DNA from: Candidatus Faecousia intestinigallinarum
GTDB taxonomy: Bacteria; Bacillota; Clostridia; Oscillospirales; Oscillospiraceae
Assembly (NCBI GenBank): GCA_018715805.1
Contig: DVKX01000047.1
Span: 1-64,000, forward strand
Direction: 5' to 3'
DNA: 64,000 nt
Below, in pieces: positions 1-64,000 of the stretch; position 1 is the stretch's first letter; each line of letters starts with the position of its first letter. Both the position numbers and the translations under genes were made by a program. Below the pieces are notes generated by a model that was given only the letters and a program-made list of their open reading frames with translations, did not search any database and was not told where the DNA came from.

Positions 1-280
1 AAAATCCGCTGTGGGTTCCATAAACGCACAAAAAGCGGATTGCTGCCTAACTGCCAACTAGATTGGTGCAGCCCTCAGCGTACCGAACGGGAAACCTAGT
101 AGTATGTCACATGGGGGAGGAGTCAACGCCACAGCCAAAAAGCGAACTCTGTGGGGCAACCGCAATATGCGACCCTGTTCATTTCCTGGCACAATCCTAT
201 GTATTTAGGGCTTCTATACCCTTTTGAATGACATCCTTCCCAGGCGCTGATATACTCAACGCCTGGGAAAGCTGTTTTTT
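1..280 (+). ncRNA. Unassigned structured noncoding RNA candidate, 5' end cut by the window, ending at an intrinsic terminator
   Basis: No plausible CDS; hairpins ATCCGCT(4-10)/AGCGGAT(34-40) and GCTGC(42-46)/GCAGC(68-72); terminator stem TTCCCAGGCG/CGCCTGGGAA followed by T6 at 275-280. Confidence 0.4.
237..280 (+). terminator. Intrinsic terminator
   Basis: 10-bp GC-rich stem TTCCCAGGCG...CGCCTGGGAA then AGCTGTTTTTT. Confidence 0.7.
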
Positions 281-356
281 GGTGGAGACTACAGGACTCG
301 AACCTGTGACCTCATGCGTGTGAAGCATGCGCTCTAACCAGCTGAGCTAAGCCTCC
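280..356 (-). tRNA. tRNA-Val (anticodon CAC), CCA encoded
   Basis: Reverse complement GGAGGCTTAGCTCAGCTGG...CATGC TTCACAC GCATG...GGTTCGAGTCCTGTAGTCTCCACCA folds as a cloverleaf with a CAC anticodon. Confidence 0.93.
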
Positions 357-468
357 GAACTGGGAACGGTTCTGATTATACCACATATTTCATAAATGTC
401 AATACCCAATTTTCATTCTTGGCAAAGCGCGCCGGCTCTGCTATGCTATAGGGGAAAGGGGGATTGTC

Positions 469-1146
469 ATGACTTATACCAACATGGTGCCGGGCGTCTT
501 TTTGACCCGCCCCAACCGATTTCTTGCCCACGTTACCATCGATGGCAATGCACAGGTTTGCCACGTGAAAAACACCGGCCGCTGTCGGGAGCTGCTGCTC
601 CCAGGGGCACGGGTATGGTGCCAGCAATCCGGCAATCCAGCCCGCAAGACGAAATACGATCTGATCGCCGTGGAAAAAGGAACACGGCTTATCAATATGG
701 ATTCCCAAGCCCCCAACGCGGCTGCCGGAGAGTGGCTGGCCTCCGGCGGCTTGGGTCTCCTGGAAAACCTGCGGCCGGAAAGCCGTTTTGGAAGCTCCCG
801 GTTTGATTTCTCCTTTACCAAGGACGGCAAGGAATGTTTTCTGGAGGTAAAAGGCGTAACGCTGGAGCAGGACGGCGTGTGCGCTTTTCCAGACGCTCCC
901 ACCCAGCGGGGAACCAGGCATCTTCGGGAGCTGACGGAAGCCGCACAGCGGGGATATGGCGCTTACATCCTATTCGTCATTCAGATGGCAGAGGTACGCT
1001 CCATCCATCCCAACGCCGCCACCGATCCCGCTTTTGCCCAGGCGCTGCGGGAAGCCGAGGCTGCGGGCGTGAACATCCTTGCCTATGACTGCACCGTTAC
1101 CCCCAATTCCATGGAATTGCGGCAAAGCGTCCCGGTGGTACTATAG
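469..1146 (+). CDS. sfsA: SfsA family protein (sugar fermentation stimulation / DNA-binding nuclease-like)
   Basis: MTYTNMVPGVFLTRPNRFLAHVTIDG...HVKNTGRCRELLLPGARV...FLEVKGVTL motifs. Confidence 0.9.
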   Translation: MTYTNMVPGVFLTRPNRFLAHVTIDGNAQVCHVKNTGRCRELLLPGARVWCQQSGNPARKTKYDLIAVEKGTRLINMDSQAPNAAAGEWLASGGLGLLENLRPESRFGSSRFDFSFTKDGKECFLEVKGVTLEQDGVCAFPDAPTQRGTRHLRELTEAAQRGYGAYILFVIQMAEVRSIHPNAATDPAFAQALREAEAAGVNILAYDCTVTPNSMELRQSVPVVL

Positions 1147-1767
1147 GCTGTCGCAGATCCGGGCAAATTCCTGATAAAATTGCCCCAAATGCCGTCCGTC
1201 GGCCAGCGCATGATTGGCCTGGATGGCCAGGGGCATTTCCACCCGGCCGTCTGCCTTGCGGTCATATCTCCCCAGCACCACCCTGGGATTGCAGTCGGCG
1301 GGAATGGGCGTGGGCTGAATGACCTGGGTAAAGGAGATCCAGGGGACGCAGGACACAAAAATCAGCTCCGTTTCGTCCTCCACTGTGGAGACAAAGCCAT
1401 GGCGCTGCATGGACGCCTCCTGTGCCAGCCTTGCATGCTGCAAAAAGCTGGCAAAGTCCATGGCGGACTCTGTCCGGCAGTTGCAGAACGTGCCGTCCGG
1501 CATGGCCACCGTGTGCGCCGTGTCGCAATGATCGAACTCGACGATTTGTTCCCCCACGATTCGCTGCCGCAGCTCCGGCACCGCGTTAGCCGCCTGGGCG
1601 ATAACCCACAGGCAGGCATGGAAGCCTCCGCCGCCCAATTCCTTAGCCGCCGCCAGGGGCTTTGTCACGTCCACGGCGGCGGTGAAGCCCACATAGGGAT
1701 AGGCCATCTGGCGAAAAAATTCAAAATGGCTCCGGCGGGGGTAAGTTTCCAGATCTATGTATTTCAT
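1141..1767 (-). CDS. Chloramphenicol acetyltransferase (CAT)-family protein
   Basis: MKYIDLETYPRRSHFEFFRQM..., QANHALADGRHLGQFY resembling the CAT HHxxxDG active-site motif. Confidence 0.8.
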   Translation of the reverse strand: MKYIDLETYPRRSHFEFFRQMAYPYVGFTAAVDVTKPLAAAKELGGGGFHACLWVIAQAANAVPELRQRIVGEQIVEFDHCDTAHTVAMPDGTFCNCRTESAMDFASFLQHARLAQEASMQRHGFVSTVEDETELIFVSCVPWISFTQVIQPTPIPADCNPRVVLGRYDRKADGRVEMPLAIQANHALADGRHLGQFYQEFARICDSL

Positions 1768-2450
1768 ATACCCTCCAGCAGCACTGGAAGCTGCTCCAGC
1801 CGCTCAATCGTATAGTCTGGCTGCAGCGATTCCGGCGCTTTTTTATGTTCAGGATTTACCCAGCAAGTGGCGATGCCCGCATTTTTGCCGCCCAACATAT
1901 CGGAGGTAAGGCTGTCGCCTACCATCATGGCTTTTTCTTTTACAAACCCGGGGATGCGGGCGAAGCACTTATCAAAAAATTCCGGGGAGGGCTTGTCCGC
2001 TCTCAGAAGCTGAGAAATGAAAACTTCCTCAAAATAACGGCGGATATTGGCGCTTTCCAAGCGCCCCGCCTGCACCTTTGCCGTGCCGTTGCTGGCCAAA
2101 TACAGCTTATATTTCCCGTGCAGCCGTTCCAGCGCCGCTTCTGCGCCCGGCAGAAAGAAATGTCCAATCGACAAATTATGCTCATAGTCCGCTGCGATGG
2201 CCGCCGGATCCGCCTCCACGCCCAGCTCCGCAAACAGCCGCTCAAAGCGCCCCAGCAGCACCTGCGCCCGGGTGATCTCCCCCCGCTCCAGCATCTGCCA
2301 ATGCGCCCGGTTGATCTGACTGTAGCGGGCGCAGACCGCCTGGGTTGGCTCCATGCCAAAGTGCTGCAAAGTTTTTGACAACGCCAGCTTCTCCGCTTTT
2401 TTGAAATCCAGAATGGTGTCGTCCAGGTCAATCAACAGAAACTCCAGCAT
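1764..2450 (-). CDS. HAD hydrolase, YjjG-like noncanonical pyrimidine nucleotidase
   Basis: MLEFLLIDLDDTILDFKKAE...GDSLTSDMLGGKNAGIATCWVNP. Start chosen at MLEF with a GGAGG RBS; the tracked ORF extends upstream into rsmA. Confidence 0.85.
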   Translation of the reverse strand: MLEFLLIDLDDTILDFKKAEKLALSKTLQHFGMEPTQAVCARYSQINRAHWQMLERGEITRAQVLLGRFERLFAELGVEADPAAIAADYEHNLSIGHFFLPGAEAALERLHGKYKLYLASNGTAKVQAGRLESANIRRYFEEVFISQLLRADKPSPEFFDKCFARIPGFVKEKAMMVGDSLTSDMLGGKNAGIATCWVNPEHKKAPESLQPDYTIERLEQLPVLLEGI

Positions 2451-3328
2451 TATGCCCCCTCCTTTCCTGTCAGCCATTTCCCGATCTCTCCGGCAAGGGC
2501 TGCAAATTGGGCAATGTCCAGCGTTTCCCCCCGGACGTTCTCTGAAAAGCCGCAGGCGGCAATCGCCTGCGCCGCCCCCGCTTTTCCCAGCTGCGGGAAG
2601 CCCGCCGCCAGACCGTTCAAAAGCTTCTTCCGCCGCATGGCGAAGCTGGCACGCACCGTGCGGAAGAAAATATCCCTGTCGGGAATCTCCCAGGGGCGCT
2701 CCCGGCGCACGCGGAGGGCGATCACCGCAGAAGTCACCTTGGGTGCAGGCAGGAAGCACCCGGCGGGCACGTCGAACAAAATTTCCGGTTGGGCATAATA
2801 CTGGCAGAAGATGGTAAAGGCGCTGTAATCCGCCGTGCCCGGCTTGGCGGCAATGCGCTGCGCCACTTCCTTCTGCACCATCACCGTCACCTGCTCAAAG
2901 CACTCCGCTTCCAGTAGCGCAGTGAGCACCGGGGAAGTGATGTAATAAGGCAGGTTGGCACAGGCCATGGGACGCAGACCGCCCAGCTTTTCCCGCGCCA
3001 GGGCGGCCACGTCCTGCTTCAGAATATCCCCCCACAGGATCTCCAGATTTGAGAACTCCCCTACCGTCTGCGCCAGCACCGGGCGGAGGCGCGCGTCCAC
3101 TTCCACGGCACAGACCTTACCCGCCCGCAGACAAAGCTGCTGGGTCAGGCTGCCAATGCCCGGGCCGATCTCCAGCACGCCCACATCTCCGTCAACGCCG
3201 GATTCCCGGGCGATTCTCTCGGGAACCCAGGCGGCAATAAGGAAATTCTGCCCCTTCGCTTTGGAAAAATGGAAGCCGTGCTGATCCAGCAGAGGCTTCA
3301 TCACATGGATGTCGCAAACGTCGATCAT
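2450..3328 (-). CDS. rsmA: 16S rRNA (adenine1518/1519-N6) dimethyltransferase
   Basis: HGFHFSKAKGQNFL...VLEIGPGIGSLTQQL...NLPYYITSPVL. Stop overlaps the next gene as TAATG. Confidence 0.93.
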   Translation of the reverse strand: MIDVCDIHVMKPLLDQHGFHFSKAKGQNFLIAAWVPERIARESGVDGDVGVLEIGPGIGSLTQQLCLRAGKVCAVEVDARLRPVLAQTVGEFSNLEILWGDILKQDVAALAREKLGGLRPMACANLPYYITSPVLTALLEAECFEQVTVMVQKEVAQRIAAKPGTADYSAFTIFCQYYAQPEILFDVPAGCFLPAPKVTSAVIALRVRRERPWEIPDRDIFFRTVRASFAMRRKKLLNGLAAGFPQLGKAGAAQAIAACGFSENVRGETLDIAQFAALAGEIGKWLTGKEGA

Positions 3329-3329
3329 G

Positions 3330-3381
3330 AAAAAACCGCCTTTCTCCCGGCTATTGTACCAGAAAAAAGGCGGTTTTTCAA
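3330..3381 (-). promoter_or_regulatory. rsmA-operon promoter nested in a bidirectional terminator hairpin
   Basis: Minus strand: TTGAAA-17 nt-TACAAT (-35 at 3376-3381, -10 at 3353-3358); AAAAACCGCCTTT/AAAGGCGGTTTTT arms flank it. Confidence 0.75.
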
Positions 3382-3390
3382 TGTAAAAAA

Positions 3391-4299
3391 TCAGTCGAGG
3401 ATGTATACCGTGCAGTCCCGTGCGCCAAATTGGATGCACTCTTCATAAGTATCGTAGAACAGATCCACGCGGTTGCCAACAATGAGGCTGCCGGTATCCT
3501 CTGCGGTGGCGATACCATATACGTATTCGCCGTCATCGGACACAATAAACATCCGCGTGCCCAGAGGGATCACGCTGGGATCCACCGCGATCTCGCCCAC
3601 CCGCGCATAAGTTCCGGTGGCCGTGATGCCGGTGCTGCCGGGCCAGACGTAATAGGCGGTGGCCAAAACAGAATAGGCGTCGGTGTAGGTAAGCACTTCA
3701 CCTGTCTCCGTAATGATAATGCCATCGCGAATCACAGGGTACTGTATCTCTTCCTGAGCGTCCGCTTCCGCGCCGGTGCCCCGGGCGATTACCTCGTCCA
3801 CAGGCTGGGTCTGAACCGTCTGCTCCAGCACGGTACGGCTAAGCTCCTCACCATTTTCATAAGTCACGCTGGCAGTGCACAGCATTTGCCCATCCTCGCC
3901 CTGGGTCAGAACCTCCTCTGCACCCACCGGTAGCCAGGGAGCGTCGCAATAAGTGGTATCGTAGGGAATGGTCTGGGTATACACTTCTGTGGCGGTGGCG
4001 TTTACCGCCGCGGTGGAAACCGCCCGCTGAACAGTGATCTCTGATACGCCTTCATTATGCTGGGTAAAATAGGTATCATCCTCGCCAAGTTCCAGCCCGG
4101 CTTCATCCAATACCGCGCCGGGATCTGTGGCGTAGGTAACGTGAACCAGCGTCCGTGTGCCGTCGTTGATCACATAGGTGTTGCGGGCGAAGACCGTCTG
4201 GGACAGGAGCAGCATGATACAAATCAAAGGGATGACCAATGCCGCTCCACGGTTCCAAAACGTCTTTCTCTTTACATCAGTTCGATTTTGCTCCTGCAT
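3391..4299 (-). CDS. YabE-like G5 + 3D-domain cell-wall protein (Rpf-like)
   Basis: Signal/TM segment, DUF348-like N-terminus, G5-like segment, C-terminal 3D domain (TGTYARVGEIAVDPSVIPLGTRMFI...AEDTGSLIVGNRVDLFYDTYEEC). Start at MQEQNRT. Confidence 0.85.
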   Translation of the reverse strand: MQEQNRTDVKRKTFWNRGAALVIPLICIMLLLSQTVFARNTYVINDGTRTLVHVTYATDPGAVLDEAGLELGEDDTYFTQHNEGVSEITVQRAVSTAAVNATATEVYTQTIPYDTTYCDAPWLPVGAEEVLTQGEDGQMLCTASVTYENGEELSRTVLEQTVQTQPVDEVIARGTGAEADAQEEIQYPVIRDGIIITETGEVLTYTDAYSVLATAYYVWPGSTGITATGTYARVGEIAVDPSVIPLGTRMFIVSDDGEYVYGIATAEDTGSLIVGNRVDLFYDTYEECIQFGARDCTVYILD

Positions 4300-4647
4300 G
4301 GGAGTATGCCTCCTTTCATTCCATTTTGGTTCAGAAGCGGAAACAAAAAATTTCAAATAGTTACAGCTAGGACGTCGCCCCCGAACCGTGTATGTATTAT
4401 AACAAATATTTCTAAAAAGTCAAGCCTTTTTATTAAAACTCGGTAAAACGACAACTTTTTAGCAAAGACGACACAAATTTTTATGTAAACTTTCGCTTGA
4501 AGTTATTGGGGTCACCCTAAAAAAATCCCCAGATACTGTGGTTTTTTGTAACCTTGTTTACATAATTTGACGAGTTATGTAACCGCCTGTCGGATTATGT
4601 GCCGCATAAATTATGGTGAACCAAAGGCAGGATTTTTCCCCTGGGGG

Positions 4648-4676
4648 TTGACAAACCGCCGGGAGTGTGCTACCCT
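4648..4676 (+). promoter_or_regulatory. Sigma-A-type promoter for the thrS T-box leader
   Basis: TTGACA-17-TACCCT. Confidence 0.75.
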
Positions 4677-4677
4677 T

Positions 4678-4920
4678 TTAGAAAGGCTGCGACGAAAGAC
4701 CCGGCCGAGGTAAGACGCCCAGAGAGGAGCCTGTTTGCTGCGATGGCTCTGCGCACCTGCCCCAAGCGCTACACCACTTTCCGAGCCGCCCGGCGGAAAT
4801 GCCGAGCCGGACACGCCCGTTACCGCGTCAATGAGCGGCGGTTTTCCAAACCGCAACCAGGGTGGAACCGTGGAATACAGAGTTGTATCCCACCCCTGAT
4901 CTTTCAGGGGTGGGATTTTT
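4678..4920 (+). promoter_or_regulatory. T-box leader (Thr-type inferred from gene context) with terminator/antiterminator
   Basis: T-box sequence AGGGTGGAACCG at 4859-4870; terminator ATCCCACCCCTGATCTTTCAGGGGTGGGAT + T-run at 4887-4920; lies directly upstream of thrS. Confidence 0.92.
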
Positions 4921-4948
4921 CTGCCCCAATTCTAAGGAGGGAACTACC

Positions 4949-6745
4949 ATGAGCGACGAAAACCTGTACACCTTTGAAAACCCTGCGTATCGAAAGACCT
5001 ACTGGCACACCTGCTCCCACATCATGGCGCAGGCCGTAAAGCGGCTGTGGCCGGAGGTGCAGCTGGCCATCGGCCCCGCTATTGACGAGGGCTGGTACTA
5101 TGACTTTGATGCTCCCTTCTCCTTCACCCCCGAGCATCTGGAAAAGATCACGGCAGAGATGAAGAAGATCTGCAAGGAGCGGCTGCACATCCAGCGCAGC
5201 GAACTGCCTCGCGCCGAGGCCATCGCCTACGAGCAGGCGCACAACGAGCCTTATAAGGTGGAGCTGATCGAAGATCTGCCGGAGGACGCGGTCATCTCCT
5301 TCTATACCCAGGGAGAATTTACCGATCTTTGCGCCGGTCCCCACCTGGATCACACCGGCCGGGTGAAGCACAACGGCTTCCAGCTGACCAAAAGCTGCGG
5401 CGCTTATTGGCGGGGGGACAGCAGCCGTAAAATGCTCCAGAGAATTTACGGCATCGGTTTCCCCAGCAAGGACGAGCTGGACGCATACCTGGAAAAGCAG
5501 GCGGAAGCCCTCCGCCGCGACCATAATAAGCTGGGTCGGGAATTGGACTACTTCACCACGGTGGATGTGATCGGCCAGGGTCTGCCCGTTCTGCTGCCCA
5601 ACGGCGCCCGCGCCATCCAGTTATTGCAGCGCTGGGTAGAGGACGAGGAGCAGAAACGGGGCTATATCCTCACCAAGACGCCCCTGATGGCCAAGCGGGA
5701 TCTCTACCGCATTTCCGGCCACTGGGATCACTACCGGGACGGTATGTTCATTCTGGGGGACGCCGAGGACGAGAGCAAGGAATGCTTCGCCCTGCGCCCC
5801 ATGACCTGCCCTTTCCAGTATCAGGTCTACCTGAGCAAAGCGCGTTCCTACCGGGATCTCCCCATCCGTTTGGGGGAAACCTCCACCCTGTTCCGCAACG
5901 AGGACTCCGGCGAGATGCACGGCCTCATCCGGGTACGGCAGTTCACCATCTCCGAGGGGCACCTGATCCTCCGCCCCGATCAGCTGGAGGATGAGTTCCG
6001 GGGCTGCTTTGACCTGGCCAACTACTGCCTGGAGACTCTGGGGTTGAAAGAGGACTGCTCTTTCCGCTTCAGCAAATGGGATCCCGCCAATCCCGGCAAT
6101 AAATACGAGGGCACACCGGAGCAGTGGGAGCTGGCGGAAAGCACCATGCAGAAGATTCTGGACGACATGGGTCTGGAGTACACCGTGGGCGTGGGCGAGG
6201 CCGCTTTCTATGGTCCCAAGCTGGACATTCAGATCAAGAATGTCTACGGTAAGGAGGATACGCTCATCACCATCCAGATCGATATGCTTCTGGCAGAGAA
6301 ATTCGGTATGGAATATGTGGACTCCGACGGGCAGAAAAAGACCCCCTATATCATCCACCGCACCGCCATGGGCTGCTATGAGCGCACCCTGGCGCTGCTC
6401 ATTGAGAAATACGCCGGAGCGCTGCCCCTGTGGCTCATGGGCACCCAGGTAAAGGTACTCCCCATTACCGACCGAGCCCACGACTACGCGAACAGCCTGG
6501 TGGAGCAGCTGAAGAACGCCGGTATCCGGGCGGAGGCCGACCTGCGCAGCGAGAAGCTGGGCTACAAGATCCGGGAAGCCCAGATGAACAAGATCCCCTA
6601 TATGCTGGTGGTGGGCGACCGGGATGTGGAGAACGGCACCGTATCTGTGCGCACCCGCAAGGGTGAGGATCTGGGTGCCATGGCTCCCGACGCTTTCCTG
6701 GCAAAAGTGGTGCTGGAAAACGCCGCCAAGAGCAAGGACGTATAA
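4949..6745 (+). CDS. thrS: Threonyl-tRNA synthetase, short form lacking an N-terminal TGS domain
   Basis: MSDENLYTFENPAYRKTYWHTCSHIMAQAVKRLWPEVQLAIGPAIDEGWYYDF...; class II aaRS motifs. Start preceded by AAGGAGG. Confidence 0.95.
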   Translation: MSDENLYTFENPAYRKTYWHTCSHIMAQAVKRLWPEVQLAIGPAIDEGWYYDFDAPFSFTPEHLEKITAEMKKICKERLHIQRSELPRAEAIAYEQAHNEPYKVELIEDLPEDAVISFYTQGEFTDLCAGPHLDHTGRVKHNGFQLTKSCGAYWRGDSSRKMLQRIYGIGFPSKDELDAYLEKQAEALRRDHNKLGRELDYFTTVDVIGQGLPVLLPNGARAIQLLQRWVEDEEQKRGYILTKTPLMAKRDLYRISGHWDHYRDGMFILGDAEDESKECFALRPMTCPFQYQVYLSKARSYRDLPIRLGETSTLFRNEDSGEMHGLIRVRQFTISEGHLILRPDQLEDEFRGCFDLANYCLETLGLKEDCSFRFSKWDPANPGNKYEGTPEQWELAESTMQKILDDMGLEYTVGVGEAAFYGPKLDIQIKNVYGKEDTLITIQIDMLLAEKFGMEYVDSDGQKKTPYIIHRTAMGCYERTLALLIEKYAGALPLWLMGTQVKVLPITDRAHDYANSLVEQLKNAGIRAEADLRSEKLGYKIREAQMNKIPYMLVVGDRDVENGTVSVRTRKGEDLGAMAPDAFLAKVVLENAAKSKDV

Positions 6746-6847
6746 GTAATCTGCCGTATATGCCGCCGCCTAACCTGGGCGGCGGCAGTTGCATTTTCTG
6801 CCGAAGCGTGGTAGAATATCCCTCAAACAGCGTAAGGAGGCGGGAAG

Positions 6848-7606
6848 ATGAGGAAACCATTGGCCGGATGGCTGTGCTGCGGCGGCTTTGCTTTGCTGGG
6901 CATGCTGATTCTCTGCTTTGCGCCCGGATACGATTTTTCCGGTCTGATGCTTTTGGGCGTCGCCGCTGTCATTGCCTGCTATACGGGGCTTCTGCGCCTG
7001 GGCAAAAAGAAAAAGAAACTGGCAAGGGGGCTGCAATGGGTGCTGAGTATCTGCTTAAGCGTGGGCGCTGCTGCGGCCATTTTTACAGGCGCGGTGATTC
7101 TCCAGGCCAGCGCAGGCACGCCGGAGGCGGAATGCGACTATATCATCGTCCTGGGCGCGGGTGTCAACGGCACCGAGCCGTCCCGCTCCCTCTCTGATCG
7201 CCTCCAGGCGGCTTATGCCTACCTGACGGAGCATCCGGACAGCACCGCTATCGTTTCCGGCGCCCAGGGCATTGGGGAGGACATCTCAGAGGCGGAATGT
7301 ATGTTCCGGGAGCTGACAGCCATGGGCATTGCTCCGGAGCGGGTCTGGAAGGAAGAACAGGCCGCCAATACCCGGGAAAATCTTCAGTTTTCCCTGGATT
7401 TGATTGAACAGCGCACCGGGAAGCGCCCGGCGGCGGTGGGTCTGGTGTCCAGCGACTATCATCTCTACCGCGCCGGGGAATTTGCCAGGGAGCAGCAGGT
7501 GCTCTCTTACGGCATCCCTGCCAGAACCACCGCGCCCCATCTGTTTTTGAACTATTTCCTGCGGGAGATCGCGGCGGTATGGTACTATATTGTATTGGGA
7601 GGATAA
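6848..7606 (+). CDS. YdcF/DUF218 (SanA/ElyC-like) membrane protein
   Basis: Two N-terminal TM segments then CDYIIVLGAGVNGTEPSRSLSDRLQAAYAYL...SGAQG. Confidence 0.85.
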   Translation: MRKPLAGWLCCGGFALLGMLILCFAPGYDFSGLMLLGVAAVIACYTGLLRLGKKKKKLARGLQWVLSICLSVGAAAAIFTGAVILQASAGTPEAECDYIIVLGAGVNGTEPSRSLSDRLQAAYAYLTEHPDSTAIVSGAQGIGEDISEAECMFRELTAMGIAPERVWKEEQAANTRENLQFSLDLIEQRTGKRPAAVGLVSSDYHLYRAGEFAREQQVLSYGIPARTTAPHLFLNYFLREIAAVWYYIVLGG

Positions 7607-7610
7607 CCAT

Positions 7611-8645
7611 ATGATTGAACGGCAATATGCGGAGTTTGCCTGGGAGCAGACGGCGGCGCTGCTGGCCATCGATTCCCCCACAGGCTATACCGCCAAGGCG
7701 GCCGCCTGGGTGAAAGGCGCGTTTGCAGCTCTGGGCTTTCCGGCGAAATTCACCGCCAAAGGCGGCGTAATTGCCGACCTGGGCGGAGATGGGGACGGCT
7801 TGCTGCTGGCGGCGCATACGGATACGCTGGGCGGCATGGTGGCCGAGATCAAGGGCAATGGCCGCCTGCGCCTAACCGCGCTGGGAGGCATGAACGCCAA
7901 TAACGGAGAGACGGAAAATGTCCGGGTGTATACCCGCACCGGCGTTGTCATTGAGGGCACGCTGCAGCTATGCAACGCCTCCATTCACGTAAACGGAGAC
8001 TATTCCAGCGCAAAACGCGGCTTCGACGCCATGGAAGTGGTGCTGGACGAACCGGTATCCAGCCAGGAGGATACCCGGAAGCTGGGCATTGAGGTAGGAG
8101 ACATCGTTTGTTTCGACCCCAGAACCCGCCGAACAGCCTCCGACTATCTGAAAAGCCGTTTTCTGGATGACAAACTGTCCGTGGGTATCCTCCTAGGCTT
8201 TGCCAAGTATCTGCGGGATCAGGAGATTCGGCCGCCGCGACATACCTATGTCCATGTGACAGTGTACGAAGAGGTAGGTCATGGCGGCTCCGCCTCGGTG
8301 CCCGCAGGGGTGACGGAGGCCATCTCTGTGGACATGGGCTGCGTAGGCGACGGCCTAACGTGCACCGAGCGGCAGGTATCCATCTGCGCCAAGGATTCCG
8401 GCGGCCCCTACAGCTACGAGGTAGTGGGCAAGCTGATAGAAGCGGCGAAGCGAACCGGCGCAGACTATGCGGTGGATGTGTATCCATTCTACGGTTCGGA
8501 TGTGGAGGCTACCCTTCGCGCGGGCTATGACCTCCGGCACGGCCTCATCGGCGCAGGGGTATACGCCAGCCACGGCTATGAGCGCAGCCATATGGACGGC
8601 GTCTACAATACCTTGAAAGTCCTGTGCGGATATTTGGACGTTTGA
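7611..8645 (+). CDS. M42-family metallopeptidase
   Basis: LLLAAHTDTLGGMV..., SRFLDDKLSVGILLGF, VTVYEEVGHGGSA, RTGADYAVDVYPFYGSDVEA motifs. Confidence 0.88.
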   Translation: MIERQYAEFAWEQTAALLAIDSPTGYTAKAAAWVKGAFAALGFPAKFTAKGGVIADLGGDGDGLLLAAHTDTLGGMVAEIKGNGRLRLTALGGMNANNGETENVRVYTRTGVVIEGTLQLCNASIHVNGDYSSAKRGFDAMEVVLDEPVSSQEDTRKLGIEVGDIVCFDPRTRRTASDYLKSRFLDDKLSVGILLGFAKYLRDQEIRPPRHTYVHVTVYEEVGHGGSASVPAGVTEAISVDMGCVGDGLTCTERQVSICAKDSGGPYSYEVVGKLIEAAKRTGADYAVDVYPFYGSDVEATLRAGYDLRHGLIGAGVYASHGYERSHMDGVYNTLKVLCGYLDV

Positions 8646-8656
8646 GAATTTTCCTC

Positions 8657-8685
8657 TTGCATTTCACCGGAATATCTTGTATAAT
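8657..8685 (+). promoter_or_regulatory. Promoter of tRNA-Leu
   Basis: TTGCAT-17-TATAAT, 12 nt before the tRNA. Confidence 0.8.
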
Positions 8686-8697
8686 ATCCCGGTAAAC

Positions 8698-8783
8698 GCC
8701 GGTGTGATGGAATGGTAGACGTAGTGGACTCAAAATCCACCGCCAGCGATGGCGTGCCGGTTCGAGTCCGGCCACCGGCACCA
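8698..8783 (+). tRNA. tRNA-Leu (anticodon CAA), CCA encoded
   Basis: GCCGGTG...GTGGA CTCAAAA TCCAC...GGTTCGAGTCCGGCCACCGGCACCA, class II tRNA with variable arm. Confidence 0.95.
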
Positions 8784-8899
8784 TAAAAACAACCTCTTTT
8801 GTCTATCAAGGCAAGAGAGGTTTCTTTTTAGAAGTTGTCAAATCATTTCTTCTTGATATATTGATTGCGATATAGTTGAAAAATAAGGAGGCGTTAAGT

Positions 8900-9343
8900 A
8901 TGATAACCCTTAGAGATTTTACCGATAACGATGCCGAAACACTTAAAATCCACCAATATTCTCAGTTATCTGTTGAAGAGATTTCCAAAATGATCGGCGA
9001 ATGGAATCAAAAGCAAATAGATGGCCGTTATTTTGAAATGTTTGCTCTTGTGGATGAAAATATAGTAGTTGGATCTATTTCCCTATATCAACATACCAAG
9101 CATATTGTTGGTTGTGGCCCTGATATTTTTTCTCCTTATCGCAGGCAAGGATTCGCATATTGTGGAATGACGCTTGTATTGGAATATGCGAAACAAAGAG
9201 GATATAAAGTGGCTGTTGCACAGGTTAGAAAAAATAATCTTGCCAGCATAGCCTTACATCAGAAATTGAATTTTGAACTGGATCATGACTATATCAATAC
9301 GAAAGGATATGAGGTGTATTTTTATATAAAGTCGCTTACATAA
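8900..9343 (+). CDS. GNAT-family N-acetyltransferase
   Basis: MITLRDFTDNDAETLKIHQ...SPYRRQGFAYCGMTLVLEYAKQRGYKVAVAQVRKNNLASIALHQKLNFE; AT-rich relative to flanks. Confidence 0.85.
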   Translation: MITLRDFTDNDAETLKIHQYSQLSVEEISKMIGEWNQKQIDGRYFEMFALVDENIVVGSISLYQHTKHIVGCGPDIFSPYRRQGFAYCGMTLVLEYAKQRGYKVAVAQVRKNNLASIALHQKLNFELDHDYINTKGYEVYFYIKSLT

Positions 9344-9356
9344 TGATACATTCATA

Positions 9357-9590
9357 GTTATCCATATCCGCACCCACAACACCACCTTGGAAAAGCGGAT
9401 GCTTGCATACAGCCGCCGTTATCCGGCGATCTGCCAGCAGACGGACGCAGACCCGGAAACGGACTGCATGGAGTTTGATATTGAGAAAGGACGCTTCTCT
9501 TGACCTCTGACCGCCCCCTACAGCGCGGAACGGCGGGAAGCGGCGCGGCGATATGCAAGAGAGAACAACGCCGCTGACAGGCTGAAATGA
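9357..9590 (+). pseudogene. Fragment of a conjugative-element cargo/accessory gene with an internal in-frame stop
   Basis: One frame reads VIHIRTHNTTLEKRMLAYSRRYPAICQQTDADPETDCMEFDIEKGRFS*PLTAPYSAERREAARRYARENNAADRLK*; TGA at 9501-9503. Confidence 0.6.
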
Positions 9591-9677
9591 TGTAGATTTA
9601 TTCATCGATTTGTGCTATACTTTTCTCCGAAGGAATAGAATGACAAATTTTACTTTGTAAGAGCAGGAGATTTGTTT

Positions 9678-10238
9678 ATGAAGTCAGCAGTTTTTAATTT
9701 GTCTGCTCAGCGTTTTGCACTGATGTGGGCAAAAGAACATTTGCCAACGGAAGAGTATACAGAAATAAAAAAATCTTATGATTTTCTGATAAAACGAACA
9801 GTTGCATTTGTCGTTATATGTTGTATCCCCGTTATAATCGCATTTATGTTTCTAGCATTTAACGCGCCTTTTTCAAAAAGCATGGAAAATGCTGCCATTC
9901 CGGAGGGAGCGACTGAATATGTTATGGCAAAAGTGGACTATGACGGTAATTTCTATTGGACGCATGACTCAAAGAAATATGAGTATGCCCTTAAGGATTA
10001 CGGTTTGTCCTCTGAGAATTATGAATTTGGCGATAAAGTAAAAGTGTATATAAATGATGCGCAGGATATTATTAAAGTAACGGCGGACGGCAATTATTCT
10101 AATATCAGAAATATAGAAGTTGGCGTTGGGGTTATTGGCTCCATTTTAATTCCTGTTTTACTCATTCTATGCGTTTATATGCCGATTGCATATCGTACTT
10201 TTGGAAAAAGGTGGATAGAATTCTACAAAGATTTTTAA
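9678..10238 (+). CDS. Hypothetical membrane protein (two TM segments with a charged extracytoplasmic loop)
   Basis: TM segments FVVICCIPVIIAFMFLAF and IGSILIPVLLILCVYMPI; no family recognised. Confidence 0.7.
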   Translation: MKSAVFNLSAQRFALMWAKEHLPTEEYTEIKKSYDFLIKRTVAFVVICCIPVIIAFMFLAFNAPFSKSMENAAIPEGATEYVMAKVDYDGNFYWTHDSKKYEYALKDYGLSSENYEFGDKVKVYINDAQDIIKVTADGNYSNIRNIEVGVGVIGSILIPVLLILCVYMPIAYRTFGKRWIEFYKDF

Positions 10239-10330
10239 GGCCGCTAAAGCCCAGCTTATCAAGTAACACACAGTAAAACTAAATAAACCACCCACAAGGG
10301 ACAGCCGAGAAAATCGACTGTCCTTTTTCT

Positions 10331-10500
10331 ATGCCGGCAGGCAGAAAGGAGCAACCAGCTATGACGAAACCGAGAGAGAAAACCCGCAAGGAATTGACCG
10401 CCGAGATTGAGGACAGGCAAAAGAAAAGCCTGAAATACAACTCAAAAACAGCAATGAACGGCATAGCCGTTTGGCTATACCGTCCCTCGCTGCAATGTTT
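10331..10500 (+). pseudogene. Truncated mobile-element-type small ORF (DUF3847-like N-terminus)
   Basis: MTKPREKTRKELTAEIEDRQKKSLKYNSK... then runs into unrelated sequence; preceded by hairpin GGACAGCCGAGAAAATCGACTGTCC. Confidence 0.4.
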
Positions 10501-10542
10501 TCTTAATTCACCGCCCCAGATGGGCGCGCCAAAGCCGGTTGC

Positions 10543-10830
10543 TTATTTCCAATATCCCGCGTCCAGCAGCCGGGTCAGAGCGGTGTTGGCCTCCTCATCG
10601 GAAAATAGGCCTGTGAACCGCTTGTCCACCGCCAAGGCTTCCAGTGTCAGCTCCCAGCGTCCCGCCGCTGCCAAAGCGTCAAAGCCATCGCTGGCGCGGT
10701 GGCCGCTCAGCGCCCGGTGGGCGGCTTTCATGGCTTCCTCCGGAGCAATGGGGCGCAGACGCATTCCCAGTTTTACCGCCTTTTCCCGATTGGCCATCCA
10801 GACGGAAACGAATTTTTCTTCCACATTCAT
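10543..10830 (-). CDS. Small protein of unknown function, overlapping the hisS stop
   Basis: 95 aa; start overlaps the end of hisS (stop at 10827), implying translational coupling. Confidence 0.6.
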   Translation of the reverse strand: MNVEEKFVSVWMANREKAVKLGMRLRPIAPEEAMKAAHRALSGHRASDGFDALAAAGRWELTLEALAVDKRFTGLFSDEEANTALTRLLDAGYWK

Positions 10831-12179
10831 CGCTCCCGGATCACAGTGCTCTGGCCAGCAGCCAGACCGTCCAAAATGTGGGCAGCCGCCTCCTCAGGAC
10901 ACAGCAGTACCTGTTCCCCCGTGCGCATATCCTTCACGGAACACTTGCCCTGGGCGATCTCATCCTCCCCCAGCAGCACTGCGAAAGGCACGCCCAGCTT
11001 ATCGGCATAACTCATCTTCTGCTTGAACTTTTTTTGTTCGCCATAGAGCTGCACCCGCACCCCGGCACTGCGCAGCTGCTCCGCCAGGGCGATGGCCGGG
11101 GCAGGATCCGCCGTCATGGGCAGCACCAGCGCGTCCGCCGGAGCGCTGCCGTCCTCCGACAACATTCCCTGCTCATCCAGCACATAAAACAGCCGGGTCA
11201 GTCCAATGGAAATACCCACGCCAGGGAGTTTTTTCTCCGTATAATAGCCTGCCAGATCGTCATACCGTCCGCCGGAGCAGACGGAACCGATCTGGGGATA
11301 ATCCAGCAGGGTAGTCTCATACACCGTGCCGGTATAGTAGTCCAGACCCCGGGCGATGGACAGATCCACTGCGAAGTGCGTTTCGGGCACGCCAAAGCCC
11401 GCCAGATTCTCCGTCACCGCCCGCAGCTCCTCCAGACCCTGGTCAAAGGTTTCGTTCCGTCCGCTATATGCTTCCAGCGCCGTGAGCACCTGGGCATTGC
11501 CGCCGGAGATAGCCATAAAGCGCAGGATTCCTTCCGCCTGCGTCTGATCAAGCCCCAGTTCCTCCATCAGCAGCAGCCGCACCTTGTCCGTGCCGATCTT
11601 ATCCAGCTTATCCACAGTGCGCATGATCTCGCCGCTCTTCTCCGCCAGATCCATCATGGCGTAGAAGCCATTGAGCAGCTTGCGGTTATTCACCCGGATG
11701 CAGAAACGGTTCAGTCCGAAGCCACGAAAGATCTTATAGATGATGGCAGGGATTTCCGCTTCGTTGAGCACGCTCAGGCTGCCGTCGCCAATGATATCAA
11801 TGTCCGCTTGGTAAAACTCCCGGAAGCGCCCCCGCTGCGCCCGTTCCCCACGGTAGACCTTGCCGATCTGATACCGGCGGAAAGGAAACGCCAATTCCCC
11901 ATAGTGCAGCGCTACATATTTTGCCAGCGGCACAGTCAGATCGAAGCGCAGCGCCAGGTCGCTGTCGCCCTTGGAAAAGCGATATATCTGCTTTTCCGTT
12001 TCGCCGCCGCCCTTGGCCAGCAGGATCTGGGCGTCCTCAATGACGGGGGTGTCCAGGGGCGCGAAGCCATACTGGGCATAGGTTTTCCGTAAAATATCCA
12101 TCATCCGCTCCATCTTCGCCTGCTTTCCGGGAAGCAGCTCCATAAAGCCGGAGAGGGTGCGCGGTTTGATCCGTTCCAT
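10827..12179 (-). CDS. hisS: Histidyl-tRNA synthetase
   Basis: LALRFDLTVPLAKY, FYQADIDIIGDGSL, SIARGLDYYTGTVYE motifs. Confidence 0.95.
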   Translation of the reverse strand: MERIKPRTLSGFMELLPGKQAKMERMMDILRKTYAQYGFAPLDTPVIEDAQILLAKGGGETEKQIYRFSKGDSDLALRFDLTVPLAKYVALHYGELAFPFRRYQIGKVYRGERAQRGRFREFYQADIDIIGDGSLSVLNEAEIPAIIYKIFRGFGLNRFCIRVNNRKLLNGFYAMMDLAEKSGEIMRTVDKLDKIGTDKVRLLLMEELGLDQTQAEGILRFMAISGGNAQVLTALEAYSGRNETFDQGLEELRAVTENLAGFGVPETHFAVDLSIARGLDYYTGTVYETTLLDYPQIGSVCSGGRYDDLAGYYTEKKLPGVGISIGLTRLFYVLDEQGMLSEDGSAPADALVLPMTADPAPAIALAEQLRSAGVRVQLYGEQKKFKQKMSYADKLGVPFAVLLGEDEIAQGKCSVKDMRTGEQVLLCPEEAAAHILDGLAAGQSTVIRER

Positions 12180-12200
12180 CTTCGTTCTCCTTTTGCTGGA

Positions 12201-12233
12201 AAAATAAAAGCCGCCCGCCGACAGGCAGGCGGC
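12201..12233 (-). terminator. Intrinsic terminator downstream of mgsA
   Basis: Minus strand GCCGCCTGCC TGTC GGCGGGCGGC then TTTTATTTT. Confidence 0.75.
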
Positions 12234-12245
12234 ACAAAAAGTCTA

Positions 12246-12659
12246 TCAATAGCGGGATTTATTGTGGAACATCTCCCGCCAGTCCAAATCGCCCCGCTGC
12301 AGACCCAGAATGAGCATCTCCGCGCTGGCCAGATTGGTGGCGATGGGCACATTCTGCCGATCGCAGTGGCGGATCGTCTCCACCAGCTGGCTGTCCTCCA
12401 TGGCGTCCTTGGAGTTGGGGTCTGTGAAAATCAGCACCATATCGATCTCATTGTAGGCGATGCGGGCGTTGATCTGCTGATGGCCGCCCTGCTTATGGGA
12501 AAGCAGCAGCGTCACCGGCATACCGGTATTATCCGCCACCAGACGGCCTGTGGTCGCCGTGGCGCACAAATTATGCTTGATCAAAATACTCTTATACGCT
12601 GTGCAGAACTGAACCATCAATTCTTTCTTCTTGTCATGCGCCATGAGTGCAATGTTCAC
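12246..12659 (-). CDS. mgsA: Methylglyoxal synthase
   Basis: MNIALMAHDKKKELMVQFC...TATTGRLVADNTGMPVTLLLSHKQGGHQQINARIAYNEIDMVLIFTDP. GTG start inferred. Confidence 0.93.
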   Translation of the reverse strand: MNIALMAHDKKKELMVQFCTAYKSILIKHNLCATATTGRLVADNTGMPVTLLLSHKQGGHQQINARIAYNEIDMVLIFTDPNSKDAMEDSQLVETIRHCDRQNVPIATNLASAEMLILGLQRGDLDWREMFHNKSRY

Positions 12660-12684
12660 GGAGATCACTCCTCTGAATAAAATT

Positions 12685-13452
12685 TTACAGAGATACCGGC
12701 ACTACTTTCCCCTGGATCCGTTTCGCGATCCGGCGGCAGGCAGCGGCGGCTCCCCGGCGGGTCTGGTATAGCAACGGCTTGGAATAGGCGGCGGCCAGCG
12801 TCACATTGCTGTCCTCCGGCACCAATCCCAGCAGCGGCAGTCCTGTTCTGTCCATCACATCGTCCACAGTGAGGTTCATGGCAGACACCATTTTTTTATC
12901 CACCCGATTCACGATAAGACGGATATTCTCCTTCCCCATCCGCTCCAGCAGTTCTCCTGCCCGCCCGGCGTCCCGCACAGCGGCGGGATCCGGCCCAGTT
13001 ACCAGCAGAATCCGCCCGGCATAGCGAGCCGCCATGCGGAACCCCAGGTCGATCCCAGCGGGGGCGTCCAGCAGCACATAGTCCGCCTGTTCACAGGCCA
13101 TGGCAAGCATCCTGCCAAAAGCCGCCTGGTCGATCTTCTCCGGGGCGCATTGGATGGGCGCCGTTAAAAACTGAAGGTTGGCAAAGGCAGGGTGCCGCGT
13201 CGCCTTGCTTAAGGAATAGCCTCCCTGGCTCACATCCAGGAAAGACAGCGCGCCCACCTCGCTGAGACCCAGGGAGATGTCCAGATTCCGAAGGCCGATG
13301 TCACAATCGATGCACACCACCCGCTCCCCCAGCTCCGCCAAAGCAGTGGCCACTCCGGCGCAGATGGATGTTTTCCCTGTTCCGCCCTTGCCGGACAGAA
13401 CCGCTATCAATTCCCCCAACGCCTGCTCCTCCAATTTTGAGTATACTGCCAT
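12685..13452 (-). CDS. minD: Septum-site-determining ATPase MinD
   Basis: IAVLSGKGGTGKTSICAGVATALAELGERVVCIDCDIGLRNLDISLGL deviant Walker A; C-terminal basic/amphipathic helix CRRIAKRIQGKVVPVSL. Confidence 0.9.
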   Translation of the reverse strand: MAVYSKLEEQALGELIAVLSGKGGTGKTSICAGVATALAELGERVVCIDCDIGLRNLDISLGLSEVGALSFLDVSQGGYSLSKATRHPAFANLQFLTAPIQCAPEKIDQAAFGRMLAMACEQADYVLLDAPAGIDLGFRMAARYAGRILLVTGPDPAAVRDAGRAGELLERMGKENIRLIVNRVDKKMVSAMNLTVDDVMDRTGLPLLGLVPEDSNVTLAAAYSKPLLYQTRRGAAAACRRIAKRIQGKVVPVSL

Positions 13453-13621
13453 TATACTGGGATTGCGCACAATTTGCAAGTGCATTTTGATTATTTTTTG
13501 GAGATTTTTCATTACATCTTCCCTACAGCCACAAATGTATCTGCTTCCCAGACGAGCAGCGCCTTGTTTCTTGTTCCCAGCCGTATTCATAAATAATTTA
13601 CGAAAAAATCCATTTTCCCTC

Positions 13622-13680
13622 TTGCATTTTTCCGGAGAGTGCGCTATGATATGTTAGCACTCAAGGTCAAAGAGTGCTAA
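13622..13680 (+). promoter_or_regulatory. groESL promoter with CIRCE operator (HrcA)
   Basis: TTGCAT-17-TATGAT (13622-13650); perfect CIRCE TTAGCACTC-N9-GAGTGCTAA at 13654-13680. Confidence 0.95.
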
Positions 13681-13755
13681 AGACATAGATATTTGCAGTC
13701 CGGGGTTACCCCAGGCTCGCAGTCTAAATACCTTTTGCAGTATGGAGGAAGTATT

Positions 13756-15680
<1,925 letters not shown>

Positions 15681-15698
15681 GACATCCCGAAACGCATC

Positions 15699-15735
15699 AT
15701 CCGCCGGCTGCAAGCGCAGCCGGCGGATTTCCTTT
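15699..15735 (+). terminator. groESL terminator
   Basis: ATCCGCCGGCTGC AA(G) GCAGCCGGCGGAT TTCCTTT. Confidence 0.75.
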
Positions 15736-15771
15736 GTCAATAGCTGCCCGGCTTTTGCCGCTGTCGGCGGC

Positions 15772-15956
15772 AAATATTGGGAAATCCTTTTTGCCAGGTT
15801 GGGCGGTGGGTAAAACGGCGCTCCTTCCCCGGCCAATGCAGGGCTTCCCTATAGAGGGCAGTCCCACCCCAGGGCAGTCTAAAAAGATCGTCGGAAAACC
15901 CGCAGGATTTCCCGACGATCTTTTGTTGAGGAAGTCCGGAGGACTTCCCAATATTT
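15772..15956. repeat. Candidate miniature element bounded by 16-bp near-perfect inverted repeats
   Basis: Left AAATATTGGGAAATCC (15772-15787) vs right reverse complement AAATATTGGGAAGTCC (15941-15956); internal bidirectional hairpin AAAAGATCGTCGG/CCGACGATCTTTT (15882-15924). Confidence 0.45.
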
Positions 15957-18900
15957 TTATTCCGCCCGCAGGGCTGCCACCGGATCGCTTTTGGCAGCCT
16001 TCCGGGAGGGGATGACACCTCCCAGCAGGGTGAGCAGTACGCTCAAGGCAATCAGCAGCACCCCTGCCGCCGGGGGCAGGATGGCGTTAATGTCCGCAGA
16101 CCCCGCCAGAGAGTGGATCAGGGCGTTGCCGGGTATCAGGATCAGCAGCGTCAGGCCAATGCCGATCAATCCGGCGCACAGTCCGATGATAAAGGTTTCG
16201 GCGTTGAACACCTGGGAAATATTCCTCTTGGAAGCGCCGATCGCCCGCAGAATGCCGATCTCTTTTTTCCGCTCCAGTACGCTGATATAGGTAATAACGC
16301 CGATCATAATGGAGGACACGATCAGAGAGATGGCCACGAACGCCACCAGCACATAGCTGATCACATCTACGATTTCTGTGACGGAACTCATCAAAGTACC
16401 CACAAAATCCGTATAGCGGATGGTCTTTTCCGTCTGCCCCGCCGCCTCCATACGGGCGTTGTAATCCTCCAGCACCTGGAGAATGGAGGCCTTGCTTTCA
16501 AAGTCCTTGGGATAGATATTGATCTGTAGGGGATCATCCGGGTCGGCGTACCCCAGTTTTTTCAGATTCCCCTCATAGGAGGTGCGCTCCGCGCTCATCA
16601 GGGTGCGCAGCAGCTCCGCCAGATCCTCCTCGCTCATATTGATTTGAATCGCATCGGCAAAGGCCTCCGGATCAATTTGAAAAGCCTTTTCCAGCTGGGC
16701 GCTCAGCTGACCCATCGCCTGGTTCATACCGGACTGAACGCTGCCGCTCATTTGGGTCATTGCCTGCCCCATGGCGCTGGTGATCTGGGCTTGGATGGCC
16801 TGGCTGACAGCCTGCATATAAGCCGACGTCACCGACTCCATATAGCCCCCCAGCGCCTCTGTGATCTGCGCTTCCAAACCGGGCAGGTCAACCGCCTGAC
16901 TCATTCCGGCAAACACGATCTGCTTGGCCTGGTCGGTTTGCAGATATGCGATAAAGTGTTCCCCCATTTTGCTGGGATCTGGCAGGCCGTGTGCCGCCGC
17001 ATATTCCTGGTAGCCCGCCGCCAAATCCTGCGCCAGCGCCTCCAAGGCTTCCTGGGAGATGGAAATATCTCCGTCTACCTGGACGATCTCTCCGGCGCTT
17101 TCCAGTATTTTCTGCTGCGCCTCCGGGGTCTGCAGGTACATCAGCAGGTATTCATTGAATTTGTCCGGGTCTGTGAAGCCGTTGGCCTGGGCGTACTCCT
17201 GGAAGCCGGACATGATCTCCTGCACCAGCGCCTCCAGCCGCGCCGGATCTACGCTGATCTCCACAGCGATCTCCTGAAGTCCGTCCAGCAGGCGTCCCTG
17301 CGCTTCCGGGGTCTGCAAATAATTCAGAAAATCCTGGTACAGCTGGGAATAATCTGCCTCCGGGTGGGCTGCGGCATACGCCTGATAGCCCTGGAGGAGG
17401 TCGGCGGCCATGGTTTGCAGGTGCTCCGGGGCGATGGTGATATCCAGCTGCCCCAGCAGCGTTTCCAAATCCATCCCGGGCAGCTCCGGCAGCTCCAGCT
17501 CCAGGTCGCTGAAATCGCCAATACCGGAGAAATCAAAGTCCTGCACATCAAAATCAAAGTAGCCGGAAATATCCATGTCCAGGGCGTCCGGGTCAAAGGA
17601 AAACGCTTGGCGCAGCGCGTCCTCGTTGATGGTAAACAGGGATTCCATCTGGAATTTGTCCTGATTGTTTTCCTCACCGAAGCTGTTGCCGGTGAGCACA
17701 TTCACCGTAGGCTGAGCCAGCTGCTGCTGCACGATGGCGCTGTTCTCCGCCAGCTCCATCACATGACGGGTCAGAGCGGCAGGATAGCCGATGCCAAAAT
17801 CCAGCATGGCGGCAGTGGCGTCCTCCTTGGGCTGCACCACGCCCACAATGGTGATGTTCTCCCCCTGGCTCACCAGTTGGCGCATATAGGCTGCATCCTC
17901 GGATTTGTCCCGCCACACATCATAGACGTCGTCATAGACGTAGTAGTCCGCCGGGTTCACCAGCTTAAACTGGATGCCCAGCAGCTCATCGTAGGAGTAG
18001 CCGCGGATATCGTCGGGCATTTCCACCGGCTCCCCCTCCAGGAAGCGCTGAACCATATCGTCCAGCTCCAGGGAGTCCCGCAGCCCCAGGGTATAGAGCA
18101 TAAAGTCGCTGATGCTCCCCCGGGCGGTCAGGACGACAACGCACTCGTTATAGCTTTCCGGCCAACGCCCGGCCTTCACATCGTACTGGCTCTCATACAG
18201 GCCGGTATTCTCCGGCATTTCGTGGAAAACATCGGTGCTCATCATCATGGACATCATGCTGTTTCCACTGGCGGAGGAGCCCATTCCCAGGGCGGCAAAG
18301 GAATTATCCGGATTCACCTGCCGCACGCCGCCGCCCTCCAGACGATAGATTTGGGGGGATACGTCATAGGTGTATTCCACAGCATTGGCATAAGGCTCGA
18401 TGCCGCTGTCTCCGCTGTCCAAGAAGTCCTTCAGGGATGCCAGATCGTTGGGATCTACCTTGGAGAGCATGGTGGTAATCATCTTGGATACCCGCACATC
18501 CCCGTCGGAGGCGCTGTCGTGCTCCTTTTCTCCGCCGCCCATACTGGCCATCATAGAGGCCATATCCATCCCGGCGCTTTGAATCTGCAAGGGATATTCC
18601 GACAGGGTAGTTTGCTCCACCGACTGGATATAGGCGTTCACGCCGTTGGACAGCGCCAAAATCAGGGCGATGCCAATAATGCCGATGGAGCCGGCAAAGG
18701 AAGTGAGCAGAGTGCGCGCCTTTTTGGTGCGCAGGTTGTGGAAGCTCAGGGACAGAGCCGTGAGAAAGGACATGGAAGCTTTGCCCATATTCTTGTGCAC
18801 GGGCGCCGTCTGCCCATGGTTCTCCGGTACGAAGGGCGCGGTGTCCGCGCTGATTTGTCCGTCCTTCAGCCGAACGATGCGGGTGGCGTAAGCCTCCGCC

Positions 18901-19505
18901 AGATCCGGGTTATGGGTTACCATCACCACCAGCCGATCCCGCGCCACCTCTTTCAGCAGCTCCATCACCTGCACGCTGGTTTCGCTGTCCAGGGCGCCGG
19001 TCGGCTCGTCTGCCAGCAGAATATCCGGATTATTTACCAGAGCGCGGGCGATGGCCACCCGCTGCATCTGCCCGCCGGACATCTGGCTGGGACGCTTATT
19101 CAGCTGCTCCCCCAGCCCCACCTGCACCAGCGCTTGGATGGCGCGCTTCCGGCGTTCGGCCTTGGAAATGCCGGAAATGGTCAGCGCCAGCTCCACGTTG
19201 GAGAGTACCGTCTGGTGGGGGATCAGATTGTAGCTTTGAAATACAAACCCTACGGTGTGGTTCCGGTAGGAATCCCAGTCCCGATCCTTATATTCTTTTG
19301 TAGAGATGCCGTTAATGGTCAGTTCGCCGCTGTCATAGCGATCCAGACCGCCGATGATGTTCAGCAGGGTGGTTTTGCCGCAGCCGGAGGGACCCAGGAT
19401 CGCCACGAATTCATTGCTGCGGAAAGATACGCTGACGCCCTTCAGCGCCTCCACTTTTCCCCCGCCGATGGGATAGGTTTTCACAATGTTCTTCAGTTCC
19501 AGCAT
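15957..19505 (-). CDS. MacB/FtsX-type ABC transporter, ATPase fused to permease with a large ectodomain
   Basis: [11 protein letters not shown] Walker [17 protein letters not shown] signature, FtsX C-terminal TMs ([48 protein letters not shown]). Start MLELKN. Confidence 0.92.
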
Positions 19506-19827
19506 GAAAAGTCCCCTTCTAAAAAAGCAAATAACTTCAAATATTATACCATGGGTTTTCCTGGATTTGTGAATAAAAAGAAAAGTTTTTCCAAAGAAAC
19601 TGCCGCAAACCGGGAAATACTTTTCCCGGTTCCACAATCCAGCGCTTTGCGATAGAATCGCCAAAAACCGCGCCCCGCAGGGCGGTATTTCAAAAGATTG
19701 GTATGCTCCGCAGCAAAAAAACGACATCATAAAATTCAACGGAGGCGCCGGCCAAACCATTGCAAAAGGCGGGGCATTGTGCTATAGTATGTTTTGTATA
19801 CTACGGAAAAGGGGTTCGACATTTGTT

Positions 19828-20547
19828 ATGAAAAAAATACTTGTTTTCCTAATGGGTATTCTGATGCTGCTGTCTTTTGCTTCCTGCAGCAGCGAGCGTG
19901 ACAGTGATTTCTCTACCCCCAGCGAGAATACTGCCAGCACAATAGCAGAAACGCAGGGTGAAGCGGAAACAGAAGCGCCCTCGACTTCCGCAGATGTTTC
20001 CGGTGAGGAATATCCGTTTGCAGCACCCATCGTACCGGATGAACTAAGCTCTGATCCAGAAAGTTTTCAGGTTTCACTGGATGGCAATATCATCACTTTG
20101 CCAGTTTTGTATACAGACCTTGCCGCTCTTGGTTGGGAATGTGACAGTATTGACGGCGAGACGCTGAAACCCGGCTTCATTATGGTGGGAAATGCGTCTC
20201 TTAGGAAAGGCAATACATCCTTATCCGGGGCAAACTTCATCAATCTCAGCGATCAGGAGCTGCCCTTGTCCGAATGTTATGTGTATGGATTTTCCTTTGC
20301 GTACGATTCAAAAGGCGCTGTTGAAACATCGGTCGTATTCCCGGGCGGTCTGCATATCGGTTCCACTGTTGAGGAGATCATTGCCGCTTATGGCGAACCG
20401 ACTGAGATCGATGATTCCAGGTCGACGGTAACGAAGCTCCTATATGAATTCGGCGATTATAATAAGATAACGTTTGAAATAGACAAAAATCAAGCGCCAT
20501 ATTGGAATCGAATGACCATCTATCGGGAAGATGTTCCTGTAGATTGA
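19828..20547 (+). CDS. Lipoprotein of unknown function
   Basis: MKKILVFLMGILMLLSFASCSS lipobox, low-complexity Ser/Glu/Thr linker, C-terminal domain with HIGSTVEEIIAAYGEP motif. Confidence 0.85.
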   Translation: MKKILVFLMGILMLLSFASCSSERDSDFSTPSENTASTIAETQGEAETEAPSTSADVSGEEYPFAAPIVPDELSSDPESFQVSLDGNIITLPVLYTDLAALGWECDSIDGETLKPGFIMVGNASLRKGNTSLSGANFINLSDQELPLSECYVYGFSFAYDSKGAVETSVVFPGGLHIGSTVEEIIAAYGEPTEIDDSRSTVTKLLYEFGDYNKITFEIDKNQAPYWNRMTIYREDVPVD

Positions 20548-20590
20548 CAGAGCCAAATTTCTCCACAACAGCTTTGCCTCTCAGAATACA

Positions 20591-20618
20591 AAACGCCCTG
20601 CCAAAGCAGGGCGTTTTT
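20591..20618 (+). terminator. Intrinsic terminator after the lipoprotein
   Basis: AAACGCCCTG CCAAAG CAGGGCGTTTTT. Confidence 0.8.
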
Positions 20619-20838
20619 ACCACTCCCCAAATTGTCGGATTTATGATAGAATAGTCGCAGTAGTAAGACACCCCCCGTTTTCTACCGCGTTTTTACTACG
20701 ATTCATGTCCTCAACTTGCCTCGATTTGCTCCGTTTTGCCTATTCTGTGATAAATTTAACAATCAGACGGACGGAATGAAGGTCGGCAAATCGCGGCAAA
20801 ACGGGGCAGAATACGGCATTTCAGGAGGATTTTCAAAT

Positions 20839-21270
20839 ATGATTAAGATACTTTTCGTTTGCCACGGCAATATCTGCCGCAGTCCTATGGCGGAATTCAT
20901 CCTTAAGGATCTGGCGGCAAAGGCCGGTCGCAGCAACGCCTTTGAGATTGCCTCCGCAGCGGTGAGCCGGGAGGAATTGGGCAATCCCGTCTATCCCCCC
21001 GCCCGGCGGGAACTGCACAAGCACGGCATCTCCTGCGCCGGGAAAACCGCGCGGCAGATCACCCAGGCGGATTACGCCTACTTCGACCGCATCTATTACA
21101 TGGACAGCAGCAACGCCCGCTATCTCGCCCGAATGTTCCCGGCAAACCCGGATAAGATCCGCCCGCTTTTGGCGCGGGATGTGGCCGACCCCTGGTACAC
21201 CGGCGACTTTGCAAAAACCTGGGACGATCTGGTGGAAGGGTGCACAAACATTTTGGAGGAATACCAATGA
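20839..21270 (+). CDS. Low-molecular-weight protein tyrosine phosphatase
   Basis: ILFVCHGNICRSPMAEFIL (CX5RS P-loop) and RDVADPWYTGDF. Confidence 0.92.
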   Translation: MIKILFVCHGNICRSPMAEFILKDLAAKAGRSNAFEIASAAVSREELGNPVYPPARRELHKHGISCAGKTARQITQADYAYFDRIYYMDSSNARYLARMFPANPDKIRPLLARDVADPWYTGDFAKTWDDLVEGCTNILEEYQ

Positions 21271-21803
21271 TCGATCAAAAAAAATTGGAAGCAGGGCTGG
21301 CTCAGCTCCCCCTGTATGTATATGCCCATCTTGACCCGAAAACCCTGGAGTTTTCCCAGCGCATCCGCTACATCTGCCAGCACGACTGCCCCATGTACGG
21401 CAAGACCTGGGCCTGTCCGCCAGGGGTGGGCAACGTGGAGGAATGTGAAGAAAAGTGCCGGAGATATGACAATTGTTTAATGATCGGCACCGTTGCAGAG
21501 GTAGCGGACATCGCTGACATTACCGCCAGCCTCGCCACCCGTCCTGCCCATGAAGCCATTACCAACCAGGTGCGGGATCTCCTGCGGGAGCTGGGGGCGC
21601 AGCCTTACGTGCTGTCCACAGAGTCCTGCGCCATCTGCCAGCGGTGCGCCTATTTGGACGGTCTCCCCTGCCGCCTGCCTGGGAAAATGCACCCCTGCGT
21701 GGAGAGCCACGGCATCAACCTCCTGCCTGTTTTAGAGGAAATGGGCATTGCTTTTCAGTATGGGGAAAATATCATCAGCTGGTTCTCCCTGCTTTTCTAC
21801 TGA
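21267..21803 (+). CDS. DUF2284-like Cys-rich predicted metal-binding protein
   Basis: ATGA overlap with the LMW-PTP; Cys-rich YICQHDCPMYGKTWACPPGVG, ESCAICQRCAYLDGLPCRLPGKMHPCVES. Confidence 0.8.
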   Translation: MIDQKKLEAGLAQLPLYVYAHLDPKTLEFSQRIRYICQHDCPMYGKTWACPPGVGNVEECEEKCRRYDNCLMIGTVAEVADIADITASLATRPAHEAITNQVRDLLRELGAQPYVLSTESCAICQRCAYLDGLPCRLPGKMHPCVESHGINLLPVLEEMGIAFQYGENIISWFSLLFY

Positions 21804-21850
21804 GCTTGTCTCCGAAGAAGGTCAACGCTCCAGGGCTGATTGGAAACGCA

Positions 21851-21880
21851 AAGGCACCACCCCGGCGGGGTGGTGCCTTT
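21851..21880. terminator. Bidirectional terminator between convergent genes
   Basis: AAGGCACCACCCCGGCGGGGTGGTGCCTTT. Confidence 0.8.
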
Positions 21881-21886
21881 TATATA

Positions 21887-22870
21887 CTACTCGACTGTCT
21901 TTTCTGTCCGGCGGCGGCTGCGGCGGCGGCTGCGCATCTTAACACTTTCCGGCTGCGCCTTTTCCGCCCGATGGGCATAGGCCTCCGCCGCCTGACTGCC
22001 GGCCTCATAGGTCAGTCGGCTCACCCGAATGGTGGCATCCGGCTGCAGGGACAGCCGCACCCGAATCAGAAATTTTCCATGTTCCGGACAGGTGGCCAGA
22101 TCCATATACCGGTGCCCCGGCTGTGCAAACCAGCGGGAACCCAGCATCTGCCGTTGGCACACCGGGCAGCGATTCTCCGCCCCCGCCATGGCTGCCAGCG
22201 CCGCTTCCTTGCCGGCATAGCCATAATAGACCTTCCGGGCAATGCATCCCGGCAATTCTGCGCCGTGGAAACCATCCTCATGGCTTTTCAGCGCCTTGCC
22301 ATACTCCGCCATACCCCGCTGCAAATCCAACCGGGCGCAGATCTGGGCGGTATGGTAGGCGTCCCCCAGGGCGTCGTGGGCAGGGCGGGTACTCTCGATG
22401 CCGAACATCTCCATGGCGGTCTTCAGAGCCTTCTGAGCGGTAGAGCCGTCTGTCTGGGCATTGAAGATCATCTGTACATTGAACCATTTTTCCGTCCAGT
22501 CCTCCGGCAAACGGAAAAGCCGCAGATTTTCCCGCAGGATCATAATGTCGTCGAAGCCCCAGGTGAGGAAAATGGGATCCTCCCCGCACCAAGCCCGGAA
22601 GCGCTCCATGGCCTCCGGAAAGGGAATCCCCGCCTCTTTCAGCTGCGCCTCCTTGATGCCGGTGAGCTTGCTCACCCGCTTATTCAGCCGCCGATAAAAC
22701 TTGGGGCGCACCATCACCTGAAATTCCTCCGCCGCCTCCTGGCCGTCGGCTACCCGCACAGCGCCCAGCTGGATGATCTCTCCCCGGATAGGCGTGGGCA
22801 GCGTCTTTTTGGAAGACGGAGAACCTGGCCATGGCTGGTTCCACTCCATATCCAAAACAATAAAGTTCAT
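21887..22870 (-). CDS. DEDDh 3'-5' exonuclease-domain protein with C-terminal zinc-finger-like and basic tail
   Basis: MNFIVLDMEWNQPW...GEIIQLGAVRV...AHDALGDAYHTAQI; C-terminal CPVC...CPEH and RSRRRSRRRTEKT tail. Confidence 0.8.
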   Translation of the reverse strand: MNFIVLDMEWNQPWPGSPSSKKTLPTPIRGEIIQLGAVRVADGQEAAEEFQVMVRPKFYRRLNKRVSKLTGIKEAQLKEAGIPFPEAMERFRAWCGEDPIFLTWGFDDIMILRENLRLFRLPEDWTEKWFNVQMIFNAQTDGSTAQKALKTAMEMFGIESTRPAHDALGDAYHTAQICARLDLQRGMAEYGKALKSHEDGFHGAELPGCIARKVYYGYAGKEAALAAMAGAENRCPVCQRQMLGSRWFAQPGHRYMDLATCPEHGKFLIRVRLSLQPDATIRVSRLTYEAGSQAAEAYAHRAEKAQPESVKMRSRRRSRRRTEKTVE

Positions 22871-22949
22871 GTCGCAACCTCTGTTTACACGATTTCTTTT
22901 ATCATACCACAAGATAGTGGGCTGTGTAAACCATAAGTTGCGCTGGCGG

Positions 22950-23540
22950 TCACTTTTTCCCGTTTTCCTCCATGCTGCCCGCCTGCCAGCCCGCAGGGCG
23001 CCCGCAAATGGGGCAGGGGTCGCAGGGACGGACGCTTTCATACACATAGCCGCAATCCAGACATTTCCAGGTTACTGGCGTTTCCTTTTCCATCAACGTC
23101 CCCTGGGACAGCTGCTCCCAGAGCGTCTGGAACGCCCTGTGGTGATTCTCCTCCACCCGGGAGATCTGCATCCAAAGCCGGGCAGCCTCAGCGCAGTCCT
23201 CCCGCCGCGCCATCTCCGCAAAGCCGGGGTAGATGTCCTGATGCTCGTGCTGCTCCCCGGCGGCGGCAAAGGCCAGATTCTCCACTGTAGTTCCCACCTG
23301 GAAGGGATAGCCTGCCGCCAGATCGATGTTGTCGGCGCAGCCGCCCATACCCTTCAGCTGCATTAGGAAGCGCTCGGCGTGGACAGCCTCATTATGGGCG
23401 GTTTTTTCAAAAATGCGCGCAATCCACTCCAGCCCCTCCCGGCGGGCGATGTTGGCGTAAACCGTATAGCGGGTACGCGCCTGAGACTCCCCGGCAAAGG
23501 AGCGCGCCAGATTCAAAATGGTTTCCTTATGGTCAGACAT
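22950..23540 (-). CDS. Rubrerythrin (probable independent internal start)
   Basis: ATG at 23538-23540 preceded by a perfect [20 protein letters not shown]; diiron ExxH motifs and C-terminal rubredoxin-like CX2C...CX2C. Confidence 0.8.
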   Translation of the reverse strand: MSDHKETILNLARSFAGESQARTRYTVYANIARREGLEWIARIFEKTAHNEAVHAERFLMQLKGMGGCADNIDLAAGYPFQVGTTVENLAFAAAGEQHEHQDIYPGFAEMARREDCAEAARLWMQISRVEENHHRAFQTLWEQLSQGTLMEKETPVTWKCLDCGYVYESVRPCDPCPICGRPAGWQAGSMEENGKK

Positions 23541-24734
23541 AGCAGTTCCTCCTTTTGAAATGTCCATAGGATTCCCCGCTTCTGTGGATTTTATACGCAG
23601 GACGCCGTCCGTCCGGCTCCAGCGGTAGGCAGTGGCGGCTTTCAAAACCCGATCGGCGATCTCCCGGGCGCTGTTCTTTGTGAACATCTCTGCCAAGCGG
23701 CGGCGCATCTCTTCCCGATCCTCCGGGGTATGCGCCAGCTCCACCGCCAGAGCCACTGTATCCTCGGCGTCATCGCTGCCCACTGCCAAACCATTCCGGC
23801 AGAAAAAGTCGAAATTCCGGCTCTCACAGGCTCCCACTGCGTTGATAAACACCATGGGAAGCCCCTTGTTGGCCGCCTCTGTGGAGCTGAGGCCGCCGGG
23901 CTTGGTAACCATCAGGTCAGCGGCGTCCATGTAGGCCGCCACCTCCTGGGTATACCCCAGCACCCGCAGGCGGGGACTCTCTTCCTCCCGCAGCGTCTCC
24001 AGCAGCCGCTCGTTTTTGCCGCAGATGGCCACCGTCATACCGCCCTCGGGCATTCTGAGAGAAAGCTCCAGCGCCAGCTTCCGCATCGGCCCCGCGCCCA
24101 TGCTGCCGCACATCACCAGCGCGATCACGCCTTCCTCCGGCAGCCCCAGCGCCTGCCGCGCGGCACATCGGCTGCCTTGATGATAGAACACCTGCCGCAC
24201 CGGGATTCCGCTGGGGATCAGGCGCTCCTCCGGCAGTCCTGCCGCCGTAAATTCCCCGGCCAGCGCTTGGCTGGGAATGAAATAGCCGTCCATTTCGCAC
24301 AGCTCCACTGTGGGGGAGCAGGTATAGTCCGTGGCCACAAAAAAGCAGGGAATCCGCACGCCCCAGGCGCGGCGCACCTCCGTCATCATCATGCCGGAAA
24401 ACACATGGACGCAGATCACCGCGTCAAAGTTCCCCTCCAGGAGCATTTCCCACAGCTTTCCCGCGCCCAGAGACAGCACTTCGTAAATGGGCGTCTCCTC
24501 CTGCTCCGAACCGGCCTTTTCCATGGCGCGGTAGCTGGCATCCGACAGACGGGGCGCATAGCGGTAAAGGCGGCTGTGCCAAGAGGAAATGAATTTAGAA
24601 AACCGTGGCGACAAGCAGGCCAGTACATCCTGAAGCCGGCATTCCACCCCCTGCGCCTCCAGCACCTCCATCACAGCCTTGGCTGTGGAATTATGTCCCT
24701 CGCCGGTATTGCATGATAATAATAAAATCCGCAT
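22950..24734 (-). CDS. Continuous ORF: MGDG-synthase/MurG-like glycosyltransferase followed in frame by rubrerythrin
   Basis: N-part MRILLLSCNTGEGHNSTAKAVMEVLEAQG...MVTKPGGLSSTEAANKGLPMVFINAVGACESRN; C-part HKETILNLARSFAGESQARTRYTVYANIARREG...WKCLDCGYVYESVRPCDPCPICGRP; no intervening stop. Confidence 0.8.
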   Translation of the reverse strand: MRILLLSCNTGEGHNSTAKAVMEVLEAQGVECRLQDVLACLSPRFSKFISSWHSRLYRYAPRLSDASYRAMEKAGSEQEETPIYEVLSLGAGKLWEMLLEGNFDAVICVHVFSGMMMTEVRRAWGVRIPCFFVATDYTCSPTVELCEMDGYFIPSQALAGEFTAAGLPEERLIPSGIPVRQVFYHQGSRCAARQALGLPEEGVIALVMCGSMGAGPMRKLALELSLRMPEGGMTVAICGKNERLLETLREEESPRLRVLGYTQEVAAYMDAADLMVTKPGGLSSTEAANKGLPMVFINAVGACESRNFDFFCRNGLAVGSDDAEDTVALAVELAHTPEDREEMRRRLAEMFTKNSAREIADRVLKAATAYRWSRTDGVLRIKSTEAGNPMDISKGGTAMSDHKETILNLARSFAGESQARTRYTVYANIARREGLEWIARIFEKTAHNEAVHAERFLMQLKGMGGCADNIDLAAGYPFQVGTTVENLAFAAAGEQHEHQDIYPGFAEMARREDCAEAARLWMQISRVEENHHRAFQTLWEQLSQGTLMEKETPVTWKCLDCGYVYESVRPCDPCPICGRPAGWQAGSMEENGKK

Positions 24735-24804
24735 GAAACGCGCCCTTTCTTTCTTTTTTTGTATTATACCCAATTCCCCCAAGCTTTGCAAGAACGCAGC
24801 GGCC

Positions 24805-24842
24805 AAAAAAGCACCGGGAAGCGGCTGAACGCCGCTTCCCGG
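24805..24842 (-). terminator. nagB terminator
   Basis: Minus strand CCGGGAAGCGGC GTTCA GCCGCTTCCCGG TGCTTTTTT. Confidence 0.8.
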
Positions 24843-24859
24843 AAAAATTCACGCTTTCC

Positions 24860-25597
24860 TTACAGCAGATCCTTTACCAGGGACAGGGCAGCCTCGTCCG
24901 CCACCAGGGTAAAGTTCTTGTGCAGCTGCAAAATAGAGCCGGGCGCCTGGGGGGTCACCGAGCCGAAGAAGCAGTCCTTCACAGCCTGCGCCTTATTGGC
25001 GCCGTTGACGACCATCAGCACCTTGTCCGCCTGCATGATGCCGCGGATCCCCATGGTGTAGGCGAAGCGGGGCACATCGTCCATGCTCTCGAAGAAGCGG
25101 GCATTGGCATTGATGGTAGCCTCGGTAAGCTCCACCCGGTGAGTGCCAGGAACAAATTCATCGCAGGGCTCATTGAAGCCGATATGACCGTTGGGGCCAA
25201 GACCCAGCAGCTGCAGATCCACGCCGCCCATACTTTCAATAACCGCATCGTACCGGGCGCACTCCTTCTCCGCGTCCGGCTCTACGCCGCAGGGAATATT
25301 GGTGTTGGCCTGGTCAATGTTCACATGGTCAAAAAGGTTGTGCCGCATAAAATAAGCATAACTCTGGTCGTGGTCAGCGGTGAGCCCCACATACTCGTCC
25401 AGATTGACGGTGCGCACCTGGGAGAAATCCAACTCCCCCGCCTCATACTTGGCGATGAGCTGCTGGTAGGTGCCCACGGGGCTGCTGCCGGTGGCCAGAC
25501 CCAGCACGCAGTTCGGCTTCAGGATAACCTGGGAAGCAATAATATTGGCGGCCTTACGGCTCACGTCTTGATAATCTTTTGCAGAAATGATACGCAT
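24860..25597 (-). CDS. nagB: Glucosamine-6-phosphate deaminase
   Basis: MRIISAKDYQDVSRKAANIIASQVILKPNCVLGLATGSSPVGTYQQLI...GLGPNGHIGFNEP. Confidence 0.95.
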   Translation of the reverse strand: MRIISAKDYQDVSRKAANIIASQVILKPNCVLGLATGSSPVGTYQQLIAKYEAGELDFSQVRTVNLDEYVGLTADHDQSYAYFMRHNLFDHVNIDQANTNIPCGVEPDAEKECARYDAVIESMGGVDLQLLGLGPNGHIGFNEPCDEFVPGTHRVELTEATINANARFFESMDDVPRFAYTMGIRGIMQADKVLMVVNGANKAQAVKDCFFGSVTPQAPGSILQLHKNFTLVADEAALSLVKDLL

Positions 25598-25809
25598 ATG
25601 CGCACCCCTTTCGTTTATTGTTATAAAAGTATTTTACCATCTTTCCCCCGCTTTGTATAGTGTTCCCAGCAAAATAATTGTTTTCTGCAAATTTTTTGTT
25701 GCTATCGGATAATGCAAAATCTGCCCATAAAATTAAAGCGCATTTTGGCACTGTATTTATCGCCAGTAAGCGCTATAATAGGGACACAATCCTTTAGGAG
25801 GCGTTTTCC

Positions 25810-26376
25810 ATGAACGGCAATTCCCGTCTTACCACCAAAAAAATTGTACTGGTGGCGCTGCTGGCGGCGCTGACCACCGCCGGCTCCGCCCTGCGCATCA
25901 CCCTCCCCGTATCCATTGGCACCACGTCCTTCCACCTAGGCAACATTCTCTGCGCCCTTTCCGGCATTTTGCTGGGACCTTGGCTGGGGGGCTTGGCGGC
26001 AGGTCTTGGCTCCGCCATCTATGATATGTTCAACCCCATATATATTAGCGAATGCTGGATCACCTTCCTCACCAAGGGAGCCTACGGCCTGGCGGTGGGA
26101 CTGGTCATCCGGACGGGTCAGCGCCAATGGAACTATGGCAAGGCTACCCTGGCCACCACCGCCGGAGCCATTACCTATGCTGTCCTGTATCTGGCCAAGG
26201 GCTTCCTCTACGATGGGCTTCTGATCGAGGGTCTCACCGCCCAGGCCGCCCTGATCCCCCTGGTCGGGAAGCTCCCCGCCACCGCCTTCAACGCCGTCAT
26301 CGCCATCCTCTGCGCGCCGCCATTGGCCATTGCCATCCGCGCCGCCCTGAAAAAAAATCATCTGGCGCTGGAATAA
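25810..26376 (+). CDS. ECF transporter S component
   Basis: KIVLVALLAALTTAGSALRITLPVSIGTTSFHLGNILCALSGILLGPWLGGLAAGLGSAIYDMFNP. Confidence 0.82.
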   Translation: MNGNSRLTTKKIVLVALLAALTTAGSALRITLPVSIGTTSFHLGNILCALSGILLGPWLGGLAAGLGSAIYDMFNPIYISECWITFLTKGAYGLAVGLVIRTGQRQWNYGKATLATTAGAITYAVLYLAKGFLYDGLLIEGLTAQAALIPLVGKLPATAFNAVIAILCAPPLAIAIRAALKKNHLALE

Positions 26377-26382
26377 ATCATA

Positions 26383-26640
26383 ACCACCGGCCGTGCCGGT
26401 GGTATGCACAGGCCCCCTTAGGGCCTTTTACCAGCCGAGCCTATAGGCTCATCGAATTATCTTTCGCTTGCGTGAGGTGCCCCGCTGCTATTGAAATAGC
26501 GGTAGGGCATCTCTTTTTTGAATTTCTAAACTTGTTAGATATTCTTTCTTACGGTTTTAATAGTTGTTCCTCGCTTCGCTCGGATATTTTATTCTGGGCA
26601 TAGCTAAAGCTTTTTGGAACCACCGGCTCTGCCGGTGGTT
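26383..26640. repeat. Cluster of hairpins with identical outer arms (ACCACCGGC/GCCGGTGGT)
   Basis: 26383-26403 ACCACCGGC CGT GCCGGTGGT; 26410-26426 AGGCCC..GGGCCT; 26437-26450 GAGCCTATAGGCTC; 26474-26513 GAGGTGCCC..GGGCATCTC + T6; 26618-26640 AACCACCGGC TCT GCCGGTGGTT. Confidence 0.6.
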
Positions 26641-26654
26641 TTCGTTGTACAATA

Positions 26655-26686
26655 AAACGCCGCATCCCCCAAGGGATGCGGCGTTT
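26655..26686. terminator. Terminator-like hairpin downstream of spoVAC
   Basis: AAACGCCGCATCCC CCAA GGGATGCGGCGTTT. Confidence 0.65.
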
Positions 26687-26695
26687 GCAGCCGTT

Positions 26696-27133
26696 TCAGA
26701 GAATGCCCCAGAGCCAATACACCAGCCCATAGAGCATACTGGCCGAGACGCCGTAGACGATCACCGGCCCGGCGATGGTAAACATTTTTGCCCCCACGCC
26801 CAGCACGAAGCCCTCTGTTTTGAACTCCACCGCAGGCGCAGCCACGGAGTTGGCGAAGCCTGTGATGGGCACCAGCGTGCCCGCTCCCGCCAGCTTGGCA
26901 ATATTATCGTACCAACTCAAGCCCGTAAGCAGCGCGGAGAGCGCCACCAGGGTAATGGACGTCCCGGTACCCGCCTGCGTCTTGTCCAGCCCCAAAGCGC
27001 TGTACCAATTCATCAGCGCCTGCCCCAGCAGGCAGATCAGGCCGCCGATCCAAAACGCGTTCAGGCAATTTTTCCAAATGGGCGAAGGCGGGGACAGTTC
27101 CCCTACCAGTTTTCCGTATTGCTTTTCCGTCAT
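26696..27133 (-). CDS. spoVAC: Stage V sporulation protein AC
   Basis: MTEKQYGKLVGELSPPSPIWKNCLNAFWIGGLICLLGQAL...GAGTLVPITGFANSVAAPAVEFKTEGFVLGVGAKMFTIAGPVIVYG. Confidence 0.88.
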   Translation of the reverse strand: MTEKQYGKLVGELSPPSPIWKNCLNAFWIGGLICLLGQALMNWYSALGLDKTQAGTGTSITLVALSALLTGLSWYDNIAKLAGAGTLVPITGFANSVAAPAVEFKTEGFVLGVGAKMFTIAGPVIVYGVSASMLYGLVYWLWGIL

Positions 27134-27176
27134 TTCCATCCCTCCGGGGATAGAATACCCGGAAACGGCAAAAATA

Positions 27177-28280
27177 TCAGGACAATTCCCGGCGGGCGCA
27201 GGCCAGGGAGCCGGCAATCACCGCATCCATATCGTAGTATTTGTACTCGCCCAGCCGTCCGCCAAAAATGACTCTTCCTTCCGCCTGCGCCAGCGCCTGA
27301 TACTGAGTCAGCCGCGCGGCGTTTTTCGCGTCATTCACGGGGTAGTACGGCTCGTCCCCCAGCTTCCACTCGGAGCTGTACTCCCGGCTGATGACGGTTT
27401 TGGGCTGCTGGCCAAATTCAAAAAATTTGTGCTCGATAATCCGAGTGTAGGGCGTCTCCGCATCGGTGTAGTTCACCACCGCGTTGCCCTGGAAATTGGG
27501 GGTGTCCAGCACTTCCGTTTCAAAACGCACAGAGCGGTACTCCAGCGCGCCCAGGGAATACCCAAAATAGGCGTCGATGGGTCCGGTATAGATCACCCGT
27601 TCCGCCAGCGCGTCCCACCCGGCCTTGTCCGCCAGGTAGTCCTGCTCCAGCTCCACGGCAATGCCCTGGAGCATTTTCTCCACCATGCGGGTATAGCCCC
27701 CTATGGGGATGCCCTGGAAACGTGCGTTGAAATAGTTGTTGTCAAAGGTGAAACGCACCGGCAGCCGCCGGATGATGAAGGCGGGCAGCTCCCGGCAGGG
27801 GCGTCCCCACTGCTTCTCCGTATAGCCTTTCACCAGTTTTTCATAAATATCCGTACCCACCAGGGAGATAGCCTGCTCCTCCAGATTCCGAGGCTCCTGG
27901 ATCCCCGCCGCCCGGCGCTGGGCTTCAATCTTTTCCGCAGCCTCCGCAGGCGTCACCACCCCCCACATCTTGTTGAAGGTGTACATATTGAACGGCAGGC
28001 TGAATAATTCCCCATGGTAATTGGCCACAGGTGAATTGGTATAGCGGTTAAATTCCGCAAATTGGTTTACATAATCCCAAACGGATTTATCATTGGTATG
28101 GAAAATATGCGCGCCGTATTGGTGTACCTGGATGCCCTCCACCGCCTGCGTGTAGACATTTCCTCCAATGTGCGCCCGCCTGTCGATAACCAGAACCCGC
28201 TTTCCTGCATCTGCGGCTTCCCGGGCAAATACCGCGCCGAACAGACCGGCGCCCACCACCAGATAATCATACTTACCCAT
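27177..28280 (-). CDS. glf: UDP-galactopyranose mutase
   Basis: YDYLVVGAGLFGAVFAREAADAGKRVLVIDRRAHIGGNVYT...EGIQVHQYGAHIFHTND. Confidence 0.95.
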   Translation of the reverse strand: MGKYDYLVVGAGLFGAVFAREAADAGKRVLVIDRRAHIGGNVYTQAVEGIQVHQYGAHIFHTNDKSVWDYVNQFAEFNRYTNSPVANYHGELFSLPFNMYTFNKMWGVVTPAEAAEKIEAQRRAAGIQEPRNLEEQAISLVGTDIYEKLVKGYTEKQWGRPCRELPAFIIRRLPVRFTFDNNYFNARFQGIPIGGYTRMVEKMLQGIAVELEQDYLADKAGWDALAERVIYTGPIDAYFGYSLGALEYRSVRFETEVLDTPNFQGNAVVNYTDAETPYTRIIEHKFFEFGQQPKTVISREYSSEWKLGDEPYYPVNDAKNAARLTQYQALAQAEGRVIFGGRLGEYKYYDMDAVIAGSLACARRELS

Positions 28281-28281
28281 C

Positions 28282-28967
28282 TTATGCCTCTTTCGGAAAT
28301 AGTTTTTCCATAGCGTCCCGGGCGGCGTCCTGCTCCGCGCGTTTTTTGCTGCTGCCGTCGCCTCTGCCCACCACTTTCCCGTTCAGGCTGACCTCCACCT
28401 GGAAATGCTTATCGTGATCCGGTCCGGACTGCCCCACCAGGGCATAGCTGAGCACCTGGTTGCGCTTCTGCTGCACCAGCTCCTGTAAATCCGTCTTAAA
28501 ATCCCGGTTGTGCAGCCGCTTTTCCGGCACCCGGGAGAGTACCAGCCGCGTGATGATCCCCTGGGCGGCAGGAAAGCCCCCGTCCAGGAAGCTGGCGGCG
28601 ATCACAGATTCCACCGCGTCCGCCAGAATGGAGGGGCGGCTCCGGCCGCCTCCCTGCTCCTCGCCATGTCCCAGGCGCAGGTGTTCTCCCAGGTTCAGCT
28701 CCCGGGCGACGGCGGCCAGGGTTGCCTCGCAGACCATGTCCGCCCGCATCCGGGTCAGCTCTCCCTCCGGCCGATGGGGGAAAGCGCGGTAGAGATATTC
28801 CGCCACCGCCATACCCAGAATGGAGTCCCCCAAAAATTCCAGCCGTTCATTGCTCTGGAGGCTGTTGTGCAGGGTTTCGTTGGCATAAGAGGAATGGGTC
28901 AGGGCGCTTTGCAGCAGCGACACATCCCGAAAGGTATAGCCCAGCGCTTTCTGCAACGCGTCAATCA
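28282..28967 (-). CDS. rnc: Ribonuclease III
   Basis: LLQSALTHSSYANE...NERLEFLGDSILGMAVAEYLY; C-terminal dsRBD GRGDGSSKKRAEQDAARDAM. Confidence 0.93.
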
Positions 28968-29998
28968 TTTTTCTCCCCCTTGATGGAGGCCAGCTTTTGC
29001 AAGCCCTGCTCCAGTTCGCCGGAAAGATCGCTCCCCGCCGCCTCCATGGCCTGGCGGATAGCGTTGCGGAACGCCAAAGCGTCGGAAGAGCCATGCGCCT
29101 TGATCACCGGCTTGCGGATGCCCAGGAACGGCGTGCCGCCGATCTCCCGATAGTCCAGCATCCCCATCAGCTCCCGGATACCGGAACGGCAGAACAGCGC
29201 TCCCAGCATGGTGAGCAGGTTTTTCTTGAACATCCTCTTCATCAGGCTGCCCATAAACATGGCGGTACCCTCAATGGATTTCAGCAGTACGTTGCCGGAA
29301 AAGCCGTCGCACACCACCACATCCACCGCGCCCAGAGGCACATCCCGCGCTTCCACATTGCCCACAAAATGCAATAGCCCCTGCTCCGACGCCTGGGTCA
29401 GCAAAGCGTGCGCCTGCTTCTGCAATTCTGTGCCCTTGCTGTCCTCTGTGCCGATGTTTAACAGACCCACCTTGGGCGTTTCCACCCCCAGGGTCTTCTT
29501 GGCGTAGAGGGAGCCAACCAGGCCGAATTGCAGCAGGAACTCCGGCGTGCACTCCGCGTTGGCGCCGCAGTCCAGAATCACGGTCTTGCCCCCCAGCTTA
29601 TTGGGCATGGCGGGTCCCATGGCCGCCCGGCGGATGCCCCGCACCCGCTTCACCAGCAGCGTCGCGCCGGTAAGCAGCGCGCCGGTGCTTCCTGCGGACA
29701 CGAACGCGTCCCCCTGGCCGTCGGCAAGCATTTTCAGCCCCACTACCATGGAAGAATTTTTCCGCTTGTGGATAATGGAGGCGGGATCATCGTGCATATC
29801 CACCACATCGTCGGCATTGGCGATCTCCATTCCCTCGGGCAGATCCTGAACGCCGCGCCTGCGCAAGACCTCCAAAATATCCTCTCCCCGTCCTACCAGG
29901 GTGACCTGCACCTCCAGTTCCTTAGCCGCCTGGAGCGCACCCACCACCGGCGCTTCCGGGGCATGGTCGCCGCCCATGGCGTCGAGAATGATCTTCAT
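28961..29998 (-). CDS. plsX: Phosphate acyltransferase PlsX
   Basis: MKIILDAMGGDHAPEAPVVGALQAAKELEVQVTLVGRG... Confidence 0.94.
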   Translation of the reverse strand: MKIILDAMGGDHAPEAPVVGALQAAKELEVQVTLVGRGEDILEVLRRRGVQDLPEGMEIANADDVVDMHDDPASIIHKRKNSSMVVGLKMLADGQGDAFVSAGSTGALLTGATLLVKRVRGIRRAAMGPAMPNKLGGKTVILDCGANAECTPEFLLQFGLVGSLYAKKTLGVETPKVGLLNIGTEDSKGTELQKQAHALLTQASEQGLLHFVGNVEARDVPLGAVDVVVCDGFSGNVLLKSIEGTAMFMGSLMKRMFKKNLLTMLGALFCRSGIRELMGMLDYREIGGTPFLGIRKPVIKAHGSSDALAFRNAIRQAMEAAGSDLSGELEQGLQKLASIKGEKND

Positions 29999-30021
29999 AA
30001 CCGCACCTCTTTCTTTATAAA

Positions 30022-31326
30022 TTATACGCCCTGCGCCAAAAGCTCACTGATCGCCAGCAGCGACCGCTGGGCTATGGCCATATTCTTTTCGCTTTTCTTT
30101 CGAATACGCTGCCCCAATGGGGTAATGATGCTGAAATTCACATTCATGGGCTGAAAATCTTCAATGGAGGCATCGCTGATGTAATGCCCCAGCGCCCCAA
30201 TGGCGGTGGTCTTTGGGAATACCGTGGGTTCTTTTCCCTGTACCTTGGCCGCCATGGCCACTGCCGCCAGCAAGCCGGAGGCCGCGCTCTCCACATAGCC
30301 CTCCACGCCGGTCATCTGTCCGGCAAAGGCTACCAGCGGGTTCCGGCGGTCGGCATAGAAGCAGTCCAGCAGCTTGGGGGAGCGCAGGAAGGTATTCCGA
30401 TGCATCACGCCATAGCGGACAAACTCCGCGTCGTGCAGGGCGGGGATCATGGAAAATACCCGCCTCTGCTCCCCGAATTTCAGGTGGGTCTGGAAGCCCA
30501 CCAGGTTATAGATGGTCTTTACCGCATTGTCCAGCCGCAGCTGCACCACGGCATACGGCTCTTTCCCGGTTTTGGGATCAATAAGTCCCACAGGCTTCAG
30601 CGGCCCGAAGCGCAGAGTCTCCACGCCCCGCCGCGCCATGACCTCCACAGGCATACAGCCTTCAAAGACATTTTTATCCTCAAAGCCGTGAACCTCCGCT
30701 TCCTCCGCGTTTTGCAGCGCCTCCACAAAAGCCAGATACTCCTGCTGATTCATGGCACAGTTTACATAATCCGGCGTTCCCCGGTCGTAACGGGATTGCC
30801 ACCAGGCCAAGTCCATGTCCACAGACTCCGCCGTAATCAGCGGCGCCGCCGCATCGTAAAAATGCAGGTAATCCACGCCGAAATACTCTCCGATGGCCTG
30901 GGAGAGCTTCTCAGAGGTCAGCGGTCCAGTGGCGATGATCACCGGACCTTCCGGAACTTCCGTCATCTCTTTTTCCACCACATGAATATGGGGGTGGCTC
31001 CGAATCCGTTCCGTCACTTTCCGGGAAAAACCCTGCCGATCCACTGCCAGGCAGCCGCCGGCCTCTACTCTGGTCTCCTCCGCGCAGGCCAAAATCAGAC
31101 TGCCCAGCCGCCGCATTTCTTCTTTCAGCAGCCCCACGGCGTTTTCCAGCCGGTCGCCCCGAAGAGAGTTGGAGCACACCAACTCCGCAAAATCAGCACT
31201 GTGGTGCGCCGGGGACATTTTCTCCGGCTTCATCTCCACCAGCTCCACATCAAGCCCCCGCCGCGCCAGCTGCCAGGCCGCCTCGCAGCCCGCCAGACCG
31301 GCGCCCACCACCGTTACGTTTCTCAT
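30022..31326 (-). CDS. trmFO: Methylenetetrahydrofolate-tRNA-(uracil-5)-methyltransferase
   Basis: MRNVTVVGAGLAGCEAAWQLARRGLDVELVEMKPEKMSPAHHSADFAELVCSNSLRGDRLENAVGLLKEEMRRLGS. Confidence 0.94.
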   Translation of the reverse strand: MRNVTVVGAGLAGCEAAWQLARRGLDVELVEMKPEKMSPAHHSADFAELVCSNSLRGDRLENAVGLLKEEMRRLGSLILACAEETRVEAGGCLAVDRQGFSRKVTERIRSHPHIHVVEKEMTEVPEGPVIIATGPLTSEKLSQAIGEYFGVDYLHFYDAAAPLITAESVDMDLAWWQSRYDRGTPDYVNCAMNQQEYLAFVEALQNAEEAEVHGFEDKNVFEGCMPVEVMARRGVETLRFGPLKPVGLIDPKTGKEPYAVVQLRLDNAVKTIYNLVGFQTHLKFGEQRRVFSMIPALHDAEFVRYGVMHRNTFLRSPKLLDCFYADRRNPLVAFAGQMTGVEGYVESAASGLLAAVAMAAKVQGKEPTVFPKTTAIGALGHYISDASIEDFQPMNVNFSIITPLGQRIRKKSEKNMAIAQRSLLAISELLAQGV

Positions 31327-33575
31327 GCGTTGCGCTCCTTCTTACTGCCTGCCTTTGCCGCAGGTTTCTTGGCCGCCGGCTTCTTGGCAGCGGTCTTTTT
31401 AGCCGCAGCCTTCGGCTTCTCCTCGTTCCCTTCGGGGGCGGAAGCGTCCTCCCCCGCTTTTGCCGTCTTTTTATAGTAGCCCCGCTGGTCTTCCGGCAGG
31501 AAATTCTTACAGCTCTCATTGATACAGAAGGTTTTTTGCCGACCGCGGCCGGACTTCTTGAACAACGTCTGACCGCACTCCGGGCAGTCCTCCGCAGTGG
31601 GCACATCCCAGGTCATGAAGCCGCACTCTGCGCCCCGCTCGCAGGCATAATAGGCATAGCCCCGCTTGGATTTCCGCTTGAGAAGGCCGCTGCCGCATTT
31701 GGGGCACCGTCCGGGCATCCGCTCGGCAATGGGCTTGGTATTGGTGCATTCCGGATAACCGGGGCATGCCAGGAATTTCCCAAAGCGTCCCATCTTGACC
31801 ACCATGTGCCGCCCGCAGACCTCGCAGATCTCGTCCGTCACCTCGTCGGGCACTTTTAGGCGCACGCCCTCCAGCGCCGCCTCCGCGTCCGTCATCTGCT
31901 GATGAAAGTCCTTGTAAAACTCCTCCAGCAGATCCTTCCAGTTCTGCTTGCCCTCGCCTACCTCGTCCAGCTCCTGCTCCATATGCGCGGTAAATTCCAC
32001 ATCGATAATATCCTGGAACCGCTCCAGCATCAGCCCTGTGACCACTTCGCCCAGGGGCGTGGGCGCCAGACGCTTATCCTGCTTGCTTACATATTCCCGA
32101 TCCTCAATAGTGGAAATGGTAGCGGCGTAGGTGGAGGGGCGGCCAACGCCCTTTTCCTCCATGGCTTTCACCAGGGTAGCCTCGGTATATCGGGCAGGGG
32201 GCTGGGTGAAATGCTGCTGCTTGTCCATTTTGCGCACACACGCCTGATCCCCCTCCTGTAAATCCGGCAGGGGCGCGCCCAGGGCTTCCTCCTCCGTGTC
32301 CTTACCCTCCTCGTACACGGCGGTATAGCCCGGGAATTTCATACTCTGATGGCTGGCGCGGAAAATATGCCCGGCACATTCGGCGTCGATGGACACCGTA
32401 TCAAACACCGCATTGGCCATCTGCGTGGCCAGGAAGCGGCTCCAGATCAGCTTATAGAGCCGATACTGATCCACCGTCAAAGACGAGCGGATCTGCTCCG
32501 GATCCAGCTCCACATGCGCCGGGCGAATGGCCTCGTGCGCATCCTGGGCGCCGGATTTTGTCTTGAAAGTGTGGAATTTTCCGTAATAATAGCCGTCCCC
32601 ATAGCGCCGCTTGATAAAATCGGCGGCGGCGGCCATGGCTTCGTCGCTGAGGCGCAGGGAGTCGGTACGCATATAGGTAATCAGACCCGTGGTGCCCTCT
32701 CCCGCCACGTCCACGCCCTCATAGAGCTGCTGGGCGATGGCCATGGTGCGCTTTGGGGTCATATTCAGCTTCCGTGAAGCCTCCTGCTGCAAGGTGGAGG
32801 TGGTAAAGGGCGGCGCGGCGGAACGCTTCTTCTCCGCCCGCTTCACGCTCTTTACGGCAAAGATCTTGCCGGTAATGTCCCGGATGACTTCCTCCACCTG
32901 GGCTTCATTTTCCAATTCCCGCTTTTTGTCCTCCCCGTGGTAATGCGCCGTAAAGCTGCCGGGCTTACCCAGACGCTCCAGGGTGACTTCCAGCGACCAG
33001 TACTCCCGCGGCTGGAACGCACGGATCTCATTTTCCCGATCCACTACCAGCCGGGTGGCCACGCTCTGCACCCGCCCTGCGGACAAGCCGCGGCGTACCT
33101 TTTTCCACAGCAGGGGGGAAAGTTGGTAGCCCACGATTCTGTCCAGCACCCGCCGCGCCTGCTGGGCGTCCACCAGGGCGTAATCGATTCCTCTGGGCTG
33201 CCGGATAGACTCCTGCACCACTTTCTTGGTAATTTCGTTGAAGGTGACCCGTCGGATTTTTTCCTCGGGCAGCCCCAGCAGTTCCTTCAGATGCCAGGAG
33301 ATCGCCTCCCCTTCCCGATCCGGGTCGGTGGCCAGATAAACCATATCCGCCTTTTTCGCCGCCTGCCGCAGCTCCGCGATAATATTCTCTTTCCCAGCTA
33401 CTTCCTGGTATTCCGGTTCAAAGTGGTTTGCGATGTCCACGCCCATGGTGCTCTTGGGCAGATCCCGCAGGTGACCCATACTGGCCATCACGGTATACCC
33501 CGGCCCCAGATATTTTCCAATGGTTTTCGCCTTGGACGGCGACTCCACGATCACTAGATTCGATGGTTGTGCCAT
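31323..33575 (-). CDS. topA: DNA topoisomerase I with histone-H1-like Lys/Ala tail
   Basis: NLVIVESPSKAKTIGKYLG...ITYMRTDSLRLS; Zn ribbons; tail EKPKAAAKKTAAKKPAAKKPAAKAGSKKERNA. Confidence 0.96.
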   Translation of the reverse strand: MAQPSNLVIVESPSKAKTIGKYLGPGYTVMASMGHLRDLPKSTMGVDIANHFEPEYQEVAGKENIIAELRQAAKKADMVYLATDPDREGEAISWHLKELLGLPEEKIRRVTFNEITKKVVQESIRQPRGIDYALVDAQQARRVLDRIVGYQLSPLLWKKVRRGLSAGRVQSVATRLVVDRENEIRAFQPREYWSLEVTLERLGKPGSFTAHYHGEDKKRELENEAQVEEVIRDITGKIFAVKSVKRAEKKRSAAPPFTTSTLQQEASRKLNMTPKRTMAIAQQLYEGVDVAGEGTTGLITYMRTDSLRLSDEAMAAAADFIKRRYGDGYYYGKFHTFKTKSGAQDAHEAIRPAHVELDPEQIRSSLTVDQYRLYKLIWSRFLATQMANAVFDTVSIDAECAGHIFRASHQSMKFPGYTAVYEEGKDTEEEALGAPLPDLQEGDQACVRKMDKQQHFTQPPARYTEATLVKAMEEKGVGRPSTYAATISTIEDREYVSKQDKRLAPTPLGEVVTGLMLERFQDIIDVEFTAHMEQELDEVGEGKQNWKDLLEEFYKDFHQQMTDAEAALEGVRLKVPDEVTDEICEVCGRHMVVKMGRFGKFLACPGYPECTNTKPIAERMPGRCPKCGSGLLKRKSKRGYAYYACERGAECGFMTWDVPTAEDCPECGQTLFKKSGRGRQKTFCINESCKNFLPEDQRGYYKKTAKAGEDASAPEGNEEKPKAAAKKTAAKKPAAKKPAAKAGSKKERNA

Positions 33576-33587
33576 GATCTCCTCCGC

Positions 33588-34814
33588 TTATTTTCTTCCT
33601 TTTGCTGATTTGCGCCTGATCCTGCCGCCGGGCAGCGCCTCCACCAGTCCCTTGATCTCCAGCATGGTCAGGCTGGCCAGCACGGCGTTGGCCGGCTGCT
33701 CCATTTGGGCGATCACATCGTCCAGCAGGGGTTCTCCCTCACCGATAGCCTCCAGCAGCGCTTGTTCCTGGGGCGGCAGGGATGGCCTATTCCCGTCACT
33801 ATACTGTGGCGGGGGCGTTTTGTCAACGAATTTTTTGTCGTGCTGCCCGGTTTTTCGGGGCAGGGCAGTGTGCTGCGCTACCTTTATCTCCCGGCGGACT
33901 TCCTCCGTTTGCTCCAGCGCTTCCTGGTTCCGGCGGAGTTTCCCAGGGTAGAGATGCTGGTACTCGCTGAGCGCCTCCCAGCCGGAGGTGACGGCTATCG
34001 CGCCCTCCCGCAGCAGGGCGTTGCTGCCTGCACAGGTATCCACATCAATATTCCCCGGCACGGCAAATACATCCCGTCCCTGTTCCAGCGCCTGTCTGGC
34101 TGTGATCAGCGCGCCGCTTTTCTCCGGCGCTTCCACCACCAGCACGCCCGCCGCCAGGCCGCTGATGATGCGGTTTCGCTTGGGAAAATGCCATGGAGAC
34201 GGAGGCGTACCCGGTGGAAACTCCGACAGGATGCACCCCTGCTCCTCCAAATCCGCATATAAGGCGCGGTTGGATTTGGGATAGACCACATCCACCCCGC
34301 AGCCCAAGACGCCGATGACGCACTGTCCGCTGCTCAGCGCGCCCCGCATCGCCATGGCGTCTATTCCAGCAGCCAGCCCGGAAACCACCATGCCGCCGCA
34401 TTTGCCGATCTCATATCCCATGCGTCTGGCGATGCCCAGGCCATAGGCGGAAGCGCGCCGCGTCCCCACCACCGCCAGAATGGGACGGCTGGAAAAATCC
34501 GGCAGGCTGCCTTTGTAATAAAGCACCGCCGGCGGATCGGCAATATTTTTCAGCCGGGCAGGATACGCCGCGTCCTGCCAAGTGAGAATATGAATGCTCT
34601 TTCGGGCGCATTCCTCCAGAATCTCCTCCGCCTGGGCAAGGCTTTTGTCTGCCAGTGCCTCTCTCCCCTGCGCCGGGAGGCCGGGAATGGCGGAAAGCAG
34701 CTCTCCATCGCTGTAGTATAGCTCCTCCGGGTCCGGAAAACGGGAAAGCAGCGCGGCTTTTTCCCGGTCGGAAATACCGGTGCGCAGCGAAAACCATATC
34801 CAGTGGATCAGCAT
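33588..34814 (-). CDS. dprA: DNA-processing protein DprA
   Basis: ILAVVGTRRASAYGLGIARRMGYEI...VSGLAAGIDAMAMRGAL...FPPGTPPSPWHFPKRNRIISGLA. Confidence 0.93.
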   Translation of the reverse strand: MLIHWIWFSLRTGISDREKAALLSRFPDPEELYYSDGELLSAIPGLPAQGREALADKSLAQAEEILEECARKSIHILTWQDAAYPARLKNIADPPAVLYYKGSLPDFSSRPILAVVGTRRASAYGLGIARRMGYEIGKCGGMVVSGLAAGIDAMAMRGALSSGQCVIGVLGCGVDVVYPKSNRALYADLEEQGCILSEFPPGTPPSPWHFPKRNRIISGLAAGVLVVEAPEKSGALITARQALEQGRDVFAVPGNIDVDTCAGSNALLREGAIAVTSGWEALSEYQHLYPGKLRRNQEALEQTEEVRREIKVAQHTALPRKTGQHDKKFVDKTPPPQYSDGNRPSLPPQEQALLEAIGEGEPLLDDVIAQMEQPANAVLASLTMLEIKGLVEALPGGRIRRKSAKGRK

Positions 34815-34836
34815 TCCTCTTTTCCTCCCCTTTTCG

Positions 34837-35607
34837 TCAATTCTTCATCTGCCACATGACAATGGCGGCGGCCACCGCCGCATTCAGGGATTCGCAGTGG
34901 TCGTTCATGGGAATAATCAGCTCCCGCTGGGCGCTTTCCAAAATTTCCCGGCGCACGCCCTGCCCTTCGCTGCCCACCACCACCGCCATGGAGGCCGCGT
35001 CCGCACGGCGGATGTCCTCCGCCCGGGGAGAAAGCGCTGTCACGCCGATGGGGATTCCTGCTCTGCGGCAGGATGACCGCACCTCCGCCCAAGTAGTCTG
35101 CACCACCGGCGCACGGAACACCGCGCCCATACTGGCGCGCACGGTCTTGGGGCTGTAGGGGTCGGCGCAACCCTCCAGCAGCGCCACCGGGACGTCCAGC
35201 GCATCGGCAGTGCGCAGGATCGTCCCCAAATTCCCTGGATCCTGGAGCCCGTCCAGGAGCAGCATACCCGCCCTGGGAACAAACGTCTGCTTTTCCGGCA
35301 GGCAGCACAGGAAAATCGCACCCTGCGGCGCGTCCATGGTGGAAACAGAGGCCAACACCTCCGCCGGTACGCGAATCCGCCGCACGCCCTCGGGGGTATC
35401 CATTGAAATCCCCTCCGCCAGAATTACCGTATGCAGGCCGGGGCAATGGCGGACAGCCTCGGCAAGCAGCTTCGTGCCTTCCCCGGCATACAGCCCCGCC
35501 GTCTCCCGCTCCCGTCGGGAGGAAAGCAGCCGCCGAACTTGCTGGAGAGCCGGATTTTTGCGGGCGGTGATATATTGCTCCTGGGCAGCGTCTCCTTGGG
35601 ATCTCAT
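34837..35607 (-). CDS. TrmH/SpoU-family RNA 2'-O-methyltransferase
   Basis: LLLDGLQDPGNLGTILRTADA...VVVGSEGQGVRREIL...IIPMNDHCESLNAAVAAAIV. Confidence 0.92.
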   Translation of the reverse strand: MRSQGDAAQEQYITARKNPALQQVRRLLSSRRERETAGLYAGEGTKLLAEAVRHCPGLHTVILAEGISMDTPEGVRRIRVPAEVLASVSTMDAPQGAIFLCCLPEKQTFVPRAGMLLLDGLQDPGNLGTILRTADALDVPVALLEGCADPYSPKTVRASMGAVFRAPVVQTTWAEVRSSCRRAGIPIGVTALSPRAEDIRRADAASMAVVVGSEGQGVRREILESAQRELIIPMNDHCESLNAAVAAAIVMWQMKN

Positions 35608-35821
35608 ATTTTTCCTCCTTCCGGCAGGGCATACTTATAAAAATACATACTATATTATTATACAGTTTCTTCCTTAATTTGCAACCCCGAAAAACCTGCG
35701 CCGCAGATCCCGGCATTTTTCAGCACGCGCTGCCGGCCATTTTTATCCAAAAAACATTTTTTGCTTTTCTTTCCCCGCGCCTTATGGTATGATAGAGGAA
35801 ATTGGAAAGGGGTGATCCTGT

Positions 35822-37555
35822 ATGGGTTATACGGAAACCTGGTCTGGAAAAATCAACCGAAAGCTGCGCAAAAAGCTGCACATTATCGATGTGGCCGCCG
35901 GACGGGAAAAGGCGGATCTGGTGCTGAAAAACGCCACCTATGTGGATGTGTTCTCTGGGGAACTGGCCACGGACGACATCGCCGTGTGCGAGGGGCTGAT
36001 TGTGGGACTGGGCAGCTACCAGGGGCACCAGGAAGTGGATATGACGGGAAAGATCGTCTGCCCTGGTTTCATCGACGCCCACATCCACCTGGAATCCAGT
36101 CTGGTGTCCCCGGCGGAGTTTGCCCGGGCGGTGCTCCCCCACGGCACGACCACCGTAGTTACCGACCCCCACGAGATCACCAATGTGATGGGCGCCGACG
36201 GCATCGATTATATGCTTTGCGCCAGCGAGGGGCTGCCGGTGGACGTACAGCTGATGATCCCCTCCTGCGTGCCTGCCTCGCCGTTGGACGAGAGCGGCGC
36301 CAACCTGGACTACCGGGACATCGACAGCTTCTTCACCCACCCCCGGGTACTGGGTCTGGCGGAAATGATGAACTTCCCCGGCGTTGTGGCTGCAGACAGT
36401 GCCACCGTTGCCAAGATCATCGCTTCCCAGGCGCATCACAAAAAAATCGACGGCCACGCGCCCAACCTTACCGGCAACGATTTGAACGCCTATATCGCCG
36501 CCGGAGTATACTCCGACCATGAATGCGCCGATCTGGACGACGCCCTGGCCAAGCTGAAGCGGGGGCAGTTCATCATGATCCGGGAGGGCACCGCCGCGAA
36601 AAATCTGGAGGCGCTCATGCCCCTGGTGCGCTCGGAAAAATATTTCCACCGCTGTATGTTCTGCACCGACGACAAGCATCCCAGCGACCTGCTGGAGGGA
36701 GGGCACATCGACGACATCTGCCGCCGGGCGGTGGCTCTGGGGGCAGACCCCATCCGGGTGGTGCAGGTGGCTTGCCTTCACGCCGCCCGGTACTTCCTGC
36801 TGAACAATCGGGGCGGCATCGCGCCGGGGTATCTGGCGGACTTCGCCGTGGTGGAGGATCTGAAAGACTTCCATGTGGTGTCCGTATACAGGAAGGGCAG
36901 GCTGGTGTATGATGCCGGGCAGCTCGCCTCCTTCCCCGCCCCGGAGCTGCCCGCCCATCTGGCGGCCAGCGCCAAGAATACCTTTCATCTGCCTGTCCTT
37001 ACCCCCGGAGATTTTGCCGAGAGCCGGCAGAAAGCCGTTATCGGTATGGTGTCCGGACAGATCATTACCCAGGACGCGGGCTATGCCCAGGGCGTGGATA
37101 TTGCCCGAGATATTCTGAAAATGGCAGTGATTGAGCGTCACAAAAATACCCGGCATCTGGGACTGGGCTATCTCAAGGGCTATGGCCTGCAATCCGGCGC
37201 GGTGGCCACCAGCGTCGCCCACGACAGCCACAACATCATTGTGGTGGGGGAAAATGACGCGGATATGGCCTTTGCCGCCAATCGAATCGCGGAAAACCAG
37301 GGCGGCATTGTGGTGGTACGGCAGGGGCAGATCCTTGCGGAGCTGCCCTTGGAAATCGCAGGGCTTATGAGTGAAAAGCCCCTGGTGGAAGTCAACCGCC
37401 TGCTGGAGCAGGCAAAAGCCGCCGCCCACGCGCTGGGCGTGGGGCGGGATATTGACCCGTTTATGACCCTGTCCTTTATGAGTCTGACGGTAATTCCCAC
37501 TCTGCGGCTCACCACCCGGGGCGTGGTGGATGTGCGCACCCAGCAATATATCTAA
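35822..37555 (+). CDS. ade: Adenine deaminase
   Basis: PGFIDAHIHLESSLVSPAEFARAVLPHGTTTVVTDPHEITNVMG; CTDDKHPSDLLEGGHID. Confidence 0.93.
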   Translation: MGYTETWSGKINRKLRKKLHIIDVAAGREKADLVLKNATYVDVFSGELATDDIAVCEGLIVGLGSYQGHQEVDMTGKIVCPGFIDAHIHLESSLVSPAEFARAVLPHGTTTVVTDPHEITNVMGADGIDYMLCASEGLPVDVQLMIPSCVPASPLDESGANLDYRDIDSFFTHPRVLGLAEMMNFPGVVAADSATVAKIIASQAHHKKIDGHAPNLTGNDLNAYIAAGVYSDHECADLDDALAKLKRGQFIMIREGTAAKNLEALMPLVRSEKYFHRCMFCTDDKHPSDLLEGGHIDDICRRAVALGADPIRVVQVACLHAARYFLLNNRGGIAPGYLADFAVVEDLKDFHVVSVYRKGRLVYDAGQLASFPAPELPAHLAASAKNTFHLPVLTPGDFAESRQKAVIGMVSGQIITQDAGYAQGVDIARDILKMAVIERHKNTRHLGLGYLKGYGLQSGAVATSVAHDSHNIIVVGENDADMAFAANRIAENQGGIVVVRQGQILAELPLEIAGLMSEKPLVEVNRLLEQAKAAAHALGVGRDIDPFMTLSFMSLTVIPTLRLTTRGVVDVRTQQYI

Positions 37556-37691
37556 GCGCTTTTCCGGTTCTTCCGAGCAGAAAATCCGCCTTGCATTGAC
37601 AGGCCGGTGCAAACGATGATATAATGCAATCATCAATATCTCTCCGCAGTACGCAGGAAAGATAAACAGAAAAAGAAAAGGAGAATGCCAT

Positions 37692-38234
37692 ATGAAATTC
37701 TGTCCCAAATGCGGCGCGCAGATGGACGACGCCGCCGCTTTCTGCCCAAACTGCGGTGCGCCTGCGAGCGGCCAGCCCGATGCCGAATACACCCAGCCAT
37801 CCTACTCGGAATCCCCCAAGGCAAACCCCTATGACCACACCAGCGAGTTTGACCCGGCAGATATTTCCGAGCACAAGACGCTGTGTATGCTGCCATACCT
37901 GCTGGGTACCATCGGCATCATTTGCACGCTGCTGTCCCGCAAGGACTCCAAATATGTGGAATTCCATCTGCGGCAGGCTCTGAAGCTGGAGGTAGTCACC
38001 GTGCTTCTGGGCGTTCTCGGCGGTGCGCTGGCCATCTGCTCCAAGCTGCTTTCCTGGTCGTGGGTGGTTCCCATCCTCTCGGGGATTGTGCATGTCGTTC
38101 TGGGTGCCTGCTCCGCCGCCGTCCTGGTTTGCCTGATCATCGTCTTTATTCTGAAGATCATCTGCTTCTTCCAGATCTGCGCCGGGAAGGCCAAAGAGCC
38201 GGCCATCATCCACAGCCTGGGCTTCCTGAAATAA
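37692..38234 (+). CDS. Zinc-ribbon membrane protein (DUF4870-like)
   Basis: MKFCPKCGAQMDDAAAFCPNCGAP then several TM segments. Confidence 0.8.
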   Translation: MKFCPKCGAQMDDAAAFCPNCGAPASGQPDAEYTQPSYSESPKANPYDHTSEFDPADISEHKTLCMLPYLLGTIGIICTLLSRKDSKYVEFHLRQALKLEVVTVLLGVLGGALAICSKLLSWSWVVPILSGIVHVVLGACSAAVLVCLIIVFILKIICFFQICAGKAKEPAIIHSLGFLK

Positions 38235-38250
38235 CAAACGCCAAAAGCAT

Positions 38251-38282
38251 GTGCCTCTGGAATTCTCCAGAGGCACACTTTT
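38251..38282. terminator. Terminator between convergent genes
   Basis: GTGCCTCTGGA ATT CTCCAGAGGCAC ACTTTTA. Confidence 0.75.
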
Positions 38283-38316
38283 ATCTGTCCATGGTCTTTC
38301 GGCTTTTCCCACAGTC

Positions 38317-38670
38317 TTATAGGAAATCCTTTCGCATGGGATGGAAAATTTCCAACAGGATCCCCGCCTTCAGGCAGGTACAGCCGTGTTCTGCACCGTT
38401 TTCTTTCACCATGGCGTCGCCCTTGCGGACGATGCGGGTCTCCCCGTCAATGGTGAACGCAAACTCCCCCTCCGCCACATAGGTGATCTGGGTATGCGGG
38501 TGACTGTGCATCGCCCCCACAGCCCCGGTTTCAAAGGTATTCTCCACGCACATGAGCCCATCGGTATAGGCCAGGATCCGACGGGTCATACCCGAGCCGC
38601 CATCCTGGGGCAGGGCGTCCTTGTGGGTCAGCCAGCGCTGCCCTTTCTCCGGGATCTGCTGCTTACACAT
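38317..38670 (-). CDS. Small cupin-domain protein, translationally coupled to uxuB
   Basis: GAVGAMHSHPHTQITYVAEGEFAFTIDGETRIVRKGDAMVKENGAEHGC; ATG overlaps the uxuB stop (ATGTGTAA). Confidence 0.85.
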   Translation of the reverse strand: MCKQQIPEKGQRWLTHKDALPQDGGSGMTRRILAYTDGLMCVENTFETGAVGAMHSHPHTQITYVAEGEFAFTIDGETRIVRKGDAMVKENGAEHGCTCLKAGILLEIFHPMRKDFL

Positions 38671-40279
38671 TGGCTTCCAGCACTTTCCGCACCGCGCCGG
38701 GGCCGGCCAGCATCTCCCGCAGGAAAGCGGTGACCTTGCCTGCCAAACCAGCCTCGTACAGGTCTGCGGCAAACACCGCCTTGTTGGACAGGATGGGCCG
38801 CAGCGCCTCGTCCGTGGCCGTCTCCGGCTGACCCAGCTTCACGCCGGCCAGCTGCTCCTGCAGGGTGGCGAGCATGGGGTCGCTGCTGCATTCCATGGGC
38901 GCGCCGGTATCGTCCACCGCCAGCAGGTAGCGCAGCCAGCCCGCCAGCGCCAGGGGCACATAGTGCAGGGAAGCGGCGTCCTTATCGGGCGCGGCCATAT
39001 AGCTTTTAATCGTCTCGCCGAAGCGAACAGGAATCTTCTGACTGGTATCCGTAGCAATGCGCTGGGGCGTATCCGGAATGAAAGGATTGGGCAGCCGCTG
39101 ATCCACCACCTCGTGGATAAAATCCATGGGGCTGAGGATCTTGGGAGCCACCACCACGGGGATGCCTTCCTGATAACCGATGCCTTCCACCAGCGCCTTG
39201 AGCTGGGGGTCTTTCATCTCTGCCGCGATGGAATCGTAGCCCAGCAGGCAGCCATACACCGCCAGCGCCGTATGCAGGGGGTTCAGGCAGGTGGTGACCT
39301 TCATTTTCTCCGTATTGTTCACGGTATCCCGGTCGGTGAAATACACGCCGGCCTTTTCCAGCGGGGGACGGCCGTTGGGGAAACGATCCTCGATCACCAA
39401 ATACTGCGGCTCCTCCGCGTTGACAAAGGGCGCGATAAAGGTATTCCGCCCGGTGACAAGGGGCGCCATATCGCCGATGCCTGCGGCGGCCAGGGCTTCC
39501 TCCACCACTTTGGCCGGGCGGGGGGTGATCTTGTCGATCATGGACCAGGGGAAGGAGACCTTCGTCTCATCGGAGATCCAATCCACAAAGCTGCGGGGAA
39601 GGAAGCCGTTTTCGTGCCATTTTTCCACCACGGTCATGATGCTGCTCCGCAGCTTCTCGCCGTTGTGGGAGCAGTTATCCATGCTCACCACCGCCAGCGG
39701 CGCGGCGCCGGCCTGGAAGCGCGCATAGAGCATGGCCGTCACCAGGCTCATAGCGTGGGTGCACTTGTCTGGGCCGTTGGCAAAATCCGCCTCCACAAAG
39801 GGGAAGAAATTGCCGTGGATGTCCTGAAGCGCATAGCCCTTCTCCGTAATAGTAAAACTGATCATTTGCAGACTGGGATTGCGGAAAATGCCTTTGAGCG
39901 TCTCCATATCCTCCGGGAAGGCGGCGCCCACCCGCAAACCCTTGGCGATGGAGGCCACGATCTCCTTCTTCATAGAGCCGTCGGGCATCAGGCTCACCAG
40001 CATGGTCATGGAGTCGTATGGCGCATAGATTTTTGTGATAATGTCGTAGTCGAACGTATCCGCCGCTACGATGCCGCCCTCCACCAGCCCCTGGTTCAGC
40101 AGCATCTGCTGCAGCCGGGCGATGAAGCCCCGGAAGATATTGCCTGCGCCGAAATGCACCCAGGTGGGGTGCTTTTCGGTGTTGGCGCACATGTTTTCCC
40201 AGTCGTAGCCGGGCAGCGTCACACCGGCGGCCGCCCAGGCGGCGGTATCCTTCAATCCCTGCGCATTCATTTTCAGCAT
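38663..40279 (-). CDS. uxuB: Mannitol dehydrogenase family, probable D-fructuronate/mannonate oxidoreductase
   Basis: VHFGAGNIFRGFIARLQQ...; immediately downstream of uxuA. Confidence 0.88.
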   Translation of the reverse strand: MLKMNAQGLKDTAAWAAAGVTLPGYDWENMCANTEKHPTWVHFGAGNIFRGFIARLQQMLLNQGLVEGGIVAADTFDYDIITKIYAPYDSMTMLVSLMPDGSMKKEIVASIAKGLRVGAAFPEDMETLKGIFRNPSLQMISFTITEKGYALQDIHGNFFPFVEADFANGPDKCTHAMSLVTAMLYARFQAGAAPLAVVSMDNCSHNGEKLRSSIMTVVEKWHENGFLPRSFVDWISDETKVSFPWSMIDKITPRPAKVVEEALAAAGIGDMAPLVTGRNTFIAPFVNAEEPQYLVIEDRFPNGRPPLEKAGVYFTDRDTVNNTEKMKVTTCLNPLHTALAVYGCLLGYDSIAAEMKDPQLKALVEGIGYQEGIPVVVAPKILSPMDFIHEVVDQRLPNPFIPDTPQRIATDTSQKIPVRFGETIKSYMAAPDKDAASLHYVPLALAGWLRYLLAVDDTGAPMECSSDPMLATLQEQLAGVKLGQPETATDEALRPILSNKAVFAADLYEAGLAGKVTAFLREMLAGPGAVRKVLEANV

Positions 40280-40280
40280 A

Positions 40281-41360
40281 TTATTTCCCCTCCGATTTGC
40301 AGATTGCTTCCCACAGGCCGTTTAAGTACACTGCGCCCAGCGCCCGGTCATACAGGCCGTAGCCGGGGCGGCCTACCTCGTCCCAGATCATCCGGCCGTG
40401 GTCGGGGCGGATATAGGTGTCCGGGCACGTCTCATAGACGGCCTTCATGATTTCATACATATCCAGATCGCCGGCAGCGGACAGATGAGCGGCCTCCCGG
40501 AATTTTCGGTGTCCCAGGTGCTTTACGTTGCGCACATGGAGGCAGCCAATGCGGTTCTTTTTGCCAAAATGGCGGATGATGGCGGGAATATCATTGTCCG
40601 GGTCGGAACCCAGGGAACCGGTGCACAGGCACAGGGTATTGCAGGGAGAGTCGTGGAGCGCAATGATCTTATCGTAGTCCTCCTGGCTGTGGGCGATGCG
40701 GGGCAGGCCGAAGATGGGCCAGGCGGGGTCGTCGGGATGGCAGGCCATCACCACACCGCATTCCTCACAGGTGGGGAGGATACCGTCCAGGAAATACTTG
40801 TAGTTGGCCCGGAGATCGTCCGGGGTAATGGTCTTGTACCGCTCCAGGGTGGTCTCCAGTTCCGCCAGACGGGCAGGCTCCCAGCCGGGCAGGGTAAAGC
40901 CGTTGCAGTTGTCGATGGTGTTCCGCACCAAGTCCACCGGGGTCATATTCCCCAATTCCTGCTCATCGAAGTACAGGCTGTTGGAGCCATCCTCGGGGAT
41001 CTCCCGCGCCAGGTCGGTGCGCAGCCAGTCGAACACCGGCATAAAATTATACACAATGACTTTCACGCCGTACTTGGCCAGGTTGCGGATGGTGGCGCAG
41101 TAATTGGCGATATACTGATCCCGGGTGGGCAGTCCCATCTTGATGTCCTCATGGACATTCACGGACTCAATGACCTCGCACTCCAGCCCGGCGGCATGGA
41201 CGCCGTCCATATATGCCTTGATCTCTTCCTCCGTCCACACTTCTCCGGCGGCCTTGTCGTCCAGTACGCCCATCAGGCCGGACATACCGGGGATCTGCTT
41301 GATCTGGCGCAGCGTAATGCTGTCGCTGCTTTCTCCATACCAACGAAACGTCATTTTCAT
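40281..41360 (-). CDS. uxuA: Mannonate dehydratase
   Basis: [35 protein letters not shown]...[17 protein letters not shown]...[13 protein letters not shown]. Confidence 0.94.
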
Positions 41361-41500
41361 TGTGCATACCTCCAAAAAATATTTTTACTGAAAACGCTGA
41401 TCAGGATAACCACAAGCAGCTCCTGATGGGGCGTTGTCTGCAGTCAAACTCCCGACCACCGTTTCCCTCCTAGTCCGGGAATTCTGTATCTTCCTATATT

Positions 41501-41549
41501 GTAGCACTTTTTCGAAATTTTGCATTATAGCACTTTTTGAAATTTTGCA
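41501..41549 (-). promoter_or_regulatory. Directly repeated promoter/operator unit upstream of uxuA
   Basis: Plus strand GTAGCACTTTTTCGAAATTTTGCA (41501-41524) and ATAGCACTTTTTGAAATTTTGCA (41527-41549); on the minus strand each ends in a -10-like TACAAT/TATAAT. Confidence 0.6.
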
Positions 41550-41821
41550 AGTATTTTAAGCATTGCTCCAAAGGGGAGGAATAATGGCAGGCAGCCCTTT
41601 GACCATTCCGGTCAATCAAAGCGCGGAGCGGCGGCCGCCTCCATATACCCCCAGCGGTTCTTCCTCCTGCCCCATGCCCGGCGTGGAATCAAATCTCCTT
41701 TTGGAATCTGCCGTGTCAAAAGCCGCCCGGGGCGCGCATCCGCTGAAGTCTTCCGATTCACAAAAATTTTTGAAAAATCTGGAAAAAGCCCTTTACTTTT
41801 TGGGGCATATGGTGTATAGTT

Positions 41822-41935
41822 GTGGGCGTACAGAGTAGGGTATCCTGCGTGAAGTGCTGCCAAAATGGGGAGTTGTCTGGCAGACGAAGGACGCTGTCCG
41901 CGATGGGAGACCCGCACCCGCTGCCCATATTGGTG
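41822..41935 (+). promoter_or_regulatory. Tetrahydrofolate (THF / folT-type) riboswitch aptamer
   Basis: AGAGTAG, GCGTGAAGTG, GGGGAGTTGTC, GACGAAGG, CCGC blocks in the order of the THF riboswitch; upstream of a FolT-like ECF S component. Confidence 0.85.
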
Positions 41936-42025
41936 GAAATACCTCCTTTATGATGCAACGATACTCAGTCGGGCGAACGGCCGGCCGCGAAGTTGCTGAC
42001 CTGCCCCCGGCGGCTGCCATCACTC

Positions 42026-42056
42026 CCCTGCGAACATTCGCAGGGGTTTTTCATTT
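42026..42056 (+). terminator. THF-riboswitch expression-platform terminator
   Basis: CTCCCCTGCGAA CAT TCGCAGGGG TTTTTCATTT. Confidence 0.75.
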
Positions 42057-42111
42057 GGCGTCCGCCTGCGCAGCGCCGCCTGCCGCCGCACCAAAAAAGG
42101 AGGCTATTTTT

Positions 42112-43158
42112 ATGTCCAGACAAACAAAATCCACCCTTACCTACAAATCCCCTTTCTCCAAGGCCTACTGGCGGGATGCCGCCATGGAGCTGAAGGACAC
42201 CAAAATGCTGGTGTTCGCCGCGCTGATGATCGCTCTGCGGCTGGTGCTGAAGACCTTCGTCGTCATCCCCTTGGCTCCGAACCTGAACATTAACACCGCC
42301 TTTCTGGCCAACGCCCTGGGCGCCATGACCTTCGGCCCGGTGATGGCGGGCATCTGCGCCGTGATCACCGATGTGCTGGGCTTCCTGCTCAAGCCTGTGG
42401 GGGTATACTTCGTTCCCTTCGTACTTACGGAAGTGGCCGGCTCCGTGATCTTCGCCCTGTTCCTCTACCGCGCCAAGGTCACCCCCGCCCGGGTGATGCT
42501 CAGCCGGTTCTGCATCTGCTTCTTTGTAAACGTGCTGCTGCAGGCTCCCATCATGATGTGGTACAACGCAGTCACCGTAGGCAGCAGCAGCTATGTGCTC
42601 ACCATCCCCGGCATTGTGAAGAACCTGTTCATGTTCCCCATTGAGTCCGTGGTGCTGACTCTCTTCCTGCGGGTCATGCTGCCCATTACCAACCGCCTGG
42701 GGCTGACCTACGGCGGAAACGCCAAGGACAACCTGCGCTTTTCCAACAAGCAGGTGGCGCTGCTGGTGGTGCTGCTGGTGGTGGGCGCCGCCAGCGTCTT
42801 CGGCTACCTGAACTACCATTACCAGACCACCTCCCTGTCCGCCGCCTACTCCACCCAGGAGCGCATTGCGGCCAACCAGTCCATGCAGGAGATCCTGCTG
42901 GAAGAGGGCAGCGTCTCCGGCGAGCCGGTGACCATCGTGGAGTCCGCCATGAAGCCCTTCCTGGGCAGCGAGATCACCTATACCGTAGGCGTTTATGAAG
43001 TGACCGGGGAATACAGCGAGGAGATGTGGAAGCTCTCCAAGTCCAAGGCTGCGAAGGACGAAAACCTGACCCGGGTGGGCACGGCGGAGATCGTGGTGAA
43101 CAGCAAGACCGGCGAAACCCTGTCCTACAGCTATACGCCGCAGCCGCCGGAGGAGTAA
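42112..43158 (+). CDS. FolT-like ECF transporter S component with C-terminal TM + extracytoplasmic domain
   Basis: FAALMIALRLVLKTFVVIPLAPNLNINTAFLANALGAMTFGPVMAGICAVITDVLGFLLKP; C-terminal TM VALLVVLLVVGAASVFGYL plus about 110 aa. Confidence 0.85.
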   Translation: MSRQTKSTLTYKSPFSKAYWRDAAMELKDTKMLVFAALMIALRLVLKTFVVIPLAPNLNINTAFLANALGAMTFGPVMAGICAVITDVLGFLLKPVGVYFVPFVLTEVAGSVIFALFLYRAKVTPARVMLSRFCICFFVNVLLQAPIMMWYNAVTVGSSSYVLTIPGIVKNLFMFPIESVVLTLFLRVMLPITNRLGLTYGGNAKDNLRFSNKQVALLVVLLVVGAASVFGYLNYHYQTTSLSAAYSTQERIAANQSMQEILLEEGSVSGEPVTIVESAMKPFLGSEITYTVGVYEVTGEYSEEMWKLSKSKAAKDENLTRVGTAEIVVNSKTGETLSYSYTPQPPEE

Positions 43159-43224
43159 GCAGTTGACTTTTTCCGCCGCTCGGGATATACTAAGGCTAAT
43201 CTAAAATAAAAAGGAGCGACCCTT

Positions 43225-43701
43225 ATGTATATTGATTCGGAGCATCTCAACGAGGATTCCCATTCGCTCCCTGAGCACCCGCAGGAGCATCCTCATGAAC
43301 ATCCCCACGAACACCCTCATGAACACCCCCATGGGCATCCTCACGAACACCCTCATGAACACCCCCATGGGCATCCTCACGAACACCCCCATGAACATCC
43401 CCATGGGCATCCTCACGAACACCCCCATGAACATCCCCATGCGCACCCCCATGACTGCGCCCACGATTGCGGCAGCTGCGGCGAGGGCTGCCAGCACACC
43501 CCCATGGAGGAGCTGCTGGCGCTGATGAAATATATGGTCGGGCACAACGCCGCCCATGCCAAGGAGCTGGCGGATCTGGCGGTTCAGCTGGAGAACGCCG
43601 GAAGTCACACCGCTTATGAGCAGGTGATGGCTGCAGTATCCGATTTTGAAAAGGGCAACCTGCGCCTGTCCACGGTGCTGGCCAGCCTGGATGTGAAGTG
43701 A
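43225..43701 (+). CDS. Extremely His-rich (HPHE)n protein with Cys-rich hinge and helical C-terminal domain; candidate Ni-binding protein
   Basis: EHPQEHPHEHPHEHPHEHPHGHPHEHPHEHPHGHPHEHPHEHPHGHPHEHPHEHPHAHPHDCAHDCGSCGEGCQH; AAGGAG RBS; next to a CooT gene. Confidence 0.8.
   Translation: MYIDSEHLNEDSHSLPEHPQEHPHEHPHEHPHEHPHGHPHEHPHEHPHGHPHEHPHEHPHGHPHEHPHEHPHAHPHDCAHDCGSCGEGCQHTPMEELLALMKYMVGHNAAHAKELADLAVQLENAGSHTAYEQVMAAVSDFEKGNLRLSTVLASLDVK
43279..43455 (+). repeat. 36-nt coding tandem repeat (HPHEHPHEHPHG unit)
   Basis: Repeated CATCCTCACGAACACCC(C/T)CATGAACA(C/T)CCCCATGGG units. Confidence 0.85.
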
Positions 43702-43712
43702 GGAGTTCGCCC

Positions 43713-43910
43713 ATGTGTCTTTCTACTGTATATCGAAACAAAATGGAGCCGGAGACCGTGGCCATGCGCAACGTGATGCGCATTGAGTGCAGGGACGGCC
43801 TGGTGATCCTCACCGATCTCATGGAGCGGCAGATGGCCATTGAGGGAACCCTGGAGCAGGCCAACCTGGTGGACGGCTTTGTGATCGTCCGGGAAAACAT
43901 CCCTGCCTGA
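43713..43910 (+). CDS. cooT: CooT-family nickel-binding protein
   Basis: MCLSTVYRNKMEPETVAMRNVMRIECRDGLVILTDLMERQMAIEGTLEQANLVDGFVIVRE; Cys2 start typical of CooT. Confidence 0.82.
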   Translation: MCLSTVYRNKMEPETVAMRNVMRIECRDGLVILTDLMERQMAIEGTLEQANLVDGFVIVRENIPA

Positions 43911-43925
43911 CAGGCAAAATACACC

Positions 43926-43966
43926 GCGTCCCCAGAGGGTTTTCCTCCCTCTGGGGACGCTTTTTT
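43926..43966 (+). terminator. Intrinsic terminator after cooT
   Basis: GCGTCCCCAGAGGG TTTTCCT CCCTCTGGGGACGC TTTTTT. Confidence 0.88.
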
Positions 43967-44015
43967 CCACCTCTGAAAAAAAGTGTAAAAAAACTGGAAA
44001 TCCCGAAAAAAATCA

Positions 44016-44067
44016 TTGACAAGCAGGAACAGCAGTGTTATTCTTATTTCGGTACTTCCGTACCGAA
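44016..44067 (+). promoter_or_regulatory. fhs promoter with start-site inverted repeat
   Basis: TTGACA (44016-44021)-17-TATTCT (44039-44044); perfect IR TTCGGTAC-TTCC-GTACCGAA at 44048-44067. Confidence 0.75.
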
Positions 44068-44084
44068 TATTCACCATGTGCGGT

Positions 44085-44145
44085 GAGCCACTGCAACGGC
44101 AGCCGCATAAATCCTAGTAGGGCTGCGAGCCACACAAACGGCAGC
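44085..44145 (+). promoter_or_regulatory. Tandem 19-nt repeat leader of fhs, possible structured cis-element
   Basis: GAGCCACtgcAACGGCAGC (44085-44103) and GAGCCACacaAACGGCAGC (44127-44145); 16/19 identical, 42-nt period. Confidence 0.6.
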
Positions 44146-44175
44146 GGTCACTAAAATACAAGGAGTGTTGTAATT

Positions 44176-45849
44176 ATGGAATTCAAAACAGACATCGAAA
44201 TCGCGCAGGCAACTCCCATGGCGCCCATCACCGAAGTGGCCAAAACCGCCGGTGTGGACGAAAAGTACCTGGAGCAGTACGGCAAGTACAAAGCAAAGGT
44301 AGACTATAACTTGCTCAACGAGGTGAAGCGCCCCGACGGCAAGCTGATTCTGGTCACCGCAATCAACCCCACCCCCGCCGGCGAAGGCAAAACCACCACC
44401 ACCGTGGGTCTGGCCGACGGTATGCGGAAGATCGGCAAGAACGTTCTGGTCGCCCTCCGCGAGCCTTCTCTCGGCCCAGTGTTTGGCGTCAAGGGCGGCG
44501 CTGCCGGCGGCGGCTATGCACAGGTCGTTCCTATGGAAGACATCAACCTGCACTTTACCGGTGACTTCCACGCCATTGGCGCTGCCAACAACCTGCTGGC
44601 CGCCATGCTGGATAACCATATCTATCAGGGCAATGCTCTGAATATTGACCCCCGGCAGATCACCTGGCGCCGCTGCGTGGACATGAACGACCGCCAGCTC
44701 CGCTTCGTGGTGGACGGCCTGGGCGGCAAGACCAACGGTATGCCCCGCGAGGACGGCTACGACATCACTGTGGCCTCCGAGATCATGGCCGTGCTGTGCC
44801 TGGCCTCCGACATTACCGACCTGAAGCAGCGTCTGGCGCGCCTGGTGGTGGCCTACACCCGGGACGGCCAGCCCGTTACTGCCGGCGACCTGAAGGCGCA
44901 GGGTGCTATGGCCGCTCTGCTGAAGGATGCTCTGAAGCCCAACCTGGTGCAGACTCTGGAGCACACCCCCGCATTTGTCCACGGCGGTCCTTTCGCCAAC
45001 ATCGCCCACGGCTGCAACTCCGTCACCGCTACCAAGATCGCTATGCGTCTGTCCGACTATACCATCACCGAGGCCGGCTTCGGTGCCGACCTGGGCGCTG
45101 AGAAGTTCCTGGACATCAAGTGCCGTATGGCTGGCTTGACCCCCAGCTGCGTAGTGCTGGTGGCCACTGTCCGTGCCCTGAAGTACAACGGCGGCGTGCC
45201 CAAGGCCGAGACCGGCAAGGAAAATCTGGAGGCTCTGGAGAAGGGTCTGCCCAACCTGCTGCGGCACGTGGAGAACATCACCACCGTGTACAAGCTGCCC
45301 TGCGTGGTGGCCATCAACCGCTTCCCCCAGGACACCGAGGCCGAACTGGCGCTGGTGGAGCGCAAGTGCAAGGAGCTGGGCGTAAACGTGGCGCTGTCCG
45401 AAGTGTGGGCCAAGGGCGGCGAGGGCGGCATTGCCCTGGCCGAGGAAGTGGTTCGTCTGTGCGAGCAGCCCAATGACTTCACCTTCTCCTACGAGCTGGA
45501 TCTGCCCATTAAGGACAAGATCGAGGCCATTGTCAAGAAGATCTACCATGGCGACGGTGTGAATTTCACTGCCGCTGCCGAGAAGCAGATCAAGACCCTC
45601 ACCGATCTGGGCTACGACAAGATGCCTATCTGCATGGCTAAGACCCAGTATTCCTTCACCGACGACCAGACCAAGCTGGGCGCGCCCACCGGCTTCACCG
45701 TGACCGTGCGCAACATCAAGGTTTCTGCCGGCGCCGGCTTCCTGGTGGCGCTGACCGGCGAGATCATGACCATGCCCGGCCTGCCCAAGGTGCCCGCTGC
45801 TGAGCGCATTGACGTGGACGAGACCGGCAAGATCTCCGGCCTGTTCTAA
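44176..45849 (+). CDS. fhs: Formate--tetrahydrofolate ligase
   Basis: [78 protein letters not shown]. Confidence 0.97.
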
Positions 45850-45926
45850 TCGCTACATTCCGCAAAAGCACAGGCGGCATCCCCGCCTGTGCTTTTTGAA
45901 ACTGTGAAATAAGGAGACATCATTTT

Positions 45927-46544
45927 ATGGATATGACTTTGGAATCCTGCCGGAAATTTGTGGAAGTTCTGGCGTCCAACGCCCCCGCCCCCGGCGGCGG
46001 CGGCGCGGCGGCGCTGGTGGGCGCCATCGGCACCGCCCTGGGCAACATGGTGGGCTCTCTCACCGTGGGCAAGAAAAAGTACGCCGATGTGGAGGCGGAG
46101 ATCCTCGCCCTGAAATCCCAGTGCGACGCCCTGCAGACGGCGCTGCTGGATCAGGTGGAAGCCGATGACAAGGGGTTTGTGCCTCTGGCCAAAGCCTACG
46201 GCATCCCCAAGGACGACCCCACCCGGGACGCCGTCCTGGAGGAGGCCACCATCACCGCCTGCGCCGTGCCCATGCACATTATGGAGCTTTGCTGCCAGGC
46301 CATCGACTGCATCGCCGTATTCGCCGCCAAGGGCAGCCGTCTGGCTGTATCCGATGCCGGCTGCGGGGCGGTATGCTGCAAGGCTGCGCTGCAAGCCGCT
46401 TCCCTGAATGTGTTCATCAATACCAAGAGCCTGAAAAATCGCGCCGCTGCCGAGGAGATGAACGCCAAGGCCAACGGTATGCTGGATAAGTACTGCGCCC
46501 TGGCGGACGAGATCTTCGCACAGGTACGCGCCAACTTCAATTAA
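45927..46544 (+). CDS. fchA: Methenyl-THF cyclohydrolase/cyclodeaminase family (FchA)
   Basis: CRKFVEVLASNAPAPGGGGAAALVGAIGTALGNMVGSLTVGKKKY. Confidence 0.9.
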   Translation: MDMTLESCRKFVEVLASNAPAPGGGGAAALVGAIGTALGNMVGSLTVGKKKYADVEAEILALKSQCDALQTALLDQVEADDKGFVPLAKAYGIPKDDPTRDAVLEEATITACAVPMHIMELCCQAIDCIAVFAAKGSRLAVSDAGCGAVCCKAALQAASLNVFINTKSLKNRAAAEEMNAKANGMLDKYCALADEIFAQVRANFN

Positions 46545-46565
46545 CCGACAAGGAGATTACATATT

Positions 46566-47444
46566 ATGGCAAAATTACTGCTGGGCAAGGAAGTTACCGA
46601 CGCACTGAACGCCGACCTGCAAAAGCGCACCGCCGCCCTGGCCGCCGCCGGGAAGAAGGCCACCCTGGGCATCATCCGCATTGGCGAGGATCCCAGCGAT
46701 CTGAGCTACGAACGGGGCGCCACCAAGCGCGCCGAGCTGGTGGGCGTGGAAGTGGTGAAGTTCCTGCTGCCCGCCGACGCCTCCAAAGAGGAAGTTTTGG
46801 CCACCATCGACAAGGTGAACGCCGACCCCGCCATCCATGGCGTGCTCATGTTCCGTCCGCTGCCCAAGCACCTGAAGGCGCACCAGGACGAGATCTGCAA
46901 CCGCCTGGATCCCAAGAAGGATGTGGACTGCATGACCGACCTCTCCAACGCCGGTGTGTTCGAAGGCCGGGCAGACCTGGGCTTCGCCCCCTGCACCCCC
47001 GCCGCCTGCATGGAGATCCTGGACTATTACGGCATTGACTGCAAGGGGAAGAACGCCGTGGTCATCGGCCGGAGCCTGGTGGTGGGCAAGCCTGCCGCCA
47101 TGATGCTCATGGGCAAGAACGCCACCGTCACCGTATGCCACACCCGCACCGTGAACACTGCGGAGATTGCCCGGAACGCGGACATCCTCATCTCCTCCGC
47201 CGGCGTGCTGGGCAGCCTGACCCGGGACTTTGTGCGCCCCGGCCAGGTGGTCATCGACGTATCCATCAACTGGGATCCGGAGAAGCCCAACGCCAAGGGC
47301 GGCAAAGGCGCCATTGCCGGCGACGCCGTATTTGAAGAGGTGGAACCCATTGTGGACGCCATTACGCCCGTTCCCGGCGGCGTGGGCAGCGTGACCACCA
47401 GCGTGCTGATGAAGCACGTGGTAGAGGCCGCCGAGCGCGCCTGA
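46566..47444 (+). CDS. folD: Bifunctional methylene-THF dehydrogenase/cyclohydrolase
   Basis: CTPAACMEILDYYGIDCKGKNAVVIGRSLVVGKPAAMMLMGKNATVTVCHTRT...TPVPGGVGSVTTSVLMKHVVEAA. Confidence 0.95.
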   Translation: MAKLLLGKEVTDALNADLQKRTAALAAAGKKATLGIIRIGEDPSDLSYERGATKRAELVGVEVVKFLLPADASKEEVLATIDKVNADPAIHGVLMFRPLPKHLKAHQDEICNRLDPKKDVDCMTDLSNAGVFEGRADLGFAPCTPAACMEILDYYGIDCKGKNAVVIGRSLVVGKPAAMMLMGKNATVTVCHTRTVNTAEIARNADILISSAGVLGSLTRDFVRPGQVVIDVSINWDPEKPNAKGGKGAIAGDAVFEEVEPIVDAITPVPGGVGSVTTSVLMKHVVEAAERA

Positions 47445-47567
47445 GTCTTTTGTGAAAAGCCTTCCAGGGGCTTCAAAAAGGCTTCGCAGGCCGCCAAGCG
47501 GGTCTGTGCCATTGCAAACCACTGGCGGGGGGATCGCCCCCCGCCGTCTTTTTTCCAAGGAGGGTTT

Positions 47568-48902
47568 ATGAAAAAAGTCAAAAATCTGTCGGAAAGCAGC
47601 TTCCTGATGCTGTTTTTTGCGTGCATTTCCCTGTGCTTTCTCTTAGGCGGCGTCTGTATGCCGGATCGGGGAGATATGTTCTCCGGGCTGGGCGCCATCC
47701 TCTCCTCCACCGCCAAGGTTTCCACCAATTACTTTGCCGTGGGCGGCTATGCGGCTACATTCCTGAACATGGCGCTGGTGGGTTTTGCCAGCCTGGCGCT
47801 GTTCCGTTTTCTGAAGGCCACGGTGAACAATGTATCCACCCTGGCGTTCCTGCTCACCCTGGGCTTCGCCTCCTGGGGCATCAACATCCTCAATATGTGG
47901 CCCACGGTGCTGGGCGTGGTGATCTACGGCCTGGTAAAAAAGGAGCCTATGGGCAGCCTGGCCAACGCCATGCTCTTCTCCACGGGCATCGCCCCCATCA
48001 TCTCGGAGATGCTGCTGCGCTATCCCCATGCGGAGGCCGTGGGCTTCCACTGGGCGGGCGTGCTGCTGGCTCTGGCAGTGGGCTTTGTTATCGGCTTCTT
48101 CCTGCCGGCAGGGCTGTCCAACTCCCCCAAGGTACACAAGGGCTTTTCCCTCTACTCCGCGGCGCTGCCTGTGGGAATGACGGCTTTCCTGCTCCAGGCT
48201 GTGCTGTACAAGAGCCTGGGGGTAGAACTGCCCGCCGCCCCCGCTGCCGAGACGCTGCAGGTGGCCTCCGCATTGGCGGTGAACGTGTTCTGCGCCGCCG
48301 TATTCGGTCTGTGCATCGTGTTTGCCCTGCTCCTGGGCTGCACTCCCAAGCAGTATTGGGCTCTGCTCACCGCCAAGGATCAGGTGTCCAGCGTGTCCGC
48401 CAGCATGGGCAACGCCGTGATGCTGATGAATGTGGGTGTGTACGGTCTGTTTATCCTGGCTTACTACGACCTGGTGGGTGCCAGCTTCAACGCCGTCACC
48501 TTCGGCCTGATCTTCTGTATGCTGGCCTGCTGCAACTCCGGCAGCCATCCCGGCAGCGTGTGGCCCATTATGGCGGGCTATGCGGCCGCCTCCTTTGTCT
48601 TCGGCTGGCTGTCCACCCTGGTCGGGGGCACCTTCGTCCAGGCAGTAAATGCCCAGGCCATCCTGACGGGTCTGTGCTATGCCAACGGCCTCAGCCCCAT
48701 TTCCAGCAAATACGGCTGGCAGTACGGCTTCCTGGCGGCGGTGCTCCACTACTGCATGGTCACCACCGTGCCCAATCTTCACGGCGGCTACTGCCTGTAT
48801 AACGGCGGCTTTACCGCCGCGCTGGTGTGCCTGCTGCTCATTCCTGTTCTGGAGCGGTTCTGCCGCACCAAGCAGGAGAAGCTGGCAGCCAAGGTACAAT
48901 AA
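47568..48902 (+). CDS. DUF1576-like polytopic membrane protein
   Basis: About 11-12 hydrophobic segments; NSGSHPGSVWPIMAGY and GLCYANGLSPISSKYGW motifs. Confidence 0.75.
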   Translation: MKKVKNLSESSFLMLFFACISLCFLLGGVCMPDRGDMFSGLGAILSSTAKVSTNYFAVGGYAATFLNMALVGFASLALFRFLKATVNNVSTLAFLLTLGFASWGINILNMWPTVLGVVIYGLVKKEPMGSLANAMLFSTGIAPIISEMLLRYPHAEAVGFHWAGVLLALAVGFVIGFFLPAGLSNSPKVHKGFSLYSAALPVGMTAFLLQAVLYKSLGVELPAAPAAETLQVASALAVNVFCAAVFGLCIVFALLLGCTPKQYWALLTAKDQVSSVSASMGNAVMLMNVGVYGLFILAYYDLVGASFNAVTFGLIFCMLACCNSGSHPGSVWPIMAGYAAASFVFGWLSTLVGGTFVQAVNAQAILTGLCYANGLSPISSKYGWQYGFLAAVLHYCMVTTVPNLHGGYCLYNGGFTAALVCLLLIPVLERFCRTKQEKLAAKVQ

Positions 48903-48908
48903 AACACC

Positions 48909-48936
48909 GGGCTGCCGGGGGATCCCCCGGCAGCCC
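48909..48936. terminator. Terminator hairpin ending the C1 cluster
   Basis: GGGCTGCCGGGGG AT CCCCCGGCAGCCC. Confidence 0.7.
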
Positions 48937-48953
48937 ATTGCGTTTCGCTGGCA

Positions 48954-49421
48954 TTAGTATTTTCTGCTGTAATAGCATTTGAAGATCAGGCAGAGCAGCG
49001 CGTGCAGTGTGATACAGGCCAGAATGGTGACGCCCACCACTGGGGAGAAATACCCGGCGGCGACGCCCGCCGCGGCTCCGGTGAGCAGGAACGCCCGGGT
49101 CGCCTCCGCCCGGGCGGAGGTCCAGATCTTCTGCTGCCGCTCGTCGTGCTCCTGGACATAGGCCCGCTTCAGCGCTTCCTCATTCCGCAGCGCGCGAATG
49201 CTTTTGACCAGCCCAAATACCATCACCGCCAGGACGCCGAAAGCCGCGCCCGATAAGAATCCGCGCCATGCGGAGGCATAATGGCTGTCGCCCCCCAACG
49301 GCTGCAAATGGATCAGCCCCGCCTCGGCGGCGAAGCCGAAAATGGTTATGACCGCCATAACTGCCGCCGCAGCCGCCGTCATCCATATTTGCCTGCGCAG
49401 TTTTTCCCGATATTGTTTCAT
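48954..49421 (-). CDS. Four-TM hypothetical membrane protein, partner of the upstream XRE regulator
   Basis: MKQYREKLRRQIWMTAAAAAVMAVITIFGF...; four hydrophobic segments; start overlaps the regulator stop. Confidence 0.7.
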   Translation of the reverse strand: MKQYREKLRRQIWMTAAAAAVMAVITIFGFAAEAGLIHLQPLGGDSHYASAWRGFLSGAAFGVLAVMVFGLVKSIRALRNEEALKRAYVQEHDERQQKIWTSARAEATRAFLLTGAAAGVAAGYFSPVVGVTILACITLHALLCLIFKCYYSRKY

Positions 49422-49627
49422 TGTCCATCCTCCAAATCTGAAAAGTCAAATACTTCCTCAATGGTCAGCCCGAAATAGCGGACAATTTTATAGGCCAGGG
49501 GGAGCGAAGCCGTGTACTTCCCCACCTCGATGGAGGTGATGGTCTGCCGGGTCGTACCCACTGCATCCGCCAGCTCTTCCTGGGACAGCTTCCGCGCCTT
49601 CCGCAGTTCCCGAATCCTACTGTTCAT
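49418..49627 (-). CDS. XRE-family HTH regulator (YvaN/small DNA-binding type)
   Basis: MNSRIRELRKARKLSQEELADAVGTTRQTITSIEVGKYTASLPLAYKIVRYFGLTIEEVFDF. Confidence 0.93.
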   Translation of the reverse strand: MNSRIRELRKARKLSQEELADAVGTTRQTITSIEVGKYTASLPLAYKIVRYFGLTIEEVFDFSDLEDGQ

Positions 49628-49667
49628 TGCGCCCTCCTTTCCCGGCATCCCGGTTTTGATTTTTGCT

Positions 49668-49726
49668 AAGTCGACTTTGCTTTTTTAGTATAGCACGCTT
49701 TGCAAAAAATGTCAAGCGCGCTTTGC
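49668..49726 (-). promoter_or_regulatory. XRE gene promoter with three evenly spaced operator-like repeats
   Basis: Plus strand AAGTCGACTTTGC (49668), TAGCACGCTTTGC (49691), AAGCGCGCTTTGC (49714), period exactly 23 bp; minus-strand TTGACA-17-TATACT overlaps. Confidence 0.8.
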
Positions 49727-49742
49727 AATTTTCTTCAAAATA

Positions 49743-49770
49743 CGGCGGCGGGAAATTTTCCCGCCGCCGG
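49743..49770. terminator. Hairpin downstream of the csoR-like gene
   Basis: CGGCGGCGGGAAA ATTTTCCCGCCGCCG. Confidence 0.65.
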
Positions 49771-49775
49771 CCTTT

Positions 49776-50108
49776 TCATTTCATAAACTTATCCACCGCT
49801 TGACACAGGTCATCAATGGCCGCAGAATCCCCCGCCGCCACCGCGTCCACCATGCAGTGGCGCATATGATCCTTCAAAATGACCTTGCCCGTGTTGTCCA
49901 GGGCGGAGCGCACCGCCGCCAGCTGGATCAGCACCTCCGAGCAGTCATACCCCTCCTCCACCATCCGCTTCACCTTCTCCAGGTGGCCGATGGCGCGCGC
50001 CAGGCGGTTGAGGACGGCCCTCTGATTTTCGTGGACATGGCTGTGGGAATGGGGCAGGCCGTGGGCGTGCATATAGGCGTGGTTATGTTCCTGGGTGTGA
50101 TCGTCCAT
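49776..50108 (-). CDS. CsoR/RcnR-family metal-sensing repressor with His-rich N-terminus
   Basis: MDDHTQEHNHAYMHAHGLPHSHSHVHENQRAVLNRLARAIGHLEKVKRMVEEGYDCSEVLIQLAAVRSALDNTGKVILKDHMRHC. Confidence 0.9.
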   Translation of the reverse strand: MDDHTQEHNHAYMHAHGLPHSHSHVHENQRAVLNRLARAIGHLEKVKRMVEEGYDCSEVLIQLAAVRSALDNTGKVILKDHMRHCMVDAVAAGDSAAIDDLCQAVDKFMK

Positions 50109-50293
50109 GGCGAGCGCCTCCTTTTTGACATTCTATGGGCATTATACCCCAAAAAAGCCACCGCCGCAAGCCCGGCGGGGGGATTTTTTCCCGTAAAATC
50201 ACGGATTTCCTTTGACGGTGGGGCTTCTTTCTGCTATAATGCCATCTTGAGAGAAAGCGCCCGGCAGCGCCGGGCTTTGGGAGGAATCGCATC

Positions 50294-50953
50294 ATGCGCA
50301 TGAGAAAAAAGGCCAATCTGGAGCCGCGGATGGAGCGCTGCCGCTCCTGGCAGGTGCTGGATCCCGCCGCCCAGAAGGGGAATTGGCGGGAATTGTACCC
50401 ACAGTGCACCGCGCTGTGGGTAGAGGTAGGCTGCGGCAAGGGCAAGTTCACCGTGGAGACCGCCCAGGCCAACCCGGATATACTCCTTATCGCCATTGAA
50501 CGCTGCCGGGAGGCCATGGTCATGGCCATGGAGAAAGCCCGGGATCTGGAACTGAAAAACGTATTCTTTGTGGATATGGACGTGGCGCTGATGGAGGGCT
50601 GCTTCGCCCCCGGGGAGATCGACCGCCTGTTCATCAACTTCCCTGATCCCTGGCCTCGGAGCAAAAACGCCAAGCGGCGGCTTACCTACCGCACTTTCCT
50701 GCGGCTCTACAGCCGCGTCCTTCGGGAGGAGGGTGAAATCCACTTCAAGACGGACAACGCCAAACTCTTTGACTTCACCTTGGAGGAACTGGCGCTGGTG
50801 GGTCTTCCGGTGCAAAACGTCACCCGAAACCTCCATGCCCAGGGAGTGGTGGGTATTCTGACCGGGTATGAGGAAAAATTCCATGCCCAGGGCGTACCCA
50901 TCCATCGCTGCGAGATCATCTGCCATCCCATCCCAGACGAGGCGGCGCAATGA
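50294..50953 (+). CDS. trmB: tRNA (guanine46-N7)-methyltransferase
   Basis: [28 protein letters not shown]...[18 protein letters not shown]. Confidence 0.95.
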
Positions 50954-52833
50954 GCGGCTATTTCGCGGGAAGTTGGGAGGTAGCTGTGATCGGCGCGGGT
51001 CACGCGGGCATCGAAGCCGCCCTGGCCGCCGCCCGCCTGGGGCTGAAAACAGTGGTTTTCACCATCAATCTGGACGCCGTGGGCAATATGCCCTGCAACC
51101 CGGCCATCGGCGGCACAGGCAAGGGGCACCTGGTGCGGGAGCTGGACGCCCTGGGGGGCGAAATGGGTGCAGCCGCAGACAAAAGCTGCATTCAGTATCG
51201 GATGCTGAACCGGGGCAAAGGTCCCGCCGTCCATTCCCTGCGAGCTCAGGCCGACCGGCGGCGCTACCAGGAAGTAATGAAGCATACCCTGGAACTGCAG
51301 GAAAACCTCACCTTGAAGCAGGCTATGGTGACCAAGCTGCGCACGGAAAATGGCCGCGTAATCGGCCTGGAAACCCAGCTGGGCGCCATTTATGACGCCA
51401 AAGCGGTTATTATTGCCGCAGGCACCTATCTGGACAGCACCGTTATTACCGGAGACAGCGTTTATCCCTCCGGTCCGGACGGTATGCACCCGGCTCTGGG
51501 GCTGGCGGACAGCCTGGCGGCGCTGGGGCTGCATCTGCGGCGGTTCAAAACCGGCACGCCCCCCCGGATCAACCGAAAAAGCGTGGACTTCTCCAAAATG
51601 GAACTGCAAACCGGGGATGAACACCCCCAGCCCTTTTCCTTCCGCACAGAGCAGCCGGTGGAGAATTCCGCCGTGTGCTACCTGACCTACACCAACGAGA
51701 ATACCCACAGGATCATTCGTGAAAATCTCCACCGCTCCCCCATGTACGACGGCACCATCACCGGCGTAGGCCCCCGATACTGCCCCAGTATTGAGACGAA
51801 GATCGTCCGCTTCGCCGATAAGCCCCGCCATCAGCTCTTCATTGAGCCATGCGGGCAGAATACCGAGGAATTATATGTCCAGGGGCTGTCCTCCAGCCTG
51901 CCGGAGGATGTGCAGACGGCCATGCTGCACACCATCCCCGGCCTGGAGCGGGCAGAGATGATGCGGCCGGCCTATGCCATTGAATACGCCTGTATCGATC
52001 CCACCCAGCTGCTGCCCACGCTGGAATGCAAGAAAATATCCAGCCTGTACGGCGCGGGGCAATTCAACGGCACCTCCGGCTATGAGGAAGCCGCCGTGCA
52101 GGGCTTCGTGGCAGGGGTGAACGCCGCCCGGAAAATCCAGGGGAAATCCCCGTTCCTCCTCACCCGGGACACCAGCTATATCGGTACGCTCATCGACGAT
52201 TTGGTGACCAAGGGTACGGAGGAGCCTTACCGCATGATGACCAGCCGCTCGGAATACCGTCTGCTCCACCGGCAGGACAACGCCGACCAGCGGCTCACCG
52301 CCCTGGGTGCGGAAATTGGCCTGGTGCCCCCTGCGCGCCTCCGGGCAGTGGAAGAAAAATACCAGGCCGTTCGCCGGGAAGTCCGGCGCTTGGAGGGCAC
52401 CGGCGTTGCCGCCAGCGAAGCCCTGAACGCCATGCTGGCGGAAAAGTCCTCCGCCGGCGTCGTCAACTCCGCCCGGCTGGCGGATCTGCTCCGCCGTCCC
52501 GGGATCGGCTATGACGACCTGGCTCCCTTTGATCCGGAGCGTCCTGCGCTGTCCGCCGCCGTTACGGAGGAAGTGGAAATTCAAATCAAATACGCCGGCT
52601 ACCTGGAACGGCAGGAAAAGCAAGTGGCGCAGTTCCGGCAGGAGGAATCCCGGAAGCTGCCGGAAGACATAGACTATCACGCCATCAACGGCCTGCGGCT
52701 GGAGGCGCGGCAGAAGCTCAGCGAAATCCGTCCTGTGTCCCTTGGGCAGGCCGGACGCATTTCCGGCGTCAGTCCGGCGGATATCGCAGTGCTGCTGATC
52801 TATCTGGGGCAGCGCAGCGCTGGAGAATCATAA
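50950..52833 (+). CDS. mnmG: tRNA uridine-5-carboxymethylaminomethyl modification enzyme MnmG
   Basis: [60 protein letters not shown]. Confidence 0.97.
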
Positions 52834-52916
52834 AACGCCATCCCGCCCGCCGTTCGGGAAAAGCCGGCGCCGCACCCGGCGCCAGCCCTCCGCATAGGAT
52901 AGTCGGAGGCGATTTT

Positions 52917-53849
52917 ATGGCAATTGTAGATACCACTGTCCCCATCACATCCGCCAGCTGCGACCGAATGATCCGGGAGATCGTGGGCGTATACCCCTTC
53001 TGCCGCAGCGAAGTACTTACCAATACTGTGTTTCAGCGGCCTGTCCGCACCCTAGTCATAGGGAATGGGAGCCGCAAAGTGCTCTATACCGCCGCCCATC
53101 ACGCCAATGAGTGGATCACCGCACTGGTGCTGCTGCGCTTCGCGGAGGAACTGGCGGAGGCCATCGCGTCGGACGACGCCATATACGGCGTCCCTGCCCG
53201 GCTGCTGGCGCAGTCCTCGACCATTTATATGGTGCCCATGGTGGATCCGGACGGAGTAGACCTGGTAGTAGGGGCAATCCCGCCCCAATCTCCCAGCTTT
53301 CTGGCTGCCCAGATATTGGCATCTTCCTTTCCGGAAATTCCTTTCCCTGCGGGTTGGAAAGCTAATCTGGTGGGGGTGGATCTGAACCTGAACTATCCCG
53401 CCGGATGGCTCCAGGCACGGGAGATCAAATTCGCCCAAGGGTTTGACCGGCCGGCTCCCCGGGACTTCGTAGGCCGCGCGCCCCTGAATCAGCTGGAGAC
53501 CCGGGCGCTGGCAGGGTATACCCAGACGCTTGACCCCGCGCTGGTGCTGGCCTATCACACCCAGGGGCGGGTCATCTACTGGCAGTTCCGGGATTATTTT
53601 GTCCCCGGGGCAGAGGAATTGGGACGGCGCTTTGCCGCCGCCAGCGGCTACTCTCTGGAGGAAACGCCTTATGCCTCCAGCTTTGCCGGGTTCAAGGACT
53701 GGTTCATCCAGGACTACCGCCGCCCGGGCTATACCATTGAGGTGGGCGAGGGAGAGAATCCTCTGCCCCTATCCCAGTTTGACCAGATCTACCGGGAAAA
53801 TATCGGCATCTTGACCATTGCCGCCGCGCCGGATCTGGCAGAAAGCTAA
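52917..53849 (+). CDS. M14-family zinc carboxypeptidase (gamma-D-Glu-mDAP peptidase-like)
   Basis: TAAHHANEWITALVLLRF...GVDLNLNYPAGW...YRRPGYTIEVGEGENPLP. Confidence 0.87.
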   Translation: MAIVDTTVPITSASCDRMIREIVGVYPFCRSEVLTNTVFQRPVRTLVIGNGSRKVLYTAAHHANEWITALVLLRFAEELAEAIASDDAIYGVPARLLAQSSTIYMVPMVDPDGVDLVVGAIPPQSPSFLAAQILASSFPEIPFPAGWKANLVGVDLNLNYPAGWLQAREIKFAQGFDRPAPRDFVGRAPLNQLETRALAGYTQTLDPALVLAYHTQGRVIYWQFRDYFVPGAEELGRRFAAASGYSLEETPYASSFAGFKDWFIQDYRRPGYTIEVGEGENPLPLSQFDQIYRENIGILTIAAAPDLAES

Positions 53850-53877
53850 AACACGATTACAAAAGCGAGGTATTTCC

Positions 53878-54666
53878 ATGGTCGTATTTTTTGACATTGA
53901 CGGCACCATCGTTGACGAGGCCACGCAGATCCTGCCCCAGTCCGCCGTAGACGCTGTGGCGGAGCTTGTCCGCCGGGGGCATCAGGCCATCGTAAATACC
54001 GGTCGGCCTTTCGGGCATATTGACCCCCGGGTGCGCGCCATGGCCTTTACCGGCTATGTCTGCGGCTGCGGTATGGAACGGATTCTGGACGGAAAAGTTG
54101 TCTCCCGCGCCATGCCAGAGGAAAGCCTGTGCCGGTATGTGCGGGATTCTGTCCGGGAATGCGGGATGCAGGTGCTCTATGAGGGGGAAACCGAACTATA
54201 TTCCGACGGCCGCTGGTCGCTGGGCGCCGCTGCGGTGCGGGAAGCCGCCCGGATGCACAAGAAAGGCTTCGCTACCCGGGAAATAGACAGCTTGCCCCAT
54301 TGCCGGTTCATGAAGTTTGTCACCCACGACGCGCCGGGCTGCCGTCGGGAGGAAATGCTCCGGCGGATGCAGCCCTACTTCTCCTGCATCGACCGGGATA
54401 ACTCCATGGTGGAATATGTGCTCAAGGGTTACAGCAAGGCCGGCGGCGCGGCGGCCTTGCTGGCGGAGCTGGGCTGTCCCAGGAGCCAGGTCTATGCCAT
54501 CGGCGACAGCGCCAACGATCTGCCCATGTTCGCTCAAGCCGCCCACACCGCCGCCCTGGGGGACGGCATGGCACAGCTGAAAGCGCAGGCGGAATATGTC
54601 ACTGCCCCCGTCCTTCAGGACGGCGTTGCCCAGGCGCTGCGTCACTGGGGTCTCATCGGAGCATAA
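53878..54666 (+). CDS. Cof-type HAD hydrolase
   Basis: MVVFFDIDGTIVDEATQ...YAIGDSANDLPMFAQAAHTAALGDG. Confidence 0.9.
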   Translation: MVVFFDIDGTIVDEATQILPQSAVDAVAELVRRGHQAIVNTGRPFGHIDPRVRAMAFTGYVCGCGMERILDGKVVSRAMPEESLCRYVRDSVRECGMQVLYEGETELYSDGRWSLGAAAVREAARMHKKGFATREIDSLPHCRFMKFVTHDAPGCRREEMLRRMQPYFSCIDRDNSMVEYVLKGYSKAGGAAALLAELGCPRSQVYAIGDSANDLPMFAQAAHTAALGDGMAQLKAQAEYVTAPVLQDGVAQALRHWGLIGA

Positions 54667-54667
54667 A

Positions 54668-54704
54668 AAGCGCCGCCTGCTTTCGCAGGCAGCGCTTCCC
54701 TTTT
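54668..54704. terminator. Terminator between convergent genes
   Basis: AAGCGCCGCCTGC TTTC GCAGGCAGCGCTT CCCTTTT. Confidence 0.7.
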
Positions 54705-55236
54705 ATCGGCTGCGGACGGTCACTTGCAGGCCGCCCAGCACATCCAGCACCTTTTCGTGCAGGGGCTTGTCAAAGGAGTCCGTCAGGGCGGCGTCCACCA
54801 CAATGGATGCCTCCGGATAGCGGCTTTGGAGCACCACCGCGTTGCTCACCACGCAGATGTTGCTCACCAGCCCCACCAGTTCGATCTCATCGGCGCGCTC
54901 CGGCAGTACCCCGGCCACCGCCGGGTCGGCGACGTCCATGCCAAAGGACAGCTTGTCAATGGCCTTGGCCTCCACCTCCGCCAGCGCCCTGGCCGTCTCG
55001 CCATAAACCTGCCAGCCGTCGCTGCCCCGAATACAATGCGGCACGGGGAGATTCCGCCCCTCCCGGGTGGAAAGATAGTTTTCAAAATGCGTGTCCCTGG
55101 TGTAGAACACATGGCCCTTTCCGTATTGGCGCACCTTCCGGGCAATGCCCGTGTCCAGCTTCTCCGCACCGGGGAAACCCAGCGCGCCGTCCACAAAGTC
55201 CTTCTGATAATCGATGACGAACAAATACCGTTCCAT
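54703..55236 (-). CDS. Isochorismatase/nicotinamidase-family cysteine hydrolase
   Basis: MERYLFVIDYQKDFVDGALGFPGAEKL...ELVGLVSNICVVSNAVVLQSRYPEASIVVDAALT. Confidence 0.9.
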   Translation of the reverse strand: MERYLFVIDYQKDFVDGALGFPGAEKLDTGIARKVRQYGKGHVFYTRDTHFENYLSTREGRNLPVPHCIRGSDGWQVYGETARALAEVEAKAIDKLSFGMDVADPAVAGVLPERADEIELVGLVSNICVVSNAVVLQSRYPEASIVVDAALTDSFDKPLHEKVLDVLGGLQVTVRSR

Positions 55237-55363
55237 TTTTCCGCCTCCAGGGAATTTTATTTGTTATTACCATAGCAAATTCCCCTGGAAAAGTCAACCG
55301 GGCATTGCATGACGGCAAATAATTTGGTACAATGGGGAAAAGAAAGCAGAAGCTGGTGAGATT

Positions 55364-56137
55364 TTGAACCAAATCCAAGACTACATCGCCGTTTTCGACT
55401 CCGGCCTGGGCGGCATCAGCGTGCTGCGTCACCTGCGCGCCCGGATGCCCCAGGAGCGCTACCTCTATTTCGGCGACTCCGCCAACGCCCCCTACGGCGC
55501 CAAGTCCACAGAGGAGGCGCAGGCGCTTACTCTGGCCGCCGCCGAGCGACTGCTCCGCAGGGACGTCAAGGCGCTGGTGGTTGCCTGCAACACCGCCACC
55601 GCCGCCGCCATTCAGCCGCTGCGCCAAGCGCACCCCGATCTCATTATCATCGGCATGGAACCGGCGCTGAAGCCCGCTGCCGAGCACTTCCCCCAGGGAT
55701 GTGTCGGCGTGATGGCCACGCCGCTGACCCTGCGGGAAGAGAAATTTATCCGTTTGCTCCACCGCTTTGACGAAAGCTGCCGGATCGTTCCCATTCCTGC
55801 GCCGGGGCTGGTGGAGCTGGTGGAACAGGGCAAGGCCAATTCCCCCCAATCCCTGGCGCTGCTGGAATCCATCCTCTCCCCCTATTGCGGAAAGCTGGAC
55901 GCGCTGGTGCTGGGCTGCACCCATTACCCCTTCGCCAAGCCCACCATCGCAAAAATCCTGGGAAACCGCACCCAGCTGCTGGACGGCGGCCCCGGCACCG
56001 CCCGGGAAACCCAACGGCGGCTGGCAGCCGCCGGACTGCTGCGCAGCGGAACGGGTGAACTCATCCTGGAAAACAGCCTGCCCGGCGAGGAGATCCTCGC
56101 CCTGGCTCGCCATCTGGCAGAAACAGAACTACCATAA
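55364..56137 (+). CDS. murI: Glutamate racemase (TTG start)
   Basis: YIAVFDSGLGGISVLRHLRARMPQERYLYFGDSANAPYG...VVACNTATAAA...VLGCTHYPF. Confidence 0.94.
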   Translation: MNQIQDYIAVFDSGLGGISVLRHLRARMPQERYLYFGDSANAPYGAKSTEEAQALTLAAAERLLRRDVKALVVACNTATAAAIQPLRQAHPDLIIIGMEPALKPAAEHFPQGCVGVMATPLTLREEKFIRLLHRFDESCRIVPIPAPGLVELVEQGKANSPQSLALLESILSPYCGKLDALVLGCTHYPFAKPTIAKILGNRTQLLDGGPGTARETQRRLAAAGLLRSGTGELILENSLPGEEILALARHLAETELP

Positions 56138-56148
56138 GGAGGGGCTTT

Positions 56149-56775
56149 ATGAACAATATTTTAGTCATCGGCATCGCCGGAGGTTCCGGCAGCGGCAAGA
56201 CCACCCTGATGCGCAACATCGTGCAGCGATTTGAGGGGGCGGTCACCGTCATCAGCCACGACAATTACTACAAACGCCACGACGAGCTGCCCTACGAAGA
56301 ACGCTGCAAGCTGAATTACGACCAGCCGGACGCCTTCGACACCAGTCTGATGGTCTATCAGCTGGAGTGTCTGCGCCATGGGGAGGCTGTGGACTGTCCG
56401 GTATATGACTTTGCACTGCACAACCGCTCCAGCGAAACCATCCACATCGTCCCCAAGCAGGTAATTATCGTAGAAGGTATCCTGATTTTTGAAAACCAGC
56501 AGCTGCGGGACTTGATGGATATTAAAATTTTTGTGGACACGGACGCAGACGTCCGCCTGTGCCGCCGGATCAAGCGGGATGTGAACAAGCGGGGACGGAC
56601 TTTGGAAAGCGTCCTCAAGCAGTATCAGGAGACGGTGAAGCCCATGTACGAGCGGTATGTGGAACCAAGCAAAAAATACGCCGACATCGTAGTGCCCGAG
56701 GGCGGGAAGAACTGGATTGCCCTGGACATGATCCTTGGGCGCATCCAGCGGCATCTGGACGAGACGGAGGGTTAA
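56149..56775 (+). CDS. udk: Uridine kinase
   Basis: ILVIGIAGGSGSGKTTLMRNIVQRF...SHDNYYKRHDELPYEERCKLNYDQPDAFDTSLM. Confidence 0.94.
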   Translation: MNNILVIGIAGGSGSGKTTLMRNIVQRFEGAVTVISHDNYYKRHDELPYEERCKLNYDQPDAFDTSLMVYQLECLRHGEAVDCPVYDFALHNRSSETIHIVPKQVIIVEGILIFENQQLRDLMDIKIFVDTDADVRLCRRIKRDVNKRGRTLESVLKQYQETVKPMYERYVEPSKKYADIVVPEGGKNWIALDMILGRIQRHLDETEG

Positions 56776-56778
56776 CGC

Positions 56779-57417
56779 ATGACGCCCCAGGCGCTGATCT
56801 TTGACATTGACGGCACCCTCTGGGATTCCCGCGCCCTGGTGGCGGAGGGCTACAATCTCCAGCTTCGGGACGAGGGTCTTGACCGCCTGTGCGTAAACGC
56901 GGAGCAGCTGCGCCCTCTGTTTGGCCAGGTGATAACCGCCATTGCCGACGCGCTCCTGGGTTCCATCCCGGAAGGGGAACGCTATGGGCTGATGGAGCGG
57001 TGTATGGCGCGGGAGAATCGCTATCTGGCGGAAAATCCCTGCGACATTGGCTATCCGGAGATCCGGGAAACCCTGGAAGCCTTGGCGGAAAAATTTGACT
57101 TATACATTGTCAGCAACAGTCAGCGGGACTACCCGGAGCTGTGTATGGAGAAGCTGGGCATCGCCCGCCTGATCCGGGGACATCTGTGCTTTGGGGACAC
57201 CGGCACGCCCAAGGATCAGACCATCCTCCGGCTGCTGCGGGAGCATACCATCTCCTCCGCTATGTACATCGGCGACACCCAGGCAGACTGCGACAGCGCC
57301 CACGCCGCAGGCATCCCTTTCCTCTGGGCAGCCTACGGCTTCGGGAAAGCGACGGATTACGACGACATGGTTTCCCAGCCCCGGGAGCTGCGGAAACTGC
57401 TGAACCAACAGAAATAG
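56779..57417 (+). CDS. HAD-family hydrolase (phosphoglycolate phosphatase-like)
   Basis: ALIFDIDGTLWDSRALVAEGYN...MYIGDTQADCDSAHAAGIPFLWAAYGFG. Confidence 0.88.
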   Translation: MTPQALIFDIDGTLWDSRALVAEGYNLQLRDEGLDRLCVNAEQLRPLFGQVITAIADALLGSIPEGERYGLMERCMARENRYLAENPCDIGYPEIRETLEALAEKFDLYIVSNSQRDYPELCMEKLGIARLIRGHLCFGDTGTPKDQTILRLLREHTISSAMYIGDTQADCDSAHAAGIPFLWAAYGFGKATDYDDMVSQPRELRKLLNQQK

Positions 57418-57454
57418 GAGGACGCCGCCGAAACATTCGGCGGACAGCGGATTT

Positions 57455-58342
57455 ATGGCAATTACCCTGGATTCCCAATGTCTGATCTGCCACCTGCGGC
57501 GAAATGTGGAGACCGCCCAGCGCCTGGGGGACAGGCAGACCGCCACCGCCTTTGCCAAGGCGCTGATGGAACTGTATCTTAGCGCGCCGGAGGCGTGGAG
57601 CTCCCCCTGTCTTGCCCCCGGAACCACCGCGCTCTTTCAGAAATTCTACGGTCTGGAGGCAGACCGCTTCCGCCGGGAAAAGCAAACCTCCAACCAGTTT
57701 GTTCTGGCGCGGCTGCCGGATATCCAGGCTCGCATAGACGCCGCGCCCGATCCGGTATTTGCCGGACTGCAATTCGCCATCCTGGGCAATTACATCGACT
57801 TTTCCGCCTTGCAGCAGGAGGTCAGCTTTGAGGCGCTGGATGCGATGCTCCAGGAGGCGCTGCGCATGACGCCGGACGCGGGAAGCTATGCCGCCTTTCA
57901 GACGGATTTGGCGCGGGCGCAGCGCCTGCTCTACTTGACGGACAACGCCGGAGAGATCGGCTTTGACCGCCTCTTTGCCCAGGCCATCGCACGGCGCTAC
58001 CCCCATCTGAGCATCACTTTCTGCGTCCGTGGCGCCCCCGCCATGAATGACGCAACCCGGGAGGACGCCGCGCTGATGGGCGTCCCTTTTCCTGTCATCG
58101 ACAACGGCAACGCCATCCCCGGTACGGAGCTGTCCCAGCTGGGAGCGGAGGCAAAGGCCGCCCTGGAAAGCGCGGACGTGATCGTTGCCAAGGGGCAGGG
58201 CAATACCGAGACGCTGCTGGGCTGCGGCTACAATATCTATTATGCTTTCCTGATAAAATGCCCGCGGTTCATAGAGCTTTTTCACCGGGAAAAGTTCACG
58301 CCCATGTTTTTCCGGGAGCGAGCCGGCATCCCCAGGCAATAG
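57455..58342 (+). CDS. DUF89/ARMT1-like metal-dependent phosphatase family
   Basis: DSQCLICHLRRNVETA...LYLTDNAGEIGFDRLFAQAI...DVIVAKGQGNTETLLG. Confidence 0.87.
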   Translation: MAITLDSQCLICHLRRNVETAQRLGDRQTATAFAKALMELYLSAPEAWSSPCLAPGTTALFQKFYGLEADRFRREKQTSNQFVLARLPDIQARIDAAPDPVFAGLQFAILGNYIDFSALQQEVSFEALDAMLQEALRMTPDAGSYAAFQTDLARAQRLLYLTDNAGEIGFDRLFAQAIARRYPHLSITFCVRGAPAMNDATREDAALMGVPFPVIDNGNAIPGTELSQLGAEAKAALESADVIVAKGQGNTETLLGCGYNIYYAFLIKCPRFIELFHREKFTPMFFRERAGIPRQ

Positions 58343-58436
58343 CGCGCCTGCGGGCACGCCGGTTCCTTTTCTCGTCACAGTCTCTTGGCAAAATGAACAA
58401 ATTGCCAAAAAAGCTTTGGTTAGGGCAAATTTCCTG

Positions 58437-58495
58437 TTGAATTTGCCGCCGTGGTGTGTTACGATATCATTGTATCGATATGGGCGCATTGCGCC
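58437..58495 (+). promoter_or_regulatory. Promoter/leader of metF-acs with nested inverted repeats
   Basis: TTGAAT-17-TACGAT (-10 at 58460-58465); CGATA-TCATTG-TATCG overlapping the -10; GGGCGCATTGCGCCC palindrome. Confidence 0.6.
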
Positions 58496-58551
58496 CAGAA
58501 AAGAAGTCCTGGCAATGAAGGATTGCCTGATATTTAGGAGGTAAGAAACCA

Positions 58552-59481
58552 ATGAATGTTGCAGAAATCATGGACAACCGCAGCGCATTCTCCTTCGAGG
58601 TATTCCCCCCGAAGACGGATGTGGGCATGGAAAAGCTGTGCGGCGAGGGCGGCGTGCTGGATCAGCTGTGCTCTATGAACCCGGACTACATCTCCTGCAC
58701 CTACGGCGCGGGCGGCACCAACGTGGGTAAAAACCTGGAAGTGCTGGATCACATCATTAAGGGCGGCCGCACCATCGGCGTGACGCACTTTACCTGCATC
58801 GGCAACACCAAAGAAGGCATCAAGGAGCAGCTCCAGACCTATCTGGATCACGGCATCGACCATATGCTGGCTCTCCGGGGCGACCTGCCCTTCGGCTGGG
58901 CCGGCACCGGCGGCGACCTGCACTACGCCACCGAGTTGGTAAAATTCGTCCGGCAGGAGTTCGGCGACAAGTTCACCATTGCCGTAGCCGGCTCCCCCGA
59001 GGGACATATCGCCTGCCGCAGCCTGGAAGCGGACATCGCTTTCCTGAAGCAGAAGCAGGATAACGGTGCCGACTACATCATGACCCAGCTGTGCTGGGAT
59101 ATGGATCAGTTCCGCTACTGGCTGGATGCTATCCGCGCCGCCGGCGTGTGGCTGCCCGTGGACGTGGGCATTATGCCCATCCTGGATCAGGCCGCGACCA
59201 TCAATATGGCTCTCTCCCGCAACGGCTGCGTGATGCCCCGGGAGCTGTGTGAAATCATCTCCAAGAACTGGATCTTCCCCAACCCCTTCGTAAAGGATCC
59301 CTTCGACGCGGATGTGGAGGGCAAGAAGGCCAGCTTCAAGGAAGCCGGCATCGAGTACACCATCCGTCAGATCGACGAGTACCGCGCCTGCGGCATCAGC
59401 GGCATCCACCTGTACGCACTGAACAAGTACGAGGACGTGGCGCGGATTGCCAAGGAAGCCGGCCTGCTGAACACCATCTAA
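58552..59481 (+). CDS. metF: Methylenetetrahydrofolate reductase
   Basis: FSFEVFPPKTDVGMEKL...YISCTYGAGGTNVGK...MLALRGDLPFG. Confidence 0.92.
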   Translation: MNVAEIMDNRSAFSFEVFPPKTDVGMEKLCGEGGVLDQLCSMNPDYISCTYGAGGTNVGKNLEVLDHIIKGGRTIGVTHFTCIGNTKEGIKEQLQTYLDHGIDHMLALRGDLPFGWAGTGGDLHYATELVKFVRQEFGDKFTIAVAGSPEGHIACRSLEADIAFLKQKQDNGADYIMTQLCWDMDQFRYWLDAIRAAGVWLPVDVGIMPILDQAATINMALSRNGCVMPRELCEIISKNWIFPNPFVKDPFDADVEGKKASFKEAGIEYTIRQIDEYRACGISGIHLYALNKYEDVARIAKEAGLLNTI

Positions 59482-59565
59482 CCGTGTTTTCCATACCCCC
59501 GCACCCCCGCCGGGGATGCGGGGCGCGCAATGCGCATTTCCCACTGGCAAAGGAGTAACTATACT

Positions 59566-60336
59566 ATGGCAACACCCCATACCATCGCGGTAGCCGGCAA
59601 GGGCGGCGTGGGTAAAACCACCACCTGCGGTATGCTCATCGACTATCTGTGCAAGAAGAAGCAAGGCCCCGTCCTGGTGGTGGACGCGGACGCCAACAGC
59701 AACCTGAACGAGGTGCTGGGGGTGGAAGTGGAAACCAGCCTGGGCGCAATCCGGGAGGAAATGGCACAGGCGGAGCTTCACGGCACCGTCCCCGCCGGCA
59801 TGACCAAAGCGGATTACGCCGATATGAAGTTCGGCGAAGCGCTGATCGAAGAGGACGACTTTGATATGCTGGTGATGGGCCGCACCCAAGGCAAGGGCTG
59901 CTACTGCTATGTGAACGGCGTCCTGAAAACCCAGATCGACAAGTACGCCAAAAACTACCGCTATCTGGTCATGGACAATGAAGCAGGGCTGGAGCACGTG
60001 GCGCGGGGGACCCTTCCCCATGTGGACACCATGCTCCTGATCTCCGACTGTTCCCGCCGGGGCATCCAGGCAGTGGCTCGGATCGCGGAAATGATCGAAG
60101 AAATGTCCCTGAAGCCCACCCAAATGGGTCTGATCGTCAACCGCGCCCCTGGCGGCGTGCTGGACGATGGTGTCAAAGCCGAAATTGAAAAGCACGGCCT
60201 CACACTCTTCGGCGTGCTGCCCCATGATGATGCCGTATACCGCTGCGACTGCGACGGCAAGCCGTCGGCGAAGCTGCCGGAGGACGACCCTGTGAAGGTC
60301 GCCCTGCGGAACATCATGGGTTCCATCGGGCTGTAA
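59566..60336 (+). CDS. cooC: CooC/AcsF-type nickel-insertion ATPase for CODH/ACS
   Basis: TIAVAGKGGVGKTTTCGMLIDYLCKKKQGPVLVVDADANSNLNEVLG; GRTQGKGCYCYVNGVL Cys motif; MDNEAGLEHVARGT. Confidence 0.93.
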   Translation: MATPHTIAVAGKGGVGKTTTCGMLIDYLCKKKQGPVLVVDADANSNLNEVLGVEVETSLGAIREEMAQAELHGTVPAGMTKADYADMKFGEALIEEDDFDMLVMGRTQGKGCYCYVNGVLKTQIDKYAKNYRYLVMDNEAGLEHVARGTLPHVDTMLLISDCSRRGIQAVARIAEMIEEMSLKPTQMGLIVNRAPGGVLDDGVKAEIEKHGLTLFGVLPHDDAVYRCDCDGKPSAKLPEDDPVKVALRNIMGSIGL

Positions 60337-60397
60337 GCGCCCGAACCAATTCGTTTTCCCAATAAATTTATGGATAATACTAAGGGGGATCATTACA

Positions 60398-61339
60398 ATG
60401 TCTTTTGTTCCTAAGACGCAGCCCTTCAGCGGCAAGATCAATGCCGTGACTCTGGGCACCGGTGACAAAGCTGTGGTCATCGGCGGTCAGAACGTGCTGC
60501 CCTTCTACACTTTCGACGCGCCCATTGAGCACGCGCCGAAGATCGGTGTGGAGATTTCCGACGCCGCCAACGAATGGGATGTGGCCGGCCTCCGCACTTT
60601 CTACGAAGGCTGCACCACCATGGCCGACTACGCCAAGCGGGCGGAGAGCATGGAGGGCGCAGACTTCCTGTGCCTGCACTTCGAGTCTGCCGACCCCAAC
60701 GGCGCCAACCGCTCCGTGGAGGACTGCGTCGCCGACGCCAAGGCCGTGGCCGAGGCGGTTGCCATGCCCATTGTGATTATGGGCTGCAAGAATATTGAGA
60801 AGGACGGCGAGCTTTTCAGCAAGATCGCCGAAGCCCTCCAGGGCAAGAACATCCTGGTGCTTTCCGCTCGTGCCGAGGACTACAAGACCGTGGGCGCTTC
60901 CGTTGCCCTGGCTTATGGTCAGAAGGTGGGCGCGGAGACTGCCGACGACATCAACCTGGCCAAACAGCTGAACATCATGCTCAAGGGTCTGACCGTGGCG
61001 CCCGAGTCCATCGTTATGAACATCGGCACCGCCGCCGTGGGCTATGGCTTTGAGTATGTGGCCTCCACCCTGGATCGCGTCCGCGCCGCTGCTCTGGCGC
61101 AGTCCGACGCCGACCTGCAAATGCCTATCATCTCCCCCGTGTCCTCCGATACTTGGGGTGTGAAGGAATCCACCGCTTCCGAAGAAGACGAGCCCACTTG
61201 GGGCTGCCGGGAAGAGCGGGGCATCGACATGGAAATCGCCACCGCCGCCGCCAACCTGGTGGGCGGTGCCGACGCCGTGATCATGCGTCATCCCGCCGCT
61301 GTCAGCACCATCAAGAAGTTCATTACCGAACTGATCTAA
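60398..61339 (+). CDS. acsD: Acetyl-CoA decarbonylase/synthase (CFeSP) small/delta subunit
   Basis: IGVEISDAANEWDVAGLRTFYEGCTTMADYAKRAESMEGADFLCLHFESADPNGANRSVEDCVADAKAV. Confidence 0.92.
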   Translation: MSFVPKTQPFSGKINAVTLGTGDKAVVIGGQNVLPFYTFDAPIEHAPKIGVEISDAANEWDVAGLRTFYEGCTTMADYAKRAESMEGADFLCLHFESADPNGANRSVEDCVADAKAVAEAVAMPIVIMGCKNIEKDGELFSKIAEALQGKNILVLSARAEDYKTVGASVALAYGQKVGAETADDINLAKQLNIMLKGLTVAPESIVMNIGTAAVGYGFEYVASTLDRVRAAALAQSDADLQMPIISPVSSDTWGVKESTASEEDEPTWGCREERGIDMEIATAAANLVGGADAVIMRHPAAVSTIKKFITELI

Positions 61340-61360
61340 TTTGGAAGGAGGAACCATACA

Positions 61361-63640
61361 ATGGCATTGAAAGGTCTTGACATTTTTAAGCTGTCTCCCA
61401 AGAAGAACTGCAAGGAGTGCGGCAGCCCCACCTGTATGGCCTTCTGCATGAAGGTCGCACAGGGCGCGGCATCCATCGATAAGTGTCCCTACTTCTCCGA
61501 CGAGGCGAAGGCTGTGCTCAACGAGCAGACCGCGCCTCCCATGAAGACCATTACCGTGGGCAACGACCTGAAGCTGGGCGGCGAGACTGTCCTGTTCCGG
61601 CATGAGAAGACCCTGGTAAATAAGAACCTGTACGCCGTGTGCGCCTGCACCCATATGGACGATGCCGCCGTGGACACTAAGCTGGCGGATATGCAGAAGG
61701 TGGACTATGAGCGCATCGGCGAAAGAATGTACGTAGAGTTCGTGCTGTGCAAGCATCACGACGGCGACTCCGCCGAAAAATATGTGGCGCTGGTAAACAA
61801 GGCCGCCGCCACCGGCCGCGCCCTGATCCTTGAGTGCCGGGATGTGGAGGTTGCCAAGGCTGCTCTGGCTGTGTGCAAGGAGGGCAAGCCCATCCTGAAC
61901 GGCGCCACCCCTGACAACTGGGAGGCTATGAACGCCGCCGCTGCCGAGGCCGGCGTGACCTTGGGCGTATGGGCGTCCAACCTGTCCGATCTCTATGATA
62001 CCGTGAAGAATCTGGAGGCCGCCGGCAACAAGAATCTGGTGCTGGATGTCACCGCCGCCACCGCCAAGGAGACCCTGGCCAACGCCGTTCTGGTGCGCCG
62101 CACCGCCCTGAAGGACGGCGACCGCAGCTTCGGCTATCCCTCCATCGTGAACGTGGCCAAGCTGGCCAAGGGCGATCCTCGCCTCCAGACCGCTTACGCC
62201 GCTATGTTCACCGAAAAGTACGGCTCCATCATCGTCATGGAAAACATGACCTACGCCGAGGCGCTGCCTCTGTACGGCCTGCGTCAGAACATTTTCACCG
62301 ATCCCCAGAAGCCCATGAAGGTGGAAGCCAAGATCTATCCCCTGAACGGCGCCGACGAGAACAGCCCCTGCTGCCTGACTGTGGACTTTGCTCTGACCTA
62401 CTTCCTGGTGTCCGGCGAACTGGAGCGGAGCAATCAGCCTGTGAACCTGCTGATCACCGACGCTTCCGGTATGTCCGTGCTCACCGCCTGGGCTGCCGGC
62501 AAATTCTCCTCTTCCTCCATTAAGAAGTTCTTTGATGAGAACGATATTGAAAACAAGATCAAGTCTCGCACCCTGATCATCCCCGGTAAGGTGGCTGTGA
62601 TGAAGGGCGAGATCCAGGAGAAGCTGCCCGGCTGGAATGTGGTGGTAGGCCCCATGGAGGCTGTGCAGCTGCCCAAGTACATGAAGGATAAGGAATACGA
62701 GGCCGCCGCCAAGGCTGCCGCCGCTGAGAATGCCGCCAAGGTCACCACCACCGCCGAGGTGAAGGAGCTCTCCTTCGAGGAGCTGCTGGAGACCCGGGTT
62801 CCCAAGATCGAAGTGGTGGATATGGGCGTGCAGTATAAGGGGCATAATCCCGAAGCCAAGACTTTCGTCACCATCGGCGAGCGCATCCACTGCATTGCGC
62901 CCACCATCCGCAAGGCTATGGACGAGCGTGATCCCGAACCCATCCTGAAGCGTGCCGCCGAGCAGATCGCCGCCGGCGCTACTTACCTGGATGTGAACAT
63001 CGGTCCTGCTGAAAAGGATGGTCCGGAGCGCATGATGTGGGCTGTAAAGCTGCTGCAGGAGAACTTCAACAACGTGCCCCTGGCGCTGGATACCGCCAAC
63101 AAGAAGGCTATCGAGGCCGGTATCAAGGTATACAACCGCACCAACGGCAAGCCCATCGTGAACTCCGCCGACGCCGGTTCCCGTATCAGCTACATTGATC
63201 TGGCCGCCGCCAACGACGCCATCTGCATCGCCCTTTGCTCTGCCGACGGCATTGCCAAGGACAATGAGGAGCGGATGAAGCACTGCCACAATATGCTTGA
63301 GCGGGGCATGAGCCTGGGCATGACCTCCGACGATCTGTGGTTTGACCCCCTGTTCCTAGTGGTCAAGGGTATGCAGGACAAGCAGATGGAAGTGCTGGAG
63401 GCCATCAAGCTGTTTGCCGACGAGGGTCTGAAGTCCACCGGCGGCTTGAGCAACAACTCCAACGGCGCTCCCAAGCATGTCCGTCCCATCATGGACGCCA
63501 CCCTGGTAGCCATGGCCATGATGCAGGGTCTGACCTCCGCCATCGTGAACCCCAATGACCTGCGGCTGATGGAGACCATCAAATCCTGCGACATCTTCAA
63601 GAATCACGTGCTGTACTCCGACTCCTACCTGGAGCTGTAA
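61361..63640 (+). CDS. Fused CFeSP large/gamma subunit (AcsC) + methyl-THF:CFeSP methyltransferase (AcsE)
   Basis: N-term CKECGSPTCMAFCMKVAQGAASIDKCPYFSDEA (AcsC 4Fe-4S motif); C-term KTFVTIGERIHCIAPTIRKAMDERDPEPILKRAAEQIAAGATYLDVNIGPAEKDGPERM...PIVNSADAG (pterin-binding AcsE); one 759-aa ORF. Confidence 0.93.
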   Translation: MALKGLDIFKLSPKKNCKECGSPTCMAFCMKVAQGAASIDKCPYFSDEAKAVLNEQTAPPMKTITVGNDLKLGGETVLFRHEKTLVNKNLYAVCACTHMDDAAVDTKLADMQKVDYERIGERMYVEFVLCKHHDGDSAEKYVALVNKAAATGRALILECRDVEVAKAALAVCKEGKPILNGATPDNWEAMNAAAAEAGVTLGVWASNLSDLYDTVKNLEAAGNKNLVLDVTAATAKETLANAVLVRRTALKDGDRSFGYPSIVNVAKLAKGDPRLQTAYAAMFTEKYGSIIVMENMTYAEALPLYGLRQNIFTDPQKPMKVEAKIYPLNGADENSPCCLTVDFALTYFLVSGELERSNQPVNLLITDASGMSVLTAWAAGKFSSSSIKKFFDENDIENKIKSRTLIIPGKVAVMKGEIQEKLPGWNVVVGPMEAVQLPKYMKDKEYEAAAKAAAAENAAKVTTTAEVKELSFEELLETRVPKIEVVDMGVQYKGHNPEAKTFVTIGERIHCIAPTIRKAMDERDPEPILKRAAEQIAAGATYLDVNIGPAEKDGPERMMWAVKLLQENFNNVPLALDTANKKAIEAGIKVYNRTNGKPIVNSADAGSRISYIDLAAANDAICIALCSADGIAKDNEERMKHCHNMLERGMSLGMTSDDLWFDPLFLVVKGMQDKQMEVLEAIKLFADEGLKSTGGLSNNSNGAPKHVRPIMDATLVAMAMMQGLTSAIVNPNDLRLMETIKSCDIFKNHVLYSDSYLEL

Positions 63641-63724
63641 TCAACCGTATTCCCATTGCCGGGAGGGGTTCTCCCTCCCGGCAAAAGCGCATTTATCCCC
63701 AAAATTTCTAAAGGAGGAGAACTT

Positions 63725-64000
63725 ATGAGTGTACTAACCGATCTGATCTACGGCGGTTCCAACGCCGTAGCCGGTCTAACGGAAGGCGCTGTCAACGACG
63801 CCATTGCCAAGTATGGCGCGGACAAGGAGATCGCGTTCCCCGATACCGCCTACTACTTCCCCACCATCTATGCCGCCACCGGCGTGAAGGTGAAAACCCT
63901 GGGCGACCTGCCCGCCTGCGTGGGCGTGCTGAAAAGCCTGATTACCAACCAGGAGGATCTGGGACAGGCGCTGAATGCCGGTCTGGCTACTGCGGTGGGC
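63725..64000 (+). CDS. acsB: CO dehydrogenase/acetyl-CoA synthase, ACS subunit (truncated by window end)
   Basis: MSVLTDLIYGGSNAVAGLTEGAVNDAIAKYGADKEIAFPDTAYYFPTIYAATGVKVKTLGDLPACVGVLKSL... Confidence 0.9.
   Translation, partial: MSVLTDLIYGGSNAVAGLTEGAVNDAIAKYGADKEIAFPDTAYYFPTIYAATGVKVKTLGDLPACVGVLKSLITNQEDLGQALNAGLATAVG

Follow-up and report, generated by a model that had tools for sequence, protein, structure and literature searches.

Alfano and colleagues reportedly described CooJ in 2019 as having a coiled coil at its N-terminus, in which the nickel motif H(W/F)X2HX3H is strictly conserved, followed by a variable C-terminal His tail. Its published role comes mainly from Rhodospirillum, and little is understood about how CODH and ACS acquire their nickel. 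The C-terminal tail of CooJ contains 16 His (PMC6006190), and CooT binds nickel with a Kd of 9 nM according to the statement in the same paper citing Timm et al. In Clostridium autoethanogenum, deletion of a His-rich gene (hp) beside CooT changed growth and products; the gene is conserved in other acetogens, and its function was left undescribed; nbp has likewise been deleted in this species (PMC10230548). More recently, a 2026 eLife survey of CODHs annotated "potential CooJs" on the grounds that they lie close to CooT in CODH operons of clade E/F (PMC13056359). Because of the hp deletions and these "potential CooJs", the kind of protein analysed here is already known in outline, and the proposal in an earlier note that it may be an undescribed metallochaperone family does not hold as worded; its hairpin domain also aligns, via intermediates, with proteins carrying HWX2HX3H. 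What is new here is the definition of the domain, the inversion of its order with the tail, its fusions, the CooT statistics and the distribution in the gut, where Faecousia is, in humans, a major CODH-bearing genus of Oscillospirales (PMC11338639). We report that the His-rich protein encoded in a 64,000-nt stretch of Candidatus Faecousia intestinigallinarum (the whole stretch analysed, hereafter the window; Table 1) most likely serves to store and chaperone nickel, as a relative of CooJ with its parts in reverse order.

Table 1. Features of the window, with positions counted from its first nucleotide
Feature	Position	Strand	Remarks
THF riboswitch (RF01831) ahead of folT	41829..41925	+	
folT-family ECF S component	42142..43158	+	TIGR04518, E=3.1e-20
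Sigma-70-like promoter TTGACT-17-TATACT, just 5' of the His-protein gene	43163..43191	+	10/12 consensus positions; consensus match only
His-rich CooT-partner protein: N-terminal His tail, Cys4 linker, C-terminal helical hairpin	43225..43701	+	158 aa, ATG start; relatives in 91/101 genomes of the genus
36-nt tandem repeats encoding HPHEHPHEHPHG	43300..43445	+	12-nt period array at 43288-43454
Cys linker C78-x3-C82-x2-C85-x3-C89	43456..43491	+	four Cys kept in genus and close relatives, missing from diverged members
Conserved C-terminal domain, two-helix hairpin	43483..43698	+	
YMVGHNAAH motif	43531..43557	+	H107, N108 and H111 invariant in family; columns of HWX2HX3H in distant relatives
cooT (PF10133), near-obligate downstream neighbour	43713..43910	+	E=1.2e-17; starts 12 nt past the His-protein stop codon
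Intrinsic-terminator-like hairpin, 3' end of the two-gene unit	43926..43960	+	consensus match only
FTHFS RNA (RF02981) ahead of fhs	44048..44165	+	
fhs, fchA, folD: methyl-branch genes	44176..47444	+	fhs and folD named from sequence
CsoR/RcnR/InrS-type metal-sensing repressor, His-rich N-tail	49776..50108	-	divergent from the His-protein gene in many relatives
cooC/acsF-like ATPase of the acs cluster	59530..60336	+	
acsD	60398..61339	+	ends with its own stop codon
acsC-acsE fused ORF	61361..63640	+	759 aa: corrinoid protein large subunit and methyltransferase
acsB, 5' part, the genome's second acsB	63656..64000	+	runs past the window to contig position 65854

The open reading frame, its 36-nt coding repeats and the Cys-rich stretch DCAHDCGSCGEGCQH that follows them are present as the earlier note described, and a count of its HP dipeptides gives 15 instead of about 20. 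The N-terminal ~90 aa hold 32 His and 4 Cys. The repeat array is clean (4.1 copies, 96% matches, score 250) and is built on an underlying 12-nt period of 13.9 copies, so it is not a product of chance. It is also evident that the array is a local expansion, because the window protein has 29 HP/PH steps compared with 2 to 13 in the long-tailed relatives of the genus, whose tails typically contain 25-31 His in mostly HTHEHTHD-like order. Among relatives, the length and sequence of the tail vary fast while its His-richness stays, and some members (L098-L105) are nearly tail-less with CooT still present. The family is therefore defined by the hairpin, which is what the relatives conserve, and not by the poly-HPH repeat; the HPHE/HPHG repeat is the form that a rapidly evolving, His-rich tail takes in this species. 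In comparisons with nine relatives, codon changes fall predominantly at third positions (e.g., 3, 3 and 19 changes at positions 1, 2 and 3 over 70 codons), and the gene is thus under purifying selection. A chance repeat or an antisense artefact was ruled out by the conserved frame and by the concentration of variation at third positions.

The C-terminal domain, expected to be helical, is a two-helix hairpin in the AlphaFold monomer model (pLDDT 93.7). It spans ~65 aa and is far better conserved than the tail, with Y/F at position 103 in this clade in addition to the invariant residues in Table 1; the named close relatives of the genus include Candidatus Faecousia (Oscillospiraceae). Searches of Pfam and NCBIfam gave no match to the window protein above a curated cut-off, and a match to a zinc transporter (Zip, E=0.79) was rejected as low-complexity and under its cut-off. 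Foldseek with the hairpin returned generic ferritin-like hairpins (half-bundles), with CooJ absent among the best 50 matches, and PDB sequence searches with the domain returned mostly designed coiled coils, with CooJ only at E 1.3-1.5. The alignments of CooJ (6hk5_B) with two domain profiles (E=1.5 and 1.3) run end to end over nearly the whole profile and are not significant, and profiles A1, A2, A4, A5 and A6 gave no match with CooJ (6hk5).

The distant members carry HWIEHNxSH or, in some, HLxEHNxDH in the same columns where the Oscillospiraceae members carry YMxxHNxxH. We take the HWX2HX3H of the distant relatives to be the signature that defines CooJ. Compared with the CooJ motif, the YMVGHNAAH of the window protein keeps the second and third His, and the first His and the W/F are replaced. 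The His tail is N-terminal in the window protein and in nearly all members examined, among them a 115-aa protein of Acetoanaerobium noterae with HWVDHNNSH, which is encoded near cooT beyond the acs cluster and aligns with the A2 profile (the broad family alignment) at an hhalign probability of 94%. We therefore call the window protein CooJ-like and regard common ancestry with CooJ itself as probable; we do not file it as CooJ, since it lacks the full motif and the C-terminal tail, two defining features.

At the A. noterae locus (NZ_CP154629.1, L222:1085-2072), one small ORF lies between cooT and the His-rich gene. Although listed as a plasmid, the record is 2.6 Mb long, contains a complete acs cluster and has the appearance of a misfiled chromosome. 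The plasmid-borne CODH locus of Ruminococcus albus has neither a cooT nor a His-rich gene annotated next to cooS.

The partnership with CooT is near-obligate. As noted earlier for this locus, the His-protein gene lies immediately upstream of cooT, the only one in this genome, and the same arrangement recurs widely: in 301 Oscillospiraceae genomes, the domain gene is directly upstream on the same strand at 105 of 114 CooT genes (median gap 24 nt), and the genomes divide into 108 with both, 4 with the domain only, 3 with CooT only and 186 with neither. CooT is downstream in 79 of 80 named Faecousia-type loci. Similarly, all 13 convincing matches in the wider phylum outside this genome (L096-L108), and all 17 members in another class, sit directly upstream of cooT. 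In the window, the two genes are probably one unit, bracketed by the promoter-like and terminator-like sites; the THF riboswitch and the FTHFS RNA flank this unit. The Wood-Ljungdahl neighbourhood proposed earlier holds for the methyl-branch genes, which follow the unit, whereas the acs genes start 16 kb downstream. A fusion of acsD, acsC and acsE into one ORF was ruled out by the stop codon after acsD, the fusion being of acsC and acsE only. The repressor gene lies 6 kb off in the window, and a His-tailed repressor of this type is directly divergent from the His-protein gene in 31 of 80 Faecousia loci. Because it is so often divergent from the CooT pair in relatives, it may be regarded as a candidate nickel-responsive regulator; its Cys-His-Cys ligand pattern would suit either Ni(II) or Cu(I).

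The domain also co-occurs with CODH/ACS genes, as the earlier note had anticipated. When the 301 genomes were scored for the TIGR01702 CODH, 79 had both, 29 the domain without CODH, 18 CODH only and 175 neither, and the association is strong in the genus table of domain versus CODH (34/6/8/58; P=3.5e-14, Fisher's exact test, kinship being handled only by collapsing to genera). Diverged members lie within acs clusters, typically in the order domain-cooT-cooC and then acsD/acsC or acsB (L087, L090-L094; L210, L212, L213, L215, L216). The genome of the window carries cooS-cooC-acsB on another contig, and no NiFe hydrogenase was found in it. The pair is also present in 25 genomes without the TIGR01702 CODH, five of them in one genus at 95-100% completeness; two such TIGR01702-negative genomes (G162 and G164) have acs genes in the pair's own cluster. 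Since the pair is kept in CODH-less genomes, its client may be broader than CODH/ACS; the assignment to CODH/ACS has a strong genus-level tie behind it and is perhaps too narrow.

Certain members are joined to other proteins. In one genome (L217), the last gene of a NikABCDE-like operon encodes the hairpin domain in fusion with a NikE-like ATPase, and this fusion may be an assembly error because it comes from one genome only. A second architecture of ~300 aa, found at five loci (L061, L062, L064, L065 and L068), consists of a SAM methyltransferase, a His-rich linker and the hairpin; its neighbours are CbiMQO and FmdE in L062 and a B12/siderophore-type ABC transporter in L064.

A further observation concerns the CODH-less Oscillospiraceae (L086:3124-3861 and L231-L240; e.g., L239:3436-8000), which encode a PF03598-like protein of 240-295 aa with a conserved CxxCx5C end. 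In some genomes its gene accompanies those of two double-cubane/HGD-D proteins and an ASKHA activase; in others its companion is a CooC-like ATPase gene. This set could be an uncharacterised Fe-S or Ni-Fe-S system.

The His-rich tail and the conserved hairpin are almost always beside CooT in bacteria that make acetyl-CoA from CO2 with nickel enzymes. For this reason, we consider it probable that the window protein is a cytoplasmic nickel buffer and chaperone that works with CooT to load nickel into CODH/ACS, a divergent and domain-inverted relative of CooJ. The N-terminal His tail, together with the Cys4 linker in this clade, would hold several Ni(II) ions reversibly, and the hairpin, which probably dimerises as CooJ does, would offer a more specific site around H107/H111. 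The hairpin may then dock on CooT, which with CooC/AcsF would pass nickel to the C-cluster of CODH and the A-cluster of ACS, presumably in this order. An Hpn-like role as a general intracellular nickel store or detoxifier, in which the tail buffers free Ni(II) and the linkage to CooT reflects co-regulation by a nickel-sensing repressor and not delivery to one enzyme, could explain the persistence of His-richness in a fast-changing tail, the divergent repressor genes, the pair in CODH-less genomes and the fusion to an importer ATPase. Such a store is unlikely, given that the hairpin with its invariant H/N/H is much more conserved than the tail, that CooT is retained by the nearly tail-less members and that the domain is so strongly tied to CODH at the genus level. 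His-rich tails bind several divalent metals, and this general affinity, the fit of the repressor ligands to Cu(I)-CsoR and the Zip match could point to zinc, copper or cobalt instead of nickel. Cobalt is possible because some methyltransferase fusions adjoin B12/siderophore-type ABC genes or CbiM and because the AcsCD corrinoid needs cobalt. In the neighbourhoods read, however, genes for zinc or copper transport, chaperoning or storage do not recur consistently, and it is such a linkage that the earlier note had named as evidence against nickel; the constant partner is CooT, itself a reported nickel binder, and the Zip match is low-complexity and below cut-off. A metal other than nickel is therefore highly improbable.

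The genomes with the pair and without CODH bear on what the client is. The pair might serve another Ni-Fe-S system besides or instead of CODH/ACS, composed of the short protein resembling the ACS middle domain with its CooC-like ATPase, the double-cubane (HGD-D) proteins and the ASKHA activase. The PF03598-like protein occurs in 14 of 16 TIGR01702-negative genomes with the pair (only pair-bearing genomes being counted), its gene is directly upstream of the pair in one of them (G136) along with CooC-like and ASKHA genes, and several genomes have HgdB-like genes alongside. We nevertheless regard this as very unlikely, as the CdhC-like protein lacks the ACS A-cluster domain PF19436 and most genomes with the pair have a true CODH. 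A wider proposal, which we hold to be possible though doubtful, is that the hairpin is a widespread, unnamed nickel-chaperone domain tied near-obligately to CooT, of which the C-tailed CooJ is one variant, and that evolution has combined it with poly-His tails at the N-terminus, with an importer ATPase of the NikE type and with a SAM methyltransferase; its role in gut bacteria that lack CODH would be to supply nickel to an unrecognised Ni-Fe-S system of the ACS-like small protein, double-cubane proteins and CooC-like ATPase.

On the preferred reading, a nickel chaperone acting with CooT, the acetogen gene beside CooT that is still named a hypothetical protein would be given a family, a partner (CooT) and a candidate site (H107/H111, the Cys4 linker and the tail). 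The distribution of the hairpin family tracks CODH/ACS across many Bacillota, Faecousia included, and the persistence of the pair in genomes without CODH hints at a further possible client for nickel. The move of the tail to the front and the fusion to a nickel importer suggest how such chaperones may evolve.

Among the described systems, CooJ of R. rubrum (PDB 6HK5) is like the window protein in its His-rich tail and small helical domain, its encoding with cooT and cooC and its HX3H. It differs in that the tail of the window protein is N- and not C-terminal, that this clade has YMX2HX3H in place of H(W/F)X2HX3H, and that the window protein has a Cys4 linker and a CODH/ACS rather than a coo-operon context. 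The acetogen hp (CAETHG_1604 / LABRINI_07945; PMC10230548), likened here by its description, is also His-rich and directly adjoins CooT and the Wood-Ljungdahl cluster, and in the A. noterae member, as in the window protein, the tail precedes the domain, whereas the window gene sits with folT and fhs, 16 kb from the acs genes. The "potential CooJ" survey (PMC13056359), set beside our results by description, took the neighbours of CODH, while ours were identified through the domain, and many of them lie away from cooS. His-tailed HypB and Hpn/Hpl share the concept of a poly-His nickel reservoir. Unlike HypB, the window protein gave no Pfam or NCBIfam match above cut-off to a SIMIBI GTPase domain, which in HypB follows the His tail, and unlike Hpn/Hpl it is more than a tail, having a conserved hairpin and a partnership with CooT.
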